DNA from: Luteitalea pratensis
GTDB taxonomy: Bacteria > Acidobacteriota > Vicinamibacteria > Vicinamibacterales > Vicinamibacteraceae
Direction of reading: 5' to 3'
Assembly (NCBI RefSeq): GCF_001618865.1
Contig: NZ_CP015136.1
Coordinates: 5,305,001-5,369,000, forward strand
DNA: 64,000 nt
Positions 1 through 64,000 of the stretch are shown one piece after another. The translations under genes were made by a program, and so were the position numbers. Each line of letters starts with the position of its first letter. The stretch's first letter is position 1. Under the pieces are notes generated by a model. That model searched no databases, was not told the DNA's origin, and saw nothing but the letters and a program-made list of their open reading frames with translations.

Positions 1-435
1 CGTCATCACCGGGCGCAGCACGTCGCGCTCGGTCTCGCGCACCAGCGGATCGTAGGTGCTGCGAATCACGCGCAAGAGGTCGCGCGTGTCGTAGAAGATG
101 CCGCGCGCGCCCTTCTCCTGCAGCAGTGCCCGCAGGATCGCCACCGCGAGGTGCGTCTTGCCGACGCCCGGCGGGCCGAGCAGGAACAGGCCCCGATCGG
201 ATACGGGATAGCGCTGCACGAGCGAGCGCGCCGAGGCCAGCGCACGTTCGAGCGACTCGTTGCCGTAGGTCAGGAAGCCCGAGAAATCGCAGTGCTGATA
301 ACGGCGGGGGATGCGGGAGTCGGCGCGACGCCGCGTCGCCGAGGCCTGTCGCCAGCAATCACAACGGGTGACACGACGTTCACCGTCGTGCTCGACCGTC
401 TTCCAACCCGTTCCGTTGCAGAGTGCGCAGACCAC
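1..435 (-). CDS. DnaC/IstB-like AAA+ ATPase (C-terminal part cut by window edge)
   Basis: The visible 145 residues begin at a GTG (435) and run off the left edge. An N-terminal zinc-ribbon-like set (C3, C6, C25, C27) is followed by a linker and a Walker A motif GPPGVGKT at about residues 87-94, then helix and strand sequence typical of DnaC/DnaI/IstB helicase-loader ATPases. The family loads replicative helicase or assists IS21 transposase. No transposase partner is visible, and the zinc ribbon fits chromosomal DnaC-like loaders better. The start is uncertain: there is no ATG in frame and no clear Shine-Dalgarno. Walker B and sensor motifs lie outside the window. Confidence 0.8.
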   Translation of the reverse strand, partial: MVCALCNGTGWKTVEHDGERRVTRCDCWRQASATRRRADSRIPRRYQHCDFSGFLTYGNESLERALASARSLVQRYPVSDRGLFLLGPPGVGKTHLAVAILRALLQEKGARGIFYDTRDLLRVIRSTYDPLVRETERDVLRPVMT

Positions 436-501
436 GTTCAGGAAACGGCATGATAGCGCGAAGGGCGGACGACGACAGCCGAACGGCGAGCGAAGGTGCG
501 A

Positions 502-921
502 TCAGTCCTCGTGATCGGCTTGTATGGGCGCCTGGGCGTTGGTGCGTCCGAGCGATTCGGGCGCACTCTTGACCATCGCGGTGGAGAGCCGCTGCTCCCA
601 GTCGCCGAGCCCGCGCACCATTTCCTGCTTGACGTACGCCATGAACTCGTTCACCTCGTGCTGCATCTGGGCCATCCGCTCGCGCAGGTTGAGGATGATC
701 TCGACGCCGGCGAGGTTCACACCCAGTTCGCGCGTCAAGGTCAGGATCGTTTCGAGACGCTCGAGGTCCTCGTCGGAGTAGAGGCGCGTGTTGCCATCCG
801 TGCGCGACGGACGCAGCAGGCCCTCACGTTCGTAGAGCCGCAGCGTCTGCGGATGGATGTTGTAGCGCTGGGCGACGGCGCTGATCATGTACAGCGCCTT
901 GCCGGGACGACGCGTCGACAT
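502..921 (-). CDS. hspR: HspR, MerR-family heat-shock repressor
   Basis: A 139-residue protein with a MerR-type winged helix-turn-helix in the first 75 residues (YNIHPQTLRLYEREGLLRPS, then the wing NTRLYSDEDLERL) and a helical C-terminal half. It lies 3 nt after dnaJ, the position HspR holds in actinobacterial dnaK-grpE-dnaJ-hspR operons. HspR represses dnaK operons by binding HAIR inverted repeats with DnaK as co-repressor. Autoregulation of this operon is inferred from position only, because no clear HAIR site (CTTGAGT-N7-ACTCAAG) was found at the dnaK promoter. Confidence 0.9.
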   Translation of the reverse strand: MSTRRPGKALYMISAVAQRYNIHPQTLRLYEREGLLRPSRTDGNTRLYSDEDLERLETILTLTRELGVNLAGVEIILNLRERMAQMQHEVNEFMAYVKQEMVRGLGDWEQRLSTAMVKSAPESLGRTNAQAPIQADHED

Positions 922-924
922 CGG

Positions 925-2097
925 TCAGCCTTCCGTCTTCACCACCACGCGGTGGCGGTGGCTGGAGTGGTCCGTGGACGCATGCGTGTCCAGGCCGTGC
1001 CCATCGTCGCCGCCAACGCGCCAGTGGGCACGCACGTCCTCGGGATGCAGGCGCGCGAACTCCTGCATCAGCTCGCGGCCGCGGGCGTCGATCACCGGCG
1101 GCAGCACGAGTTGCACGTCGAGCACGAGATCCCCGCGTGAGCCCGTGCGTGGCGACGGCACGCCGCGCTCGCGCAGGCGCAGGCGCTGACCCGACTGGAT
1201 GCCTGGCGGCACGCGCACCGACACGGGGCCATCAGCGGTCGGCACGACCACCCGCGCCCCGAGCACGGCCTCGTGCACGGCAACGGGCAGGACCATGTGC
1301 AGGTCGTTGCCCTGGCGCGTGACCCTCGCGTCCGGAGCGATGCGGATGCGGACATGCAAGTCGCCCGCAGGGCCGCCGCGGGCGCCCGCATGACCCTCAC
1401 CAGGCTGCACGAGCTGATCGCCGTCGGCCAGCCCTGGTGGCACGGTGATCCCCACGGTTTCCGTGGTGTCGTGCTGTCCCTGCCCGTGGCAGCCATGACA
1501 TGGCCGCTGGACAATCACGCCAGCGCCGCGGCAGGCGTCGCATGGCCGCACGAACACCATGTGCCCGCGCCCCAGCCGCTGCTGCCCGGCGCCACCGCAC
1601 GTGCGGCAGGGCGCCGGCGGCGCGTCGAGGACCCCAAGGCCTCCGCACAACCGGCACGCGACCCGTCGCTGCACGTCCACCCGGCGCGTCGCGCCGTGCA
1701 GGACGTCGGCGAGCGTGAGCGTGATGTCGGTGTGGAGGTCGGCACTGCGGGCGGCGCCTGACGCGCCGCCGGCCGCCTGGCGGAAGACGTCGACGAAGAG
1801 GTCGCCGAACGTCGAGGCCTCGGCGCCCTGCACCATGAGCGAGAAATCGAAGCCGGCAAACGCCGGCGGTGTCGCCGGCGCCGGTGGCACGACGACACCC
1901 GTGGCGTCATAGGCCCGCCGTCGGACGGGGTCCACCAGTGTGTCGAACGCCTCGGTGATGGCGCCGTAGCGCCGCGCGGCCTCCGCGTTGCCGGGATTCA
2001 GATCGGGATGCCAGCGGCGCGCAAGGCGGCGGTAGGCCCGCCGCACCTGCGCCTCCGACGCATCCCGATCGAGTCCCAGCAGCTCGTACGGAGACAT
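925..2097 (-). CDS. dnaJ: DnaJ, Hsp40 co-chaperone (type I)
   Basis: A 390-residue J protein. The J domain spans residues 1-70 with the HPD signature at 30-32, which stimulates DnaK ATPase. Residues 75-130 replace the classical G/F linker with a Pro/Ala/Gly/Phe-rich stretch. The cysteine-rich domain carries four zinc motifs (CRLCGG, CRTCGG, CDACRG, CHGCHG). Two beta-sandwich substrate-binding domains follow, and the tail is His-rich and charged. The start ATG lies 3 nt after the dnaK stop, so the two are co-translated. No grpE is present between dnaK and dnaJ, unlike the usual order. Confidence 0.95.
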   Translation of the reverse strand: MSPYELLGLDRDASEAQVRRAYRRLARRWHPDLNPGNAEAARRYGAITEAFDTLVDPVRRRAYDATGVVVPPAPATPPAFAGFDFSLMVQGAEASTFGDLFVDVFRQAAGGASGAARSADLHTDITLTLADVLHGATRRVDVQRRVACRLCGGLGVLDAPPAPCRTCGGAGQQRLGRGHMVFVRPCDACRGAGVIVQRPCHGCHGQGQHDTTETVGITVPPGLADGDQLVQPGEGHAGARGGPAGDLHVRIRIAPDARVTRQGNDLHMVLPVAVHEAVLGARVVVPTADGPVSVRVPPGIQSGQRLRLRERGVPSPRTGSRGDLVLDVQLVLPPVIDARGRELMQEFARLHPEDVRAHWRVGGDDGHGLDTHASTDHSSHRHRVVVKTEG

Positions 2098-2100
2098 CGC

Positions 2101-3996
2101 TTACTTCTCGTCGACAACCTCGGCGTCGATCACCTCGCCGTCGACAGGCGCCCCGGATCCGCCCGGACCGCCAGCCGCGCCGTCGGTGCCGCCCGACGCC
2201 TCCGTCTGGCGGTAGAGGGCCTCCGCGGCCTTGGCCTGCGCGGTGACGAGTTGATCCACGGCAGCGGTAATGGCCGCTGCGTCCTCGCCCTCGAGGGCCT
2301 TGCGCACCGCGGCGACGGCATCGGTCACCGGCTGCTTGTCGGCATCGGTGAGCTTGTCACCGGCGTCGGTCAGCATGCGCTCGGCCTGGTAGGCCGCCTG
2401 CTCGGCCTTGTTGCGCGTCTCGATCTGCTCGCGACGCTGCCGATCCTCCTCGGCGTGCAGTTCGGCATCCTTCATCATCTTGTCGACCTCGTCCTTGCTG
2501 AGGCCGCTGGAGCCGGTGATCGTGATCTTCTGCTCCTTGCTGGTCGCGCGATCCTTGGCCGACACGTTCACGACGCCGTTGGCGTCGATGTCGAACGTCA
2601 CCTCGATCTGCGGCACACCGCGTGGCGCCGGCGGAATCCCATCGAGATGGAACTTGCCGAGGCTCTTGTTGTCGCGCGCCATCTGCCGCTCGCCCTGGAG
2701 GACGTGCACTTCGACGCTCGGCTGGCTATCGGACGCGGTCGAAAAGACCTCGCTCTTGCGCGTCGGAATCGTGGTGTTCCGATCGATGAGGCGGGTCATG
2801 ATGCCACCGAGCGTCTCGATGCCGAGCGACAGCGGCGTCACGTCGAGGAGCAGGAGATCCTTGACTTCGCCCGTCAGCACACCGGCCTGCACGGCGGCGC
2901 CGATGGCCACGACCTCGTCCGGGTTGACGCTCTTGTTCGGCTCCTTGCCGAACAGGTCCTTCACCAGCTGCTGCACGCGCGGCACGCGGGTCGAACCGCC
3001 GACGAGCACCACCTCGTGGATCTGCGACGGCTGCAGGCCCGCATCCGTGAGCGCCTGCCGCGTCGGCCCGAGCGCCCGCTGGAGCAGGTCTTCGACGAGC
3101 GATTCGAACTTGGCGCGCGACAGCTGCAGCGACAGGTGCTTGGCGCCCGATGCATCAGCGGTGATGAACGGCAGGCTGATGTCGGTCTGCATCGTGCTCG
3201 AGAGCTCGATCTTGGCCTTCTCCGCCGCCTCGCGCAGGCGCTGCAACGCCATGCGGTCCTTGCTCAGGTCGATGCCTTCCTGCTTCTTGAACTCCGCGAT
3301 GATCCACTCGATGACGCGTTGATCGAGGTTGTCACCACCGAGGTGCGTGTCGCCGTTGGTCGACTTGACCTCGACCACGCCCTCGCCCACTTCGAGGATC
3401 GAGATGTCGAAGGTGCCGCCGCCGAAGTCGAACACGGCGATCGTCTGGTCGCCCTTCTTGTCCAGGCCGTAGGCCAACGCCGCGGCAGTCGGCTCGTTGA
3501 CGATGCGCTTGACCTCGAGACCGGCGATGCGACCGGCTTCGATGGTGGCCTGGCGCTGCGCGTCATTGAAGTACGCCGGCACCGTGATCACGGCCTGCGT
3601 CACCGATTGGCCCAGGTACTCCTCGGCCGCCTGCTTCAGCTTCTGCAACACCATGGCGCTGATTTGCGGCGGCGCCCACTTCTGCCCGCCCGCCTCGATG
3701 CGCACGTCGGCGCCTTCCTTGACGGCGTGGTACGGCACCAGCTTCATCTCGTCGCTGACTTCCTCGAAGCGACGCCCCATGAAGCGCTTGATCGAATAGA
3801 CCGTGTTCTCGGCATTGGTGGCGGCCTGGCGCTTGGCGACCTGGCCGACGAGACGCTCGCCGGACTTGGTGAAGGCCACAACCGACGGTGTCAGCCGGCT
3901 GCCTTCAGGATTCGTGATGACGGTGGGTTCTCCACCTTCCATGACTGCGACGACCGAGTTGGTCGTCCCGAGGTCGATACCAATGACTTTGCTCAT
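2101..3996 (-). CDS. dnaK: DnaK, Hsp70 chaperone
   Basis: A 631-residue Hsp70. The N-terminal ATPase begins with [14 protein letters not shown] and contains the phosphate-loop signature [10 protein letters not shown]. It is followed by the substrate-binding beta-domain ([14 protein letters not shown]) and the helical lid, and ends in a short acidic tail, EVVDEK. The ATG at 3996 is chosen over an upstream ATG at 4029 because it gives the canonical MSKVIGID start and has an AGAGGGG Shine-Dalgarno 8 nt before it. It is first in the dnaK-dnaJ-hspR operon, behind a near-consensus sigma-70 promoter. Confidence 0.98.
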
Positions 3997-4070
3997 GACG
4001 TCAGCCCCTCTGCGTAAGCAATGGGCCACTCCTCGGGTACGTCCCTCGGTTAGCCCTTCATAACCATGGC

Positions 4071-4099
4071 ATCATAAAATCTGAGCTCGTTTATGTCAA
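4071..4099 (-). promoter_or_regulatory. dnaK operon sigma-70 promoter
   Basis: On the minus strand TTGACA (4099-4094) is separated by 17 bp from TATGAT (4076-4071). This is an almost perfect housekeeping promoter, and it predicts a leader of about 68 nt before dnaK. Neither a HAIR (HspR) nor a CIRCE (HrcA) operator of canonical form overlaps it. A GAGCTC palindrome lies in the spacer. Confidence 0.8.
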
Positions 4100-4102
4100 C
4101 AC

Positions 4103-4172
4103 AGGTACGGGTACACGGGAACCGGGAACCGGGGAACCAGAGCGTCGGGATTAGAATTCGGGATTCGGAATG
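4103..4172. repeat. Heptad-word array (GGAACCG / GGGATTC type)
   Basis: Degenerate 7-bp units follow one another in register: GGTACGG, GTACACG, GGAACCG, GGAACCG, GGGAACC, then CGGGATT, AGAATTC, GGGATTC. It resembles the GGGTACC array before cmk (49957-50030) and the array inside uvrC. Confidence 0.7.
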
Positions 4173-4226
4173 TGTGTTCGATTACGTGGACGGGCGGCCG
4201 CGTCGCCGGCGGTGCGCGTGAGGACT

Positions 4227-4262
4227 CGTTAAGCGTTAAGCGTTAGTCGTTACGCGTTCTGT
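4227..4262. repeat. Heptad-word array (CGTTAAG type)
   Basis: Five consecutive 7-bp units: CGTTAAG, CGTTAAG, CGTTAGT, CGTTACG, CGTTCT. The reverse complement of the same word forms the array just after the next gene (6054-6085), so the FecR-like gene is flanked by inverted arms. Confidence 0.8.
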
Positions 4263-4357
4263 CCCCCCTGGCCCGTCCGTTGCTGTAAGGGGCGAGTCCT
4301 AGAGAAAGACCGCCGGCCGGCCGGCCGATGCCACGGCACTGGCTGTGAAAGGAACAC

Positions 4358-6046
4358 ATGAACGCGCTGGTCTTCGTTGCTCCGCTGGCCCTGGCCGTTG
4401 CCCTCGTGCTTCCCGCGAACGCAACCGCCCAACCGGCCGAGGCCCCGCCGGCCGACACGCCGCCCCATCTCATCCGGCTGGAGGGCAGCGGCGCGCAGGC
4501 GATCCGCGACGGCGCCGCGACGCCGGTCGAGCAGGGCGACCCCGTGTTCTTCGGCGATCGCCTCGACCTCGGGGACGCCTATGGGCAGGTGCTCTGGGGC
4601 GATGGCTCCCGCATCGCGCTCGATCGGGGCGCACGTCTCGACGCCCTGGCCGAGGACCTGCTGGCGCTCACGGCCGGACGTACGCTGGTCAGCCGGCCGG
4701 CCGGCGCGACCGCGCCCCTGCGCCTCGACACACCGGCGGCCTCCCTCATCCTGGCTCCCGATGGCGAATACCGTGTCAGCCTCGACGGCGACGTGACGTC
4801 GCTCGCGGTCACACGCGGCCATGCCGACGTGCAGACCGGCATGGGCAACCAGATCGTCGGCGCGGGCTACCAGGTGGCCCTGCGCGACGGCATCACGCCT
4901 GAAGCCCCGCGTCGGTTCAATGCCGCAGGCTACGACAGCTTCATTGCGTGGGCCACCGCGCCGGTGGCGGCGCCAGCGGCCGGCGCTCCACTCGACACCT
5001 TCGAGGATCCGCGGTTCGAAGCCTATTCGGACGTCTTCAACCGATACGGCGGGTGGGAGACCGACCCGCAATACGGCGCCGTGTGGTACCCGACTGTCGC
5101 GGCCAACTGGCGGCCGTATACGGCTGGCTACTGGCACGCCTACGGCTCGGAGAACCAGTGGCTTTGGGTTGGCCGCGATCCGTTCGGCTGGCCGACGCAT
5201 CACTACGGCCGGTGGGGCATGAACAACGGCGGCCGCTGGTACTGGATGCCGGGGCGGCAGTGGGCCCCGGCGTGGGTCAGCTGGAGCGTTGGGCCCGGCT
5301 ACATTGGCTGGTCGCCGCTCGGCAATCAGGACCGACCGGTGCGTTCCTGGGACACGTTGTCGCAGCCACGCGGTGTCTACCCCGGCGGCACGCTCGACGC
5401 GTCGCGCGCGTGGACGGTCGTGCCCTCGGATCGCTTTGGGCAGCGAGGGCACATGAGCGCGTACGCCGTCGACCCGCGCACCCTCGACAACCTGTCGGCG
5501 TTCGTCTCGCAGCGCGTCGGTCCACCTGCCCGCTACGGCCATCCGGCCGGTGGTCCTGGCCGGTCCTACGGCGAGCAAGGCGGAACGGCCGTCTACGGCC
5601 CGGGCGGCTATTACGGCGGCGTGCGGTCGCGCAGTGGTGGCGACACGAACATCCGAGGCGGCGTCGGCCCGACCCGGGTAGGCCCGGGGTCACCGGGGTA
5701 CGGCGGCCCGACGCCGCCGCCCGAGGATCCGTACGAACGAGCGGAGCGCGCCGTCGCGCCGCGTGGCCGCCAGCGCCCTGCCGCGCAGGACACCGCCACC
5801 CCGGCCCGGCCGCCGGCGCAGACGACCGATCCTGCGCCGCCCGCGCAAGCCGCGCCTCGCCAACGCACGCCGCCGCGCGAGACACCGACGCCATCGCCGC
5901 CCAAGGCTGCACGTGAGACTGCGCCGCCGCCACCGGCGGCCGCACCGCCGCCCGCGCCTCCAGCCGCCGATAGCACCCCGCCCGCCACATCCGCCGGTCG
6001 AAGCACGGGCACAGGCACAGGCCGTAGAGCCGTACCTCGTCCCTAG
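4358..6046 (+). CDS. Secreted FecR-like / DUF6600-type Trp-rich protein
   Basis: A 562-residue protein with a signal peptide (hydrophobic 4-22, cleavage near ATAQPAEA). Residues 35-190 look like a FecR-type beta domain (GDRLDLGDAYGQVLWGDGSR, then LDTPAASLIL). Residues 215-330 are Trp/Tyr/Gly-rich with repeated motifs such as YGAVWYPTVAANWRPYTAGY and GPGYIGWSPLG, as in DUF6600 proteins. The last 170 residues are a low-complexity Gly- then Pro-rich tail, presumably cell-envelope spanning. The start has a good AAGGA Shine-Dalgarno. Function is unknown: no FecI sigma factor or TonB receptor is adjacent, so an iron-regulatory role is not supported. Confidence 0.75.
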   Translation: MNALVFVAPLALAVALVLPANATAQPAEAPPADTPPHLIRLEGSGAQAIRDGAATPVEQGDPVFFGDRLDLGDAYGQVLWGDGSRIALDRGARLDALAEDLLALTAGRTLVSRPAGATAPLRLDTPAASLILAPDGEYRVSLDGDVTSLAVTRGHADVQTGMGNQIVGAGYQVALRDGITPEAPRRFNAAGYDSFIAWATAPVAAPAAGAPLDTFEDPRFEAYSDVFNRYGGWETDPQYGAVWYPTVAANWRPYTAGYWHAYGSENQWLWVGRDPFGWPTHHYGRWGMNNGGRWYWMPGRQWAPAWVSWSVGPGYIGWSPLGNQDRPVRSWDTLSQPRGVYPGGTLDASRAWTVVPSDRFGQRGHMSAYAVDPRTLDNLSAFVSQRVGPPARYGHPAGGPGRSYGEQGGTAVYGPGGYYGGVRSRSGGDTNIRGGVGPTRVGPGSPGYGGPTPPPEDPYERAERAVAPRGRQRPAAQDTATPARPPAQTTDPAPPAQAAPRQRTPPRETPTPSPPKAARETAPPPPAAAPPPAPPAADSTPPATSAGRSTGTGTGRRAVPRP

Positions 6047-6053
6047 CGGGCAC

Positions 6054-6085
6054 GGCTCACGCTTAACGCTTAACGCTCAACGCTT
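6054..6085. repeat. Heptad-word array, left arm (GCTTAAC)
   Basis: GGCTCAC, GCTTAAC, GCTTAAC, GCTCAAC, GCTTGAA follow in register directly after the FecR-like gene stop. It is complementary in type to the array at 6195-6228, giving a potential stem with a loop of about 110 bp. Confidence 0.75.
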
Positions 6086-6194
6086 GAAAGATGACGGCAA
6101 AGCCATGAAGGCGCTGCCGGACCTCTCTGCCCGCCATGCTTCCCGCATGAGGCGCCGAAACGTTGGGTGGCGTTGGGCGTTGACCAGCAGGCGG

Positions 6195-6228
6195 GAAGCG
6201 TTAGGCGTTAGTCGTTAAGCGTTACGAT
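6195..6228. repeat. Heptad-word array, right arm, running into the pbp1A -10 box
   Basis: GAAGCGT, TAGGCGT, TAGTCGT, TAAGCGT, then TACGAT. The last unit merges into the presumed -10 hexamer of the PBP1A gene. Confidence 0.75.
6223..6228 (+). promoter_or_regulatory. Probable -10 element of a leaderless PBP1A transcript
   Basis: TACGAT lies 7 nt before the ATG at 6236. There is no Shine-Dalgarno, so transcription would start at or next to the start codon. No good -35 is present. Confidence 0.4.
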
Positions 6229-6235
6229 CGCCCCA

Positions 6236-8494
6236 ATGCCCACCTACGTCGTTCGGGTTGCGCGCCAGGCGACCGTCTTCCTGCTGTTCATGCTGACGAT
6301 CGTGCTCGGCGCGGTGAGCGGCGTGCTGTTTGCGTTTGCGGGGGACCTGCCGCAGATCTCGGCGCTCGACGATTACGCGCCGAGCACCATCACCCGCATT
6401 TACGCCAACAACGGCGACGTCATCGGCGAGTTCGCCAAGGAGCGGCGGCTGGTCGTGACCTACGACGGCATCTCGCCCCTGCTCCGCCAGGCGATCGTCG
6501 CGGCCGAGGACAAGGACTTCGAGGAGCACGTCGGCCTCAGCGTGCCGCGCATCGTCATCACTGCCTTCAAGGACGTGGTGCACAAGCAGCGCGCCGGCGC
6601 CAGCACCATCACCCAACAGCTGGCGCGGATGCTCTTCCTGCAGGCCGACTACATGAAGGGCGGCGTCTACGCCCGCACGGGCGTCGCCGGGTGGGAACGC
6701 AAGGTCAAGGAAGCGATCATCTCCGTCCAGTTGGAGAAGCGCTTCACCAAGCGCGAGATCCTGACGCTGTACTGCAACACCACGTACTTCGGACACGGCG
6801 CCTACGGCGTCGAAGCGGCGTCGCGGCTGTACTTCGGCAAGGCCGCCCGCGACCTGGCGCTCGAGGAGGCGGCGCTCATCGCCGGCATCATTCAGGGCAA
6901 CGTGCGCCAGAGCCCGTACATCAACCCGGACGCTGCGGCGCGTCGGCGCAACTACGCGTTGCAGCGGATGGCGGAAGAGGGCTTCATCACGGCGCAGCAG
7001 GCCGCCGAGGCCAAGGGCAAGCCGATCAAGACCGCCGGACTGCCGAGGCAGGCCTATGCACAGGCGCAGTATTTCGTCGAAGAGGTCCGGCAGCAGCTCG
7101 AACAGCGGTTCGGCGCCAAGCAACTCTACGAGAACGGGCTGTCGGTGCAGACCAGCCTCGACCTGCCGCTGCAGCAGGCAGCCACGCGTGCGCTGCAGGC
7201 GGGCCTGCGGCGGCTCGATCAGCGGCGCGGGTTCCGGAAGCCGTCCAACCTGTTGACGGCCGGCGCCGACCTCGATGCGTATCGCCATCCCCGCTGGCAG
7301 GCGCCGATGGTTGTGGGCGACGTGATCCCCGCGGTGGTCACAGGCACCACGCCCGGCGAGATCCAGGCGCGCGCGGGACGCCTGGACGTCCGGATCCTCA
7401 AGGCGGGCTACGAATGGACCGGCAAGGCCAACGCCGGCGCGCTCGTCTCACGCGGCGATCTCGTGCAGGTGCTGATCGGTGAACTCGACGGTCACACCGC
7501 CACCGGCGGGCTCGCCCAGGACCCCGAACTGCAGGGCGGCGTCGTCGCCCTCGACAACCCCACCGGCCGGATCCTGGCGATGGTGGGCGGCTTCGACTTC
7601 GACCGCAGCAAGTTCAATCGCGCCATCCAGGCCTCACGCCAGCTCGGGTCGACGTTCAAGCTGGTGGTGTACACCGCCGCGATCGATCGCGGCTACACGC
7701 CGGCGAGCACGCTGCTCGACTCGCCCGTGTCGTTCCCGGGCGGCGCCGGATCACCGCCGTACGCGCCCCTCAACTACGACCGCCAGTTCGAGGGGCCGAT
7801 CTCGCTGCGTCGCGCGCTCGAGCAGTCGCGCAACGTGCCGACCGTGCGTCTGATGAACGCGCTCGGCCCGAAGCAGGTGGTCCAGTACGCGAAGAAGCTC
7901 GGGATCACGTCGACGATCCCGCCCTACCTGTCGAGTGCGCTCGGGGCCGGCGAGGCGACGTTGCTCGAGATCACCAACGCGTTCTCCCTGTTCCCGAACC
8001 AGGGTGTACGCATGACGCCGTATCAGATCGTCCGGGTCACCGATCGTGAGGGCAATGCCCTCGAGGAGAACCGGCCAGCACCGAGCGAAGCCATCCGCGC
8101 CGACACGGCCTTCGTCATGACCACGCTGCTGCGCGGCGTCGTGCAGCACGGCACTGCCACGCGTGCCGCCGTGCTCGACTGGCCGCTCGGCGGCAAGACC
8201 GGCACGACCGACGACTTCACCGACGCGTGGTTTGTCGGCTTCGACCCCGACATCACGATCGGGGTGTGGGTCGGGTTCGACACCAAGCGGCCGATCGGCC
8301 AGGGCCAGAGCGGCGCGGTCGCTGCCCTGCCCATCTGGATCGACGTCATGCAGCACTGGGTGGATCGACAGCGCAAGGCGGGCAAGGCCCCGCCCGACTT
8401 CCCTGCCCCCGGCAACATCATCTTCGCCACCAATGAGGCCGGCCAGCAGGAGGCCTTCATTGCGGGGACCGAGCCGGGAGCTGAGATCAGGTAG
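6236..8494 (+). CDS. mrcA: Class A penicillin-binding protein (PBP1A), bifunctional
   Basis: A 752-residue peptidoglycan glycosyltransferase/transpeptidase. One N-terminal membrane anchor spans about residues 8-35. The GT51 domain has AAEDKDFEEHVG (catalytic Glu near 90), GASTITQQLAR near 120 and the usual later motifs. The transpeptidase domain has the serine motif STFK near 471, SRN near 530 and KTGTT near 652. Family knowledge: it polymerises lipid II glycans and crosslinks stem peptides on the outer face of the inner membrane. Length is normal. The stop codon TAG is embedded in the palindromic repeat that follows. Confidence 0.95.
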   Translation: MPTYVVRVARQATVFLLFMLTIVLGAVSGVLFAFAGDLPQISALDDYAPSTITRIYANNGDVIGEFAKERRLVVTYDGISPLLRQAIVAAEDKDFEEHVGLSVPRIVITAFKDVVHKQRAGASTITQQLARMLFLQADYMKGGVYARTGVAGWERKVKEAIISVQLEKRFTKREILTLYCNTTYFGHGAYGVEAASRLYFGKAARDLALEEAALIAGIIQGNVRQSPYINPDAAARRRNYALQRMAEEGFITAQQAAEAKGKPIKTAGLPRQAYAQAQYFVEEVRQQLEQRFGAKQLYENGLSVQTSLDLPLQQAATRALQAGLRRLDQRRGFRKPSNLLTAGADLDAYRHPRWQAPMVVGDVIPAVVTGTTPGEIQARAGRLDVRILKAGYEWTGKANAGALVSRGDLVQVLIGELDGHTATGGLAQDPELQGGVVALDNPTGRILAMVGGFDFDRSKFNRAIQASRQLGSTFKLVVYTAAIDRGYTPASTLLDSPVSFPGGAGSPPYAPLNYDRQFEGPISLRRALEQSRNVPTVRLMNALGPKQVVQYAKKLGITSTIPPYLSSALGAGEATLLEITNAFSLFPNQGVRMTPYQIVRVTDREGNALEENRPAPSEAIRADTAFVMTTLLRGVVQHGTATRAAVLDWPLGGKTGTTDDFTDAWFVGFDPDITIGVWVGFDTKRPIGQGQSGAVAALPIWIDVMQHWVDRQRKAGKAPPDFPAPGNIIFATNEAGQQEAFIAGTEPGAEIR

Positions 8495-8576
8495 GGACGG
8501 CTCTCCGAGCCGTCCATCACCTCAGGTAGTGGCGTCCATCGCCCAGGAGATGGACCGCTCGGAGAGCGGTCCCTAC
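8493..8576. repeat. Two inverted copies of the GGTAGGGACC-GCTC palindromic repeat between convergent genes
   Basis: Perfect hairpins GGACGGCTC-TCC-GAGCCGTCC (8495-8515) and GGACCGCTC-GGA-GAGCGGTCC (8552-8572) face each other. Each copy reads GGTAGGGACnGCTC...GTCCATC outward-in, and the TAG stops of both mrcA and prfB abut the repeat. It may act as a bidirectional terminator, but there is no T-run. The same element recurs at 28331, 63448 and inside birA (21639). Confidence 0.85.
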
Positions 8577-9711
<1,135 letters not shown>

Positions 9712-9762
9712 ATTCACTCCTCCGGACAGCGCGGCTGCACCGCGACCTCACCGTCTTCGAAC

Positions 9763-9843
9763 GAAATACCGAAATGCCGAAATGCCGAAATGCTGAAATG
9801 TCGAAGGCAGGCAACGCTCTCGACATTCCAGCATTCCGGCATC
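9763..9843. repeat. Octad-word hairpin (GAAATGCC / GAATGTCGA family)
   Basis: Octads GAAATACC, GAAATGCC, GAAATGCC, GAAATGCT, GAAATGTC lead into a spacer, then TCTCGACATTCC, AGCATTCC, GGCATCA form the complementary arm. It fills the lnt-prfB spacer, and the TGA stop of lnt lies in the end of the array. Confidence 0.85.
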
Positions 9844-11353
9844 AATGGTTGACCGTGCTGCCCCGCCGGCCGACCCTCTCCCAGAGGGGCAGCAGGATCA
9901 ACATCCCCGTGACGAGCATACAGGCCCACGCGCCCGCGTCGCCGGTCCGGACGTACCACGTGGATCCGTCCAGCCAACGCACATCGCCGGTCCATGTGCC
10001 CGTCTCGAACAGCGGCGACTGCACCTGCACGCGGCCGTAGGGATCGACGACGGCACTGATGCCGGTGTTGGCCGCGCGCACGAGATACCGCCCCGTCTCG
10101 ACGGCACGAACCCGTGCCTGCTGGAAATGCTGGTACGGCGCCGCGGAGGTGCCATACCACGCGTCGTTGGTGATCGTGGCGAGCAACTGACTCCCCTGCC
10201 GCACCGCCCTGCGCGACAGCCAGGGAAAGACCGCCTCGTAGCAGACCGCCACCGAGAGCCTGTGCACCCCGACCGGCAGCAGCGTCAGTTGCTGGCCGGC
10301 ACTGAAGTCGGAAAAGCCCTCGACCAGCGGCTGGGCAAAGAACAGGAGCCAACGCACGGGGATGTACTCCCCGAACGGGACCAGCTGCATCTTGCGGTAG
10401 GAGCCGCGAATCTCGCCGGTGCCGTCCATCACGAACGCGGCGTTGTAGAACTCCTTCGGTCCCACGACCTCGTCGCTGCCGAAGACGACGGAGACGCGGG
10501 CCTGCTGCATCGCGGCCCGCATGACCTCGGTCTGGATGCCGTCGCGGCCGAAGACGAACGGCGTCGACGACTCCGGCCAGATGACGAGATCGACGCCTTG
10601 TCTGGCAGCGTCGCGCGTCAGCGCGAGGTATCTCGCCAGGATCTCGTCGCGGTACGCGGGGTCCCACTTCTGTCCCTGCGGGACGTTGCCCTGGACGAGC
10701 GCGACGCGAACGGCGGGGCCCTGCAGCAGCGCCTCGCGCGCCACGCGCCACGCGCCCCACGCGCTGACCGCGATCGGCAGCGCCATCAAGAGCGTCGCCG
10801 CCCACAGCCTGGTGCGAGAACGGCGTGGGTCGGGTGTCATCAACAAGGCGATCGCGGCCGAGGGGCAGGCGACGAGGCCGGAAAGGCCATAGATGCCCGC
10901 GAGGCTTGCGACCTGCAGCGGCGCCTCGGTGTCGGACTGGCTGTATCCGAGCAGCACCCACGGAAAACCCGTGAAGAGCGTGCCGCGCAGCCACTCGGTG
11001 CCCACCCAGAGCATCGGCGCGATGGCGAGCGCCGGTACACCAGCCCGCACGACTGCCGTCGTCAGGGCCATGCTGAACAGCGCGGGATAGACGGCCAGGT
11101 AGGCGATCAGCAGGCCAGCGAGGCCCCACGCCAGCGCCGCGTTCAGGCCACCGAAGATGGCCAGGACATCGGAGGTCCACGCCACTGTTCCGGCAAACGC
11201 AGCGAGACCAGTGACCAGGCCGAGCAGGAACGGCCGCGGCCCTCGAGGGGCCGGACGGTTGGCACATCGCGCCACGGCCACGCACAGGGGCGCGAGCGCC
11301 ACCCACCCGAGAGGGGCCAGCGCCGGCCTGGGCATGCTCAGCGCGAACAGCAC
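9842..11353 (-). CDS. lnt: Apolipoprotein N-acyltransferase
   Basis: A polytopic membrane N-terminus (about residues 1-190, at least five hydrophobic spans) is followed by a nitrilase-fold periplasmic domain and one C-terminal span. The catalytic triad is visible: Glu near 260 (IWPESSTPF), Lys near 320 (YRKMQLVPFGEYIP) and Cys near 372 (VAVCYEAVFP). It transfers the third acyl chain to lipoproteins. The start is uncertain: GTG 11353 cuts into the first span, and codons upstream (RRKVQALDYALAVL) look like genuine protein, so translation may begin earlier inside the SPOR gene end at a non-standard codon. Confidence 0.92.
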   Translation of the reverse strand: MLFALSMPRPALAPLGWVALAPLCVAVARCANRPAPRGPRPFLLGLVTGLAAFAGTVAWTSDVLAIFGGLNAALAWGLAGLLIAYLAVYPALFSMALTTAVVRAGVPALAIAPMLWVGTEWLRGTLFTGFPWVLLGYSQSDTEAPLQVASLAGIYGLSGLVACPSAAIALLMTPDPRRSRTRLWAATLLMALPIAVSAWGAWRVAREALLQGPAVRVALVQGNVPQGQKWDPAYRDEILARYLALTRDAARQGVDLVIWPESSTPFVFGRDGIQTEVMRAAMQQARVSVVFGSDEVVGPKEFYNAAFVMDGTGEIRGSYRKMQLVPFGEYIPVRWLLFFAQPLVEGFSDFSAGQQLTLLPVGVHRLSVAVCYEAVFPWLSRRAVRQGSQLLATITNDAWYGTSAAPYQHFQQARVRAVETGRYLVRAANTGISAVVDPYGRVQVQSPLFETGTWTGDVRWLDGSTWYVRTGDAGAWACMLVTGMLILLPLWERVGRRGSTVNH

Positions 11354-11367
11354 ACCCGACAGGACGG

Positions 11368-12105
11368 CTAGCGCGTAATCCAGGGCTTGAACTTTTCTTC
11401 GTTCTGCAGGCGGCGCATCACCTTGTCGGCTTCCTGCCGCTGCATGTTCACGCCGACGCGCACCTTGTAGATCACCTGGCCGCCGGCGCTCGGGGCGACG
11501 ACGTACGCCTTGTACCCGCGGCCCTGGAGCCGCTGCGCAATCGCATCGGCCTCAGGCCTGTTCTTGAGGGCAGTGACCTGGACCGTGAACCCGCCGTCTT
11601 CGGCGGGGGCTGGTGCCGTCGAGGAAGGCGGCGGGACGGCTGCCGGTGTGGCCGCCTTGGGTGCATCCTTCGATGCCTCGGCCGGCGACGCTTTCGCTGT
11701 CGCCTTCGGCGCCCCCGCGGGAGCCGGAGTCGCCGATTCCGGCGCCTTGACCGCGGCAGGGACCTCGGGCGTCGAGGTCATCCCCGCCGCTGCGCCGGGC
11801 TCGACCCTGGCGGGATCGCCCTGGCGCGCCGGCAGGCTGGCCGGATAGCTCAGGCCGCCAACCGGTGTCGGCTCGCCCGTCGCCGGCGCCGTCGCCGCAT
11901 CGTCGTCGCCGGGCTTCGCGTCTCCGGTTTCGGCGCCGCCAGACGACGTGAACAAGCCGCGAGCGTTCTGCACGCCACGGCCGACGAGCACGCCGCACAG
12001 GAAGATGACGATCGACACCACGGTCGTCGCCATGAACAGGAACACCAGCTGCTTGCCGCTCAGCTGGATCTCGTGAAAGCCGTCGTCGTGGAGTTCGTGA
12101 GCCAT
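11368..12105 (-). CDS. SPOR-domain inner-membrane protein
   Basis: A 245-residue protein with one transmembrane helix (about 18-43), a long Pro/Ala-rich periplasmic linker (60-165) and a C-terminal SPOR domain (about 170-245, starting FTVQVTALKNRPEADAIA and ending near PWITR). SPOR domains bind denuded septal glycan, as in FtsN or DedD, so a role in cell division or envelope remodelling is inferred. It is followed by lnt after 14 nt, probably co-transcribed. Confidence 0.85.
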   Translation of the reverse strand: MAHELHDDGFHEIQLSGKQLVFLFMATTVVSIVIFLCGVLVGRGVQNARGLFTSSGGAETGDAKPGDDDAATAPATGEPTPVGGLSYPASLPARQGDPARVEPGAAAGMTSTPEVPAAVKAPESATPAPAGAPKATAKASPAEASKDAPKAATPAAVPPPSSTAPAPAEDGGFTVQVTALKNRPEADAIAQRLQGRGYKAYVVAPSAGGQVIYKVRVGVNMQRQEADKVMRRLQNEEKFKPWITR

Positions 12106-12239
12106 ACGTGCACCCAGGACGGGGACCCGTGGGCTGGGAGGCCGGGGTCACGTCGTCTGGTGACGAGATCAAGGGACGGCCAGGTCGCGGGCGCAGTTTG
12201 CCCCGGCTTCCGCAATCTGGACAGGGCTGGAGTGTACCA

Positions 12240-13889
12240 CTAGGGTGTCCGCGCCGGAGTGGCGCGAACCCGTTCGACCAGTGCTCGGGCCACCGCGGAC
12301 TCGGGCGCGAGTTGCAGGGCGCGGTCGGCATGCACCTGCGCTTCCGCGGTCTCGCCGGTGCCGAGGAGGGCCTCGGCAAGGAGCAGTCGCGCGTCCAGGC
12401 TTTCGGCGCTCCAGAGCGAGATCTTCAGCGACTCGATGGCGTCGCGCAGCCGCCCGGAACGTACCAGCACGCGACCAAGGGCGAGGTGGGTCTGGGCATC
12501 GTACGGCGCCAGGTAGAGCGACTTGCGGAACTCGGAGATCGCCTCGCGGTCCTGCAGCTGTTCCTCGAGCCGCAGGCCGCGGTCGAAGTGGAAACGTGCC
12601 AGTTGCTGGTGGTCCTGTTGGGTCGTGGACACGAGCCCCGAGTCGGCCCGCACCGGCGTGGCCTCGGTCTCGCTTGCCCGTTCGAGGCCTCGCGGGACAC
12701 CGCCGACGGCGTCTTCGCTCGGCCGCTGGTCCCACTCGTCGAACCGGGACGACAACTGGCGGGCGAGATCACGCTCCCGCGTCGCCTCGGCCGTGTTGTT
12801 GGTCGCCAGCAAGGCCGCGGCCAGCACGTAGTGCGCCTCGCCATCGGCCGGACGTCGACGTACGACCTCGCGCAGCCAGTAGATGGCGGCCGGCGTGTCC
12901 TTGTCGAGCCAGTAGGCGTAACCGAGGTTGAAGAAGTAATCGGGCGAGTCGGAGGCCGCCTCCGAGGCACGCGAGAAGTACCACGCGGGCTTGCCGGTCT
13001 GGGCGGTGATGCTGCCTCGCCTCGCCTGGATCACGCCGAGGTTGTTGTACACCGCGGCGGTGGCCGACTCGTCGAGCAGGCTCTTGTACGCGGTGAACGC
13101 TTCCTCCCATCGTTTCAGGTTGGTCAGCGACAGGCCGGCGGCAAAGCGCGCACGGCGGCTGAAACGCGACGACGCGGGAACGGCCTGCGCCGCTGCGAGG
13201 GCGCGCGCATGCTGCTCCTCGTCCGTGCACACCTCCCAGATGGCGAGGTGCGCACGCGCATATCCTGGTGCGTCCTTGACCGCCTGCTCGAGGAAGCGCA
13301 GCTGGGTGGCGGGTGTCTCCGCGACGAGTCCCTTGACGAACGCCTCGAACACCTCGAGCGAGGGTGGCGGGTCATAGCCGACGACCGGCGTCCCCGGCGG
13401 CGCCCCCGCGATGGTGGCCGCGATCCGACCTGCGATGGCGACGACGTCGCCGAGCGGGCCCTGCTCGCGGATCTCGGGATTACCGCGCCCCGCCTCGACC
13501 TGGACGACACGGACCGACACGGTCAGGGTTTCACCAGCCAGGCTCACGGTCCCGGTGACGAGGTCGCGTACGCCCATCACGATGGCGGCGCGCAGCAGCG
13601 TGGCACGCGACAACTCGCGATCGGCGGGCAATTCGAGCGCATCGAAGGCCGCGACGCGGTCGATGCGCGGCACCGCCGGGCGTCCCAGCGATGTGAGGCC
13701 ATCGGCCACGAGCAACGCCACACCTTCACCGAGCCAGAGGGCGCGGGGATCGTCGCCGAGCGGGCGAAGTGGCATCACCAGCACCGAAGGCGTCAGCGTG
13801 GCGGCACCCTGCGCTGTGGCGGGTACCGGCAGGCACATGGCGCTCATGGCGGACAACAGGACGCAGGCGATGCGTCCGAGCCACGTCAT
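12240..13889 (-). CDS. Exported TPR-repeat protein with TolB/CsgG-like N-terminal domain
   Basis: 549 residues from ATG 13889, which overlaps the upstream gene stop as ATGA; a longer open frame to 14237 is out-of-frame noise over the V4R gene. A signal peptide covers residues 1-27. Residues 30-170 resemble the alpha/beta domain found before TPRs in acidobacterial adenylate-cyclase-like and TolB_N proteins (LVMPLRPLGDDPRALWLGEG). Residues 190-545 form about eight TPR units (for example YFFNLGYAYWLDKDTPAAIY and THLALGRVLVRSGRLRDAIE). It is probably a periplasmic scaffold. Function unknown. Confidence 0.75.
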   Translation of the reverse strand: MTWLGRIACVLLSAMSAMCLPVPATAQGAATLTPSVLVMPLRPLGDDPRALWLGEGVALLVADGLTSLGRPAVPRIDRVAAFDALELPADRELSRATLLRAAIVMGVRDLVTGTVSLAGETLTVSVRVVQVEAGRGNPEIREQGPLGDVVAIAGRIAATIAGAPPGTPVVGYDPPPSLEVFEAFVKGLVAETPATQLRFLEQAVKDAPGYARAHLAIWEVCTDEEQHARALAAAQAVPASSRFSRRARFAAGLSLTNLKRWEEAFTAYKSLLDESATAAVYNNLGVIQARRGSITAQTGKPAWYFSRASEAASDSPDYFFNLGYAYWLDKDTPAAIYWLREVVRRRPADGEAHYVLAAALLATNNTAEATRERDLARQLSSRFDEWDQRPSEDAVGGVPRGLERASETEATPVRADSGLVSTTQQDHQQLARFHFDRGLRLEEQLQDREAISEFRKSLYLAPYDAQTHLALGRVLVRSGRLRDAIESLKISLWSAESLDARLLLAEALLGTGETAEAQVHADRALQLAPESAVARALVERVRATPARTP

Positions 13890-14467
13890 CTGGCGGGCTC
13901 CGGGATGTCGAGCCGGACCAGGCAATGCGCACCGCCAAGCGCGCGACAGGCGACGATTTCGGCGTGATGGGCGTCGCGGTCGTGTGCGACCAGCGCCTCG
14001 ACGAACGCGAGGTAGTAGCCGCAATGCGCTTCGTGCGCCTGTTCGCGGCTGTTGCAGAAGATCGACCCGCGGATTTCGAGTTCGAGCCGGCGTCCATGGA
14101 CGCGTACCTTGACCTTGGTGCCGCGATAGGACGCCTCGAAATGACGCTTCGCCAGCGTCCCCACGTGGCGCAGGCGCAGCCAGGCAGGCAGCCTGGGGCC
14201 GCCGGCCCGGACGACCCACGGCTGTCGCGCCAGCCACCAGCTGGCCGCGTAGGCGGCTGCCCGGGTCATTACGGCAGCGTAGGGCTCGCCGTCCTCATGG
14301 CGCAGGAAACTCAGAACGGCAGTGATCGGGGCGAGATTAACCGCATCCTCGCGCCAGCCGCGCGGGCGCAGGTAGCTCTCGTAGAAGTCGAGCCGGTCGG
14401 GCAACAGGTCGGCAATGGCCTGGTGCAGGGCCGCCGCCAGCAGCCGGTCGATTCTCGCCTCACTCAT
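13886..14467 (-). CDS. V4R-like (4-vinyl-reductase fold) protein of unknown function
   Basis: 193 residues from ATG 14467 (MSEARIDRLLAAALHQ). The C-terminal half has the layout of V4R / haem-NO-binding-like domains: GSIFCNSREQAHEAHCGYYL, then a helix, then CRALGGAHCLVRLDI, with Cys in the places often used for metal or small-molecule binding in this superfamily. The N-terminal half is basic and helical. It overlaps the TPR gene by 4 nt (ATGA), so the two probably act together. The match rests on pattern only; no specific role is claimed. It is divergent from mobA with 20 bp between starts. Confidence 0.5.
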   Translation of the reverse strand: MSEARIDRLLAAALHQAIADLLPDRLDFYESYLRPRGWREDAVNLAPITAVLSFLRHEDGEPYAAVMTRAAAYAASWWLARQPWVVRAGGPRLPAWLRLRHVGTLAKRHFEASYRGTKVKVRVHGRRLELEIRGSIFCNSREQAHEAHCGYYLAFVEALVAHDRDAHHAEIVACRALGGAHCLVRLDIPEPAR

Positions 14468-14474
14468 TTTCTGG

Positions 14475-14480
14475 TAACGT
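14475..14480 (+). promoter_or_regulatory. Probable -10 of a leaderless mobA transcript
   Basis: TAACGT lies 7 nt before the GTG start at 14488. TTCTCG is 17 bp upstream as a poor -35. No Shine-Dalgarno is present. It shares the 20-bp gap with the divergent V4R-like gene. Confidence 0.4.
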
Positions 14481-14487
14481 TTTCGCG

Positions 14488-15096
14488 GTGAGTAGGCGTC
14501 CGGACGGCCCGGCCGTGAGCTGGACGGGCGTCGTGCTGGCCGGCGGACGCAGCCAGCGGTTCGGGGGGGTCGACAAGACCCGACTGCCCCTGGGGGGACG
14601 CACGCTGCTGCAGCGCGCGGTCGACACGCTGGCGCCGATGACCTCCACATGCCTGGTCATCGGCGGCGCGCCGGTCACGGGCGCGACCGTGGTGCCGGAC
14701 CGGTATCCGGGCGCGGGTCCGCTCGGTGGCTTGCTGACGGCACTGGATGCCATCGACTCGTCGCACGCGTTGATCCTCGCGGCCGACCTGCCCTTCATCT
14801 CCGGCTCCCTGCTGCGTGACGTGCAGCGCGCGGGCGCGGATGCCGCCGCGGCGGTGGTGCAGCATCCCGATGGTCGGCTGGCCCTGTGCCTGTCGGTGCG
14901 ACGCGATTGCGCCCCCGCCGTGCACGAGATGTGGTCCCGCGGCGCGCGACGCATGCGCGACCTCGAGAACCTGGCGCCCTGCAGGAGGGTCCTCGCCGAT
15001 GCGACGACCGCGCGTGGCGCCCTCTGGAACGTGAACGATCCGCTTACATATGCACGGGCGCTCGAAATGACGGAGCACGACTGCCCGGCATGCTAA
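14488..15096 (+). CDS. mobA: Molybdenum cofactor guanylyltransferase
   Basis: A 202-residue nucleotidyltransferase. The signature LAGGRSQRFGGVDK is at residues 17-30, followed by GRTLLQRAVDTL, PDRYPGAGPLGGLLTAL and LAADLPFI (metal-binding Asp). MobA couples GTP to Mo-molybdopterin to make the bis-MGD cofactor. The CO-dehydrogenase-like enzyme at 34-38 kb uses the cytosine dinucleotide form in known homologues, so MobA presumably serves other molybdoenzymes unless specificity differs. Start GTG at 14488. Confidence 0.88.
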   Translation: MSRRPDGPAVSWTGVVLAGGRSQRFGGVDKTRLPLGGRTLLQRAVDTLAPMTSTCLVIGGAPVTGATVVPDRYPGAGPLGGLLTALDAIDSSHALILAADLPFISGSLLRDVQRAGADAAAAVVQHPDGRLALCLSVRRDCAPAVHEMWSRGARRMRDLENLAPCRRVLADATTARGALWNVNDPLTYARALEMTEHDCPAC

Positions 15097-15122
15097 CCCT
15101 TTGATCTGACCGAGTCAAACCG

Positions 15123-17147
15123 ATGATCCTGCCTCTGCAGCAGGCCGTGCGAGCGGCGCTACAGGACACGCTGACAACACTTTACGGGCACGCAGTGGTG
15201 CCCGCGACGCTCGTCATCGAGACCCCGCCGACGCGGGCCCTCGGCGATCTGGCACTCCCCTGCGCTTTCGAACTGGCGCGCACCCTCCGCAGGGCACCGC
15301 GCGCCATCGCGCAGGACATCGTCGCCGCGCTGCCGCCGATCGCCGGCGTGGCCCGCATCGAGGCGGTGGGCGGCGGCTACATCAACGTGTTCCTCGACCG
15401 CGCCGCCTTCCTGCGCAGCCACCTCGGCCAGGGCTCGGCAATGGCCACCACCGAGCGCGTCAAGACGATCGTCGAGCACACCGCGATCAACCCGAACAAG
15501 GCCGCGCACATCGGCCACCTGCGCAACTCGATCCTCGGCGATACCGTCGGGCGCCTGTTGCGTTTCCTCGGCACGCCGGTCGAGATCCAGAACTACATCG
15601 ACGACACCGGCGTCCAGGTTGCCGACGTGGTCGTCGGCTTCGAGCGCCTCGAGGGCAAGGGCCTCGAGGACGTGCGCGCTCTCGCCACCGGCGAGAAGTT
15701 CGACTACTACTGCTGGGATCTCTACGCACGCGTCACCGAGTGGTACGCCGCGGACACGGAGCGGCTCGCCATTCGCAAGGCGACACTGCATGCCGTCGAG
15801 CAGGGCGGAAACGCCACAGCCGACATGGGCGCGATCATCGCCGAGGCCATCGTCGGCTGTCACCTGCGGACCATGGCGCGGCTCCACATCGACTACGACC
15901 TGCTCTCATGGGAAGGCGACATCCTGCGGCTGCAGTTCTGGGCGACGGCCTTCGACATCCTCAAGCGCAACGGCACGGTCTACCTGCAGCCGGATGGCAA
16001 GCTGAAAGGCTGCTGGGTGATGGAGATCGACGAGGACGTCGATGCCACGGTCGAACAGGCCGACCCGGTGGACGCTGGCGAAGGCGATGATGAGGCCGAA
16101 GCCGAGGGCGGCCCGAACCAGCGCGAGAAGGTGATCGTCCGCTCGGACGGCACCGTCACCTACGTGGGCAAGGACATCGCGAACCAGTTCTGGAAGTTCG
16201 GCCTGCTCGGCAAGGACTTCCTGTATCGCCCGTTCGCGACGCGCATCGACGGTGACACGCTCTGGGCGACGACGTCGACCGGCGGCGCGGCCGCGCACCC
16301 CGCCTTCGGCGGCGCCGGCACGGTGATCAACGTCATCGACACGCGCCAGTCCTACCTGCAGAAGTTGCTGAAGCAGGCGCTCGCGACGATGGGGCATCGC
16401 GCGCAGGCCGAGCAGTCGATCCACTTCTCGTACGAGATGGTGGCCCTGTCGCACAAGACGGCGCGTGAACTCGGCTACCGCGGCGACGGCGACGGCAGGC
16501 CGTTCGTCGAGGTCTCGGGCCGCAAGGGTCTCGGCGTGAAAGCCGACGACCTGCTGGACCGCCTCGTCGACAAGGCGCAACTGGAAGTGCGCAAGCGCAA
16601 TCCCGATTTCAGCGACGCAGAAGCGCTTGGCACCGCCGAAGAGATCGCCGTCGCCGCCGTCCGGTACTTCATGGTCAAGTTCTCGCGGACCAAGATCATC
16701 GCCTTCGACATCGACGAGGCCCTGAGCTTCGAGGGCGAGAGCGGTCCGTACCTGCAGTACGCCGCCGTGCGTGCCGGCAACATCCTGACCAAGCTACGGG
16801 ATCGGGAGCAGGTCGACGAGGCTGCGGTGGCGCAGACGATCGCCACGCTGCCGACCGATGCGCTCGCAAGCGGCGAGGACGCCGACGCACTGTGGGACCT
16901 GGTGCTCGCGTGCGGCCGTCTGGACGAGACCGCCGAGGCGGCGGTGCGCACCCTCGAGCCGTCGGTGCTCGCCAAGTACGCCTTCGGACTTGCCCAGGCA
17001 TTCAGCGGCTTCTATCATCGCTGCCCGATCCTGTCCGAGGAGCGCCAGGACGTGCGCCTGTGGCGCGCTGCCGCCGCCAGTTACTTCAAGCAGCAGATGA
17101 CACGCGCACTCGACCTGATGGGCGCGGTCGTGCCGGGGCGGATGTGA
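15123..17147 (+). CDS. argS: Arginyl-tRNA synthetase
   Basis: A 674-residue class I synthetase. The N-terminal Add-1 tRNA D-loop domain covers about 1-110. The HIGH motif occurs as NPNKAAHIGHLRN near residue 125. The KMSK equivalent is the degenerate SGRKGLGVKADDL near 465, as often in ArgRS, and a DALR anticodon-binding domain closes the protein (FSGFYHRCPIL). An acidic insertion near 313-330 (AGEGDDEAEAEGG) makes it longer than the typical 550-600 residues. The stop TGA shares a base with the ATG of the amidotransferase gene (TGATG). Confidence 0.95.
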   Translation: MILPLQQAVRAALQDTLTTLYGHAVVPATLVIETPPTRALGDLALPCAFELARTLRRAPRAIAQDIVAALPPIAGVARIEAVGGGYINVFLDRAAFLRSHLGQGSAMATTERVKTIVEHTAINPNKAAHIGHLRNSILGDTVGRLLRFLGTPVEIQNYIDDTGVQVADVVVGFERLEGKGLEDVRALATGEKFDYYCWDLYARVTEWYAADTERLAIRKATLHAVEQGGNATADMGAIIAEAIVGCHLRTMARLHIDYDLLSWEGDILRLQFWATAFDILKRNGTVYLQPDGKLKGCWVMEIDEDVDATVEQADPVDAGEGDDEAEAEGGPNQREKVIVRSDGTVTYVGKDIANQFWKFGLLGKDFLYRPFATRIDGDTLWATTSTGGAAAHPAFGGAGTVINVIDTRQSYLQKLLKQALATMGHRAQAEQSIHFSYEMVALSHKTARELGYRGDGDGRPFVEVSGRKGLGVKADDLLDRLVDKAQLEVRKRNPDFSDAEALGTAEEIAVAAVRYFMVKFSRTKIIAFDIDEALSFEGESGPYLQYAAVRAGNILTKLRDREQVDEAAVAQTIATLPTDALASGEDADALWDLVLACGRLDETAEAAVRTLEPSVLAKYAFGLAQAFSGFYHRCPILSEERQDVRLWRAAAASYFKQQMTRALDLMGAVVPGRM

Positions 17148-17839
17148 TGCGGCGTCCACGCATCACCTATGTCCGCTGCAGCCGCGACGCGGACTATCTG
17201 AAGTCGCTCGAAGCCGTCGGCGTGTCGGTGCACGCCGTCAGTGCGGGCGGCGACATCGAGAGCGCCCTGCTCGGCGCCGACGGCGTCGTGCTCGCAGGTG
17301 GCCCGGATGTCGATCCGGCCCTTTACGGCGAGACCATGCACCCGTCGTGCAGCCTCGCCGAGGACACGCGCGACGCGTTCGAACTCGCGATGGCCCGGCG
17401 CTGCCTGCGTGACGGCGTGCCACTGCTCGCGATTTGCCGTGGCATGCAAGTGCTCAACGTCGCGGCCGGGGGCTCGCTGATCCAGGACCTGCCGTCGCAG
17501 GTGCCGGTGGCACTGCCGCACGCGCTCGACGACACGTTCACCACCGTGGCGCACGGCCTCGAAGTGATCGAAGGCACGCACCTGGCGCGCGCGCTGTCGT
17601 CAGGCATGTCCACGCAGGTCAACAGCCGTCATCACCAGGCCGCCAAGGTCCTGGGACGCGGACTCGCGGCGGCCGCCCACGCCCCGGACGGCATCGTCGA
17701 GGCGATCGAGGCCACCGCCTTGCCGTTCTGCGTCGGCGTGCAGTGGCATCCGGAGAACTTCTGGCGCACCGGGGAGTTCCTGCCGCTCTTCCGCCTGTTC
17801 GCCGCAGCGTGCCAGCAGCGAACGATGGCACACATGTAG
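17147..17839 (+). CDS. Class I glutamine amidotransferase-like (gamma-glutamyl-GABA hydrolase / PuuD type)
   Basis: 230 residues from ATG 17147, coupled to argS by a TGATG overlap. Motifs: AGGPDVDPALYGE, the nucleophile elbow LAICRGMQVLNVA (Cys near 104), the NSRHHQAAK substrate loop and VQWHPE (catalytic His near 210). This is the peptidase C26 pattern of gamma-glutamyl-gamma-aminobutyrate hydrolases, which release GABA or glutamate from gamma-glutamylated amines. No other putrescine-degradation genes are near, so the substrate is unknown. Confidence 0.8.
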   Translation: MRRPRITYVRCSRDADYLKSLEAVGVSVHAVSAGGDIESALLGADGVVLAGGPDVDPALYGETMHPSCSLAEDTRDAFELAMARRCLRDGVPLLAICRGMQVLNVAAGGSLIQDLPSQVPVALPHALDDTFTTVAHGLEVIEGTHLARALSSGMSTQVNSRHHQAAKVLGRGLAAAAHAPDGIVEAIEATALPFCVGVQWHPENFWRTGEFLPLFRLFAAACQQRTMAHM

Positions 17840-17948
17840 GACATTTCAGAATTGCAGAATTGCAAAATTTCAGGAATTGCGCCACCGCTTGGAAGCAACT
17901 CGATGCCTGGCGGTGGCAGGGCAATTTTGAAATTCTGAACTTGTGCAA
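17840..17948. repeat. AT-rich octad-word hairpin (GAATTGCA family) between convergent genes
   Basis: GACATTTCA, GAATTGCA, GAATTGCA, AAATTTCA, GGAATTGC followed by GCCACC form the left arm. GGTGGC, AGGGCAATTTTG, AAATTCTG, AACTTGTG, CAATT form the right arm. The arms pair imperfectly around a loop of about 25 nt. Both flanking stop codons (TAG of the amidotransferase, TAA of the aminotransferase) touch the element. It may serve as a bidirectional terminator. A second copy is at 56672-56766. Confidence 0.85.
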
Positions 17949-19085
17949 TTACGTATGTCCCGTCAAGGCGGCGCTGAGCGCCTGCATGTCCTCGGGTGTG
18001 TTGTACAGGTGCGGCGACACGCGGATCGACGTCCCCCGCCACGAGACATGTACGTTGGCCGCGGCGAGGCGTGCCGCCAGCACCGACGAGTCCGCGCTCG
18101 CGGGCGGCCGCACGCCGACCAGGTGGCGGCCGCGCCAGGCCGCGTCCTCGATCGCGTATCCCGCCTCGACGAGCCCTTCCAGAACCGGCCCCCACAACGA
18201 GGCACAGTGCGCCTGGATCCGTGCGGTCCCCCACCCCTTCACCAGACGCAGCGCCTCGATTGTCATCGGCAGCATGATGAAGTTGGACCGTTGCCCGACG
18301 TCGAAGCGAACGCTGCCCGGCCCATACACGTCGGTGTAGTCGGCGAGGCCGCGGAAGTCCTCGCTACCGCGACGCCCTGACCACGTTTCCTCGATCGGCT
18401 CACCGTCCTGCAGGACATCGCCGAACCAGCCTATCGCGACTCCGTACGGGCCCATCAACCACTTATAGGCGGCACACATCACCGCATCGGGACGCACGTC
18501 GTCGAACGGAAAGTCGAGGGCGCCGACCCCCTGTGTGCCATCGATCACCACCCAGGCGGCGACCTCGCGTGCCCGCGCGGCAAGCCGTGGCAGGTCGAAG
18601 CGCGTGCCATCGGCCCAGTGCACGTGGCCGATCGCCAACATCGCGGTCCGCTCGTCGATCGCGTCGTGCAGCGCGGCGTTCCAGGCCGCGGCGCGGCCAT
18701 TGCGCTGGTCGGGTGGAGCCACGGCGCGCACGTCGCCGCCGCGCTGTTCGGCAAGGCGCCGCCAGGGATGGACGTTGCTCGGGAACTGTTCACCGGCGAC
18801 GACGATGTGCTGCCCCGGCCGGAACGGAACGTTGCGGGCGACGATCGCCATGCCGTACGAGACGCTTGGCAGCACTGCGACCTGCTCGCGCCGCGGCGTC
18901 CCGAGGACGTCCGCGAATGCCGCCTTCACCTCGTCGACCTCCGTGAAGAAATCCGTGGGCCGGATCGTCCAGGGCCGCTGCTTCCGCGCCATGCCGGCTC
19001 GTCTCGCCTCCTCCACGGAGTGCGGCAGCGGCGACATGCACGCGCAATTGAGGTAGTGGACGGCGGGAGCGATGAGGAAGGACAT
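17949..19085 (-). CDS. Class V aminotransferase / cysteine-desulfurase-like PLP enzyme
   Basis: 378 residues. The fold-type I PLP pattern is clear: SVSYGMAIVARNV near 75, the cofactor Asp in VVIDGTQGVGALDFPF and the Schiff-base lysine in MCAAYKWLMGPYG near 205. The C-terminus has the small domain with VSWRGTSIRVSPHLYNT. It resembles isopenicillin-N-epimerase-like / selenocysteine-lyase-like members rather than IscS, since the IscS active-site Cys loop is missing. Substrate unknown. It stands alone downstream of rlmD, separated by a CAGGCTG heptad array. Confidence 0.8.
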   Translation of the reverse strand: MSFLIAPAVHYLNCACMSPLPHSVEEARRAGMARKQRPWTIRPTDFFTEVDEVKAAFADVLGTPRREQVAVLPSVSYGMAIVARNVPFRPGQHIVVAGEQFPSNVHPWRRLAEQRGGDVRAVAPPDQRNGRAAAWNAALHDAIDERTAMLAIGHVHWADGTRFDLPRLAARAREVAAWVVIDGTQGVGALDFPFDDVRPDAVMCAAYKWLMGPYGVAIGWFGDVLQDGEPIEETWSGRRGSEDFRGLADYTDVYGPGSVRFDVGQRSNFIMLPMTIEALRLVKGWGTARIQAHCASLWGPVLEGLVEAGYAIEDAAWRGRHLVGVRPPASADSSVLAARLAAANVHVSWRGTSIRVSPHLYNTPEDMQALSAALTGHT

Positions 19086-19095
19086 GGTCGGCGTC

Positions 19096-19124
19096 AGGCA
19101 GGCTGCAGGCTGCAGGCTGCAGCC
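19096..19124. repeat. Heptad-word array (GCTGCAG)
   Basis: CAGGCAG, GCTGCAG, GCTGCAG, GCTGCAG, CCTAC. Read on the minus strand it starts at the TAG stop of rlmD. A related array follows the GNAT gene (44048-44073). Confidence 0.75.
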
Positions 19125-20416
19125 TACGCCTCGTGGGTCAACGTAACGACCGTCTCGACGTGCGCGGTGAGCGGGAACAGATCGAAGACGGTGAGGGTGT
19201 CGACGCGAAGTCCAGCGGCAGTCAGGACCTGCAGGTCACGCGCGAGCGTCGCCGGATCGCACGATACGTAGATCACCCGTCGTGGCGAGGCCGCAGCAAT
19301 CGCGGCGGATACGACCGGCGAGAGGCCGGTGCGTGGGGGATCGAGAATCACGCACGCGTTGGCGAGCCGTGCCGCCTCCTCGCCCGCGAACGTCTCGACA
19401 TCTCCCCGCACCGCGCGCACCCGACCGCCGTACGGCAGCGCATTGGCCACCAGATCTTCGGCGCTCACGGCGTCACCCTCGACTGCCGTCACCGATGCGA
19501 CCCCTGCCGCAGCGGCGGCGATGCCGAAGAGGCCAACACCTGCATACAGGTCGACGACGGGCGTGTCGGCCGGGACGGCGGCCAGCACATGCGCCACGAG
19601 GCGTGGCAGCAATGAACGGTTGCCCTGGAAGAACGCTGCCGCGTGACGCAGGAGTCCGGCGTCATCCGAGGCACCGGACACACCGAGTGCCTGCAATGAC
19701 TCACGCAGCCAGGGATATCCGTGCAGCACGGTGGGGTGCCGCGAAGACACGAGGCCGGCGCTCACGCCCGTGCAGTCTGGCGGCGGTTGAGCCACCCAGA
19801 CCTCGCCATGCCGCGGCAGCGGACGCGACAGCTCGAGATGCATGGCCTGCTGGTCGCCACGCACCGTCTGCGAGACGACGACCGCCTCGACGGCGCGCGA
19901 CAGTTCAGGCCGCAGGCGCGTCATCGTGTCCTGCGCGAGTGCGATCAACCCTGCGGCGAGTTGGCCCGATGGCGCGGGATCGCACAGCGAATGTGTCCCC
20001 TCGCGGTAGAACCCGACGTGCGCGCCGTGCGCATGCAAGCGTGCCCGCAATCGCCACTCCCGTGAGGGCGAGCCAACGGCATCGATCGCCGGCAGCCCAC
20101 GCAGGCGCCCGATGCGGCCGAGCGCATCCTCGACGATGGCGCGTTTCAGCGCGAGTTGGCGGTCGTAGGCCACGTGCGCGAACGCGAGGCCGCCGCACTG
20201 CGGATCGAGGCTCGGTACGACGCGGTCGGGAGAGGCCTCCTCGACGTCGACCACGCGCGCGAAGGCCACGCCCTTGCCCGATCGTTCCATGGCCACGCGC
20301 ACCCGCTCACCCGGGATGCCGCCGCTCACCAGGACGACGCGTCCATCGAGCCGCGCGAGTGATCGACCGCCGGCCACGGGCTTCTCCAGTGTCAGCACGA
20401 ATGTGTCGTCAACCAT
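19124..20416 (-). CDS. rlmD: RlmD/RumA-like 23S rRNA (uracil-5-)-methyltransferase
   Basis: 430 residues from ATG 20416 (MVDDTFVLTLEKPV). An N-terminal TRAM-like OB domain covers about 1-60 and a C-terminal SAM-dependent domain carries DLYAGVGLFGIAAAA, LDPPRTGLSP and the nucleophile YVSCDPATLARDL. The 4Fe-4S cluster motif of RlmD (CxxxxxCGGC) is reduced to PQCGGLAFAH with one Cys, so the cluster is probably absent, as in RlmCD-like relatives. The target uracil is therefore uncertain. It overlaps the upstream hypothetical gene by 8 nt and is last in the valS-nadC-birA operon. Confidence 0.85.
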   Translation of the reverse strand: MVDDTFVLTLEKPVAGGRSLARLDGRVVLVSGGIPGERVRVAMERSGKGVAFARVVDVEEASPDRVVPSLDPQCGGLAFAHVAYDRQLALKRAIVEDALGRIGRLRGLPAIDAVGSPSREWRLRARLHAHGAHVGFYREGTHSLCDPAPSGQLAAGLIALAQDTMTRLRPELSRAVEAVVVSQTVRGDQQAMHLELSRPLPRHGEVWVAQPPPDCTGVSAGLVSSRHPTVLHGYPWLRESLQALGVSGASDDAGLLRHAAAFFQGNRSLLPRLVAHVLAAVPADTPVVDLYAGVGLFGIAAAAAGVASVTAVEGDAVSAEDLVANALPYGGRVRAVRGDVETFAGEEAARLANACVILDPPRTGLSPVVSAAIAAASPRRVIYVSCDPATLARDLQVLTAAGLRVDTLTVFDLFPLTAHVETVVTLTHEA

Positions 20417-21155
20417 CGAGGCGCACCTGAGGCAGGGAGAAGTGCCGGCGCGCGAGCTCCCCGGAGAGGGCGTCCTCGGCATCGCGGAAGGCATTGGCTG
20501 GCATCTGGGCGCGGTAAGGCGAGAGCTCGCCGCGCACCTGCTCGAGCAGTTCCTGGCGCCGTGCCTCCGGAAGGCTCGACCTCGCCGCCTGCGTCAGCGT
20601 GTGTTCGATCGTCACGAGACGCTCGATGATCCTGGTTCGCGCCTCGCCTCGCGCGCCACGCGACGCATCGAGACACGCGTCGACGACGCTGATAGTGGCG
20701 GCAACGGCCTCGCTCAGCGCCGACGGCAGCGCGCTGGTGGCAGTGACGGCGGACAGCCGCACGAGGACACGCTCGAGATGCTTCGGCAACGACGGCAGGC
20801 GCGACGTGGTGACTTCGGGCACTGCGGGCGTGGTCGCCATGCTCGTGGCGGCGTGGACGCCGACGGCCCGTCGCCACTGGTCGGCCGCGTCACGCACGTC
20901 TGCCTCGCAGAACTCGATCCGGACCGGGCGGCGGCGTGGCCCCTTCGCGGTGAGCCGCGCGACGGTGCGATCGACACCGTGCAGCACGATCCGCAGCGGC
21001 ATGCCGTCTTTCGCCCAGCCCGCGACGAGTTCGAAGGCCGGTCCGACGATCCGCACGAGATGGCCACCGTTGACGCGACACAGGTGTGCCTCCACGGCAC
21101 GGCAGAACGCGCCGATGTCGGTCGCCGCCGGCGACGTCGCATCCGTCTCGTGCAT
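20409..21155 (-). CDS. Conserved hypothetical protein in the birA-rlmD operon
   Basis: 248 residues if started at ATG 21155, whose A is shared with the birA stop (TGATG). I do not recognise a named domain. Residues 10-90 form a compact block (AFCRAVEAHLCRVNGGHLVR, WAKDGMPLRIVLHGVDRTVA, RRRPVRIEFCEADVRDAADQ) that looks like a small helical domain. The rest is helical with a charged C-terminus. No signal or membrane span is present. Its place between birA and rlmD with overlaps on both sides implies constant co-expression. It may be a lineage-specific accessory protein. Confidence 0.65.
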   Translation of the reverse strand: MHETDATSPAATDIGAFCRAVEAHLCRVNGGHLVRIVGPAFELVAGWAKDGMPLRIVLHGVDRTVARLTAKGPRRRPVRIEFCEADVRDAADQWRRAVGVHAATSMATTPAVPEVTTSRLPSLPKHLERVLVRLSAVTATSALPSALSEAVAATISVVDACLDASRGARGEARTRIIERLVTIEHTLTQAARSSLPEARRQELLEQVRGELSPYRAQMPANAFRDAEDALSGELARRHFSLPQVRLDG

Positions 21156-22162
21156 CAGGCCTCTCGATCCTCCAGGTGCCATTCGATCTCGCCGCCATGA
21201 ACGGTGACGTGGGCGCCGCCGTCCAGTCGCACGCGCAGAGCACCGGTGTCGTCGATGCCTGCCGCCCGTCCGCGCCGCGTTTCGCCAAGGGCATGCCAGC
21301 GCACTGCCGTGCCCTCGACCGACGGCGCATGCCGGCGCCAGCGCGTGCGCACGTCCTCGACCGCATCACGGGTCAGCAAGTCGACGCCGCGACGCAGGTG
21401 CCTGAGCACGGCACTCACGAGCGACGACAGCGTGGCAGGCGTGATGACGCCGGTGGGCATCAGGTCGTCGAGGGTGATCATGCGCGCGGCGATGTCAGCC
21501 GGCGCCTCGCAACGGTGCAGGTTCACGCCGATGCCGAGGACGACGGTCCTGAGCGTACCGCCTTCGCTGGCGCCCTCCGCGAGGATACCCCCCAGCTTGC
21601 GCCAGGGAGGACCGGCAAGCGATGCATGATCGTCGTCAGGCCGGGTTCGGAGAACCGGCCCTACCGTCTCATGCACGAATGCTGGCGTGGCGCCACGCAC
21701 TGCACCGTTCGAAGGCCGAAGGCCGACGGCCGACGGCCGCCCCCGGCGCACCATGATGTCGTTGGGCCATTTCAGCTCGGTGGCCGGCGACTGACAGACG
21801 TCGCCGATGGCCGAGACGACAGCGACACCGGCCATCAGCGTGACGAGCGTCGAGGCAGGCGAGGCAGGGTCGGTGCGGACGGCGGTCCAACGATCGGGGC
21901 GCAGGAGCGTCGACAGATAGAGGCCACGTGCCGCCGGCGAGTGCCAGGCGGCACCGCGCCGGCCTCGTCCCGCGGTCTGTTCGCCCGCGATGACGGTGTA
22001 CCCCTCCGGTGCGCCGTCGAACGCGGCCCGTGCCACGTCGTCGTTGGTCGAGCCGGTGGTGGTGAGGACGGACACGTGCTGCCCGAACGCGCCTGCGTCC
22101 ACGCCGGCCGCCGCGACGCCGGTGCGTACAGCCGCGAGCCACGTGGCGAGGTCGGTGCTCAC
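21155..22162 (-). CDS. birA: Biotin--[acetyl-CoA carboxylase] ligase with an internal insertion
   Basis: 335 residues from GTG 22162 (GTGA overlap with nadC). There is no N-terminal DNA-binding domain, so it is a monofunctional ligase. Motifs: TTTGSTNDDVARAA, the biotinoyl-AMP loop QTAGRGRRGAAWHS, ELKWPNDIMV, KLGGILAE and GIGVNLHR, plus a C-terminal SH3-like cap. Normally the strand ending PNDIMV is joined to GRKLGG by a few residues. Here about 45 residues (143-187) are inserted, encoded by 21602-21736, which is made of the spacer-type repeats. The insertion keeps the frame and lies in a surface loop, so activity may be retained. Confidence 0.9.
   Translation of the reverse strand: MSTDLATWLAAVRTGVAAAGVDAGAFGQHVSVLTTTGSTNDDVARAAFDGAPEGYTVIAGEQTAGRGRRGAAWHSPAARGLYLSTLLRPDRWTAVRTDPASPASTLVTLMAGVAVVSAIGDVCQSPATELKWPNDIMVRRGRPSAVGLRPSNGAVRGATPAFVHETVGPVLRTRPDDDHASLAGPPWRKLGGILAEGASEGGTLRTVVLGIGVNLHRCEAPADIAARMITLDDLMPTGVITPATLSSLVSAVLRHLRRGVDLLTRDAVEDVRTRWRRHAPSVEGTAVRWHALGETRRGRAAGIDDTGALRVRLDGGAHVTVHGGEIEWHLEDREA
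21602..21736. repeat. Spacer-type repeat sequence inside birA
   Basis: On the plus strand the palindrome GGTTC-GGA-GAACC with flanking CCCTACC (21639-21665) matches the repeat at 8552, 28331 and 63448. A heptad array AGGCCGA, AGGCCGA, CGGCCGA, CGGCCGC (21706-21740) matches the GGCCTTC/GGCCATC arrays at 28266 and 61184. Together they account for most of the extra 135 bp (45 codons). Confidence 0.75.
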
Positions 22163-23016
22163 GGAGGCGGCGTGATCTTGAAGCTCAGATCCACCGCCGG
22201 CGCCGAGTGCGTGAGGGCGCCAACCGAGACGAAGTCCGCACCGGTTGCGGCAATGCCCGGGATGCGGTCGAGGGTGACACCTCCCGACACTTCGATCTGC
22301 GCGCGCCCCTTCGCCCGGCGCACGGCCTCGGCAAGCGTGGCGAGGTCCATGTTGTCGGCGAGGATGCGCGAGGCTCCGGCGCCAAGTGCGACGTCGAGTT
22401 CCTCGAGGCTGCGGACCTCTACCTCGACAATCATGTCCACGGCAGCCTCCCGCATGCGTCGCAGGGCTTCGACCACGCCCCCTGCCAGCGCGATGTGGTT
22501 GTCCTTGATCAGGATGCCGTCGTCGAGCGCGAAGCGGTGATTGGTCCCGCCGCCGGCACGCACCGCGTACTTCTCGAGGACCCGCAGCGTCGGCGTGGTC
22601 TTGCGCGTGTCGAGGATGATGAGCGACGAGCCACTGGCCGCGCCCACGTAGTGGCGTGTCAGCGTGGCGATGCCGGACAGGCGCTGCATGATGTTCAACG
22701 CGGTGCGCTCGGCAGTCAGCAACGCCCGCGCCCTCCCGGTGACCTCGGCCACGAGGGTGCCCGCCGGACACAAGTCGCCATCCTCACGGTGACGCACCAT
22801 CGTCGAGGTCGGGTCGAGTTGCAGGAACGCTTCCTCGGCAACATCAAGGCCGGCGATGACGCAGTCCTGCTTGGCGAGCAGGCGCCCGTATCCCGGTTGC
22901 CCGTCCTCGATCGTGCCTTCGGTCGTGGCATCGCCCCAGCCCATGTCCTCGGCCAGGGCCCGTCGCACCAGTTCGCGGTACAGCGCCTTGTCGAGCGGCA
23001 TCAGCGGGACGTTCAC
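22159..23016 (-). CDS. nadC: Nicotinate-nucleotide pyrophosphorylase (quinolinate phosphoribosyltransferase)
   Basis: 285 residues from GTG 23016, which overlaps the valS stop (GTGA) and has GAGG 7 nt upstream; ATG 23001 is an alternative. Motifs: EDMGWGDATTEG, the active-site TAERTALNIMQRLSGIAT, DTRKTTPTLRVLEKYAV, GGGTNHRFALDDGILIKDNH and the C-terminal EVSGGVTLDRI. It converts quinolinate and PRPP to nicotinate mononucleotide in de novo NAD synthesis. nadA and nadB are not in the window. Confidence 0.96.
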   Translation of the reverse strand: MNVPLMPLDKALYRELVRRALAEDMGWGDATTEGTIEDGQPGYGRLLAKQDCVIAGLDVAEEAFLQLDPTSTMVRHREDGDLCPAGTLVAEVTGRARALLTAERTALNIMQRLSGIATLTRHYVGAASGSSLIILDTRKTTPTLRVLEKYAVRAGGGTNHRFALDDGILIKDNHIALAGGVVEALRRMREAAVDMIVEVEVRSLEELDVALGAGASRILADNMDLATLAEAVRRAKGRAQIEVSGGVTLDRIPGIAATGADFVSVGALTHSAPAVDLSFKITPPP

Positions 23017-25619
23017 GCCCGGACCTCGGGTGCCGGCTCGAGTTCGCCGAGCTCGATCGTGGCGGCACGGGCCTCGCCCTCCGAGGTGCGGACACGCTGG
23101 ACGAACCCTGACGCAGCCACGTCCGCACGAGCGGCCTCGAAGCAGGCCAGGTCCGCGGCCGGCGCGGTCACGTGGAAGTCGACGACCGGCGTGCGCAGCG
23201 GCTTCTTCGCTTCCGACTTCGTTCGCCGGATTTCGCCAAGTGCCCACGACGCCATGGCGAGCGCATCGTCTCCGGCGGCATCACCGGCACCGTCGATGGC
23301 GGCGAGCACCTCGGCAGCGGTCGGCCACGTCGCCCGATGCACCGAACCTTCCTTCCACCACGACCACACTTCCTCGGTCACGTACGGCAGGAAGGGCGCG
23401 AACAGGCGCAGCAGCGTCTGCAGCGTGACGACCATCGCGGCGTTGGCCGAGCCCGCGCCATCCACGCCGAGATCCCCGTAGCGGCGTGCCTTCACCAACT
23501 CCAGGTAGTTGTCGCAGAAATCCCAGAAGAACTGCTCGGTCCGCTCCAGCGCCCGGGTGTAGTTGTACTCCTCGAGGTCGGCGGTGGTGTCGGTCACGAG
23601 TGTCGCGAGCCGGGTCACCAGTCCGCGGTCGACCGGCGCGGTCACCGCGCCAATCGGCTCGGTCCGCGCGAGTGCGAACTTTGCGGCGTTGAGCAGCTTA
23701 ATCGCGAGGCGACGGCCGACCCGCATCTGCCCGGTGTCGAACGCGGTGTCCGCGCCGGGACGGCCGCTGGCCGCCCAGTAGCGGACGGCGTCCGATCCGT
23801 GCTCCTCGAGCAAGCCCATGGGCGTCACGACGTTGCCCTTGGACTTGGACATCTTCTTGCGGTCGGGATCCAGCACCCAGCCGGAGATCGAGGCGTGTTT
23901 CCACGGCAGCGCATCGTGCTCGAGGTGAGCACGCAGCACCGTCGAGAACAGCCACGTGCGGATGATGTCGTGCGCCTGCGGCCGCAGGTCGAGCGGGAAG
24001 ACGCGGCCGAAGAAGTTCGCGTCCTCACCCCACTGGCCGACGATCTGCGGCGTCAGTGACGACGTCGCCCAGGTGTCCATCACGTCGGGGTCGCCCACGA
24101 ACCCGCCCGGCACGCCGCGCTGCCCGGCCTCGTAGCCGGCAGGGACGTCCGTAGAGGGATCCATCGGTAGCTGCGCCTCGTCTGCCAGCAGTGGCTCGTC
24201 GTAGCGCACGGTGCCGTCTTCCGCAATCGGGTACCACACCGGGAACGGCACGCCGAAGAAGCGCTGACGGGACACGCACCAGTCGCCGTTGAGGCCTTCC
24301 ACCCAGTTCTCGAACCGCGCGCGCATGTAGGCCGGGTGCCACTCGAGCGTGCGTCCGCGCGCGATCAACGCCTCGCGCTGATTCATCGTGCGGATGAACC
24401 ATTGGCGGCTGGTGACGATCTCGAGCGGGCGATCGCCTTTCTCGTAGAACTTCACCGCGTGCGTGATCGGCCGTGGATCGCCATCGAGATCGCCCGACTC
24501 CTTGAGCTGCTCGACGACCCGGGTGCGTGCCTGCGACGCACCTCGGCCGACCAGCGGCGCGTACGCCTGCTCGGCGCGCGCCGGGTCGATCGACGGCCAC
24601 GTGTCGCCGCCGAACATGATTGGGCGCAAGGTGCCGTTGGTCTCGATGATGGAGCGCACCGGGAGGTTCAGCTCACGCCACCAGATGACGTCGGTCAGGT
24701 CGCCGAACGTGCAGATCATCGCGATGCCGGTGCCCTTCTCGGGATCGGCGAGGTGATGTGGGCGGATCGGTACCTTGACGCCGAACAGCGGCGTCACGAC
24801 CTCGGTGCCGAACAGCGGCTGGTACCGGGCATCGTCGGGATGGGCGACGAGCGCGACGCAGGCCGGAATCAGTTCGGGGCGCGTGGTGTCGATCTCGACG
24901 AAGCCCTGGCCGTCGGCGCGGGCGAAGCGGATCTTGTGGTACGCGCCCGGCATCTCGCGGTCCTCGAGTTCGGCCTGGGCGACAGCCGTCCGGAAGTCCA
25001 CGTCCCACAGCGTCGGCGCTTCGAGCTGGTACGCCTGGCCCCTGGCAAGCAGGCGGAGGAACGCCAACTGCGAGATCTTCTGGGCGCGCTTGCCGATGGT
25101 CGCGTAGGTCATCGACCAGTCGATCGAGAGACCGAGGTACTTCCAGAGGTGCTCGAACGCCTGTTCGTCCTGCTCGGTGAGGCGCGTGCACAATTCGATG
25201 AAGTTCGGGCGCGACACCGAGATCGGCTGCTTGCCCGGCGTCGCCGGCGGCTCGAACCCTGGGTCGTACGGCAGCGACGGATCGCATCGCACGCCGAAGT
25301 AGTTCTGCACCCGGCGCTCGGTCGGCAGGCCGTTGTCGTCCCATCCCATCGGGTAGCAGACGGCGAAGCCGCGCATCCGCTTGTAGCGCGCGATGACGTC
25401 GGTGTGCGTGTAGGAAAAGACGTGCCCCACATGGAGCGAGCCGCTCACGGTGGGCGGTGGCGTGTCGATGCTGTAGACCTCGTCACGCGGCCGCGTCCGG
25501 TCGAACCGGTAGACGGCGTCGGCATCCCAGCGGGGCTGCCATTTCGCTTCGAGGCCCTCGAGGGCCGGCTTCTCAGGAACGTTGTAGGACGGGGACGGAC
25601 TCGACGCCTCGGACATCAC
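23013..25619 (-). CDS. valS: Valyl-tRNA synthetase
   Basis: An 868-residue class Ia synthetase. The HIGH motif is SGSLHVGHVFSYTHTD near residue 60. The GWDDNGLPTERRVQNYFGV block is followed by a CP1 editing domain. The KMSKS loop is KKMSKSKGNVVTP near 590, followed by the anticodon-binding helical bundle. Length fits the shorter, actinobacterial-like ValS type. It is first in a five-gene overlapping series (valS-nadC-birA-hypothetical-rlmD). Confidence 0.96.
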   Translation of the reverse strand: MMSEASSPSPSYNVPEKPALEGLEAKWQPRWDADAVYRFDRTRPRDEVYSIDTPPPTVSGSLHVGHVFSYTHTDVIARYKRMRGFAVCYPMGWDDNGLPTERRVQNYFGVRCDPSLPYDPGFEPPATPGKQPISVSRPNFIELCTRLTEQDEQAFEHLWKYLGLSIDWSMTYATIGKRAQKISQLAFLRLLARGQAYQLEAPTLWDVDFRTAVAQAELEDREMPGAYHKIRFARADGQGFVEIDTTRPELIPACVALVAHPDDARYQPLFGTEVVTPLFGVKVPIRPHHLADPEKGTGIAMICTFGDLTDVIWWRELNLPVRSIIETNGTLRPIMFGGDTWPSIDPARAEQAYAPLVGRGASQARTRVVEQLKESGDLDGDPRPITHAVKFYEKGDRPLEIVTSRQWFIRTMNQREALIARGRTLEWHPAYMRARFENWVEGLNGDWCVSRQRFFGVPFPVWYPIAEDGTVRYDEPLLADEAQLPMDPSTDVPAGYEAGQRGVPGGFVGDPDVMDTWATSSLTPQIVGQWGEDANFFGRVFPLDLRPQAHDIIRTWLFSTVLRAHLEHDALPWKHASISGWVLDPDRKKMSKSKGNVVTPMGLLEEHGSDAVRYWAASGRPGADTAFDTGQMRVGRRLAIKLLNAAKFALARTEPIGAVTAPVDRGLVTRLATLVTDTTADLEEYNYTRALERTEQFFWDFCDNYLELVKARRYGDLGVDGAGSANAAMVVTLQTLLRLFAPFLPYVTEEVWSWWKEGSVHRATWPTAAEVLAAIDGAGDAAGDDALAMASWALGEIRRTKSEAKKPLRTPVVDFHVTAPAADLACFEAARADVAASGFVQRVRTSEGEARAATIELGELEPAPEVRA

Positions 25620-25654
25620 CCGATGATCGTAGGGGGTGGCTCGCTCGCTCGCAA

Positions 25655-25838
25655 GAGGGAGGCGCTTCGCAAGGAGAAAGGGCGAAAAGGGCCAAAAGAC
25701 AGAATCGAAGGAGAAAGGCGGAAGGACTTGAAGGTCTTGTTGACCTTTCAGGATTGAAGGCCGGCTTCCGTGGCTTTAGCCGTTGTCCTTCGATTCTGCC
25801 TTTCCGCCCTTTTCGCCCTTTTCGCCCTTTTTACCTTT
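25655..25838. repeat. Long purine/pyrimidine inverted repeat between valS and the response regulator
   Basis: The left arm has units like AGAAAGGGCGAAAAGG, GCCAAAAGAC, AGAATCGAAGGAG. The right arm has TCCTTCGATTCTG, CCTTTCCGCC and CTTTTCGCC three times. The arms pair over about 45 bp around a loop of about 60 nt. It is the only large gene-free structure before the valS start and immediately follows the response-regulator stop on the minus strand. Confidence 0.75.
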
Positions 25839-26696
25839 TTAGCGCCCGGCCTTGATGCGCTCGATTTCCTCGGAGATCAGCCGCTCGGCCACCTCGAGCA
25901 CCCGCGCCGTGACCTCCTCGCGCAGGACCTTGTCGGTCAGCCTGGCCACGACGCGACGGGCAATCTCCTCGATCACCGCGTCGGGAATGCTGGCTCCTGA
26001 CAGCGTCATGGCCGTGGGGACCACCGGCGCCAGCCCTTCTCCACGTTCCGCGGCGAGGATGGCGGCAAAGGCACTGGCGAGGGAACCGGGGCCGACCGGA
26101 TTGACGTCTGCCGGGGCCGGTACCGGCTCGACGACCGGGACAGGCGCCGCCGGTGCCGGTGCCTCGACGCGGGCCAGGGTAGCGCGTCCCTGCCGCGCCG
26201 CCAGGTGCTGATCGAGGCGCGAGGCGTAAGTGTCGAGACCGGGCGCGAGCGTCACGGCGCTCTCGGCAGCCGGAACGGAGGCACCGGGACGTGGCGGCGC
26301 GAACTCGCCGAGCGATTCGCCCCGTTCTCCACCGAGCATCCGCTTAACCAGCGAGACGACCTGTTGCGGCTCGAACGGCTTGACGAGGACCGCGTCGGCC
26401 TGGCAGGCCTCGGCGCGGCGGTCGTCGATGGGCTCGAAGGCGCCCGTCATCAGCACCACGGGCACCTGGGAGAGCGATGACTGCCCCCGGACCCACGAGG
26501 CGACGTCGTAGCCATCGCGGGCCGGCATGGTGGTGTCGGCGAGGATGACGTCAGGCTTGTGGCCTGCGCCGAGGTAGCCCACCACCTCGTCGCCGTCGCT
26601 GAACGAGACGACCTTGAAGCCCTCGTCGGCGAAGGTCAGCTCGATCACGCGCTGGACCGTGACACTGTCATCGGCCAGCAACAGCGTGTAATTCAT
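25839..26696 (-). CDS. Response regulator with receiver domain and helical tail
   Basis: 285 residues. The receiver domain (1-122) has acidic pocket D9-D10 (LLADDSV), phospho-acceptor D54 (ILADTTMPARDGYDV), the switch Thr in VVLMTGAF and the conserved Lys in VLVKPFEP. No DNA-binding output is present. Residues 125-235 are an Ala/Pro-rich linker, and the last 50 residues are an amphipathic helix (IARRVVARLTDKVLREEVTA), a layout seen in some polarity or motility regulators. No histidine kinase is near. The start is supported by a leaderless promoter. Confidence 0.85.
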   Translation of the reverse strand: MNYTLLLADDSVTVQRVIELTFADEGFKVVSFSDGDEVVGYLGAGHKPDVILADTTMPARDGYDVASWVRGQSSLSQVPVVLMTGAFEPIDDRRAEACQADAVLVKPFEPQQVVSLVKRMLGGERGESLGEFAPPRPGASVPAAESAVTLAPGLDTYASRLDQHLAARQGRATLARVEAPAPAAPVPVVEPVPAPADVNPVGPGSLASAFAAILAAERGEGLAPVVPTAMTLSGASIPDAVIEEIARRVVARLTDKVLREEVTARVLEVAERLISEEIERIKAGR

Positions 26697-26702
26697 CCCG
26701 GC

Positions 26703-26731
26703 AGCGTAGCCACCCGGTCACGACCCGTCAA
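26703..26731 (-). promoter_or_regulatory. Leaderless promoter of the response-regulator gene
   Basis: Minus strand TTGACG (26731-26726), 17-bp spacer, TACGCT (26708-26703), then only 6 nt to the ATG at 26696. Transcription should start on the start codon. No Shine-Dalgarno is present. Confidence 0.7.
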
Positions 26732-26760
26732 GCACGACACCGATCTGCGCCGCCGAATCG

Positions 26761-26789
26761 TTCGCCAGGGCCTTCCCCGTCGTTATGCT
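26761..26789 (+). promoter_or_regulatory. Possible promoter of the cytochrome c gene
   Basis: TTCGCC, 17-bp spacer, TATGCT (26784-26789), with a leader of about 33 nt ending in GGGGAG 6 nt before the ATG at 26828. The -35 is weak. Confidence 0.35.
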
Positions 26790-26827
26790 CATCGGTTGCG
26801 CCCCTCTCGCGACCCTGGGGAGAATCG

Positions 26828-27823
26828 ATGCGGCTCGTGTTGAAGGTGATCGCCGTCGTCCTGGCCTGCGCTGTCGTGATCGGCGTCGGCGGCTACTCGT
26901 ACCTGTTGCTCGCGTACCCCAAGGTCGGCGCCGCGTCGGCCCTGCGCGTGGAGGCCACTCCCGAACGCGTCGCCCGCGGCAAGTACCTTTCCGATCACGT
27001 CGCGGGCTGCACCGAGTGCCACAGCCAGCGTGACTGGACACGGTATGCGGGGCCGGTCAAGCCGGAGACATATGGCGCTGGCGGCGAAGTGTGGGATGAA
27101 AGCATCGGTTTCCCGGGCCATCTCGTCTCCCGGAACATCACGCCGAGCGCCCTCGGGACCTGGTCCGACGGCGAAATCGTGCGAGCCTTCACCGAGGGCG
27201 TGGCGCGCGACGGCGCCCCGCTCTTCCCGCTGATGCCCTACACCGCGTACGGCCAGCACATGGCGCAGGAAGACGTCCAGGCTGTGGTTGCTTACGTGCG
27301 GACGCTCCCACCGCGTACACAGCAGATCGCCGAGCGCCGCCTGAAGTTTCCGCTCCCGCTCATCGTGCGGACCATGCCGGCAAAGGCGACCGCGCCGGCC
27401 ACACGGCCAGATCCGTCCGACCGCGTCGCCTATGGCGGCTACCTCGTCGAGCTCGCCGCGTGCGCGGAGTGCCATACCGCGGTGGACTCGCGGCGAGCGC
27501 CGATTGCCGGGATGCGACTCGCTGGCGGGCGCGAATTCCCACAGCCCAACGGCCTGATCGCGCGATCGGCGAACCTGACACCTGACGCGACGGGCACCGG
27601 CGGCTGGGCCGAGGCGCTGTTCATCGAGAAGTTCAAGGTGTACGAAGACGGTGCGGCTCACGTGCCGGTCAAGCCGACCGACTTCAATACGCCGATGCCC
27701 TGGGGGGCCTATTCGGGCATGACCCGTGAGGATCTCGGCGCGATTTTCGCGTACCTGCAGAGCCTGAAGCCGATCGTTCACCAGGTGGAGAAGGTGGGCC
27801 GCAAGGACGCCGCGACCAACTAG
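26828..27823 (+). CDS. Membrane-anchored dihaem cytochrome c
   Basis: 331 residues. An N-terminal membrane anchor spans about 4-32. Two c-type haem sites occur, CTECHS near residue 60 and CAECHT near 215, each opening a similar domain of about 130 residues. Distal Met candidates are in LFPLMPYTAY and FNTPMPWGAYSGM. The duplicated layout is that of the cytochrome subunits of alcohol/aldehyde or gluconate dehydrogenases, except that those usually have three haems. It has a good Shine-Dalgarno (GGGGAG). No dehydrogenase partner is adjacent. The CoxSLM enzyme at 34 kb lacks an obvious electron acceptor, but a link is speculative. Confidence 0.85.
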   Translation: MRLVLKVIAVVLACAVVIGVGGYSYLLLAYPKVGAASALRVEATPERVARGKYLSDHVAGCTECHSQRDWTRYAGPVKPETYGAGGEVWDESIGFPGHLVSRNITPSALGTWSDGEIVRAFTEGVARDGAPLFPLMPYTAYGQHMAQEDVQAVVAYVRTLPPRTQQIAERRLKFPLPLIVRTMPAKATAPATRPDPSDRVAYGGYLVELAACAECHTAVDSRRAPIAGMRLAGGREFPQPNGLIARSANLTPDATGTGGWAEALFIEKFKVYEDGAAHVPVKPTDFNTPMPWGAYSGMTREDLGAIFAYLQSLKPIVHQVEKVGRKDAATN

Positions 27824-27850
27824 GACGCGGCCATCGAGCGCGCCGCGGCG

Positions 27851-28264
27851 CTACACCTCGAGGGTGTCGCGGCGGACGTGCCCGGTGATGAAGGTGATGA
27901 TGTCGTCCATGGGCGTCCCGGGAAGGAAGATGCCCTGCACGCCGATGGCCCGCAGTCGCGGCAGGTCCTGGTCCGGGATGATGCCGCCCACCAGCACGAG
28001 CACGTCGTCCAGACCACGCGCACGCAGCAGCTCCATCAGCGCCGTGCAGACGTGCACGTGCGCCCCCGACAGGATCGACAGGCCGATCACGTCGGCGTCC
28101 TCCTGCAACGCCGCCGACGCAATCTGCTCCGGGGTCTGGCGCAGGCCCGTGTAGATCACCTCCATACCGGCATCGCGCAACGCCCGCGCGATCACCTTCG
28201 CGCCTCGATCATGGCCATCGAGGCCCGGCTTGGCGATCACCACGCGGATGGGACGGTCAGTCAT
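27851..28264 (-). CDS. mcmB: Methylmalonyl-CoA mutase, B12-binding small subunit
   Basis: 137 residues (ATG 28264; a TTG 6 nt upstream is possible). A complete cobalamin-binding Rossmann domain: the [18 protein letters not shown] motif (His ligates cobalt as lower axial ligand), then [11 protein letters not shown] and [10 protein letters not shown]. It is the separate C-terminal half of methylmalonyl-CoA mutase, and the catalytic half is encoded just upstream on the same strand (28443-30047). The two are separated by a spacer of about 180 bp filled with repeats, so they are not translationally coupled. Confidence 0.92.
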
Positions 28265-28265
28265 C

Positions 28266-28433
28266 GGCAATCAGTCGGCCATCGGCCCTCGGCCTTCGCC
28301 TAATCGGCCATCGGCCTTCGGCTTCGTGCGAGGGCCGCGCTCGGAGAGCGGGCCCTACCGCCGCGGCCCAAGCGTCAAGCGTCAAGCGTTAAGCGTTCGC
28401 AGTAGGCATGAGGCATCAGGTATCAGGCATTAC
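28266..28433. repeat. Composite repeat spacer: three heptad-word families and a palindrome
   Basis: In order: GGCCATC/GGCCTTC heptads (28266-28327), the palindrome GGGCCGCGCTC-GGA-GAGCGGGCCC followed by TACC (28331-28359), AAGCGTC heptads (28370-28399) and AGGCATC/AGGTATC heptads (28401-28433). It sits between the two halves of methylmalonyl-CoA mutase and is the clearest composite in the window. Confidence 0.8.
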
Positions 28434-28442
28434 GCGGAACGC

Positions 28443-30043
<1,601 letters not shown>

Positions 30044-30047
<4 letters not shown>

Positions 30048-32206
30048 CCGGTCACCTTGACGCCGGTCAGCCGGCGTGGTGCGTCCGGGGCCGAGCCCAC
30101 CTTCACCTCGATCAGGAAATCGCCGGCCGGCAGGCTCGCGAGCGGGATCTCGACTTCATGCGTGAAGGGGCTGCCGGGAGGCGCAGCACGCACGACGAGC
30201 GGACTCATGCCGTCGCCGGTTTGGCTCATCAACCGGATCGCCGGCTCGCCGCCCGTGATGTGCACACGCAGCAACAGTTTCTCGGTGCGGCTGAACTGAC
30301 GGGCCGCCGTCGGCTGCGCGTTGGCCGCGGTCGCGAGGGCCTGGAGATCGCGCGCCGTGCGGGCGCGGAACAGGGCCGGCGTGCCGACGACCTGCGCATC
30401 CTTCGCAAAATCGGGCACCGCCAGGTCGATCAGGTCCGACTGCAGGACGCCGCCGCCCGTCGCTTCGGCCGACACCTTCACCTGCGCCGCGCCAGGCGCG
30501 ATGAGGAACGACGTCTGGCCGCCGCCGGGAGACGGCGTCGCGGATGCGGCCGCCGCCGGCACCTTGCCACGGTACACCGGTCCCTCGCTCTCGTTGACCG
30601 CCATCACGGTGACTTGCGACACGGGTTCACCGACCGACGGCGCCTCGCCCGGTCCTCCGGTGACCGGTTCCCACGAGAACATCACGCGCGTCTTGCCGCT
30701 CGCGTCAGGGGCATACCCGACCCACGTGCGGACCGTCTTCGCGCGGGCAATCTTGGCGATCTCGGACAGTGCGACGTTGACGTCGGGCGGCGGCCCGACC
30801 TTTGGTCCGGCAGTCACGGCCGCGGCCTCGTCCGGACGGAGCGCCCAGTAGCCCCGTCGCGCCCGCACTTCGATCCCCGGACGCTTGACGCGCACGCGGA
30901 TCTGATGGAAACGGCCGTCGGTCGGCGCCGCCGCCGAGGAGTAGCCAATCAGGTAGTAGGCGCTGGCGTCGCGCATCATCTGCGCGAGGCCGCCGCCGAG
31001 GTCGTTGCGATTGACGATGGCACGGCCGTCGGTCTCGTCGGCCATGACGCGCAGGGAATCCTGTGTCGTGCGCAGCGAGCTGGAGTCCGCAGTCAGGCCG
31101 ACGCCTTCGTTGATGTCGAATTCGAAGCCCGCCAGCCCGCGCGGATCGAGCATGTACAGCGAGACGTTGTTACGGTTGGCGTCCGTCGTGACGTCGCGCA
31201 TCAGCATGCGGATGTCCATGTCGCCGAAGAACCGGGTGCGATCCTCGGCCATCGCGCCGACGGGGTCGACCGAGGCATCGGCGGTCATCGCTGAGGTGCC
31301 CACGCCCTTGATGCCGCTCTGCGCGTTGGTGCCGCGCATCTGCGGCGGCACGTAGTCGGTGTAGCCCTCGGCGACGACGATCACGGTCTTGCGACCCTCG
31401 CGCATCCCGCCAAGGCGCGTCATCAGGCCACGCAGCGCCGACAGGCTCACCTGGTTGCGAATCTTCTCGACCACCTCGACCGGGTAGTTCGCGTACTGCT
31501 CCTCGAAGACGTTGCGCGGCGGGATGTACTGGTACTTGCGGCCCTGCCACGACAGGATCTGCTGGATCACCGCCTTCTTGTTGCGCGTGAAGCTCACCGC
31601 CCGCAACGGGTCCAGCGGATACATCATCGCGATCATGTCGAGCGGACCGACCTGCGTCTCGATGAACTTGACCAGCGGGTCCTTCACCGCGAGACTCGCC
31701 CCGAGTCGCACGTGGTAGTCGTCGAAGAAGATGACGAACAACCGCACGTCGTCACGGCGCGCCTCGGACTCCTCGGCGTAGATCGAGTTGATCTCGCGCG
31801 GGGCCGCCTCGCCCGGCGGCGGATTGCCGTCGACTCGAATGAGCTTGAAGGTCTCGATGGACTGCGGCTTGCCGTCCTCCATGACCTCGAAGTCTTCGGG
31901 CTTCAGGTCGGCGACCGGTCGTCCCTTGTTGTCGCTGACGATCGCGTCGACGCGCACGAAGTTGATGCCCGTGCGGAAGGTCGGCTGTGCGGGCGGCGCG
32001 TTCGGGTCCTGCGGCGGAGGCTGTCCCTGCTGCGGCTGGGCAGCGCCGTCCTGTGGCGGCGCTGGCGGCGGCCCCTGTGGCGGCGGATTGGTCTGCGCGG
32101 GTCGTGTCTGGCCGGCCGGCGCAGACGCTTGCTGCGCGGCTGCGCCGACAAGCGTCGCCGACAGCATCAGGAAGACGACAGCACTGCGAAACCCTGGCCT
32201 GATCAT
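30044..32206 (-). CDS. Secreted VWFA-related protein (acidobacterial type)
   Basis: 720 residues from ATG 32206. A signal peptide (residues 1-25, [17 protein letters not shown]) is followed by a Pro/Gln-rich linker (26-75) and the block [20 protein letters not shown] and [12 protein letters not shown] that is characteristic of VWFA-related proteins abundant in acidobacteria. A von Willebrand A-like domain covers about 125-400 ([11 protein letters not shown], then [12 protein letters not shown]). The C-terminal third is beta-rich ([12 protein letters not shown] and later). The MIDAS motif is degenerate. TATCAT on the minus strand (32222-32217) 10 nt before the ATG supports this start over 32227. 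Function unknown; presumed envelope protein. Confidence 0.82.
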
Positions 32207-32324
32207 TCGCAAGAGTGATGATAGCATCACGATTCGAAGCATTTTCGGTGCGGGATTGCTCTCTTTCGACGCCCGGCCGTGGCCTTCCGGCCGGCCCCGC
32301 CCGCCCCATCCGTGAGGATTCCCC

Positions 32325-33491
32325 GTGACCACGCCTGCTGTCGACCTGCCCGCGGCATTGACCACGCTGACCGAGGACGAGCGCCTGCTCCGCCAGAGCG
32401 TGCGTGAGTTCGCCCTCCAGGAACTCGCGCCGCGGGCGCGTCCCATGGACGAGAGCGCACGCATGGACCCGGCGCTGTTGCCGAAGCTGTTCGGCATGGG
32501 CCTGATGGGTGTGGAGGTACCGGAGCGGCTGGGCGGCGGTGGCGGAACGTTCTTCCACTCGGTCCTGGTGGTCGAGGAACTCTCGAGGGTCGACCCGTCG
32601 GTCGGCGTGCTCGTCGACGTCCAGAACACCCTCGTGATCAACGCGCTGCTGCGCTGGGCCACTGATCAACAGCAGCGGACCTGGCTGCCGCGACTCGCCG
32701 CGGACGCGATCGGTGCCTATGCGTTGTCGGAAGCGGGGTCAGGCAGCGACGCGTTCGCGTTGACCACCCGTGCCGTGCCTGACGGCGACAGCTACGTGAT
32801 CGACGGCCGAAAGCTGTGGATCACCAATGCCGCCGAAGCCTCGCTCTTCATCGTCTTCGCGACCGTGGATCCGTCGGCCGGCTATCGGGGCATCACGGCC
32901 TTCCTGGTCCCGCGCGACACACCCGGACTGGCCGTCGGCAAGAAGGAGGACAAGCTCGGCATCCGCGCGAGCAGCACCTGTGAACTGGTGTTCGAAGGCT
33001 GCCGGATTCCGGCAGCCAACGTGCTGGGCGACGTCGGCAAGGGGTACAAGGTCGCCATCGAGACGCTCAACGAGGGGCGCATCGGCATCGGCGCGCAGAT
33101 GCTCGGACTGGCGCAGGGTGCGCTCGACCATGCAGTGCGGTACACCAGGGAACGCAAGCAGTTCGGCAAGGCGATCGCCGAGTTCCAGGGCGTGCAGTTC
33201 CAGCTCGCGCGGGCGGCGATGGACGTGGAAGCGACCCGCTTGTTGGTCTACAACGCGGCGCGGCTGCGAGACGCGCGGCTCCCCTTCCTGACCGAGGCGG
33301 CGATGTGCAAGTTGCAGGCCTCCGAAGTGGCCGAGCGCACCGCCTCGCTTGCGATCAACCTGTTTGGCGGTTACGGGTTCGTCAAGGAGGCCCCGGTCGA
33401 GAAGCTGTACCGAGACGCGAAGATCGGTCAGATCTACGAGGGCACGTCCAACCTGCAGTTGCAGACAATCGCCAGGGCCCTGCTGGTGTGA
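32325..33491 (+). CDS. Acyl-CoA dehydrogenase
   Basis: 388 residues from GTG 32325 (GAGGA about 7 nt upstream). A standard three-domain flavoenzyme: an N-terminal helical domain, the beta domain with YALSEAGSGSDAFAL and DGRKLWITNAAEASLFIVFA, and a C-terminal helical domain with QFGKAIAEFQGVQFQLA and the catalytic-region EGTSNLQLQTIARALL (Glu in the SCAD position). It oxidises short or medium acyl-CoA to enoyl-CoA with ETF as acceptor. Its stop overlaps the next gene start (GTGTGA). The neighbouring methylmalonyl-CoA mutase suggests branched or odd-chain acyl-CoA catabolism. Confidence 0.93.
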   Translation: MTTPAVDLPAALTTLTEDERLLRQSVREFALQELAPRARPMDESARMDPALLPKLFGMGLMGVEVPERLGGGGGTFFHSVLVVEELSRVDPSVGVLVDVQNTLVINALLRWATDQQQRTWLPRLAADAIGAYALSEAGSGSDAFALTTRAVPDGDSYVIDGRKLWITNAAEASLFIVFATVDPSAGYRGITAFLVPRDTPGLAVGKKEDKLGIRASSTCELVFEGCRIPAANVLGDVGKGYKVAIETLNEGRIGIGAQMLGLAQGALDHAVRYTRERKQFGKAIAEFQGVQFQLARAAMDVEATRLLVYNAARLRDARLPFLTEAAMCKLQASEVAERTASLAINLFGGYGFVKEAPVEKLYRDAKIGQIYEGTSNLQLQTIARALLV

Positions 33492-34291
33492 CAGAGCCGC
33501 TCCGGCTGAACCACCTGTACCGCGTCGTGGATGCGGAGACGTTCGCGGCCGCGCGTGACTCGTCGTGGCTCCGTGAGGTGTTCGCCCCTTCCGAACTGCG
33601 GACGACGCGACGCCCCGACTGGGAATACACCGGCCTCTACTGGTACGGCACCTCCACCTACCTCGAACTCTTCGAAGCGGGCGCGCAGGGGCCAGCCGGC
33701 ACGAGCGGAATCGCGTTTGCCGTCGAGACCGCCACGGCGACGGCCTCCGTGGCCGATGCCTGGCGCGAAGCACTCGGCGCGGCCGAGCATCGGCTCGTCG
33801 TGCGTCCCCTCGGCGACGACACAGTGCCGTGGTTCCACATCGCGCATGCCTCGCCGGACCATCGCGACGGGCTGAAGTTGTGGGCGATGGAGTACCACGC
33901 CGACTTCCTGGCCGCGTGGCACCCGACACGCACGCCCTCGCGCGGTATCATGCGCGCCGACGTGCTCGGCCGCTACGCCGCCGTGAGTCCCGGACCGGCC
34001 TCGCCGCTGCTCGACGACGTGACGGCCGTGACCCTCGCGTGCACGCCGGCGGCGCGGGGGTTCTTCGAACGACACCTGAGCGCCTTCGCGGCCGACGCGC
34101 GCGACGCCGGAGCCTCGCGCATCGTCACCGGCGACGGCATCGCGTTCGGCATCACCGACGCCACGGCCGAACGCCACGGCGTGCAGGAACTCGTCTGCCG
34201 CCTGCGCCGTCCCGCCGGACGCGAAACGCTCACGCTCGGCCGCATCACCCTCAGCGTCGATGGCACCCGGATGGTTTGGAGATTCAGGTAA
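33488..34291 (+). CDS. DUF5829-like protein of unknown function
   Basis: 267 residues from GTG 33488, overlapping the acyl-CoA dehydrogenase stop. The N-terminus LRLNHLYRVVDAETFAAARD, then WLREVFAPSELRTTRR and YTGLYWYGTSTYLELFEAG, reads like the DUF5829 / vicinal-oxygen-chelate-like pattern; the match is from memory and is tentative. There is no signal peptide. Translational coupling implies a link to the dehydrogenase, possibly handling a related acyl substrate. The TAA stop is the first unit of the ATGCCTG heptad array. Confidence 0.6.
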   Translation: MTEPLRLNHLYRVVDAETFAAARDSSWLREVFAPSELRTTRRPDWEYTGLYWYGTSTYLELFEAGAQGPAGTSGIAFAVETATATASVADAWREALGAAEHRLVVRPLGDDTVPWFHIAHASPDHRDGLKLWAMEYHADFLAAWHPTRTPSRGIMRADVLGRYAAVSPGPASPLLDDVTAVTLACTPAARGFFERHLSAFAADARDAGASRIVTGDGIAFGITDATAERHGVQELVCRLRRPAGRETLTLGRITLSVDGTRMVWRFR

Positions 34292-34337
34292 TGCCTGATG
34301 CCTCATGCCTGATGCCTCATGCCTGATACCTCATGCA
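34290..34337. repeat. Heptad-word array (ATGCCTG / ATGCCTC)
   Basis: Alternating ATGCCTG and ATGCCTC six times, then ATACCTC, beginning inside the TAA stop of the preceding gene. The same word follows the PEGA gene (43084) and the HtrA gene (63416). Confidence 0.85.
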
Positions 34338-34389
34338 GCGTTCCCAAAGACAAAAGGGCGAGCTGCGGCCGGTCCTGCCGAGGCGTGCA

Positions 34390-34418
34390 TTGACTTGCAC
34401 TCGCGACGTCACTATCGT
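34390..34418 (+). promoter_or_regulatory. coxSLM promoter
   Basis: TTGACT (34390-34395), 17-bp spacer, TATCGT (34413-34418). The predicted leader is about 22 nt and contains GAGAGG just before the ATG at 34447. Confidence 0.65.
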
Positions 34419-34446
34419 CTGAGCCTCATCCCGATTGAGAGGCCCC

Positions 34447-34911
34447 ATGGCTCATGTCTCTGTGACGGTCAACGGTAAGGTCCGTAAGGGGGACGTGGAG
34501 TCGCGTCTGCTCCTCGTCCACTTCCTGCGCGAGCACCTGCTGCTCACCGGCGCGCACGTCGGCTGCGACACGAGCCAGTGCGGTGCGTGCACCGTGCTGG
34601 TGGACGGCCGCAGCGTCAAGTCCTGCACGGTCTTCGCCGTGCAGGCCGACGGCTGCGACGTCACCACGGTGGAAGGCCTGGCCAGGGATGGCCAGCTGCA
34701 TCCGTTGCAGGAAGGCTTCTGGAAGGAACACGGGCTCCAGTGCGGCTACTGCACGCCTGGCATGATCATGTCGGCCGTCAACCTCCTGACCGAGACGCCG
34801 CACCCGACCGAGCAGCAGATCCGCGACGGCATCTCCGGCAACTTCTGCCGCTGTACCGGCTACCAACACATCGTCAACGCGATTCAATCCGCCTCAGGGG
34901 CGAAGGAGTAG
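34447..34911 (+). CDS. coxS: Molybdenum hydroxylase [2Fe-2S] small subunit (CoxS-like)
   Basis: 154 residues. A plant-type ferredoxin domain with cluster ligands C40, C45, C48 and C60, followed by a helical domain with the second 2Fe-2S cluster ligands C99, C102, C134 and C136 ([18 protein letters not shown]). This is the electron-transfer subunit of the xanthine-oxidase family trimer. The ATG at 34447 is preferred to a TTG at 34435 because of the GAGAGG Shine-Dalgarno. It is first of coxS-coxL-coxM, with 2 nt to coxL. Confidence 0.95.
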
Positions 34912-34913
34912 CC

Positions 34914-37277
34914 ATGGCGAGCACTCCCGTCCTCCCCAAGCTTGTCGGTGAGCGCGTACGGCGTCGCGAAGACCCGCGCCTGATCCAGGGCCGCGGTACG
35001 TACGTCGACGACGTGAAGATCGTGGGCATGCAGCACCTGGCGTTCAAGCGCAGCGACGTCGCGCATGGCCGGATCCTCTCCATCGACGTCAGTGCCGCCG
35101 AGGCCATGGACGGCGTCGAGGCCGTGTTCACGGGCGCGCAGATCGCGGAAATGCTCGCGCCGATGCCGATCGCCACGCCGTTCCCATCACCGCCCCATCG
35201 CGCAGTGGCGGTGGACGTCGTGCGCTTTGCAGGCGAACCGGTGGCCGTGGTTGTGGCGCGTGACCGGTACGTCGCGCGCGACGCCGCCGATGCCATCGTG
35301 GTGGACATCGATCCACTGCCGGCCGTGGTCGACCCCGAGTTGGCGATGACCGGGCAGCCCACCGTCATTCATCCGGACTTTCCCAACAACCTGGCCGTGG
35401 CGCTGGTGCCCAGTGGAACCGGATGTACGCCGGACGGCAAGGTGGACGACACGGCCGTCGACAGGGCCTTCGCCGAGGCCGAAATCGTCGTCTCGCAACG
35501 CATGATGAACCAGCGCCTGGTGCCCAACGCCATCGAGCCTCGTGGGGTCGTGGCGAACTTCGAGCCGGGCAAGGGGTCGATGACGATCTGGTCGTCGACG
35601 CAGAACCCGCACATCCTCCGCACGATGATTGCCGCGATGACTGGCCTCGGGCAGGACCAGGTCCGCGCGATCGCGCCGGAAGTCGGTGGTGGATTCGGCG
35701 CGAAGATCAACATCTACGGCGAGGAGTACGTGACGGCCGCGATCTCGAAGCGGCTGGGGATACCCGTCAAGTGGATCGAGGACCGATCGGAAGCGTTCGT
35801 GGCGACCACCCACGGGCGCGACATCATCGGCTACGTGGACGTCGCCGCGCTGCGCACCGGCAAGGTGCTCGGATTGAAGATGCGGCTGATCGCCGACATC
35901 GGCGCGTACAACATGCTGCTGACGGCCGCGATCCCGACGCTGACGATGATGATGGCCAATGGCACCTATGCCATCCCGGCCATCCGGACCACGCTCACCG
36001 AGGTGTTCACGAACAAGACGCCGACCGACGCCTACCGCGGCGCCGGACGTCCCGAGGCGACCTACTTCGTGGAGCGCGCGATGGACATGCTCGCGCGAGA
36101 GTTGAAGATGGACCCGGCAGAGCTGCGGCGTAGGAACTTCATCGCGGCGGACCAGTTCCCGTATGCGACGCAGATGGGCGCGGTCTATGACTCCGGCGAC
36201 TACGGCAAGGCCCTCGACTGCGCCCTCGACGCGTCCAACTGGAAGGCCCTGATCGCCGAACGTGACGCGGCCCGCAAGGAGGGACGACTTGTCGGCGTCG
36301 GGCTGGCCATGTACGTGGAGGTGTGTGGCCTCGGTCCCAGTTCGTCACTCCCCACCGGCGGCTGGGAGCATTCGCAGGTCACCATCGAGCGGGACGGCCG
36401 GATCAGCGCCACGACGGGCGCGTCGCCGCACGGACAGGGCAACGAAACGACCTTCGCGCAGATGCTCGCCGACCAGTTCGGCGTGCCCATCGAGCACATC
36501 ACCATCCACCACGGCGACACGAGCGTGGTCAAGCAGGGCATCGGCACCTTCGGCAGCCGCTCGCAGGCCGTCGGTGGCACGGCGATGCACCTGGCCGGTG
36601 GCAAGGTCAAGTCGAAGATGGCGAAGTTCGCGGCTGCGCTGCTCGAGGCCCACGAGGACGACCTCGTCTTCGAGAACGGCCGGATCGGCGTCAAGGGATC
36701 GCCGGCCTCGGCCAAGTCGTTCGCGGAGGTCGCCGGTTACGCGTACGTGCCGGTGCCGCTCCCTCCGGGACTGGAACCCGGGCTGAGTGACGAGGCGTTC
36801 TTCGAACCCACCAACAACACGTATCCGTTCGGCTGCGTGATCGCGATGCTCGAGATCGACCGCGAGACCGGCGAGCCGACGCTGCGACGATTGGTGGCGG
36901 CCGACGACGCGGGAAATCTCATCAACCCGCTCATCGTCGAAGGACAGATCCACGGCGGCCTGGCGCAGGGCATTGGCCAGGCCATGGTCGAGGAGGCCGT
37001 CTACAACGACGACGGGCAGCTGCTGACCGGGTCGTTCATGGATTACGCCTTGCCGCGGGCGACCGACTTCCCACGCTTCGAACTCCACGCGACGGTGACG
37101 CCGACGCCGGTGAATCCGCTCGGTGCCAAGGGCGTGGGCGAGGCCGGCACGCTCGGCTCGACGCCGTGCATCGTCAACGCGGCCGTCGACGCCCTGTCGG
37201 AGTTCGGCGTGACACACATCGACATGATGCTGCGGCCCGAAAAGCTGTGGCGCATCATCCACGGAGGCCAGGCGTGA
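34914..37277 (+). CDS. coxL: Molybdenum hydroxylase large subunit, form II CoxL-like
   Basis: 787 residues from ATG 34914; a longer frame back to 34578 is a shadow over coxS. The N-terminal Ald_Xan_dh domain (VGERVRRREDPRLIQGRGTY) is followed by the MoCo domain with GGGFGAKINIYGEE and the active-site loop AYRGAGR near 373-379. That loop is the form II signature; form I CO dehydrogenases carry AYxCSFR with the Cu-binding Cys. The C-terminal ETGEPTLRRLVAADDAGNLI and the catalytic Glu region GAKGVGEAGTLGS are present. True CO oxidation by form II enzymes is disputed; other aldehyde or heterocycle substrates are possible. Confidence 0.93.
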   Translation: MASTPVLPKLVGERVRRREDPRLIQGRGTYVDDVKIVGMQHLAFKRSDVAHGRILSIDVSAAEAMDGVEAVFTGAQIAEMLAPMPIATPFPSPPHRAVAVDVVRFAGEPVAVVVARDRYVARDAADAIVVDIDPLPAVVDPELAMTGQPTVIHPDFPNNLAVALVPSGTGCTPDGKVDDTAVDRAFAEAEIVVSQRMMNQRLVPNAIEPRGVVANFEPGKGSMTIWSSTQNPHILRTMIAAMTGLGQDQVRAIAPEVGGGFGAKINIYGEEYVTAAISKRLGIPVKWIEDRSEAFVATTHGRDIIGYVDVAALRTGKVLGLKMRLIADIGAYNMLLTAAIPTLTMMMANGTYAIPAIRTTLTEVFTNKTPTDAYRGAGRPEATYFVERAMDMLARELKMDPAELRRRNFIAADQFPYATQMGAVYDSGDYGKALDCALDASNWKALIAERDAARKEGRLVGVGLAMYVEVCGLGPSSSLPTGGWEHSQVTIERDGRISATTGASPHGQGNETTFAQMLADQFGVPIEHITIHHGDTSVVKQGIGTFGSRSQAVGGTAMHLAGGKVKSKMAKFAAALLEAHEDDLVFENGRIGVKGSPASAKSFAEVAGYAYVPVPLPPGLEPGLSDEAFFEPTNNTYPFGCVIAMLEIDRETGEPTLRRLVAADDAGNLINPLIVEGQIHGGLAQGIGQAMVEEAVYNDDGQLLTGSFMDYALPRATDFPRFELHATVTPTPVNPLGAKGVGEAGTLGSTPCIVNAAVDALSEFGVTHIDMMLRPEKLWRIIHGGQA

Positions 37278-38128
37278 TCCCGACACCATTCGAGTACGCA
37301 CGTGCCACCTCGCTCGACGATGCGCTGGTGAAGCTGAAGGCGGCCGGCGAAGGGGGCAAGATCATCGCCGGCGGCCACAGCCTGGTGCCGCTCATGAAAC
37401 TGCGCTTGAGCGAGCCCCAGGCACTGGTCGACATCAGCCGCATCCCGGAACTGCAGGGCATCGAGGAACGCGATGGCAAGATCGTCGTTGGCGCCGCCAC
37501 CGTGCACCACGACGTCGCCTCGTCTGCCGTCCTGCAGGCGCGCTGTCCGGCGGTGGCCGAGGCCGCCGCGAGCATCGGCGATCCGCAAGTCCGCAATCGC
37601 GGCACGATCGGCGGCAGCGTCGCGCACGCCGATCCGGCGGCCGACATGCCGGCCGTGCTGCTGGCGCTCGATGCGGAGATTCACCTCAAGAGCCCACGAG
37701 GTCCGCGCGTGGTGAAAGCCGCAGATTTCTTCCGCGGCCTGTTCACCGTGGACATGCGCCACGACGAGATCATCACGAGCGTGCAGTTCGCGCCGGTGCG
37801 AAGCGCCGCTTACGCGAAGCTGCACCAGCGCGCGTCACACTACGCCATCGTCGGCGTCGCGGCGGCACTCGACGTGCGCGACGGCGTCATCGCGACGGCC
37901 CGTATCGGTCTGACCGGAGCCACAGCGCATGCAGTGCGCCTGGCCGGTGTCGAGAAGGCCCTGGCGGGTCAACCGCTGTCGCAGGAGACTATCGAACGCG
38001 CTGCGGGTGTGGCGGGGCAGGATTTGGGTGAGTTGAACGCGGACATCCACGCCAGCGCGGAGTACCGGCGTGCGATGGTTCAGGTCTTCGCGCGTCGAGC
38101 GCTGTCGTCCGCGATGGCTCGATCGTAG
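37274..38128 (+). CDS. coxM: Molybdenum hydroxylase FAD subunit (CoxM-like)
   Basis: 284 residues from GTG 37274, overlapping the coxL stop (GTGA). FAD-binding motifs IIAGGHSLVPLMKLR and IGDPQVRNRGTIGGSVAHAD are followed by a C-terminal CO_deh_flav_C domain. It passes electrons from the Fe-S subunit to the acceptor. The gene order S-L-M differs from the M-S-L order of carboxydotrophs. Its last 49 nt overlap the 3' end of coxG on the other strand. Confidence 0.94.
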   Translation: MIPTPFEYARATSLDDALVKLKAAGEGGKIIAGGHSLVPLMKLRLSEPQALVDISRIPELQGIEERDGKIVVGAATVHHDVASSAVLQARCPAVAEAAASIGDPQVRNRGTIGGSVAHADPAADMPAVLLALDAEIHLKSPRGPRVVKAADFFRGLFTVDMRHDEIITSVQFAPVRSAAYAKLHQRASHYAIVGVAAALDVRDGVIATARIGLTGATAHAVRLAGVEKALAGQPLSQETIERAAGVAGQDLGELNADIHASAEYRRAMVQVFARRALSSAMARS

Positions 38129-38562
38129 GCGCGGCTGATTTCCACCATCGAGACGAAGAAGCGGTCCATCATCATCTTCGAGACGCCGCCGATCAGGCGC
38201 TGCCCGAGACGCGCGATCGGGCCGCCGGTCTGCACGGTCCCGGCGACGTCGACAGTCGTCGTTGCGCCGTCGGTACGCAACGTGATGGCGGCGCTCCCCT
38301 TCACGAACCCTGGCCGCCCCTTGCCTTCGGCGGTCAGTCGATACGACGTGTGCGGCACCAGGTCCGATAGCGTGACGATACCGTCGTACGACCCGGTAAT
38401 CGCCGCGAGCGCGACCGTCAGCTTGGCCCGATAGCTGTTCTCCGCGGTGGCTTCGAACGTGTCGCAGCCCGGAATGCAGGAGGAGATGACTGCCGGGTCC
38501 ATCAGCAGCGACCACACCCGCTCGGGCGGCACGTCAAACGTGTAGGAACCGGCGATGTCCAT
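38080..38562 (-). CDS. coxG: CoxG-like SRPBCC protein
   Basis: 160 residues from ATG 38562 (MDIAGSYTFDVPPERVWSLL). The CoxG/SRPBCC pattern is clear: LMDPAVISSCIPGCDTFEAT, then the beta sheet, and the long C-terminal helix. In Oligotropha CoxG is involved in anchoring or quinone handling of CO dehydrogenase. Its start lies inside the end of coxE (29-nt overlap) and its end overlaps coxM on the opposite strand by 49 nt. The track frame to 38616 is not needed. Confidence 0.88.
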   Translation of the reverse strand: MDIAGSYTFDVPPERVWSLLMDPAVISSCIPGCDTFEATAENSYRAKLTVALAAITGSYDGIVTLSDLVPHTSYRLTAEGKGRPGFVKGSAAITLRTDGATTTVDVAGTVQTGGPIARLGQRLIGGVSKMMMDRFFVSMVEISRAYDRAIADDSARRAKT

Positions 38563-39706
38563 GGCTGTGCGTTCGCTTCGGCAAGGTGTCCAAGTGTAGC
38601 GCCAGGTCGGCGACATTGCTCAGCGTCCGGGCCGGCAGGAAGTCGTCCACGAAGGGCAGCGCCGCCTGCAGTCCCCGCGTCAGGGGCGCATAGTCGAGTG
38701 TGCCGATGAGGGGGTTGAGCCAGATGAGGCGATGACAGCTCCGCTGCAAGCGCTTGATCTGCTCGCGCAGCAGCAGCGGGTCGCCACGATCCCAGCCGTC
38801 CGAGATGAGCAGGACGACCGGTCCGCCCCGGAGCGCACGGCGCGCCCACTGCTGATGGAACTGCCGGAGCGCGTCGCCAATGCGGGTGCCCCCCGACCAC
38901 CCGGGCACGGATCGCGAGACCTCGGCCGCCGCCGCGTCGAGCCCGCGCGCGCCAAGCTCGGTGGTCACACGCGTGAGGTTGGTGGAGAAGACGAAGACTT
39001 CGACGCGGCGCTGTCGGCGCCCGATTGCGTGGGCGAAATGCAGGAGCATGCGCGAGTAGCGCTCCATCGACCCGCTGACGTCGCACAGCAGCACCACCGG
39101 ACGTTCGCGCATGCGCCGGTGCCGGCGCGGCAGTTTGAAGACGTCACCGCCCGTGCGCACGCTGTGCGCCAGTGCTCTTCGAAGGTCCACCCCGGGCCCG
39201 TGGCCGCGGACCCAGCGGCGCGTGCGGCGATCGCCCGGCCGCCACTCCAGCCGTTGCATCGCGGCGCGAGCCAGCGCGACCTCGGCCGCGGTGTACTCCG
39301 CGAAGTCCTTGTGTGCCAGCGTCTGCGCGTCACTCCATGTCTGCAGGATGCCCGATGGGGCGTCGGCGGCTTGCTGCGGGAGCGCCACCCCGGGACTCTC
39401 GAGATGCGCCTGGCCTCCGGAGCCAAGGCCGTCCTTCCGCGGGTCACCTTCCGGCCGGCGGGGGGCCGGAATCGAGAAATCGCCCTGCTCGCGCCAGAAC
39501 GCGTCGAACGCGCGGTCGAATACGGCGAGGTCTTCTCGACGATGGACGAGCAGGGCGCGGCACGCGTGGTACACGTCCTCGCGCGCACCGATGTCGACAT
39601 GCTGCAGCGCCTCGGCGATGTCGAGGAGGCGCCCGACGTGCACCTCCATGCCGAGCGTCCGCAGCAACCGGCCGAAGACGAGGACATTTGCCAGGAGGGC
39701 AGCCAT
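38534..39706 (-). CDS. coxE: CoxE-like VWA-domain protein
   Basis: 390 residues. The N-terminal half is helical and basic; the C-terminal VWA domain has the MIDAS motif LLCDVSGSMERYS near 205, then PGWSGGTRIGDALRQF and LISDGWDRGDP. CoxE works with the MoxR-type ATPase CoxD in maturation of the CO dehydrogenase active site. It lies 10 nt after coxD and overlaps coxG. The stretch at 80-115 is low-complexity Gly/Pro. Confidence 0.9.
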   Translation of the reverse strand: MAALLANVLVFGRLLRTLGMEVHVGRLLDIAEALQHVDIGAREDVYHACRALLVHRREDLAVFDRAFDAFWREQGDFSIPAPRRPEGDPRKDGLGSGGQAHLESPGVALPQQAADAPSGILQTWSDAQTLAHKDFAEYTAAEVALARAAMQRLEWRPGDRRTRRWVRGHGPGVDLRRALAHSVRTGGDVFKLPRRHRRMRERPVVLLCDVSGSMERYSRMLLHFAHAIGRRQRRVEVFVFSTNLTRVTTELGARGLDAAAAEVSRSVPGWSGGTRIGDALRQFHQQWARRALRGGPVVLLISDGWDRGDPLLLREQIKRLQRSCHRLIWLNPLIGTLDYAPLTRGLQAALPFVDDFLPARTLSNVADLALHLDTLPKRTHSHGHRRFLHV

Positions 39707-39716
39707 GACGCGCCAG

Positions 39717-40637
39717 TCAGCGTGTGGCCGCGCGGGCGACGAGGCTGGCGAGCACGTCGCCCCTCACCGCGTCGATGTCGTCCCTGGACTTGAGCGCGAC
39801 TCCGAGCGTGGCTTCCACGATCTCGGGATCGAGCGTTTCCCGGTCGAGCGCCGCCAGCGCTGCCGCCCAGTCGAGCGTCTCCGATACGCCGGGCCGCTTG
39901 TACAACTCCATCGCCCGCAGTCCCTGCACGAGCGCCGTCACCTGCGTGGCGAGGCGAACCGCGGCGTGTGGCACCCGCGCGCGCACGATCGCGAGTTCCT
40001 TCTCGAACGAGGGGTACTCGATCCACTGGTAAAGGCACCGGCGCCGCAGTGCATCGTGCACCTCCCGTGTGCGGTTCGAGGTGAGCACGACGATCGGCGG
40101 CTCGGTCGCGCGCACGGTCCCGAATTCGGGGATCGTGATCTGGAACTCGGCCAGCAGTTCGAGTAGGTAGCCTTCGAACTCCTCGTCGGCCCGATCGATT
40201 TCGTCGATCAGCAGCACGGCCGGCCGTGTCCGGGCCGGGTCGATCGACTGCAGCAGGGGCCGCTTGATCAGGAACGCGTCGCTGTACAACTCGCGCCGGG
40301 CAGTGGCGCGGTCAAGGTCTCGGGACGCCTCGAGAATGCGCAGCTCGACGAGCTGCCGGGCGTAATCCCATTCGTACACCGCGTGCGTGACGTCGAGCCC
40401 CTCGTAGCACTGGAGCCGGATGAGATCGGTGTCGAGCGCGGCAGCGATCGCGCTGGCCAGGGCGGTCTTGCCGACGCCGGCCTCGCCTTCGAGAAACAGC
40501 GGGCGGCCAAGTCGGAGTGCGAGGAACAGGGAGACGGCCAAGCCGTAGTCGGCGACGTACTGCTGCGCGGCCAGCCGCTCCTGCAGGTCGGGGATCGAGA
40601 CATTGAAGGGAGCGTGCACGTCACTGCTGCCCTTCAT
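39717..40637 (-). CDS. coxD: CoxD-like MoxR AAA+ ATPase
   Basis: 306 residues. Walker A GEAGVGKT at residues 51-58, the MoxR-type RLQCYEGLDVTHAVYEWDY block, Walker B LLIDEIDRADEEFEG, sensor 1 VVLTSNRTREVHDALRRRC and the C-terminal lid. MoxR ATPases pair with VWA proteins (here coxE) as metallochaperones. In Oligotropha CoxD is needed to build the Mo-Cu-S site, yet the linked CoxL here lacks the Cu-binding Cys. Its ATG lies inside the phosphatase gene (17-nt overlap). Confidence 0.92.
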   Translation of the reverse strand: MKGSSDVHAPFNVSIPDLQERLAAQQYVADYGLAVSLFLALRLGRPLFLEGEAGVGKTALASAIAAALDTDLIRLQCYEGLDVTHAVYEWDYARQLVELRILEASRDLDRATARRELYSDAFLIKRPLLQSIDPARTRPAVLLIDEIDRADEEFEGYLLELLAEFQITIPEFGTVRATEPPIVVLTSNRTREVHDALRRRCLYQWIEYPSFEKELAIVRARVPHAAVRLATQVTALVQGLRAMELYKRPGVSETLDWAAALAALDRETLDPEIVEATLGVALKSRDDIDAVRGDVLASLVARAATR

Positions 40638-42219
40638 ACCTCACCACCAGCAGCGACACGTCGTCAACGGCCGGGCGTCCGTCGCGGAAGGCGATCGACG
40701 CTTCGAGCAGCGCCCGCGCCATTTCGGTGGGGGTGCGGCCAGCCATAGTCTTCAGGGTATCGGACACGCCCTTGGTCCCGAAGTCCTCGCCGGTGTGGGA
40801 CGTCGATTCGCTGACGCCGTCGCTGTAGATGACGAGCGCGTCACCCGGTTCCAGCCGCAGTGTCTCCACATCCCAGGTCCCGAACGGCAGCAATCCGAGG
40901 ACGGGCCCACCGGAATCGAGCATCGTCACCTCGCCGGATCGGCGCACCAGGGCCGGCGCGCAATGGCCGGCGTTGGCGAGTTCGAGACGGCCGTCGGGAT
41001 ACAGGACGGTGGCGCCGAGCGTCAGGTACTTGTTGCCGGGGCTGTAGTTGAGGAGCTGGTTGTGCAGCGTCGGCAGGATTTGCGACAGCGGCTGCCCGAG
41101 GTCGTGCAAGAGGCGCAGCATGCCGGTCGCCAGCGCCATGATCAGCGAGGCGCCGACGCCCTTGCCAGAAACGTCGCCGAGGGCGAGCGCGAGGCTGCCA
41201 TCCGGGCGCGCCACCCCTTGATAAAGATCCCCCCCCACCGACGCCGCAGACTCGGTCTGGGCGAACGTCGAGGCGTAAGGCACCATCGGCGGCGCCTGCA
41301 GCAAGTACGCCTGGATGTCCTTGGCAAGCGTCATCTCGTGTTCGTACTTGGCCTTGGCCCGCGCTTCCTTGTAGAGGCGAGCGCTGTCGATCGCCATCGC
41401 GGCGTCGGCGGCGAGCGACTCGAAGATCGCGATCTCCTCGCGTGGTACGACCTGCGTGCTCGCCGGCCGGGAGACGAGCAAGGCTCCCACGGCGTCGAGG
41501 CGGCCGATGAACGAAGAGTCCTCGGCCAGGGCGCGCCGCGCCACCATCAGCGGGGTCGCGACCATGTCGGGCCGCACCTGCGCGGACGCCGCGATGAGCG
41601 TCTCGTGCATCGCCTGGCTGGTGAGGGTGCGGTGCCCCTTCACGGCCTGCCGGAGCAGGTCGAGTTCCTGCTGCGCCACGGGGGGCGGCGCCAGCTTGGG
41701 CAGGCGTAGCACCAGTTCCAGCTTCTGGTCGGCGTTGATGAGGGCCAGCGCACCGCTCTCGGCGCGCATGATCCGGATGGCGGATCGCAGGACCGCCGCG
41801 AGCACCTCGGGCAGGACGGCGGCGCTGTTCAACTGACGCGCGACATCGAGCAGTTCCTGCAGGTGGCGTACACCGGTGCTGCGGTCGTCGAGCCCGGCCG
41901 ACTCGAGCAGCGTCGCGATGGTCTCGCTGACGACCTCGAACTGGACCTGTCGGCCGAAGCGCACGCGGTCGCCGTCGCTGAGGATATGGGCGTTGACCCG
42001 CTGATCGTTGACGAAGGTCCCGACGGCGCTGCCGAGGTCCTCGAGCACGAGCGCATCCTCACGCCGGACGATCTGGGCGTGACGACGCGAGACGCTCGGC
42101 TCGGAGAGCACGACGCCCGACAGGGGATCACGGCCGATGACGATCGGCTGATCGGCGGGGACGATTTCAGTTGTCGCCTCGGGCGAGCTGGGGACGAGCT
42201 TCAAGCGGGCGGGAGGCAT
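40621..42219 (-). CDS. FHA-GAF-PP2C (SpoIIE/RsbU-type) serine phosphatase
   Basis: 532 residues. The FHA domain (about 20-105) has VIGRDPLSGVVLSEPSVSRR and HAQIVRREDALVLEDLGSAV. A GAF-like domain covers about 120-290, a short coiled coil follows (YKEARAKAKYEHEMTLAKDI), and the SpoIIE domain covers 310-530 with metal-site Asp in ASVGGDLYQG and ALGDVSGKGVGAS. FHA binds phosphothreonine; SpoIIE-type enzymes dephosphorylate anti-sigma antagonist proteins. Here the gene is first in an operon with coxD, coxE and coxG, an unusual partner set. Confidence 0.9.
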   Translation of the reverse strand: MPPARLKLVPSSPEATTEIVPADQPIVIGRDPLSGVVLSEPSVSRRHAQIVRREDALVLEDLGSAVGTFVNDQRVNAHILSDGDRVRFGRQVQFEVVSETIATLLESAGLDDRSTGVRHLQELLDVARQLNSAAVLPEVLAAVLRSAIRIMRAESGALALINADQKLELVLRLPKLAPPPVAQQELDLLRQAVKGHRTLTSQAMHETLIAASAQVRPDMVATPLMVARRALAEDSSFIGRLDAVGALLVSRPASTQVVPREEIAIFESLAADAAMAIDSARLYKEARAKAKYEHEMTLAKDIQAYLLQAPPMVPYASTFAQTESAASVGGDLYQGVARPDGSLALALGDVSGKGVGASLIMALATGMLRLLHDLGQPLSQILPTLHNQLLNYSPGNKYLTLGATVLYPDGRLELANAGHCAPALVRRSGEVTMLDSGGPVLGLLPFGTWDVETLRLEPGDALVIYSDGVSESTSHTGEDFGTKGVSDTLKTMAGRTPTEMARALLEASIAFRDGRPAVDDVSLLVVRYEGQQ

Positions 42220-42256
42220 GCGTTTCGCGTTAGTCCGAGCTTACTGCGTGACATGG

Positions 42257-42262
42257 TAGGCT
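42257..42262 (+). promoter_or_regulatory. Possible -10 of a leaderless PEGA-protein transcript
   Basis: TAGGCT lies 7 nt before the ATG at 42270, with no Shine-Dalgarno and no good -35. Confidence 0.3.
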
Positions 42263-42269
42263 GGCGGCG

Positions 42270-43085
42270 ATGCGCAGCCTCGAGGAGCCCGACGCCCCCC
42301 GAGGGCGTCGCCTGCTGTGGATTCTACTGGGCGTCGCGATGCTCGGCGGTCTCGTGGCATGGTACGCCACCACCCGCACAGCACCGCCGGACGCCCCGGC
42401 GAAGACCAATGCCGGGGCTTCCCTTACGGACGTTCCCACTTCGGGCAACGAACGGCCGGCCACGACCGAACGGCCGGGGTCAGGCGCCGGCGCGCGAGCG
42501 GCACCGCCAGCCGGCCCGCCGCGGCGGGCAGATCGCGCACCGGCACGCCCCGCAACGGCGACGCCTGCGCCGGCCGCGCGCGAGTTCCGCGTAACCACCG
42601 ACGTGCCCGGCGCGTATGTGTTCCTCGACCGCAAGTTCCTGGGCACGACACCGTTCGTGTCGCGTGACGTCGCTCCCGGCCGGTACCAGTTGAACGTGCA
42701 GGTCGAGGGACGTCCTCCCGTGGTGCGGACCGTCGAGGTCCTGGCCGACGCACCCACCACCGTGGACGTGACGATGCCTCCGGCTGCCAGGACGGCCGAG
42801 GCAAGGGCGTCGGTCGACATGGCGGTCGCCGTCGTGCACCAGCATGGCGTCGGCTCGTGTGACGGCACGCTGCGGGCCACCGGCGACGGGTTGCGGTACG
42901 AGACTGCCCACAAGGACGCGTTCTCGCTGCCCTACGCCAGCGTCGAGACATTCACCGTCGATTACGCAGAGAAGCGGCTCCGCCTGAAACAGCGCAGCGG
43001 GCGCGCCTGGAACTTCACGACGACGGCCGCGAATGCCGACCCGCTCTTCGTCTTCCACCGCGACGTCGAGGCCGCACGCAAGTAA
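42270..43085 (+). CDS. Membrane-anchored PEGA-domain protein
   Basis: 271 residues. One N-terminal transmembrane helix (about 12-34) is followed by a Pro/Ala/Arg-rich linker (45-105) and a PEGA domain at about 107-175 (FRVTTDVPGAYVFLDRKFLG, TPFVSRDVAPGRYQLNVQVE). The C-terminal domain of about 80 residues (HQHGVGSCDGTLRATGDGLR) looks like a small PH-like beta fold. PEGA domains are carbohydrate/S-layer-associated surface modules. The TAA stop starts the ATGCCTC array. Confidence 0.75.
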   Translation: MRSLEEPDAPRGRRLLWILLGVAMLGGLVAWYATTRTAPPDAPAKTNAGASLTDVPTSGNERPATTERPGSGAGARAAPPAGPPRRADRAPARPATATPAPAAREFRVTTDVPGAYVFLDRKFLGTTPFVSRDVAPGRYQLNVQVEGRPPVVRTVEVLADAPTTVDVTMPPAARTAEARASVDMAVAVVHQHGVGSCDGTLRATGDGLRYETAHKDAFSLPYASVETFTVDYAEKRLRLKQRSGRAWNFTTTAANADPLFVFHRDVEAARK

Positions 43086-43192
43086 TGCCCGATGCCTCAT
43101 GCCTCATGCCTCATGCCTGCCTGAGACCTGAGACCTGAGACCCGGACCTGAGACCTGAGACCTGAGACCCGGACCTGCGACCTGAGACGTCG
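43084..43192. repeat. Heptad-word arrays (ATGCCTC and CTGAGAC)
   Basis: ATGCCCG, ATGCCTC x3 and ATGCCTG run from the PEGA gene stop. They change at 43119 to CTGAGAC units arranged in a higher-order unit of about 28 bp that itself repeats (CTGAGAC x3 then CCGGAC). It occupies the spacer to the convergent HAD gene. Confidence 0.85.
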
Positions 43193-43268
43193 TGCCAGAG
43201 GGGCGGGCTGTCCGACTTGTGCCACCGTAGCCTTGGCGGAGGTGGAGCCCGGCCCACGCCGAGCCACG

Positions 43269-43958
43269 TCAATCGTCCAGCAACCACCGCCCCGGCCCCG
43301 CGAGGAACGCTTCGTAATCGGGCAGCACGGCATGTGGCGCCGGGATGTGCGCGTTGAACTGCTCGGCCGTGAATGTGGTGGCGACGCCGACGCAGGTCAT
43401 GCCCGCGGCGACGGCGGCGGCGACGCCGATCGGCGCATCCTCGAAGGCCAGGCATTCATCGGACGCGACGTGGAGACGTTCGGCCGCGAGCGCGAACACG
43501 TCCGGGAACGGCTTGCCGCGCGCGACTTCGTCGCCCCGGGCGATGATCGTGACGCGCGTGTCCAGGCCGGTCTCGGCGAGGGTGTGCAGCACGTTCTTCA
43601 GCGGCGCGGACGTCGCCACCGCCACACCGATGCCGCGCGTCTCCAGGCGGGACAGCATCGTCAGTGCACCGCGCACCAGCGCCAGCCGCCCACGCGACAA
43701 CTGGCGGTAGGCGCCCTCCTTCTCTTCCTCGAACCGCAGGACCTCCTCCATTCCCATCTCGCGCTCGAACAACATCGGAAAGATCTCGCTGTTGCGCTTG
43801 CCATCGATGCGACGCCGCAGGTCCATCGTCAGCGGCGGCAGGTCGTGCGCCTCGGCGAACCGCTCGAAGGCCTGGGCGTGCAAGGGCATGTTGTCGACGA
43901 GCGTGCCATCGAGGTCGAACACGACGGCGCGGGGACGGAATTTCGAGAGTTCGATCAA
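43269..43958 (-). CDS. HAD-superfamily phosphatase (beta-phosphoglucomutase-like)
   Basis: 229 residues, apparent start TTG 43958. HAD motif I VFDLDGTLVDNMPLHAQAF (nucleophile and acid Asp), a helical cap (FEEEKEGAYRQLSRGRL), motif II VATSAPLKN, motif III Lys in RGKPFPDVFALAAER and motif IV FEDAPIGVAAAVAAGM. The subfamily acts on sugar phosphates or phosphoglycolate; substrate unknown. The start is weak (TTG, no Shine-Dalgarno) but gives the usual spacing before motif I. Confidence 0.85.
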   Translation of the reverse strand: MIELSKFRPRAVVFDLDGTLVDNMPLHAQAFERFAEAHDLPPLTMDLRRRIDGKRNSEIFPMLFEREMGMEEVLRFEEEKEGAYRQLSRGRLALVRGALTMLSRLETRGIGVAVATSAPLKNVLHTLAETGLDTRVTIIARGDEVARGKPFPDVFALAAERLHVASDECLAFEDAPIGVAAAVAAGMTCVGVATTFTAEQFNAHIPAPHAVLPDYEAFLAGPGRWLLDD

Positions 43959-44047
43959 GGGAGAAGGGAGAACGAAGAAGTCACAAGGAAATCAAGAGGG
44001 GCAAGGACCAAGGGACGAGGTGAAAGGTACGTGGGTCGCGTTCCTCC

Positions 44048-44073
44048 AGGTAGCTGTAGGCTGTAGCCTGCTG
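44048..44073. repeat. Short heptad-word array (GTAGCTG / TAGGCTG)
   Basis: GTAGCTG, TAGGCTG, TAGCCTG, CTG on the plus strand, immediately after the GNAT gene stop (minus strand TGA). Confidence 0.6.
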
Positions 44074-44074
44074 T

Positions 44075-44902
44075 TCACGTCTCCCGCGCGAGAACGAGGC
44101 GGCTGTAGAGCGGCACGAAGCCGCGACGCTGCACGTTGGCCTGGGAACGCGATCCGGGCTCGACGGTGACTACGGTGAGGTCGCAGTTCGCGGCGCGCCC
44201 TTCGGCGAGGCGTGCGCTGAGCAGGGCGCTCTGCACGCCGCGGCGCCGGAACACCGGCAGCGTCGCCGCGCCGCACAGTTGATAGACACCGGTGTCGACT
44301 CGTGCCGCTGCAGCGCCCGCCGGGGCGCCGTGCAGGAACGCGACGTAGCGCCGCACTTCGTCGATGCCGGCAAACTGCCGCACCACCCGCTCGAGCATGC
44401 TGCTGTCGTACTGTTCGCCAGGCGCGTCGCGCCCGTCGACCGTTTCGGCCGCCGCGAAGCCAGCGACCGAGATGCGCGCCCACTCGTCGTCGTGGCCGCG
44501 CTCGATCCTGATGTCGGCCGGTACCGGATCGATGAGCGTCGCTCGCGACAGGTCGCGTCCGAGCACCATCTCGATCCGCTGCAGCCGATAGCCGCGGCCC
44601 TCGAGGCGCCTGATCGACGGGAAGTCACCAAGCGTCGCGATCTCCCACCCCGGATGCTCGCCGGTCGCGGCATACGCGTCCTCCACCCGATCGATGTCCT
44701 CGTCGGTGATGGGTTCCGCGATCCCGACGCCGATGACCTTCGTCATCGGCGCGCCTGGTCCGCAGTACACCGCGGCGCCGCTGCCCACGCGCATGCTGAA
44801 AGCGCCGTCCGTGCCCGTTCGACGACTCACTTCGGCCATCTCGAGGCTGAGGCGTGTGTCCGCGGCTTCGATCCGTTTGGCCAGCTCGATCGAGCCGGTC
44901 AT
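44075..44902 (-). CDS. GNAT-family N-acetyltransferase
   Basis: 275 residues. The N-terminal half is a degenerate GNAT repeat (VYCGPGAPMTKVIGVG). The C-terminal half has the acetyl-CoA loop LPVFRRRGVQSALLSARLAE near 215 and VVTVEPGSRSQANVQRRGFV, typical of GNAT motif A and B. Substrate unknown. Its ATG overlaps the acyl-CoA dehydrogenase stop (ATGA), and it is last in the cmk-rpsA series. Confidence 0.82.
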   Translation of the reverse strand: MTGSIELAKRIEAADTRLSLEMAEVSRRTGTDGAFSMRVGSGAAVYCGPGAPMTKVIGVGIAEPITDEDIDRVEDAYAATGEHPGWEIATLGDFPSIRRLEGRGYRLQRIEMVLGRDLSRATLIDPVPADIRIERGHDDEWARISVAGFAAAETVDGRDAPGEQYDSSMLERVVRQFAGIDEVRRYVAFLHGAPAGAAAARVDTGVYQLCGAATLPVFRRRGVQSALLSARLAEGRAANCDLTVVTVEPGSRSQANVQRRGFVPLYSRLVLARET

Positions 44903-46038
44903 CCGAGCACCGCGTCAGCGATGATCATGCGTTGGACCTCCGACGTGCCCTGGTAGATCTCGGTGGCCCGCACATCGCGAAACAGGCGTTCGACGGTCGA
45001 CCCGCGGCGGTAGCCTTCCGACGCCAGGATCTGCATGGCGCGATCGGCGGCCGCATGCGCGGCTTCCGACGCCGCCAGCTTGGCCATCGACGCCTCGAGC
45101 GTGCCGCGCTGCCCACGCACCCGCGCGGTGGCGGCCTTCCACGTGAGCATCCGGGCGGCCTCGAGGCCGGTCGCCATGTCCGCGAGCATGAACTGGATGG
45201 CCTGGTACTGGGCGATCGGCTGCCCGAACGCGACCCGGCGCTTTGCGTAACCGAGTGCTTCCTGGAGCGCCGCTTCGCCGACGCCAAGCGCCTGCGCGGC
45301 GATGGCTACGCGGCCGCCATCGAGGGCCTCCATGGCAATCGCGAAACCCTGGCCCGGCTGCCCGATCAGGTGACTCGAGTCCACGACCACGTCTTCCAGC
45401 AGGAGATCCATGCAGCCGAGGCCGCGCACGCCGAGCGAGTCGACGCGATTGCGGCGCAGCAGGCCTGGTGCATCCATCGGCACGAGGAAGGCAGACACGC
45501 CGTGTCCCCGCAGATCGGGACGCGTGGCCGCAAACACGATCACCACGTCGGCGGCTTCGGCGTTGGCCACCCACACCTTGCTGCCGGTCAGGCGGTAGCC
45601 GACGCCGTCGGCCGTCGCCATCGTCCGCTGGTTGGCCGCATCCGAGCCCGCCTGCTCTTCCGACAAGGCGAACGCGCCCACCGCCTCCCCGCGCGCCAAC
45701 CGGCGCAACCACTGTTCGCGGTGCGCGTCGGTGCCGTGGCGAAGGATCGTCTCGGCGACCAGGGAGTTGTTGACCGAGAGGATCACCGCCACCGTCGCGC
45801 TGGCACGGGCCACGGCTTCGAGCGCCAGCACGTACGCCACGTCGTCCTCGCCCGCGCCGCCCCATTCCGCGGGAATGGTCACGCCCATCAGGCCAAGGGC
45901 ACCGGCGCGCGCCACCAGGTCACGGGGGAAGGTGTGCTGGTCGTCAATCGATGCGGCGCGCGGCGCGACCTCTTCGGCCGCGAACTGCCGCGCGCGAGCC
46001 GCGAACGCGTCCTGTCGATCGGTGGGCTGAACCTGCAC
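44899..46038 (-). CDS. Acyl-CoA dehydrogenase (second copy)
   Basis: 379 residues. FAD-site motifs GAFALSEEQAGSDAANQ and LTGSKVWVANAEAADVVIVF, then the C-terminal VAFGQPIAQYQAIQFMLADM and IYQGTSEVQRMIIADAVLG. The catalytic Glu lies in the position used by short-chain acyl-CoA dehydrogenases. It is only loosely similar to the copy at 32 kb and is likely a different specificity. It is 12 nt after the HIT gene, inside the ribosomal-protein S1 series. Confidence 0.93.
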   Translation of the reverse strand: MQVQPTDRQDAFAARARQFAAEEVAPRAASIDDQHTFPRDLVARAGALGLMGVTIPAEWGGAGEDDVAYVLALEAVARASATVAVILSVNNSLVAETILRHGTDAHREQWLRRLARGEAVGAFALSEEQAGSDAANQRTMATADGVGYRLTGSKVWVANAEAADVVIVFAATRPDLRGHGVSAFLVPMDAPGLLRRNRVDSLGVRGLGCMDLLLEDVVVDSSHLIGQPGQGFAIAMEALDGGRVAIAAQALGVGEAALQEALGYAKRRVAFGQPIAQYQAIQFMLADMATGLEAARMLTWKAATARVRGQRGTLEASMAKLAASEAAHAAADRAMQILASEGYRRGSTVERLFRDVRATEIYQGTSEVQRMIIADAVLG

Positions 46039-46050
46039 CCGTCTAGGCTA

Positions 46051-46554
46051 TCAGAGGGCGGCAGCCGCGGCCTCGACGAAGAGCGGCCGCAAGCGGATCG
46101 CCGTCGCGTCGAGCGACTCGGGCAACACGCGGCTCTCGCCGACCGTGGTCATGAAATTGGTGTCGCCGTTCCACCGCGGCACGAGGTGGATGTGCAGGTG
46201 CTCGGCCAGGCCAGCGCCGGCCGCGCGGCCGATGTTGATGCCGACGTTGATGCCGTGCGGCTGGTACGCCGTCCGGAGCACGATCTCGGCGCGCTGCGTC
46301 AGCTGCATCATCTCGTGCAGTTCGTCGGGCGTCGCTTCGGCCAGGGTCGCGATGTGACGACCGGGCACGACCATCAGGTGGCCGTTGTTGTAGGGGAACA
46401 GGTTCAGGATGACGAAGCACATGGTGCCGCGATGCACCACGAGCGCGGCCTGTCCAGGATCAGTGCCGGTGTCGGCCGTGCAGAACACGCAGCCGGGCGG
46501 CGCATGGCCGCCGGTGACGTACTGCAGTCGCCAGGGGGACCAGAGGTGATCCAT
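46051..46554 (-). CDS. HIT-family nucleotide hydrolase/phosphorylase
   Basis: 167 residues from ATG 46554 (MDHLWSPWRLQYV). The opening and CVFC match the HIT branch related to Ap4A phosphorylase/FHIT-like proteins. NLFPYNNGHLMVVPGRHIAT is followed by the histidine triad HLHIHLVPRW near 135. It hydrolyses dinucleoside polyphosphates or AMP conjugates. It lies 4 nt after the HU/IHF gene. Confidence 0.88.
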   Translation of the reverse strand: MDHLWSPWRLQYVTGGHAPPGCVFCTADTGTDPGQAALVVHRGTMCFVILNLFPYNNGHLMVVPGRHIATLAEATPDELHEMMQLTQRAEIVLRTAYQPHGINVGINIGRAAGAGLAEHLHIHLVPRWNGDTNFMTTVGESRVLPESLDATAIRLRPLFVEAAAAAL

Positions 46555-46558
46555 CGCC

Positions 46559-46894
46559 TCAGGACGCGACGGGCGCGGTATGGACCTCGGCCTCGACGGT
46601 CTCGAGATCATCGCCCGCGGTGGCGTTGATGAGGTCCTTCAGTTCCTTGCCGGGCTTGAAGTACGGCACGTGCTTGGAGGGCACGTCCACGCGATCGCCG
46701 GTCTTGGGATTGCGGCCCTTGCGGGGCTCGCGACGACGCAGGCGGAAGCTGCCGAAGCCGCGGAGTTCCACCTTGTCGCCCGCGTGCAGCGCGCGGATGA
46801 CCGACAGGAACACCGTCTCGACGATGAGCTCGGCGTCCTTCTTGGTGAGTTCGGAGACGCGGGAGACCTCTTCGACGAGATCCGCCTTGGTCAT
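46559..46894 (-). CDS. HU/IHF-family nucleoid protein
   Basis: 111 residues. A complete HU fold (MTKADLVEEVSRVSELTKKD, then the arm signature FGSFRLRRREPRKGRNPKTG with the Pro-containing beta ribbon and VPYFKPGKELKDLIN). A Glu/Thr-rich tail of about 20 residues is extra. Position right after rpsA is the classical place of ihfB (cmk-rpsA-ihfB). GAGGA lies 6 nt before the ATG. Confidence 0.92.
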   Translation of the reverse strand: MTKADLVEEVSRVSELTKKDAELIVETVFLSVIRALHAGDKVELRGFGSFRLRRREPRKGRNPKTGDRVDVPSKHVPYFKPGKELKDLINATAGDDLETVEAEVHTAPVAS

Positions 46895-46960
46895 GGGTGT
46901 CCTCGGAAAAACAGGACGCCGGGGAGAGGAAGGCTCCCCCGCCCGGTGTCACTGCGGCAC

Positions 46961-48724
<1,764 letters not shown>

Positions 48725-48813
48725 GCGTACTGAATCCTCCTCGGTGGCATTTGCCGGTCTTTACAGCGCCGGCGGCTGTCGGTGGTGGCACGCGCTATGC
48801 GGGCAACCGACAG

Positions 48814-48842
48814 AATTTACACCATTTAGCGCCGTTCGTCAA
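48814..48842 (-). promoter_or_regulatory. rpsA promoter
   Basis: Minus strand TTGACG (48842-48837), 17-bp spacer, TAAATT (48819-48814). The predicted leader is about 83 nt. It separates rpsA transcription from cmk. Confidence 0.75.
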
Positions 48843-48855
48843 AGCAAGCCGGCCC

Positions 48856-49112
48856 GTCGACCTGAAGGTCGACGGCTACGGTCTTCGGCGGAGCCGTCGC
48901 ACATCGGACGCGGGTCGCCGCCGCCCCGGGAAACACCGAGCACTGGCGAGGGCCGACGGCGTCTCGAGCCCTCCGGGCGACTCTGTAGGCGTCGACCTTT
49001 GGTCGACGCGGGAGCGTAGGGGCCGGTCGACCTGAAGGTCGACCGCTACGGCCCCTGATGGAGTCGTCGGAGCCATGGCGCGAGCAATGTAGGCGTCGAG
49101 CTTGCTCGACGC
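48856..49112. repeat. Array of four GTCGAC-type hairpins
   Basis: Hairpins at 48856-48873 (GTCGACC-TGAA-GGTCGAC form), 48989-49009 (GCGTCGACC-TTT-GGTCGACGC), 49025-49044 (GGTCGACC-TGAA-GGTCGACC) and 49093-49112 (GCGTCGAGC-TT-GCTCGACGC). Short conserved flanks CTACGG or TGTAGG tie them together as one family, in both orientations. Confidence 0.85.
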
Positions 49113-49168
49113 TCGGGGCCGGTGGGCGGACGGCCGACGTGAGGTCGACCGCGACCAGTGGCACCGAT

Positions 49169-49250
49169 GGAAATGCCGGAAGGCCGGAAGGCTGGAATGT
49201 CGAACCCGCAATGCTCTCGACATTTGCCGCACTTCAGCCTTGCAGCATCT
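49169..49250. repeat. Octad-word hairpin (GAATGTCGA family)
   Basis: GGAAATGCC, GGAAGGCC, GGAAGGCT, GGAATGTCGA, then TCTCGACATT, TGCCGCAC, TTCAGCCT, TGCAGCAT. It is a stem built of octads as at 9763 and 59697. Confidence 0.8.
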
Positions 49251-49280
49251 ACAGCGAAGCCACCTGGCCCGGCTGAGCGG

Positions 49281-49937
49281 CTAGGCGCGGGCCCGCGCGG
49301 CCTGGACCAGGTCGAGCACCTGCAACACCACGTCCTCGATCGCCAGGCCGGTGGTGTCGATGTAGGTCGCGTCGGCGGCCTGCGTCAGGGGCGACACGGT
49401 ACGGTTGCGGTCGCTGTGGTCGCGACTGGTGAGGGCGGTGGCAATCGCGGAGACGTCGCCGCCCTGCGCCGCATGAGCGGTATCGCCGGCCCGGCGACGG
49501 GCGCGCTCGTCGGGATGGGCGTCGAGATATACCTTCACGTGCGCGTTGGGGAGCACCACGGTCCCGATGTCGCGCCCCTCCATGACCAGGTCGCCGTCCC
49601 CGGCATAGGCGCGCTGGCGTTCGACCAGCACCTCGCGCACCCGCTCGAGCCGTGCCACCCGGGCGGCAGCCGCATCCATCTCCGGCGTCCTGATCGCCCG
49701 CGTGACATCGTGCCCATCGATCACGACGCGTCCCTGCTCGGCCTCCAGTTGCGCATCCCGGGCGACGTCAGCCACCGAGCCTTCATCGTCCAGGTCGATG
49801 CCGCGGTCGACGGCGCGCCAGGCGACCGCGCGATACATGGCGCCCGTGTCCACGTGACGGCACTGCAATGCGTCCGCGACGGCTCGCGCCACCGTTCCCT
49901 TACCCGCGCCCGAAGGGCCGTCGATTGCGATCAACAC
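49281..49937 (-). CDS. cmk: Cytidylate kinase
   Basis: 218 residues from GTG 49937 (VLIAIDGPSGAGKGTVARAV). P-loop GPSGAGKGT, then DTGAMYRAVAW, the NMP-binding insert, EGRDIGTVVLPNA and the lid SRDHSDRNRTVSPL. It phosphorylates CMP/dCMP. The open frame continues upstream to 50120 but this extension is only translated heptad array (ARYPAPGT-like repeats) and is rejected. It is the first gene of the cmk-rpsA-HU series. Confidence 0.93.
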   Translation of the reverse strand: MLIAIDGPSGAGKGTVARAVADALQCRHVDTGAMYRAVAWRAVDRGIDLDDEGSVADVARDAQLEAEQGRVVIDGHDVTRAIRTPEMDAAAARVARLERVREVLVERQRAYAGDGDLVMEGRDIGTVVLPNAHVKVYLDAHPDERARRRAGDTAHAAQGGDVSAIATALTSRDHSDRNRTVSPLTQAADATYIDTTGLAIEDVVLQVLDLVQAARARA

Positions 49938-49956
49938 CGTTCCACAGAATACAGGA

Positions 49957-50063
49957 CGGGTACCGGGTACCGGGTACCGGGTACCGGGTGCCGGGTGCCG
50001 GGTGCCGGGTGCCGGGTACCGCGCACCGCATCGACGAACGCTGAACGTCGGACGCCGAACGCT
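49957..50063. repeat. Heptad-word array (GGGTACC / GGGTGCC) and GAACGCT units
   Basis: About ten 7-bp units GGGTACC or GGGTGCC in perfect register (49957-50030), then GAACGCT, GAACGTC, GGACGCC, GAACGCT (50036-50063). It lies just upstream of the cmk start and between two divergent genes. Unlike the other arrays it contains no stop codon, so a spurious N-terminal extension of cmk stays open through it. Confidence 0.9.
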
Positions 50064-50085
50064 ACCGCACGGGCGCCGGGTGCCG

Positions 50086-50133
50086 GGCAAGGCCTTCGAC
50101 ATTCCTGGCATTCGCGGCATTCCAGCAGTGCGC
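50086..50133. repeat. Octad-word half hairpin (CGACATTCC / GGCATTCG)
   Basis: CTTCGACATTCC, TGGCATTC, GCGGCATTCC, AGCAGTG. It is one arm of the GAATGTCGA family; the other arm is missing. Confidence 0.6.
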
Positions 50134-50163
50134 GGCGCGCGAAGGTACGCCGCACCCGGGCCC

Positions 50164-50169
50164 TACAAT
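50164..50169 (+). promoter_or_regulatory. -10 element of a leaderless alpha/beta hydrolase transcript
   Basis: TACAAT lies 6 nt before the GTG at 50176. No Shine-Dalgarno and no strong -35 are present. Confidence 0.5.
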
Positions 50170-50175
50170 GACCAC

Positions 50176-51336
50176 GTGCGTGTCGCGCTCATCTCCCTGC
50201 TGGTGCTGGCCACACTCGTACTCGGCGGGTGGATTGCCCTGTCGCAGAGCCGCTATGGGCGCGCCATGTCGCTGCTGGTGCGCATGGGCAAGGTGGGCGG
50301 GCCACTCGGCAGGCACGTCGGTGCCTGGCAGACCACCACGGTCGACCGGGTCATGCTGTCCTTCACTGCGCGCCATGGGGCTCGCGTGGCGCGGCTCTAC
50401 CGCCCGGAACGGGTACGCACGCGCCCCGTCCTGCTGAGTGGCGGCGTGCATGCGCTCGGCATCGACGAACCACGGCTGATCGCGTTTGCGGAGACGCTGG
50501 CGACGTCGGGCACGCCGGTGATCACGCCGGCCTTTCCCGACCTCAAGGAATATCTCGTCACGCCTCGTCTCACCGACGACATCGAAGACGCGGCGCTCGC
50601 CATGCTCGCAGCGCCAGAGGTCCCGCCGCATCGCGATGGACGCATCGGGCTGTTGGGCATCTCGTTTGCCGGCGGGCTCTCGGTAATCGCGGCGGGACGA
50701 CCGTCACTGCGCAATCGGGTCGCCTTCGTGTTCTCGGTGGGCGGTCACGCGCGGCTGCCGGGCGTCATGGCCACGCTGTGCGCCGGCAGGCAATCGGATG
50801 GCAGCATCCACAAGCCGCACGAATACGGCGCCGTCATCCTTCTGACCAACATGGCCGAAGACGTCGTGCCCGGCGCTCAGGTGGCGCCGCTGCGCCAGGC
50901 CGTCCATCAGTTCCTCCACGCGTCGCACGTCGACATGTTCGACAAGGCGCAGGCGGCCATCGACTTCCAGAAGGCGCGCGACCTCGAAGCCGGTCTCCCT
51001 CCTGAGGCCCGCTCATTCATGCACATGGTCAACGAACGCGACGCGCTGGGTCTCGGGGCCCGGCTCCTGCCGTTCCTCGATCGCTGGGGGCAGGAGGCCG
51101 CCCTGTCGCCCGTGATGTCGCCGGCACCGAGCGCCCCGGTGTTCGTCATGCACGCGCAGGGCGACGACGTCATTCCCGACAGCGAGGCGACCGCCCTGGG
51201 CGACTACCTGCGATCGCAAGGCACGCCGGTGCGGGTCCACGTGACGTCGCTCATGAGCCACGCGGAAGTGGCCCGCGCGCCGACGCCGGCCGAACTCGTC
51301 GCGCTGGTGAGGATGTGGGCGGAACTGCCGTGGTGA
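50176..51336 (+). CDS. Membrane-anchored alpha/beta hydrolase-like protein
   Basis: 386 residues from GTG 50176. The N-terminal hydrophobic segment (2-24) is a signal anchor. Next come an N-terminal beta region and a hydrolase core with the nucleophile elbow LLGISFAGGLS near 165, followed by a cap and the acid-loop MHAQGDDVIPDSEAT and His in SLMSHAEVA. Annotated relatives are usually only called alpha/beta hydrolase. No partner genes indicate a substrate. It is divergent from cmk across the GGGTACC array. Confidence 0.75.
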   Translation: MRVALISLLVLATLVLGGWIALSQSRYGRAMSLLVRMGKVGGPLGRHVGAWQTTTVDRVMLSFTARHGARVARLYRPERVRTRPVLLSGGVHALGIDEPRLIAFAETLATSGTPVITPAFPDLKEYLVTPRLTDDIEDAALAMLAAPEVPPHRDGRIGLLGISFAGGLSVIAAGRPSLRNRVAFVFSVGGHARLPGVMATLCAGRQSDGSIHKPHEYGAVILLTNMAEDVVPGAQVAPLRQAVHQFLHASHVDMFDKAQAAIDFQKARDLEAGLPPEARSFMHMVNERDALGLGARLLPFLDRWGQEAALSPVMSPAPSAPVFVMHAQGDDVIPDSEATALGDYLRSQGTPVRVHVTSLMSHAEVARAPTPAELVALVRMWAELPW

Positions 51337-51657
51337 ACGCGTTAATGCCGCGATGCCGCGATGCCGGGAATGCTGGGAATGTCACGTCCCATGGGCGCAG
51401 CGGCCTCGCCAACTTCCCGCACCCTGACACGTAGAACAGCCCGGCCCGCGCCCTCATCAGCAGCACGCCCTAAGCAACGGCTCGGGCGTGCGCGAAACCG
51501 ATAGGCAGCAGCGCTTCGCGTCGACCTGCGCTCGCACGAACTGCACACCTCCGCTGCGCGCCTCTGATCAGAACTTGCACGCTCGCGCCCTGCGATTGCA
51601 CGTTCGCGCGGTGCGCCGCTGCGACCTGCATGGCACACGGTGTGCTCGTCGTGCGGT
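51337..51657. other. Spacer before the broken four-helix-bundle gene
   Basis: 321 bp with an octad arm at 51343-51382. Beyond it I see a GC-rich stretch with loose repeats of about 24 bp (TTGCACGCTCGCG, TTGCACGTTCGCG near 51580-51620). No conserved coding frame and no good promoter are apparent. Confidence 0.5.
51343..51382. repeat. Octad arm left of the four-helix-bundle gene
   Basis: AATGCCGC, GATGCCGC, GATGCCGG, GAATGCTG, GGAATGTC. It is inverted with respect to the arm at 52081-52121. Confidence 0.7.
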
Positions 51658-52022
51658 ATGGCTCGCGACATCCAGGAACGGGCATTCAGGTTGGCGCTGC
51701 GGGTCACCGGTCTCGAGCATGACGACGGCTATCGCGCGATCGTCCGCAGGATCGTCGTTGCGCAATTGGTCCGCTCGGTGACGTCCATCGGGTCGAACCT
51801 CGAGGAGGCCACAGGTGCCCAGTCCAAGGCCGACTTCATTGCGTGGTCGGCATCGCGCGCAAGGAAGCACGCGAAGCGCAATTCTGGCTCAGGTTGTCGC
51901 GGGAGTCCGGCGTCCTACAGACGGACGTGTGGCCAGAGTTACTGAAGGAAACGGAAGAAGTGTCGCGCGTGGTGGCGGCTATCGCACGCAGCGCGAAACG
52001 TTCATCACGTCGCGGCGAGTGA
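51658..52022 (+). pseudogene. Frameshifted four-helix-bundle protein (23S rRNA intervening-sequence protein / S23 type)
   Basis: From ATG 51658 the first frame gives MARDIQERAFRLALRVTGLE and VAQLVRSVTSIGSNLEEATG, then AQSKADFI, the hallmark of S23/IVP four-helix-bundle proteins. The family continues with a motif like KEAREAQFWLRL, which is found only in the next frame (from about 51844: VVGIARKEAREAQFWLRLSR, ESGVLQTDVWPELLKETEEV) up to TGA 52020-52022. One missing base near 51842 explains it. The shifted frame otherwise ends at 51945. Either a real decay or a sequencing error. The family occurs free, in rRNA intervening sequences and as Avd in retroelements. Confidence 0.8.
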
Positions 52023-52080
52023 GAAGCAAAGCCACACCGGCGTCTCAGCGAGACGCTCCGTGGGTGAGCGACCTGAAGTC

Positions 52081-52121
52081 CGCAATTTCGGCATCGCGGC
52101 ATTCGGCATCGCGGCATCATC
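52081..52121. repeat. Octad arm right of the four-helix-bundle gene, overlapping the rluB stop
   Basis: CGCAATTT, CGGCATCG, CGGCATTC, GGCATCGC, GGCATCATC. It is inverted relative to 51343-51382, so the broken gene lies between two inverted arms about 700 bp apart. The rluB stop codon (52117-52119) lies in it. Confidence 0.7.
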
Positions 52122-53043
52122 TGGATCGCTTGCGCGGTCCGCGTGCGGGCTTGGCGGCGCGCGCGGCCTCGCGCAACGTGATCTTTGGCGCCCTCGGCTT
52201 GCCGCCCACGCTGCGCTTGACGTGACTGGGAGTCGGCGCGTGGCCGAAGCGCACGCCCGCCTGCGGCTCGCTGCTCGTCCGCGTCCTGGCCGGCGCCGGA
52301 CCGGCAGCGAGACCAGCGTCGGCACGCAGTTGCTGCACCTCCGCTGGCCGCAGCTCCCGATACATGCCCGGCTTCATGCGGCGATCGGTCAGCGTGCCGA
52401 TGCTCGTCCGCGCGAGCGTGATCACCGGCAGACCCACCGCCTGGAACATCCGGCGGACCTGCCGGTTACGGCCTTCGTGAATCACGATCTGCAGCAGCGA
52501 CTGCTCGCCCGACTTCTTCGTGAAGCTCTCGATGACGCGGACCTTCGCCGGTGCCGTGCGGCGTCCGTCGAGCGGCACGCCGGTCTCGAGCCGTCGCATC
52601 GTCTCGCCGGCGGGCACGCCGAACACACGCACCTCGTACGTGCGCGGCACCTCGTGACGCGGGTGCGTGAGCCGATCCGCGAGCTCGCCGTCGTTGGTGA
52701 GGAGAATCAACCCCTCGGAATCGAAGTCGAGCCGCCCCACCGGGTACAGCCCCTGCCCCGCCTCGCCCAGCAGCGTCAGCACCGTCGGCCGGCGCTGCGG
52801 GTCCGACCGCGTGGTGACGTAGTGCACCGGCTTGTACAGCAGGATGTAGCGGCGCGGCACCGCGGTGTGCAGCCGACGGCCGTCCACCTCGATGCGATCG
52901 GTCTGGCCATCGGCCTTGGTCCCGAGCTCGTTGACGACCTCGCCATTGACGCGCACCCGTCCCTCGGCGATGAGCGACTCGGCGACGCGCCGCGAGGCGA
53001 TGCCGGCGGCGGACAGAATCTTCTGGAGGCGCTCCTGCGGCAT
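52117..53043 (-). CDS. rluB: rRNA large-subunit pseudouridine synthase (RluB-like)
   Basis: 308 residues from ATG 53043. An S4 RNA-binding domain (MPQERLQKILSAAGIASRRV) is followed by the RsuA/RluB catalytic core with the nucleophile Asp in LYPVGRLDFDSEGLILLTND and the motif IVIHEGRNRQVRRMF. The basic C-terminal tail of about 60 residues (AARAAKPARGPRKRSR) is longer than in E. coli. It follows scpB by 17 nt, the common scpA-scpB-rluB arrangement. Confidence 0.93.
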   Translation of the reverse strand: MPQERLQKILSAAGIASRRVAESLIAEGRVRVNGEVVNELGTKADGQTDRIEVDGRRLHTAVPRRYILLYKPVHYVTTRSDPQRRPTVLTLLGEAGQGLYPVGRLDFDSEGLILLTNDGELADRLTHPRHEVPRTYEVRVFGVPAGETMRRLETGVPLDGRRTAPAKVRVIESFTKKSGEQSLLQIVIHEGRNRQVRRMFQAVGLPVITLARTSIGTLTDRRMKPGMYRELRPAEVQQLRADAGLAAGPAPARTRTSSEPQAGVRFGHAPTPSHVKRSVGGKPRAPKITLREAARAAKPARGPRKRSR

Positions 53044-53060
53044 GGTGCGAGGCTCCCGCC

Positions 53061-54161
53061 TCAGCGTTCCTCGTCTGGGGCGTCGGAGGCCGCCGGCGCA
53101 TCGGTGTCGAGGCTGACCTCGGCAGGCGCCTCGGTGGACGCAGGCGGGGCCACGGGCACGTGACTGCCGCCCCGCGGTGCGGTCGCCTGCAGTTCCTCGT
53201 CCTCGAACAGCAGCGGCTCGACCGGCGCCGCGTCGCCGAAGGGCAGCGACACGCCGTCGCCCTCGCCCACCGGCGAAGGCAGGTCGAAACCGAGCGCTTC
53301 GGACATGTCCTCGACCTTCGGCAGGTCGGAGAGGTCCTTGAGTCCGAACTTGTCCAGGAACTCGCGTGTCGTGCCGTACATGAACGGACGGCCGACGACC
53401 TGCTTGCGCCCGACGATCTTCACCAGCTTGCGATCGAGCAGCGTGTTGAGCACGCCGGTCGTCGCGCTGACCCCGCGGATCTCCGCGATCTCGCCGGAGG
53501 TGACCGGCTGCTTGTACGCGATCACCGCCAGCGTCTCGAGTGCCTGCACTGACAGCTTCGAGGTGGTGCGCTCCTTGAACAGGCGCCGCACCCACTCGTA
53601 GAGCTCCGGACGCGTGACGATCTGGAAACCGCCCGCGACTTCGACCAGTTGCAGGCCGTCCGACCGCAGGTACGACTCGCGGACTTCGGCCAGCGCCGTC
53701 TCGATGTCCTCGCGGGGCTGGTCGTCGAGCAGCCGTCCCATGGCCTTCAGCGTCAGCGGCTCCGGCGACGCAAAGATCAGCGCCTCGACCACCGGCTTGA
53801 GGGGATGCGGGGCACGCGGCGCGTTGGCGACCTCCTCGGGGTCGAACAACTCCGGATCCTTCAGTTCCCCGGTGATGGCCTCGAAGGCGCTCGCCGACAT
53901 CGACGACTCGCGCACGAGGTCGTCGTCGCCATCGGCCTCCTGCTCGGGGACGGACGCATCGGCTCCGGTCTCGGACTCGGCCGCCGGCACGGGCTCGACA
54001 GCCTCGCCGGTGCGCGCGTCATCAGCGGGATCGACTCGAGCGCCGGGCGTCGTGCCCCTGCCCTTGCCGCGCCTGCTTCTGGAAGGAGCCGGGGCCTCCG
54101 GGGCCACGGCCGCGTTGACGTCGTCTTCGACGGTCACGTCGGGTGTGTTGTCGTCGCTCAT
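53061..54161 (-). CDS. scpB: Segregation and condensation protein B, with a long acidic N-terminus
   Basis: 366 residues from ATG 54161 (overlaps scpA by 4 nt). The conserved tandem winged-helix region is residues 120-290 (LKPVVEALIFASPEPLTLKA, then LETLAVIAYKQPVTSGEIAE and FMYGTTREFLDKFGL). The first 115 residues are acidic and low-complexity, and a second acidic tail follows, doubling the usual 180-200 residue length. ScpB with ScpA and SMC forms condensin. Confidence 0.92.
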   Translation of the reverse strand: MSDDNTPDVTVEDDVNAAVAPEAPAPSRSRRGKGRGTTPGARVDPADDARTGEAVEPVPAAESETGADASVPEQEADGDDDLVRESSMSASAFEAITGELKDPELFDPEEVANAPRAPHPLKPVVEALIFASPEPLTLKAMGRLLDDQPREDIETALAEVRESYLRSDGLQLVEVAGGFQIVTRPELYEWVRRLFKERTTSKLSVQALETLAVIAYKQPVTSGEIAEIRGVSATTGVLNTLLDRKLVKIVGRKQVVGRPFMYGTTREFLDKFGLKDLSDLPKVEDMSEALGFDLPSPVGEGDGVSLPFGDAAPVEPLLFEDEELQATAPRGGSHVPVAPPASTEAPAEVSLDTDAPAASDAPDEER

Positions 54162-54991
54162 GACTGCGATCCGGGCGTGCCTTGCGGCCGCGCGGCGGGC
54201 TCGTGGTGCTCGATCGGACGGGGCGCGTCGGCGGGACGATCCCGCTTGTACACCCGAATGGGCCCGCCGGTGCCGCTCTGGACGACGCGCAGCACCTTGA
54301 GGCGAATCATCTCCAGAATGGCGAGGAACGTGACGATGAGATCGGCCCGCTGGGCGATGTCGTCGAACAACTCCTCGAAGCCCAGGGCCTCGACGCCAGC
54401 GAGGCGCGCCATCAACTGCTCGATGCGCATCTCGAGCGGTATCTGCTCCATCGGGAGGTAGTTGGCCGGCCGATGCTTGGCCCGCTCGACGATGGCCTTG
54501 AAGGCCGTCATGAGGCTGAAGAGGTCGACCTCGAGTTCGGGCTCCTTGTCGAGCCCCTCGCCCGCGAGCGCAGCGATGCGCTCGTCGGGACGCGACCACT
54601 GGGCGCTGCGGACCGTCTCGCGATCGTGCAGCAGTTCGGCGGCGGCCTTGAACTTCTGGTGCTCGACGAGCCGACGCACGAGCGCCTCGCGCGGATCCTC
54701 CTCGGGATCTTCCTGCTCGGGCGCCGGCCGCGGCAGCAGGCTGCGCGACTTGATGTGGATCAGCGTCGCCGCCATCACCAGGAAGTCCCCGGCAACATCG
54801 AGCTGCAGGTCCTGCATGAACCCGATGTAGTCGAGGTACTGGCGGGTGATCAGCGCGATCGGAATGTCGTAGATGTCGAGTTCGTGCTTCTTGATCAGGT
54901 GCAGCAGGAGGTCGAGGGGACCCTCGAAGACCTCGAGCTTCACGGGGAAGCGCTCGAGTGACGACTCGAACTCGGGAGACGGCGTGGTCAT
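54158..54991 (-). CDS. scpA: Segregation and condensation protein A
   Basis: 277 residues. It opens VKLEVFEGPLDLLLHLIKKH and continues with the kleisin N-terminal helices (YLDYIGFMQDLQLDVAGDFL, MAATLIHIKSRSLLP) and the C-terminal winged helix with VTFLAILEMIRLKVLRVVQ. It bridges SMC heads. ATG 54991 shares its base with the trpS stop (TGATG), and its stop overlaps the scpB start (ATGA). Confidence 0.94.
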   Translation of the reverse strand: MTTPSPEFESSLERFPVKLEVFEGPLDLLLHLIKKHELDIYDIPIALITRQYLDYIGFMQDLQLDVAGDFLVMAATLIHIKSRSLLPRPAPEQEDPEEDPREALVRRLVEHQKFKAAAELLHDRETVRSAQWSRPDERIAALAGEGLDKEPELEVDLFSLMTAFKAIVERAKHRPANYLPMEQIPLEMRIEQLMARLAGVEALGFEELFDDIAQRADLIVTFLAILEMIRLKVLRVVQSGTGGPIRVYKRDRPADAPRPIEHHEPAARPQGTPGSQS

Positions 54992-55980
54992 CAGTACGCC
55001 AGGTGCAACGCGTCGCGCACCCGCTTCATCGTCTCGACGGCGATGACGCGTGCCTTGCGCGAGCCTTCATGGATGATCTCGCGCACGCGTTCCGGGTGCG
55101 CGTCGAGGGCGGCGCGCCGCTCCCGCAGCGGTTCCATCGCCGCGTTCAGGGCTCGCGCCAGTTTCTTCTTGACCTCCACGTCGCCGACGCGTCCCTCGCG
55201 GTAGCGCGTCTTCAGATCCTCGACCTCGTCGTGATCCGGGTTGAACGCATCGTGGTAGGTGAACACCGGGTTGTCCTCGACGGTGCCGGGGATGTCTGCG
55301 CGCACGCGCTTGGGGTCGGTGTACATCGCGCGGACCTTGGTCTCCACGTCGGCAACACTGTCGGACAGGTCGATGGTGTTCTGGTAGCTCTTGCTCATCT
55401 TCCGGTTGTCCAGGCCGGGAAGGCGGGAGAAGTCCGTCAGCAGCGGCTCCGGCTCGACGAAGATGCGCCCGTGCATGTGGTGAACGCGGCGCACCACCTC
55501 GCGCGAGAGCTCGAGGTGCGGCACCTGGTCCTCACCGACCGGCACGAAGTTCGCGTCGTACATGATCACGTCGGCCGTCTGCAGCAGCGGGTAGCCGAGG
55601 AACCCGTAGGTCGAGAGGTCCTTCTCGGTGAGTTGCCCCTGCAGTTCCTTGTACGTGGGCACGCGCTCGAGCCACGGGATCGGAATCATCATCGACAGAA
55701 GCAGGTGCAGTTCGGCGTGCTCGGGCACCAGCGACTGCACGAAGATCGTCGACCGTTCGGGGTCGACGCCGGCAGCGATCCAATCGATCACGTTGTCGAT
55801 CACGTACGACTGCAGCCGGCTCGTGTCGGCATAGTCGGTCGTGAGCGCATGCCAGTCGGCTGCGAAGTAGAAGCAGTCGTACTGCTCCTGCAGTTCGGTC
55901 CAGTTGCGCAGGGCCCCGACGAGGTGCCCCAGATGCAGTTTCCCGGTCGGGCGCATGCCCGACACCACGCGCTTGGTCAC
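54991..55980 (-). CDS. trpS: Tryptophanyl-tRNA synthetase
   Basis: 329 residues from GTG 55980 (GTGA overlap with the protease gene). SGMRPTGKLHLGHLVGALRN (HIGH-like HLGH), DWHALTTDY, the KMSKS loop in DNRKMSKSYQNTIDL near 200 and the C-terminal helical domain. A longer frame to 56763 covers the protease gene and is rejected. Confidence 0.95.
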   Translation of the reverse strand: MTKRVVSGMRPTGKLHLGHLVGALRNWTELQEQYDCFYFAADWHALTTDYADTSRLQSYVIDNVIDWIAAGVDPERSTIFVQSLVPEHAELHLLLSMMIPIPWLERVPTYKELQGQLTEKDLSTYGFLGYPLLQTADVIMYDANFVPVGEDQVPHLELSREVVRRVHHMHGRIFVEPEPLLTDFSRLPGLDNRKMSKSYQNTIDLSDSVADVETKVRAMYTDPKRVRADIPGTVEDNPVFTYHDAFNPDHDEVEDLKTRYREGRVGDVEVKKKLARALNAAMEPLRERRAALDAHPERVREIIHEGSRKARVIAVETMKRVRDALHLAY

Positions 55981-56645
55981 AGCAGTTGCACGAGCCTGAG
56001 AAGGACGGCGCGCGGCAGGAGCAGTTCCTGCAGCAGGGCCGACGGGGGCGAGATCAGCATGCCGAGGATGCCGGTCAGCATCAGCCCGTAGAGAACGAAG
56101 ATGCCGTACGGCCGCACCTGGTCCCACTGGTGCGCCAGCCGCGGCGGCAGCAGCGCCGCGACGACGTTGCTGCCGTCGAGGGGCGGCACGGGGATCATGT
56201 TGAACATCGCCAGCAGGATGTTCACGCGGAAGAAGCCGTAGGCGAACTGCAGCAACGGCTCGACGACCGAGATGGCCCCGACCGACGCGGGCAGCAGCGG
56301 CAGCGCGCGGAGCAGCAGGCTGGCGAGCATCGCCAGCAGCAGGTTGCTCGCCGGCCCGGCCAGCGCGATCCACATGAAGTCGCGGCGAAAGTGCTTCAGG
56401 TACCGCCCGTCCACCGGCACGGGCTTGGCCCAGCCGATGATCGGCGCATTCATCGCAAACGCCAGCAGCGGCAGCATGACCGTGCCGATCGGATCGATAT
56501 GCACCACCGGGTTGAGGGAGAGGCGTCCCTGGAGGCGGGCCGTGGGGTCGCCGAGGCGCGACGCCGCCCACGCGTGCGCGGCTTCGTGCACGGTGAGGGC
56601 CAGCAGCAGGCCGATGAACGCGAGAACTATGGAGCCAATTTCCAC
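55977..56645 (-). CDS. Site-2-protease family zinc metalloprotease (M50)
   Basis: 222 residues from GTG 56645 (MEIGSIVLAFIGLLLALTVH); a TTG at 56675 is inside the repeat and unlikely. Zinc motif LTVHEAAHAWAAS, the NPVVHIDPIGT block, and the second-ligand region NMIPVPPLDGSNV, with about five membrane spans. No PDZ domain, so it belongs to the small S2P branch. It may be an intramembrane protease cutting a regulator; substrate unknown. It lies between uvrC and trpS. Confidence 0.88.
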   Translation of the reverse strand: MEIGSIVLAFIGLLLALTVHEAAHAWAASRLGDPTARLQGRLSLNPVVHIDPIGTVMLPLLAFAMNAPIIGWAKPVPVDGRYLKHFRRDFMWIALAGPASNLLLAMLASLLLRALPLLPASVGAISVVEPLLQFAYGFFRVNILLAMFNMIPVPPLDGSNVVAALLPPRLAHQWDQVRPYGIFVLYGLMLTGILGMLISPPSALLQELLLPRAVLLRLVQLL

Positions 56646-56671
56646 GGTAGGCAAAGACAGTAGGGTACCAG

Positions 56672-56766
56672 CCAATTTCAGAATTGCAGAATTGCACCGC
56701 CATGGTCAGCACTTCGAGGGTTGGCGCTGCCGATGAAATTCTGAAATTCTTGAAATTGCGCAATTC
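56672..56766. repeat. AT-rich octad-word hairpin, second copy (GAATTGCA family)
   Basis: CAATTTCA, GAATTGCA, GAATTGCA, CCGCCATGG on one arm and GGCGCTGCC, GATGAAATTCTG, AAATTCTTG, AAATTGCG, CAATTCTCAG on the other. It follows the uvrC stop directly (TGA then GAATTGCG on the minus strand). Confidence 0.85.
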
Positions 56767-58746
56767 TCAGGCGCCGGAGGCGAAGTGACGCAGCACCGCG
56801 TCGGCGGCCTTCGCGCCGACGACCGTCGTCAGTTCCTCGCGGCTGGCCCGCCGCACGCCGGCGACGCTGCCGAATGTCGTCAGCAACTGGCGGCGCCGCC
56901 GCGGACCGATCTGCGTGACCTCGTCGAGTTCGGAACGCAGGTCGCGATTGGCACGGGCCGCGCGGTGGAAGGTCACCGCAAAGCGGTGCGCCTCGTCCCG
57001 GATGCGCTGCAGCATCCGCAAGGCCGGCGTGCCATCGCCGAACGCGATCGGGTCTTCCCGGTCGCGGGTGAAGACCAACTCTTCCTGCTTGGCGAGACCG
57101 ACGGCGACCAGGTGATCGAGCCCCAGCGCTTCGAGGGCGTCGTAGGCGGCATTCAACTGGCCCTTGCCGCCGTCGATGACGATCAGGTCCGGCCAGGGGC
57201 CGTCCTCGTCGGCGACCTTGCGGTAGCGGCGCGTGACCACCTGGGTCATGGCCGCGAAGTCGTCAAGGAACCGGGCTCCGGGCTCCGGGTACCGGCCACC
57301 GGGGAGGCCGCCCTCGGGGCCGGCCTCCCGCGGACCTTGTGTCGCAAAGTCTGACGTGCCGACGATGCCCGCGACAACCTCCGGAACCGGAACGATACGT
57401 CCGGCCGCCCGATTCCCGACTCCCGACTCTCGACTCCCCGACTCGGCCCTGATCCGGTATTTCCGATACTCCGACCGTTTCATCCGACCGTCCTGGCACA
57501 CCACCATCGACGCGACCGTCTCGGCGCCCTGCAGCGTGGAGATGTCGAAGCAGTCGATCCGGCGTGGCAGCGCGGCCAGCCCCAGGGCGGCCTGCAACGT
57601 CTCGAGTGCCTCGTAGTTGGCCGCGCCCTCCGCGTTGAAGCGTGCGGCGTAGGACAGCGAGGCGTTGCGCTCGGCCAGTTCGAGGAGCGCCTTCTTGTCG
57701 CCGCGCTGGGGCACGCTCACCAGCACCTGTCGCCCGGCCCGGGCCGACAACCATTCAGCCAGCAGGTCCATGTCCGGCAAGGCGATCGGCAACAGCACCT
57801 CTGGCGGGGGTGCCTGCTCCGTGTACGCGTGCGTGACCGCCCGTTCGAGCAGTTCGTCGAGCCGCGCGTCGCGCGCCTGGTCGGCGTTGGTCACCATCTC
57901 GACGCGATCCACGACCCGCCCCGACCGCACCTGGAACACCTGCACCACGGCGCCGCCGGGCCCGAGCTTCACGCCGATGGCATCGCGGTCGCCCATGCGC
58001 GGCGTCGCCATCTTCTGCTGCCTGTCGCGTAGCGTCTCGAGCGTCCGGATCGTGTCGCGCAGCTGCGCCGCCTGCTCGTAGCGTTGCTCATCGGCCGCGG
58101 CCTGCATGCGCGATTCGAGGTCGGCCACCAGTTCCTCGGTGCGGCCATCGAGGAGCAGGCGCGCGTCCCGCACGGCGTGCTGGTAGTCGGCCTGGCTACA
58201 GATGGCGGCGACGCACGGGGCGAGACAACGCTTGATGTCGTATTCGAGGCAGGGGCGCCCCCGCTGCCCCGTGATCACCTCGCGGCACGAGCGGATGCCG
58301 AACAGCTTGTGCGACAGGCTGCGTGTCTGCCAGGCCAGCGAGGCGGGCATGAACGGCCCGGCGTAGTAGTCGCCGTCATTGGCCACGCGGCGCACGACGG
58401 TCACGCGCGGGAAACCCTCCGAGGTGCTGAGCCGCAGGTACGGGTACGTCTTGTCGTCGCGGAGCTTGATGTTGTACTTCGGCGACCGTTCCTTGATGAG
58501 GTTGTTCTCGAGGGCAAGCGCTTCGACCACCGAGTCGGTGACGATGACGTCGAGGCTGGTGACCTCGTCGAGCAGGGCTTCGGTCTTGGGTGACGAGCCA
58601 CGCGCCCCAAGGTAGCTGCGCACGCGGTCGCGTAGCGCGCGTGCCTTGCCCACGTAGATCGTCTCGCCCGCGGGGTTGCAATAGAGGTACACCCCGGGCT
58701 GCTCGGGCAGGCGTGCGATCTGGGTCTTCAGGTCTTCAATGGCCAT
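56767..58746 (-). CDS. uvrC: UvrABC excinuclease subunit C, with an internal insertion
   Basis: 659 residues. The GIY-YIG nuclease is at 16-95 (PGVYLYCNPAGETIYVGKAR), the Cys-rich loop at 148-180 (LEYDIKRCLAPCVAAICSQA), the UVR domain near 215, the RNase H-like C-terminal nuclease with FDISTLQGAETVASMVV (Asp) and VIDGGKGQLNAAYDALEALG, and the C-terminal HhH2 (VTQIGPRRRRQLLTTFGSVA). Normally YRxFxI is joined to DDFAAM by a few residues. Here about 61 residues (433-493) intervene, encoded by 57268-57450. Confidence 0.94.
   Translation of the reverse strand: MAIEDLKTQIARLPEQPGVYLYCNPAGETIYVGKARALRDRVRSYLGARGSSPKTEALLDEVTSLDVIVTDSVVEALALENNLIKERSPKYNIKLRDDKTYPYLRLSTSEGFPRVTVVRRVANDGDYYAGPFMPASLAWQTRSLSHKLFGIRSCREVITGQRGRPCLEYDIKRCLAPCVAAICSQADYQHAVRDARLLLDGRTEELVADLESRMQAAADEQRYEQAAQLRDTIRTLETLRDRQQKMATPRMGDRDAIGVKLGPGGAVVQVFQVRSGRVVDRVEMVTNADQARDARLDELLERAVTHAYTEQAPPPEVLLPIALPDMDLLAEWLSARAGRQVLVSVPQRGDKKALLELAERNASLSYAARFNAEGAANYEALETLQAALGLAALPRRIDCFDISTLQGAETVASMVVCQDGRMKRSEYRKYRIRAESGSRESGVGNRAAGRIVPVPEVVAGIVGTSDFATQGPREAGPEGGLPGGRYPEPGARFLDDFAAMTQVVTRRYRKVADEDGPWPDLIVIDGGKGQLNAAYDALEALGLDHLVAVGLAKQEELVFTRDREDPIAFGDGTPALRMLQRIRDEAHRFAVTFHRAARANRDLRSELDEVTQIGPRRRRQLLTTFGSVAGVRRASREELTTVVGAKAADAVLRHFASGA
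57268..57450. repeat. Spacer-type repeat sequence inside uvrC
   Basis: At one end the plus strand reads GAACCGG, GCTCCGG, GCTCCGG, GTACCGG, CCACCGG (57268-57304), at the other CCCGATT, CCCGACT, CCCGACT, CTCGACT, CCCCGACT (57409-57445). These are the same word types as the spacer arrays at 4103 and 49957. The intervening 105 bp is ordinary GC-rich sequence. It lacks stop codons in the uvrC frame. Confidence 0.75.
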
Positions 58747-58874
58747 GACGAGTGCACCGCGATGGCGAGACGCCGGTCCGACAGGGACGCGGCGCCGAGG
58801 CGGTCCCGCATGCCCATGTTCCCCCGGCCGGGTTGCAGGAGGCGACCCCGACCCTCCATTATATCGACGGGCAA

Positions 58875-59471
58875 ATGACCTTCACGAGCGCCGTCGGCGC
58901 GATCTTCATGTTTCCGCTGAGCGGCATCATCCGTCTCTGCGTCGCGCTGCGGATTCACCCGAACGTGCTCACGTTCATCGGCGTCTGCATCAATCTCGCG
59001 GCGGCGTGGGCCCTCGGACGCGGCCGTTTCTTTCTGGCCGGCATCATCATCGTCGCCGCCAACCTGTTCGATTTCATCGACGGCAAGGTGGCCCACCAGA
59101 CCGGCATGGCGAGCGAATTCGGCGGGTTCTGGGATTCGGTCATGGACCGGTTCTCGGACCTCGCGCTCTTTCTCGGGCTGGTCTACCTCTACGCCTCGCT
59201 GCAGCGCGCCGACTACGTGCTCGTGACGGCCCTGGCGATGACCTTCACGGTGCTGACCAGCTATGCCCGTGCCCGCGCCGAGTCCCTGATCGACAAGTGC
59301 AAGGTCGGCTTCATGGAGCGGCCCGAGCGCATTGTCCTGTTCATGATCGGCGCGTTCACGAACCGCATGGCCGCGGTGCTGTGGGTGATCCTGGTGCTGT
59401 CGATGCTCACCGTCGCCGCCCGCATCTACCACACCTGGCGCGAACTCGAAGGCCGCAAGGTGATGGCATGA
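58875..59471 (+). CDS. CDP-alcohol phosphotransferase-family protein (PgsA-like)
   Basis: 198 residues from ATG 58875. Four or more transmembrane helices. The catalytic motif is nearly canonical, DFIDGKVAHQTG then EFGGFWDSVMDRFSD, except that the usual Arg of D-x2-DG-x2-AR is His (AH). All four metal-binding Asp are kept. The family makes phosphatidylglycerol-phosphate, PI-phosphate or related lipids in the inner membrane. It is divergent from uvrC across 128 bp and overlaps a small membrane gene (ATGA). Confidence 0.85.
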   Translation: MTFTSAVGAIFMFPLSGIIRLCVALRIHPNVLTFIGVCINLAAAWALGRGRFFLAGIIIVAANLFDFIDGKVAHQTGMASEFGGFWDSVMDRFSDLALFLGLVYLYASLQRADYVLVTALAMTFTVLTSYARARAESLIDKCKVGFMERPERIVLFMIGAFTNRMAAVLWVILVLSMLTVAARIYHTWRELEGRKVMA

Positions 59472-59680
59472 GCCCGGACCGCGCCGCACTCGAGGAGCGG
59501 CTGCCGCTCCCGCTCCTGTTCTTCTGGCGGATCTTCTACTGGAGCTACGAGCGCACCACGATCCCCTACGACCTCATGGTGATCGCCATCCTCGCGTTCG
59601 TATGGCTGACACCGCCCGACTGGCTCGGCGACCCGACGGCGCGGGGGCTCGGACTGTTGGGCTACTTGCTCGGCCGCTGA
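59468..59680 (+). CDS. Small membrane protein coupled to the CDP-alcohol phosphotransferase
   Basis: 70 residues. A charged N-terminus (MSPDRAALEERLPLPLLFFW) runs into two hydrophobic stretches (17-25 and 37-50) ending in LGLLGYLLGR. ATGA overlap with the gene before. No known family is recognised; it may be a helper of the lipid synthase. Confidence 0.6.
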   Translation: MSPDRAALEERLPLPLLFFWRIFYWSYERTTIPYDLMVIAILAFVWLTPPDWLGDPTARGLGLLGYLLGR

Positions 59681-59696
59681 CGTAGCCTCGCTCATT

Positions 59697-59842
59697 AATG
59701 CCGGAATGGCGAGAATGCCGGAATGTCGAGTTCCAGCGCCTTCGACATTGCCGCACTCGCTACTTGATGCCGGAATGCCGAGAATGCCGGAATGTCGAGT
59801 TCCAGCGCCTTCGACATTGCCGCATTCCGGCATTTCAGCATT
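59697..59842. repeat. Double octad-word hairpin (GAATGTCGA family)
   Basis: Two consecutive hairpins with nearly the same loop: AATGCCGG, AATGGCGAG, AATGCCGG, AATGTCGAG, then TTCCAGCGCC, then TTCGACATTG, CCGCACTC; and again AATGCCGAGAATGCCGG, AATGTCGAG, TTCCAGCGCC, TTCGACATT, GCCGCATT, CCGGCATT, TCAGCATT. The two copies are about 90% alike, suggesting recent tandem duplication. Confidence 0.9.
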
Positions 59843-59844
59843 AC

Positions 59845-59873
59845 TTGATCCCGCCCTGTCGTTTCGATAGAAC
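59845..59873 (+). promoter_or_regulatory. Leaderless promoter of the PH-like membrane protein
   Basis: TTGATC, 17-bp spacer, TAGAAC (59868-59873), then 7 nt to the GTG at 59881. No Shine-Dalgarno. Confidence 0.45.
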
Positions 59874-59880
59874 GAGTGCA

Positions 59881-60441
59881 GTGCCCCAATCGTTCCTGTC
59901 CCATGTCCTGCTGCTGCTCGGCGCAGGCTTCCTCGTGGCCAACGTCCGCATCCTCGTGGATGTGGCGCGGTACCTGCGCATGCGTTCGCGGGCCGTCTTG
60001 ACCTGGCCGAGCCCGCAGCCGCGGTATTACGGGCTGTTCCTGGCCATGGCCGCGATGCTCGGCCTGGTGCTCATGGTCAAGCTCCTGTACCTGCGCCTGC
60101 CACCCACCGCGGTGTTCGGCGAGGCGATGATGCTCACGTATTACGGCTATCTCGTGCCGCTGAGCATCCGGATCGGGCGGGGATTCTACGAGGACGGCGT
60201 GTGGGTGGACAACGGCTTCCTGCCCTATCACCAGATCGCCGGCCTGAGCTGGCGCGAGGAAGAACAACTCACGCTGCTCTTCATTCCGCGCATGAAGCAG
60301 GTGGCGCGCAAGCTGGTGGTGCCCGCGCCGTTCTACGGCGCGGCGCGGCGGTTGCTTCGAGACAAGATCGGCCGTCGCGACATCGACTTCTGGGGCAAGG
60401 CGCTCGATCTCGGCGCGCACGACGAACGCGACGACGCATAA
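59881..60441 (+). CDS. Membrane protein with C-terminal PH-like domain (DUF5673-like)
   Basis: 186 residues from GTG 59881. Three predicted transmembrane helices (about 9-28, 46-68, 80-100), then FYEDGVWVDNGFLPYHQIAG and LSWREEEQLTLLFIP, the strand pattern of bacterial PH/DUF5673-type domains. Function unknown. The upstream repeat provides no coding. Confidence 0.55.
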   Translation: MPQSFLSHVLLLLGAGFLVANVRILVDVARYLRMRSRAVLTWPSPQPRYYGLFLAMAAMLGLVLMVKLLYLRLPPTAVFGEAMMLTYYGYLVPLSIRIGRGFYEDGVWVDNGFLPYHQIAGLSWREEEQLTLLFIPRMKQVARKLVVPAPFYGAARRLLRDKIGRRDIDFWGKALDLGAHDERDDA

Positions 60442-60567
60442 GCGGACTCGCCTCATTGGCGGCTCCGCCTCATTGTCGGCTTCGCTGACAATGCTGAAAG
60501 GCTGAAAGGCTGGAATGTCGAGAGCAGGGTTTCGACACTCCGGCCTTCCAGCATTCCGGCATTGCCG
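60442..60567. repeat. GGCTCCGCCTCATTG unit pair and octad hairpin
   Basis: CTCGCCTCATTGGCG, GCTCCGCCTCATTGTCG and GCTTCGCTGACAATG, then octads GGCTGAAA, GGCTGAAA, GGCTGGAATGTCGAG, loop, TTTCGACACTCC, GGCCTTCC, AGCATTCC, GGCATTGCC. It ends just before the tdk stop. Confidence 0.75.
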
Positions 60568-60581
60568 CGAGCGAGCCGGCG

Positions 60582-61163
60582 TCAGCCGGCGAGCGTGGGA
60601 TCAAAGCAGCGTCGGCACCTGGCCTCGTACGAGTCGGTGGCACCGACGAGCACGAGTTCCTGGCTCTTGACCAGCCGCTGCGTGTGGTTGGCGGGCTCGC
60701 CGCACACCATGCAGATCGCCAGCGTCTTGGTGATGTACTCGGCCACCGCCAGCAGCTGCGGCATCGGCTCGAACGGCCGCCCGAGGTAATCCTGGTCCAG
60801 GCCCGCGACGATCACGCGTTTGCCGCGGTCCGCGAGCGTGCTGCACACCGCCGGCAGTTCGACGTCGAAGAACTGGCCTTCGTCGATGCCCACCACTTCG
60901 GTCTCGTCGGCGACGCCGTCGAGAATCTCCGCAGCCGTGCGCACGGGAATCGACGGCAGCCGCATCTCGCTGTGTGACGTGATGTGCGTTTCCGAGAAGC
61001 GATCGTCGATGGCCGGCTTGAACACCTGCACGCGCCGCTTCGCGATCTGGGCGCGGCGCAAGCGGCGAATGAGCTCCTCGCTCTTGCCGCTGAACATGCT
61101 GCCGACGATGACCTCGATCCAGCCGGACGAGGGAGTGGGACGCTGGGAACTCTGGTCAGTCAA
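60582..61163 (-). CDS. tdk: Thymidine kinase
   Basis: 193 residues if started at TTG 61163 ([20 protein letters not shown]); the open frame reaches 61220 through a GGCCGAT heptad array and this extension is not credible. ATP site [42 protein letters not shown]-type lasso ([14 protein letters not shown]) and structural zinc cysteines CMVC and CRRC. It phosphorylates thymidine for salvage. The start is uncertain, with no Shine-Dalgarno. Confidence 0.92.
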
Positions 61164-61183
61164 CGAAACACTCGAAAAACTCG

Positions 61184-61250
61184 GCCATCGGCCATCGGCC
61201 CTGGGGCTTGGTAAGGGCAAACGAAGGCCGAAGGCCGGATGACCAAGGCC
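61184..61250. repeat. Heptad-word array (GGCCATC / GGCCGAA)
   Basis: CGGCCAT, CGGCCAT, CGGCCCT, then GGGGCTTGGTAAGGGC, then GAAGGCC, GAAGGCC, GGATGACCAAGGCC. It lies in the tdk-efp spacer; the same words are in the array inside birA. Confidence 0.75.
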
Positions 61251-61252
61251 GT

Positions 61253-61816
61253 CTAGACGCGGGAGAGGTACTCGCCCGTATCGGTGTTGATCCGGACCAC
61301 GGTGCCGACCTCCACGAATGCCGGGACGGTGACGACGTGCCCGGTTTCGAGCGTGGCGGGCTTGGTCTGGGCGTTGGCCGTCGCGCCCTTGATGCCCGGC
61401 ACCGTGTCGGTCACCTTCAGGTCCACGGTGGGCGGCAGTTCGATGCCGACCGGGTTGCCCTCGTAGAACTCCACGCTGATGGTGGATTCGGGCAGCAGGA
61501 AGTTCATGGAGTCGCCGAGCGCCTCCTCGGACATGCCGGTCTGCTCGTACGACGCCGTGTCCATGAAGTAGAACGTGTCGCCGTCCTTGTACAGGTACTG
61601 CATCTCCCGTTCATCGAGCATCGCGCGCTCGACCATGTCCTCCGAGCGGAAGCGGTGCTCGAACATGATCCCGTCCTTCACCTTGCGCATCTTGGCGCGG
61701 ACGAAGCCGCGCAGGTTCCCCGGTGTGACGTGCTGCGTCTCGACGATGCGACACAGCTCGTTGTTGTGCTTGATCAGGTTGCCCTTGCGGAGGCGGGTGG
61801 CAGCAACGGAACTCAT
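61253..61816 (-). CDS. efp: Elongation factor P with Asn at the modification site
   Basis: 187 residues, three beta-barrel domains (the second around [20 protein letters not shown]). The domain I loop tip reads [15 protein letters not shown], so residue 34, which is Lys or Arg in well-studied EF-P (beta-lysylated or rhamnosylated), is Asn here. Family knowledge: EF-P relieves ribosome stalling at polyproline. The residue implies a different or no modification. No epmA, epmB or earP is in the window. AGGAG lies 6 nt before the ATG. Confidence 0.95.
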
Positions 61817-61870
61817 GACACTCCTGGCAGACCGGCAGCGATCCCGGTCGAGTACGCAAACCGCAGGATG

Positions 61871-61893
61871 GTAGCACGCCGGTTTGCTACGAT
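61871..61893 (+). promoter_or_regulatory. Inverted repeat overlapping the -10 of hsp20
   Basis: GTAGCA-N8-TGCTAC (61871-61890) overlaps TACGAT (61888-61893), which lies 6 nt before the ATG at 61900. On the other strand TACCAT (61873-61868) may serve efp. A regulator could bind here and control both divergent genes; none is identified. Confidence 0.4.
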
Positions 61894-61899
61894 GAACCC

Positions 61900-62286
61900 A
61901 TGCGCTGGGAATCCCTTCGCGAATACCGGACCCGGGCTGGCCAGGCCGACCGGCGTGGCGACTCGGGCTGGACGCCGCCGGCCGACGTCAGCGAAACCGA
62001 GGACAGCTTCATCGTCGTTGCGGAGTTGCCAGGCGTGCGCCGCGCGGACGTGGATGTCAAGGCCACGCACGATACGGTGACGATCCGCGGCTTTCGGCCG
62101 GACCCCGGCTGCGAGCCGGCCTGTTACGTGCGCCTCGAGCGCGGCCATGGCCAGTTCGTCCGCCGCTTCACCTTCCCCGCCCCGCTCGCCGTGGATGCGG
62201 TGCAGGCCGACTTCAAGGACGGCATTTTGACCGTGACGCTGCCGAAAGCCGTCGAGGCGCGAGGCCGTCGCGTCGAGGTGGGCTAG
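61900..62286 (+). CDS. Hsp20/alpha-crystallin small heat-shock protein
   Basis: 128 residues. The alpha-crystallin domain spans 25-120 (PPADVSETEDSFIVVAELPG, then VTIRGFRPD, FVRRFTFPAPLAVDAVQADF, and the closing DGILTVTLPK). N- and C-terminal arms are short, so large oligomers may be limited. It is probably leaderless. The next gene, an HtrA protease, starts 1 nt after its stop, so heat-shock and envelope quality control may be expressed together. Confidence 0.9.
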   Translation: MRWESLREYRTRAGQADRRGDSGWTPPADVSETEDSFIVVAELPGVRRADVDVKATHDTVTIRGFRPDPGCEPACYVRLERGHGQFVRRFTFPAPLAVDAVQADFKDGILTVTLPKAVEARGRRVEVG

Positions 62287-62287
62287 C

Positions 62288-63415
62288 ATGCGCCGTCTCC
62301 TCCTGCCGGCCGCTCTCGTTGCAGCGAGTTTCTTTGCCGGCATGGTCGTCACCGGGCGCATTGGGCCGTCTGAGCAGGCAACCGCTCAGCCAGCGACGCC
62401 CGCGGCCCAGGCGCCAGTTGCGCCGGCGCCGCGATCGGCCGTGCCGGGCGGGCCTTTGCCGGAACTGGCCGACATCGCCGAGCTCGTTATCCCCAGCGTC
62501 GTCAACATCTCGGCGATGGGGTCGCGCCAGATGCGGCTGCCCTTCGGCTTCGTGGACGAACAGCCGACCCAGAGCGCCGGATCGGGCGTAGTCATCCGGA
62601 AGTCGGGAGACGTCGGCTACATCCTCACCAATGCGCACGTCATCGGCGACGCGACGCAATTGAGCGTGGTGCTGTGGAATCGCCGCGAGCGGACAGCCGA
62701 ACTTGTCGGCATCGATCCGTACGCCGACCTGGCGCTGTTGCGCGTGAAGGATCCGAGTCTGCAGCCAGTGATCTGGGGCGACAGTGCGCGATTGCGCGTG
62801 GCCGAGTGGGTGATGGCAGTCGGCAACCCGTATCAGTTGGGCGAGACCGTCACGCTCGGCATCGTCTCGGCGGTCGGCCGCACCAACCCGCAGATGTCGG
62901 TCGTCGCCGACTACATCCAGACCGACGCGGCGATCAATCCGGGCAATTCCGGTGGCGCCCTCGTCAATCGGCGCGGCGAACTGGTCGGCATCAACACCTG
63001 GATCTACAGCGAGAGCGGTGGCTACCAGGGCATCGGCTTCGCGGTCCCGAGCAACCTGGCGCGAGACGTCGCGGCCCAGCTCGAGAAGTTCGGGAAGGTG
63101 CAGCGCGGCACGATCAGCGGCATCATCCGCATCGCCCCGCTCAACCCCGGCCTCGCGCAGGATCTCAACGTGACATCCACCGACGGCGTGGTCGTCTACC
63201 GCATGCGCCGCTCCGGCGATGCCTGGGCGGCCGGCGTCCGTGCCGGCGACGTCATCGTCGGCTTCAACGGCACCGGGATCAGGAACACCGAGGAGTTCGA
63301 GCGCTCGATGCTGACTGCCCCGGTCGGATCGGTCGCGACCCTCCGCGTGCGCCGCGCCCGCGAGGAGTTCGACATCAAGGTCCCAATCACCGAAGCGCCA
63401 CTTCGGACTCAGTAA
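62288..63415 (+). CDS. degQ: HtrA/DegQ-family periplasmic serine protease
   Basis: 375 residues. A signal peptide or anchor (about 1-22) is followed by a Pro/Ala linker, then the trypsin-like domain with catalytic His in LTNAHVIGDA near 117, Asp in YADLALLRV near 147 and Ser in NPGNSGGALVNRRG near 220. One PDZ domain is at 290-365 (SGDAWAAGVRAGDVIVGFNG, with TLRVRRAREEFDIKVP). It degrades misfolded envelope proteins. ATG at 62288 follows the hsp20 stop by 1 nt. The TAA stop opens the next ATGCCTC array. Confidence 0.94.
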   Translation: MRRLLLPAALVAASFFAGMVVTGRIGPSEQATAQPATPAAQAPVAPAPRSAVPGGPLPELADIAELVIPSVVNISAMGSRQMRLPFGFVDEQPTQSAGSGVVIRKSGDVGYILTNAHVIGDATQLSVVLWNRRERTAELVGIDPYADLALLRVKDPSLQPVIWGDSARLRVAEWVMAVGNPYQLGETVTLGIVSAVGRTNPQMSVVADYIQTDAAINPGNSGGALVNRRGELVGINTWIYSESGGYQGIGFAVPSNLARDVAAQLEKFGKVQRGTISGIIRIAPLNPGLAQDLNVTSTDGVVVYRMRRSGDAWAAGVRAGDVIVGFNGTGIRNTEEFERSMLTAPVGSVATLRVRRAREEFDIKVPITEAPLRTQ

Positions 63416-63520
63416 TGCCTCATGCCTCATGCCTGACGTTCTGAGGTGATGGACCGCTCGGAGAGCGGTCCCTACCAACGATGCGGACATCGGACATCAG
63501 GCATCAGGCATCAGGCATCA
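63416..63520. repeat. Composite repeat: heptad arm, palindrome, inverted heptad arm
   Basis: ATGCCTC, ATGCCTC, ATGCCTG (63416-63437), then the palindrome GATGGACCGCTC-GGA-GAGCGGTCCCTACC (63448-63476), then GGACATC, GGACATC, AGGCATC, AGGCATC, AGGCATC (63485-63517). The two heptad arms are inverted. It fills the spacer between two convergent genes, and both stop codons lie at its edges. Confidence 0.85.
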
Positions 63521-64000
63521 CCTCGGCCTCCCTGACACCGACGGGTGTCCTGGCACGTAGGCGCGCCAGGGCTTGTCCTGCCCGACACGGATGCCGATGC
63601 GTGGACTCCACGCGACGGGGAGGCGCCCCGCGGGTCCTGGTGGCTGCTCGATGCGCAGCGGGCCGCCATCGAGTGGCGCACGGTTCTGCGCACCCGTAAT
63701 CGCGAGCGCACGCGTCAGGTTGCCCGGGCCGCGGCAGAGTTCAGCATCGTTGCCCGTCCACTCCCGCTCCACGTCCGCACGTCGTGTCGAGCGCCGCGCG
63801 CGCATCAGGTCGAGTCCGGCGGCCGGTTCGAGCGCTCGAATGAGCACGGCTGCCGGACTGCCTTCCGGCTCCGTGACGGCGTTGACCAGCCAGTGCACGC
63901 CGTAATTGAAATAGACGTAGGCAACGCCGGGGGACCCGTAGAGGGGCTGGTTGCGGCGCGTCGGGCCGGGCGCCGCGTGACAGGCCGGATCGGTCTCGCC
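63518..64000 (-). CDS. DNA-3-methyladenine glycosylase (Mpg/AAG family), N-terminus cut by window edge
   Basis: 161 residues are visible, from the right edge to the stop at 63518. GETDPACHAAPGPTRRNQPL, then GSPGVAYVYFNYGVHWLVN, then LEPAAGLDLMRARR, CRGPGNLTRALAITG and DGGPLRI match the Mpg/AAG family, which excises alkylated purines. The N-terminal part with the catalytic Glu (ExYxG) is outside the window. The stop TGA lies inside the heptad arm. Confidence 0.88.
   Translation of the reverse strand, partial: GETDPACHAAPGPTRRNQPLYGSPGVAYVYFNYGVHWLVNAVTEPEGSPAAVLIRALEPAAGLDLMRARRSTRRADVEREWTGNDAELCRGPGNLTRALAITGAQNRAPLDGGPLRIEQPPGPAGRLPVAWSPRIGIRVGQDKPWRAYVPGHPSVSGRPR

Follow-up and report, generated by a model that had tools for sequence, protein, structure and literature searches.

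The uvrC gene of Luteitalea pratensis contains an in-frame insert with a period of seven nucleotides, and the loop of the encoded excinuclease subunit in which it lies is a recurrent hotspot for such heptad arrays. It is likely that the insert is a heptad-repeat insertion into an indel-tolerant loop, colonised repeatedly by species-private repeats, and that it is, probably, neutral filler.

The uvrC insert and its two arrays

The genome (G000) consists of one contig of 7,480,314 bases, and the window is the stretch of 64,000 nucleotides from position 5305001 to position 5369000 on which the analysis is centred. The named relatives of its UvrC include Luteitalea sp. and other Vicinamibacteria. 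An earlier reading of the window from its letters alone (the sequence-only reading) had claimed about 61 extra residues (57268-57450) between YRKYRI and DDFAAM, bounded by heptads; the insert proved to have 62, and both bounding arrays are confirmed (Table 1). In solved UvrC structures the same anchors stand 5 residues (2nrt) and 6 residues (3c65) apart, as read from alignments. The significance of the period, which the sequence-only reading had left to shuffling, holds: at lag 7 the insert matches itself with a score of 17, dinucleotide shuffles average 4.7 and all 200 of them stay below 17, and no other lag from 3 to 15 scores as high. A chance origin of the periodicity was ruled out by these shuffles together with coding controls. 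The middle of the insert, which is not heptad-repetitive, matched only itself at E below 0.02 in the 1.18 Mb searched.

Table 1. Coordinates within the window of uvrC, birA and the repeat features associated with them
Feature	Position	Strand	Basis or sequence
uvrC, excinuclease ABC subunit C, 659 aa	56767..58746	-	ORF; Pfam GIY-YIG, UVR, UvrC_RNaseH_dom, HHH_5
In-frame insert, 62 residues, YRKYRI-DDFAAM loop of the C-terminal RNase H domain	57265..57450	-	
Heptad array 1, 5' end of insert; coding-strand word GGGAGTC and one GGGAATC unit	57408..57436	-	CCCGATTCCCGACTCCCGACTCTCGACTC
Middle of insert, non-heptad	57303..57407	-	
Heptad array 2, 3' end of insert; + strand units GGGCTCC, GGGTACC, GGCCACC	57271..57302	-	CCGGGCTCCGGGCTCCGGGTACCGGCCACCGG
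Octamer arrays downstream of uvrC, inverted orientation	56674..56757	.	AATTGCAG-like, then TGAAATTC
birA, biotin protein ligase	21155..22162	-	
birA loop, KWPNDIM to KLGGIL, 51 residues	21599..21751	-	
Heptad array of the birA loop, CGAAGGC/CGACGGC on + strand (CGGCCTT/CGGCCGT)	21710..21739	-	

AlphaFold predicts a disordered, floppy insert and an RNase H fold that is left intact. In the model (33 UvrC segments aligned), residues 74-128 have pLDDT below 50, the insert being residues 70-131, and the flanking ten-residue blocks average 94 and 90 against a mean of 80 for the model. Loop positions were found for the inserts of both UvrC and BirA, as the sequence-only reading had proposed; the UvrC loop probably lies at the surface. 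One of the two aspartates that follow the loop corresponds to a residue required for 5' incision in Escherichia coli, and the insert would therefore adjoin the active site.

Recurrence at the same loop within the order

The uvrC gene was sought in 60 genomes of the order, one per species and many of them draft assemblies, and 58 loops were extracted. The two left out are G023, which gave only a short paralogous match, and G042, in which uvrC is split over two contigs (L029 and L061; a separate reading of L061 gives a loop of 9 residues). All 58 loops have a length that is a multiple of three, are free of stop codons, and measure 5-66 residues. After exclusion of five loops shorter than 24 nt, 53 were submitted to lag tests. 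At lag 7, 22 of these score above every one of 200 shuffles; chance would give about 0.3 such loops. These 22 array loops span 17 genera and 9 families (of 42 genera and 15 families sampled), and their strongest words comprise 20 distinct heptamers, some of them one letter apart: GGGAGTC in the window and in G001, GGCAACC in G002, GGGAACC in G004, and CGAGGGT in G029, for example.

The expectation of a short linker elsewhere was borne out only outside the order, where the loop has 5-7 residues in all 20 genomes fetched (the best-scoring 20 of 109 searched), such as the 6-residue MNVAGV translated from L197; within the order it fails, given the range of the 58 loops. As a finding that would refute it, the sequence-only reading had named an insertion that is ancient and conserved across the phylum. 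This was rejected: the 20 loops outside the order are short, words change within a genus, and sequence, length and word vary even among congeners.

In a UvrC tree built without the loop, the array state requires at least 13 changes, of which 7 are forced by well-supported branches. This is a quick tree that includes one long, odd row (L058). The array state is clustered on it beyond chance (4 of 500 shuffles were equally low), which is expected if some relatives inherit their array.

Ten of the 25 loops of at least 60 nt give no lag-7 signal at p<0.05, and loop growth therefore has further causes. The uvrC of G041 (L034) carries in its YRKYRI-NDFAAM loop a long inverted repeat (arm score 28 versus a shuffle mean of 5.9) without heptad signal, a hairpin insertion of another kind in the position that the arrays occupy elsewhere. 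By eye, the long loops of L010, L012 and L039, all of family f8, share an RG..WG.ER start, which L014 resembles more loosely and which the long loop of L115 also shares; L010, L012 and L039 lack heptad signal in the lag-7 test. To judge from this similarity, the RG..WG.ER loops may represent an older, partly conserved insertion.

Words of the arrays and the stock of each genome

The word found in a uvrC loop is usually present in the stock of the same genome. Matches to three exact units of each word were counted genome-wide in 14 genomes; a long array yields several overlapping ones. GGGAGTC was found 226 times in G001, 70 in G004, 51 in the window genome and twice each in G003 and G027, with none in the other nine. 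GGCAACC occurs 184 times in G002 (one match being its own uvrC), 21 times in G029, 3 times in G004, and in none of the other 11. The counts for GGGATTC, a unit of the G010 and G027 arrays, are 13 in G010, 12 in G017, 8 in G027, 4 in G016 and 3 each in G000 and G029 (none in the other 8); those for CGAGGGT are 12 in G029 and 2 in G000 (none in the other 12); those for GGGAACC are 31 in G004 and 10 in G000 (none in the other 12); and those for GGGAATC, the word of G006, are 20 in G001, 11 in G000, 8 in G004 and 4 in G006 (none in the other 10).

For the main uvrC words, all 8 source-genome cells are filled versus 14 of the 76 other cells (Fisher 7e-6), with the main word of each loop picked by eye, minor units (GGGAATC in G000 and G001) not counted as sources, and cells that are not independent because congeners have words in common. 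GGGCTCC, the word of array 2 in the window, is the exception: among the 14 genomes, three exact units are absent from its own and occur once each in two others. With this word added, 8 of 9 source cells and 16 of 89 others are filled (p 4e-5).

Arrays between genes

Arrays are abundant and mostly intergenic in the window genome and its relatives, and for the most part a word is confined to one species or genus. Over 244 kb of G000, 41 segments reach the lag-7 threshold, 36 of them not inside called genes (outside conserved genes, calls were made with a home-made dicodon caller), versus 0, 0, 1, 8, 3, 0, 0 and 1 segments at lags 4, 5, 6, 8, 9, 10, 11 and 12; the same 244 kb hold 25 canonical words among 48 arrays. 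Of 170 intergenic gaps measuring 60-350 bp in three congeners, 55 contain lag-7 or lag-8 arrays, versus none of 170 randomly chosen coding segments of matched length, which did not reach the lag-7/8 score of 11. A comparison of orthologous gaps among G000, G001 and G002 shows arrays in some species only, with words that differ: the gap at 61164-61252 has facing TCGGCCA and CGAAGGC arrays, and its counterpart in G001 has GGGAGTC and GACTCCC.

Several other repeats were observed between genes of the window. The gap downstream of uvrC (56646-56766) contains octamer arrays, which the corresponding gaps in G001 and G002 lack; these may be of the same nature as the heptad arrays or of another. The top lag-7 array of the window (49957-50029; CGGGTAC/CGGGTGC, about 10 units) lies directly upstream of a gene that by eye resembles one for cytidylate kinase, and the corresponding gap of G001 has no marked array. 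A 222 bp gap (25617-25838) contains a long imperfect hairpin (30.5 versus 8.4) and CCTTTTCGC 9-mers; its orthologues measure 28 bp in G001 and 52 bp in G002. The palindromic word GCTCGGAGAGCGG has four copies, one with a single mismatch, all of them intergenic (8498-8569, 28339-28351, 63456-63468), with 0.4 expected by shuffling, and is apparently an independent, dispersed palindromic repeat.

birA and other genes

The sequence-only reading had placed the same type of sequence in birA. This is correct as to the period, the lag-7 score of the birA loop (20.5) exceeding 200 of 200 shuffles; the words differ between uvrC and birA. Of 30 birA loci fetched from a search of 60 genomes, 27 loops were read out: that of G001 has 39 residues and a GGGAAGC array (lag 7 over 200 of 200 shuffles), those of three further congeners have 10-11 residues, and the remainder have 4-14.

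When the window was compared with two congeners, 22 internal protein indels of at least 6 residues were found, and only that of birA carries a heptad array; the uvrC array was missed in this comparison because aligned arrays mask one another. In nine further stretches of G000 (180 kb), one of 25 lag-7 segments lies within a called gene, L077, the protein of which has no Pfam match at E 0.001. Nine of 32 clusters of three GGGAGTC units in G000 lie within genes called by our own script, and the real in-frame share is below this because several calls (e.g. L160, L162 and L171) look overextended at the 5' end. By eye, the GGGAGTC arrays of L167 and L172 in G000 seem to encode SRESGVG repeats, in an ABC-transporter-like protein and a membrane-protein-like ORF, and are possible further in-frame cases. 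Among the genes scanned, the uvrC loop is struck unusually often.

Inverted arms, folding and stop codons

Inverted arms were detected at p<0.05 in 14 of the 53 loops tested, 13 of which are among the 22 array loops. The window insert is not one of these (score 9.5 versus 8.3, p 0.17), and its two arms use different words. Between genes, inverted arms exceed 40 of 40 shuffles in 16 of 55 gaps with arrays and are found in 19 of 115 array-free gaps; among coding controls, 3 of 170 exceed 20 of 20 shuffles. Inverted arms are commoner in UvrC arrays (13/22) than in array gaps (16/55) by a Fisher test (0.02) that sets unlike thresholds side by side. The excess in UvrC is not predicted by neutrality alone. 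Among 23 pairs of arrays no more than 250 bp apart, 5 match in inverted and 6 in direct orientation at 6-7 letters, the backgrounds being 8.5% and 7.3%. The pairing of words between neighbouring arrays is thus a weak excess, no stronger for inverted than for direct matches, and three of the five inverted pairs are in uvrC.

An RNA fold z below -2 was obtained for 11 of 20 array loops of at least 45 nt versus 1 of 16 array-free loops, and a G4 motif on either strand is likewise present in 11 of the 20; two of the 22 array loops fell short of 45 nt and were left out of these tests. The window loop has an ordinary fold (z -0.5) and no G4 motif. A general G4 or hairpin function was rejected, with 9 of the 20 array loops lacking an unusual fold and 9 of 20 lacking G4.

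The absence of stop codons from the words of the uvrC loop had been described as a feature that most spacer arrays lack. The loop is indeed free of stops, which points to a mild filter by selection and to no particular class of word: among 67 arrays outside called genes, 50 are free of TAA, TAG and TGA on at least one strand. The stop filter imposed by the reading frame is mild because 76 of the 134 strand readings of these arrays are already stop-free.

Competing explanations

If the insert is what we think it likely to be, heptad arrays would arise in, or be copied into, the UvrC loop repeatedly; selection would keep only those that preserve the frame and contain no stop; slippage might alter the number of units after arrival; and template switching across the hairpin could keep facing arms alike within a species, with words differing between species. 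The peptide would be unstructured filler beside the endonuclease active site, probably with no conserved function. A variant of this process, which we regard as unlikely, is an active, species-tuned writing of arrays, in which the genome's own stock of heptads, copied in trans, would reach permissive sites including the UvrC loop and keep providing linker peptides that are new and private to the species; the excess of inverted arms in UvrC would be a footprint of the writing and not of chance. No more probable is a mobile palindromic element of the MITE or REP type that inserts in frame as in Rickettsia, of which the heptads would be merely the ends. The in-frame loop insertions in both uvrC and birA, the inverted arms of 13 of 22 UvrC arrays, the long inverted repeat without heptads at the same site in L034, and matches to the Y1 transposase (PF01797) in 10 of 13 genomes searched are all in keeping with such an element. 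However, the arrays have no common sequence, as the 20 distinct strongest words attest, the middle of the window insert has no match but itself, and G002, with its 184 GGCAACC matches, gives no Y1 match in a draft assembly that is 95% complete; the same is true of G003 and G027. Transposition of the RAYT/REP type was rejected as a general explanation on the strength of the array-rich G002.

Two further explanations assign a function to the insert. A selected nucleic-acid structure, either an mRNA or DNA hairpin or a G-quadruplex regulating uvrC, would account for the unusual folds and G4 motifs of 11 of 20 array loops each; we consider it very improbable, since nearly half of these loops lack the one feature, nearly half lack the other, and that of the window has neither. 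As the nucleic acid itself is unlikely to have a conserved structural role, the loop is read as a tolerant collector of the genome's own repeats. About as improbable is a contingency switch, by which slippage of one heptad would shift the frame of uvrC and turn excision repair off and on at high frequency. Units of seven nucleotides do shift the frame unless changed in threes, and the arrays do recur in a repair gene over 9 families; yet all 58 loops are in frame, an argument that is weak because consensus assemblies would hide minority variants, and the units are often imperfect, which should reduce slippage.

Known repeat systems and significance

The arrays probably behave like the GGGNATC heptads of Xanthomonas and Nostoc. 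Rehm et al. (2015, PMC4692102) describe these as dispersed over the genome (in two xanthomonads 89% and 93% intergenic, 11% and 7% intragenic), with 70 and 75 convergent inverted pairs, extensive variation of length and sequence among close species, and a function given as unknown. The arrays reported here are likewise tandem, 7 bp in period, dispersed and mainly outside genes, and GGGAATC arrays of that type occur in 4 of the 14 genomes. That study dealt with one G-rich word type per organism, with a peak at four units; here, in contrast, there are many words per genome, several of which lack GGG, and the arrays recurrently invade the loop of a conserved gene. The present words do not conform to the GGGNATC type with four G-tracts that can form G-quadruplexes: G000 has 25 canonical words in the 244 kb, there is no G4 motif in the window loop, and array 1 has a single GGGAATC unit.

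According to a review (PMC10969869), the palindromic elements of Rickettsia (Ogata et al. 2000, 2002) are repeat DNA found in frame in unrelated housekeeping genes, about 150 bp long, grouped in families and encoding a conserved peptide. The present arrays resemble them in being inserted in frame into genes for conserved proteins (uvrC, birA), and differ in having no conserved sequence or peptide, a period of 7 bp, and the same loop struck in many lineages. Template switching, according to a study of yeast (PMC8604942), homogenises the arms of inverted repeats, also in coding DNA; the repeats there are short inverted ones, as opposed to the bacterial heptad arrays here. Unlike REP/RAYT systems, the arrays occur in genomes that do not all yield a Y1 transposase. 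The STRR heptamers of cyanobacteria are likewise tandem heptanucleotides, and they are not known to have a recurrent in-gene site. Heptanucleotides of Calothrix are mentioned in PMC4692102. No prior description of heptanucleotide tandem repeats of Acidobacteria or Luteitalea was found in the openly licensed literature. Heptads with inverted pairs and in-frame repeat insertions are thus already known, and the recurrently invaded protein loop is new.

The process that litters intergenic space in these bacteria also writes into a conserved DNA-repair protein. The result is a natural experiment: a single orthologous site exists in 22 array-bearing versions, of which several arose separately and all have been kept in frame by selection, and from them the beginnings, the spread and the changes of word of 7-bp arrays can be read. 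It suggests that mutational filler can pass for innovation at the protein level in an enzyme of DNA repair, and the origin of bacterial heptameric repeats becomes testable through comparison of strains at the UvrC loop.
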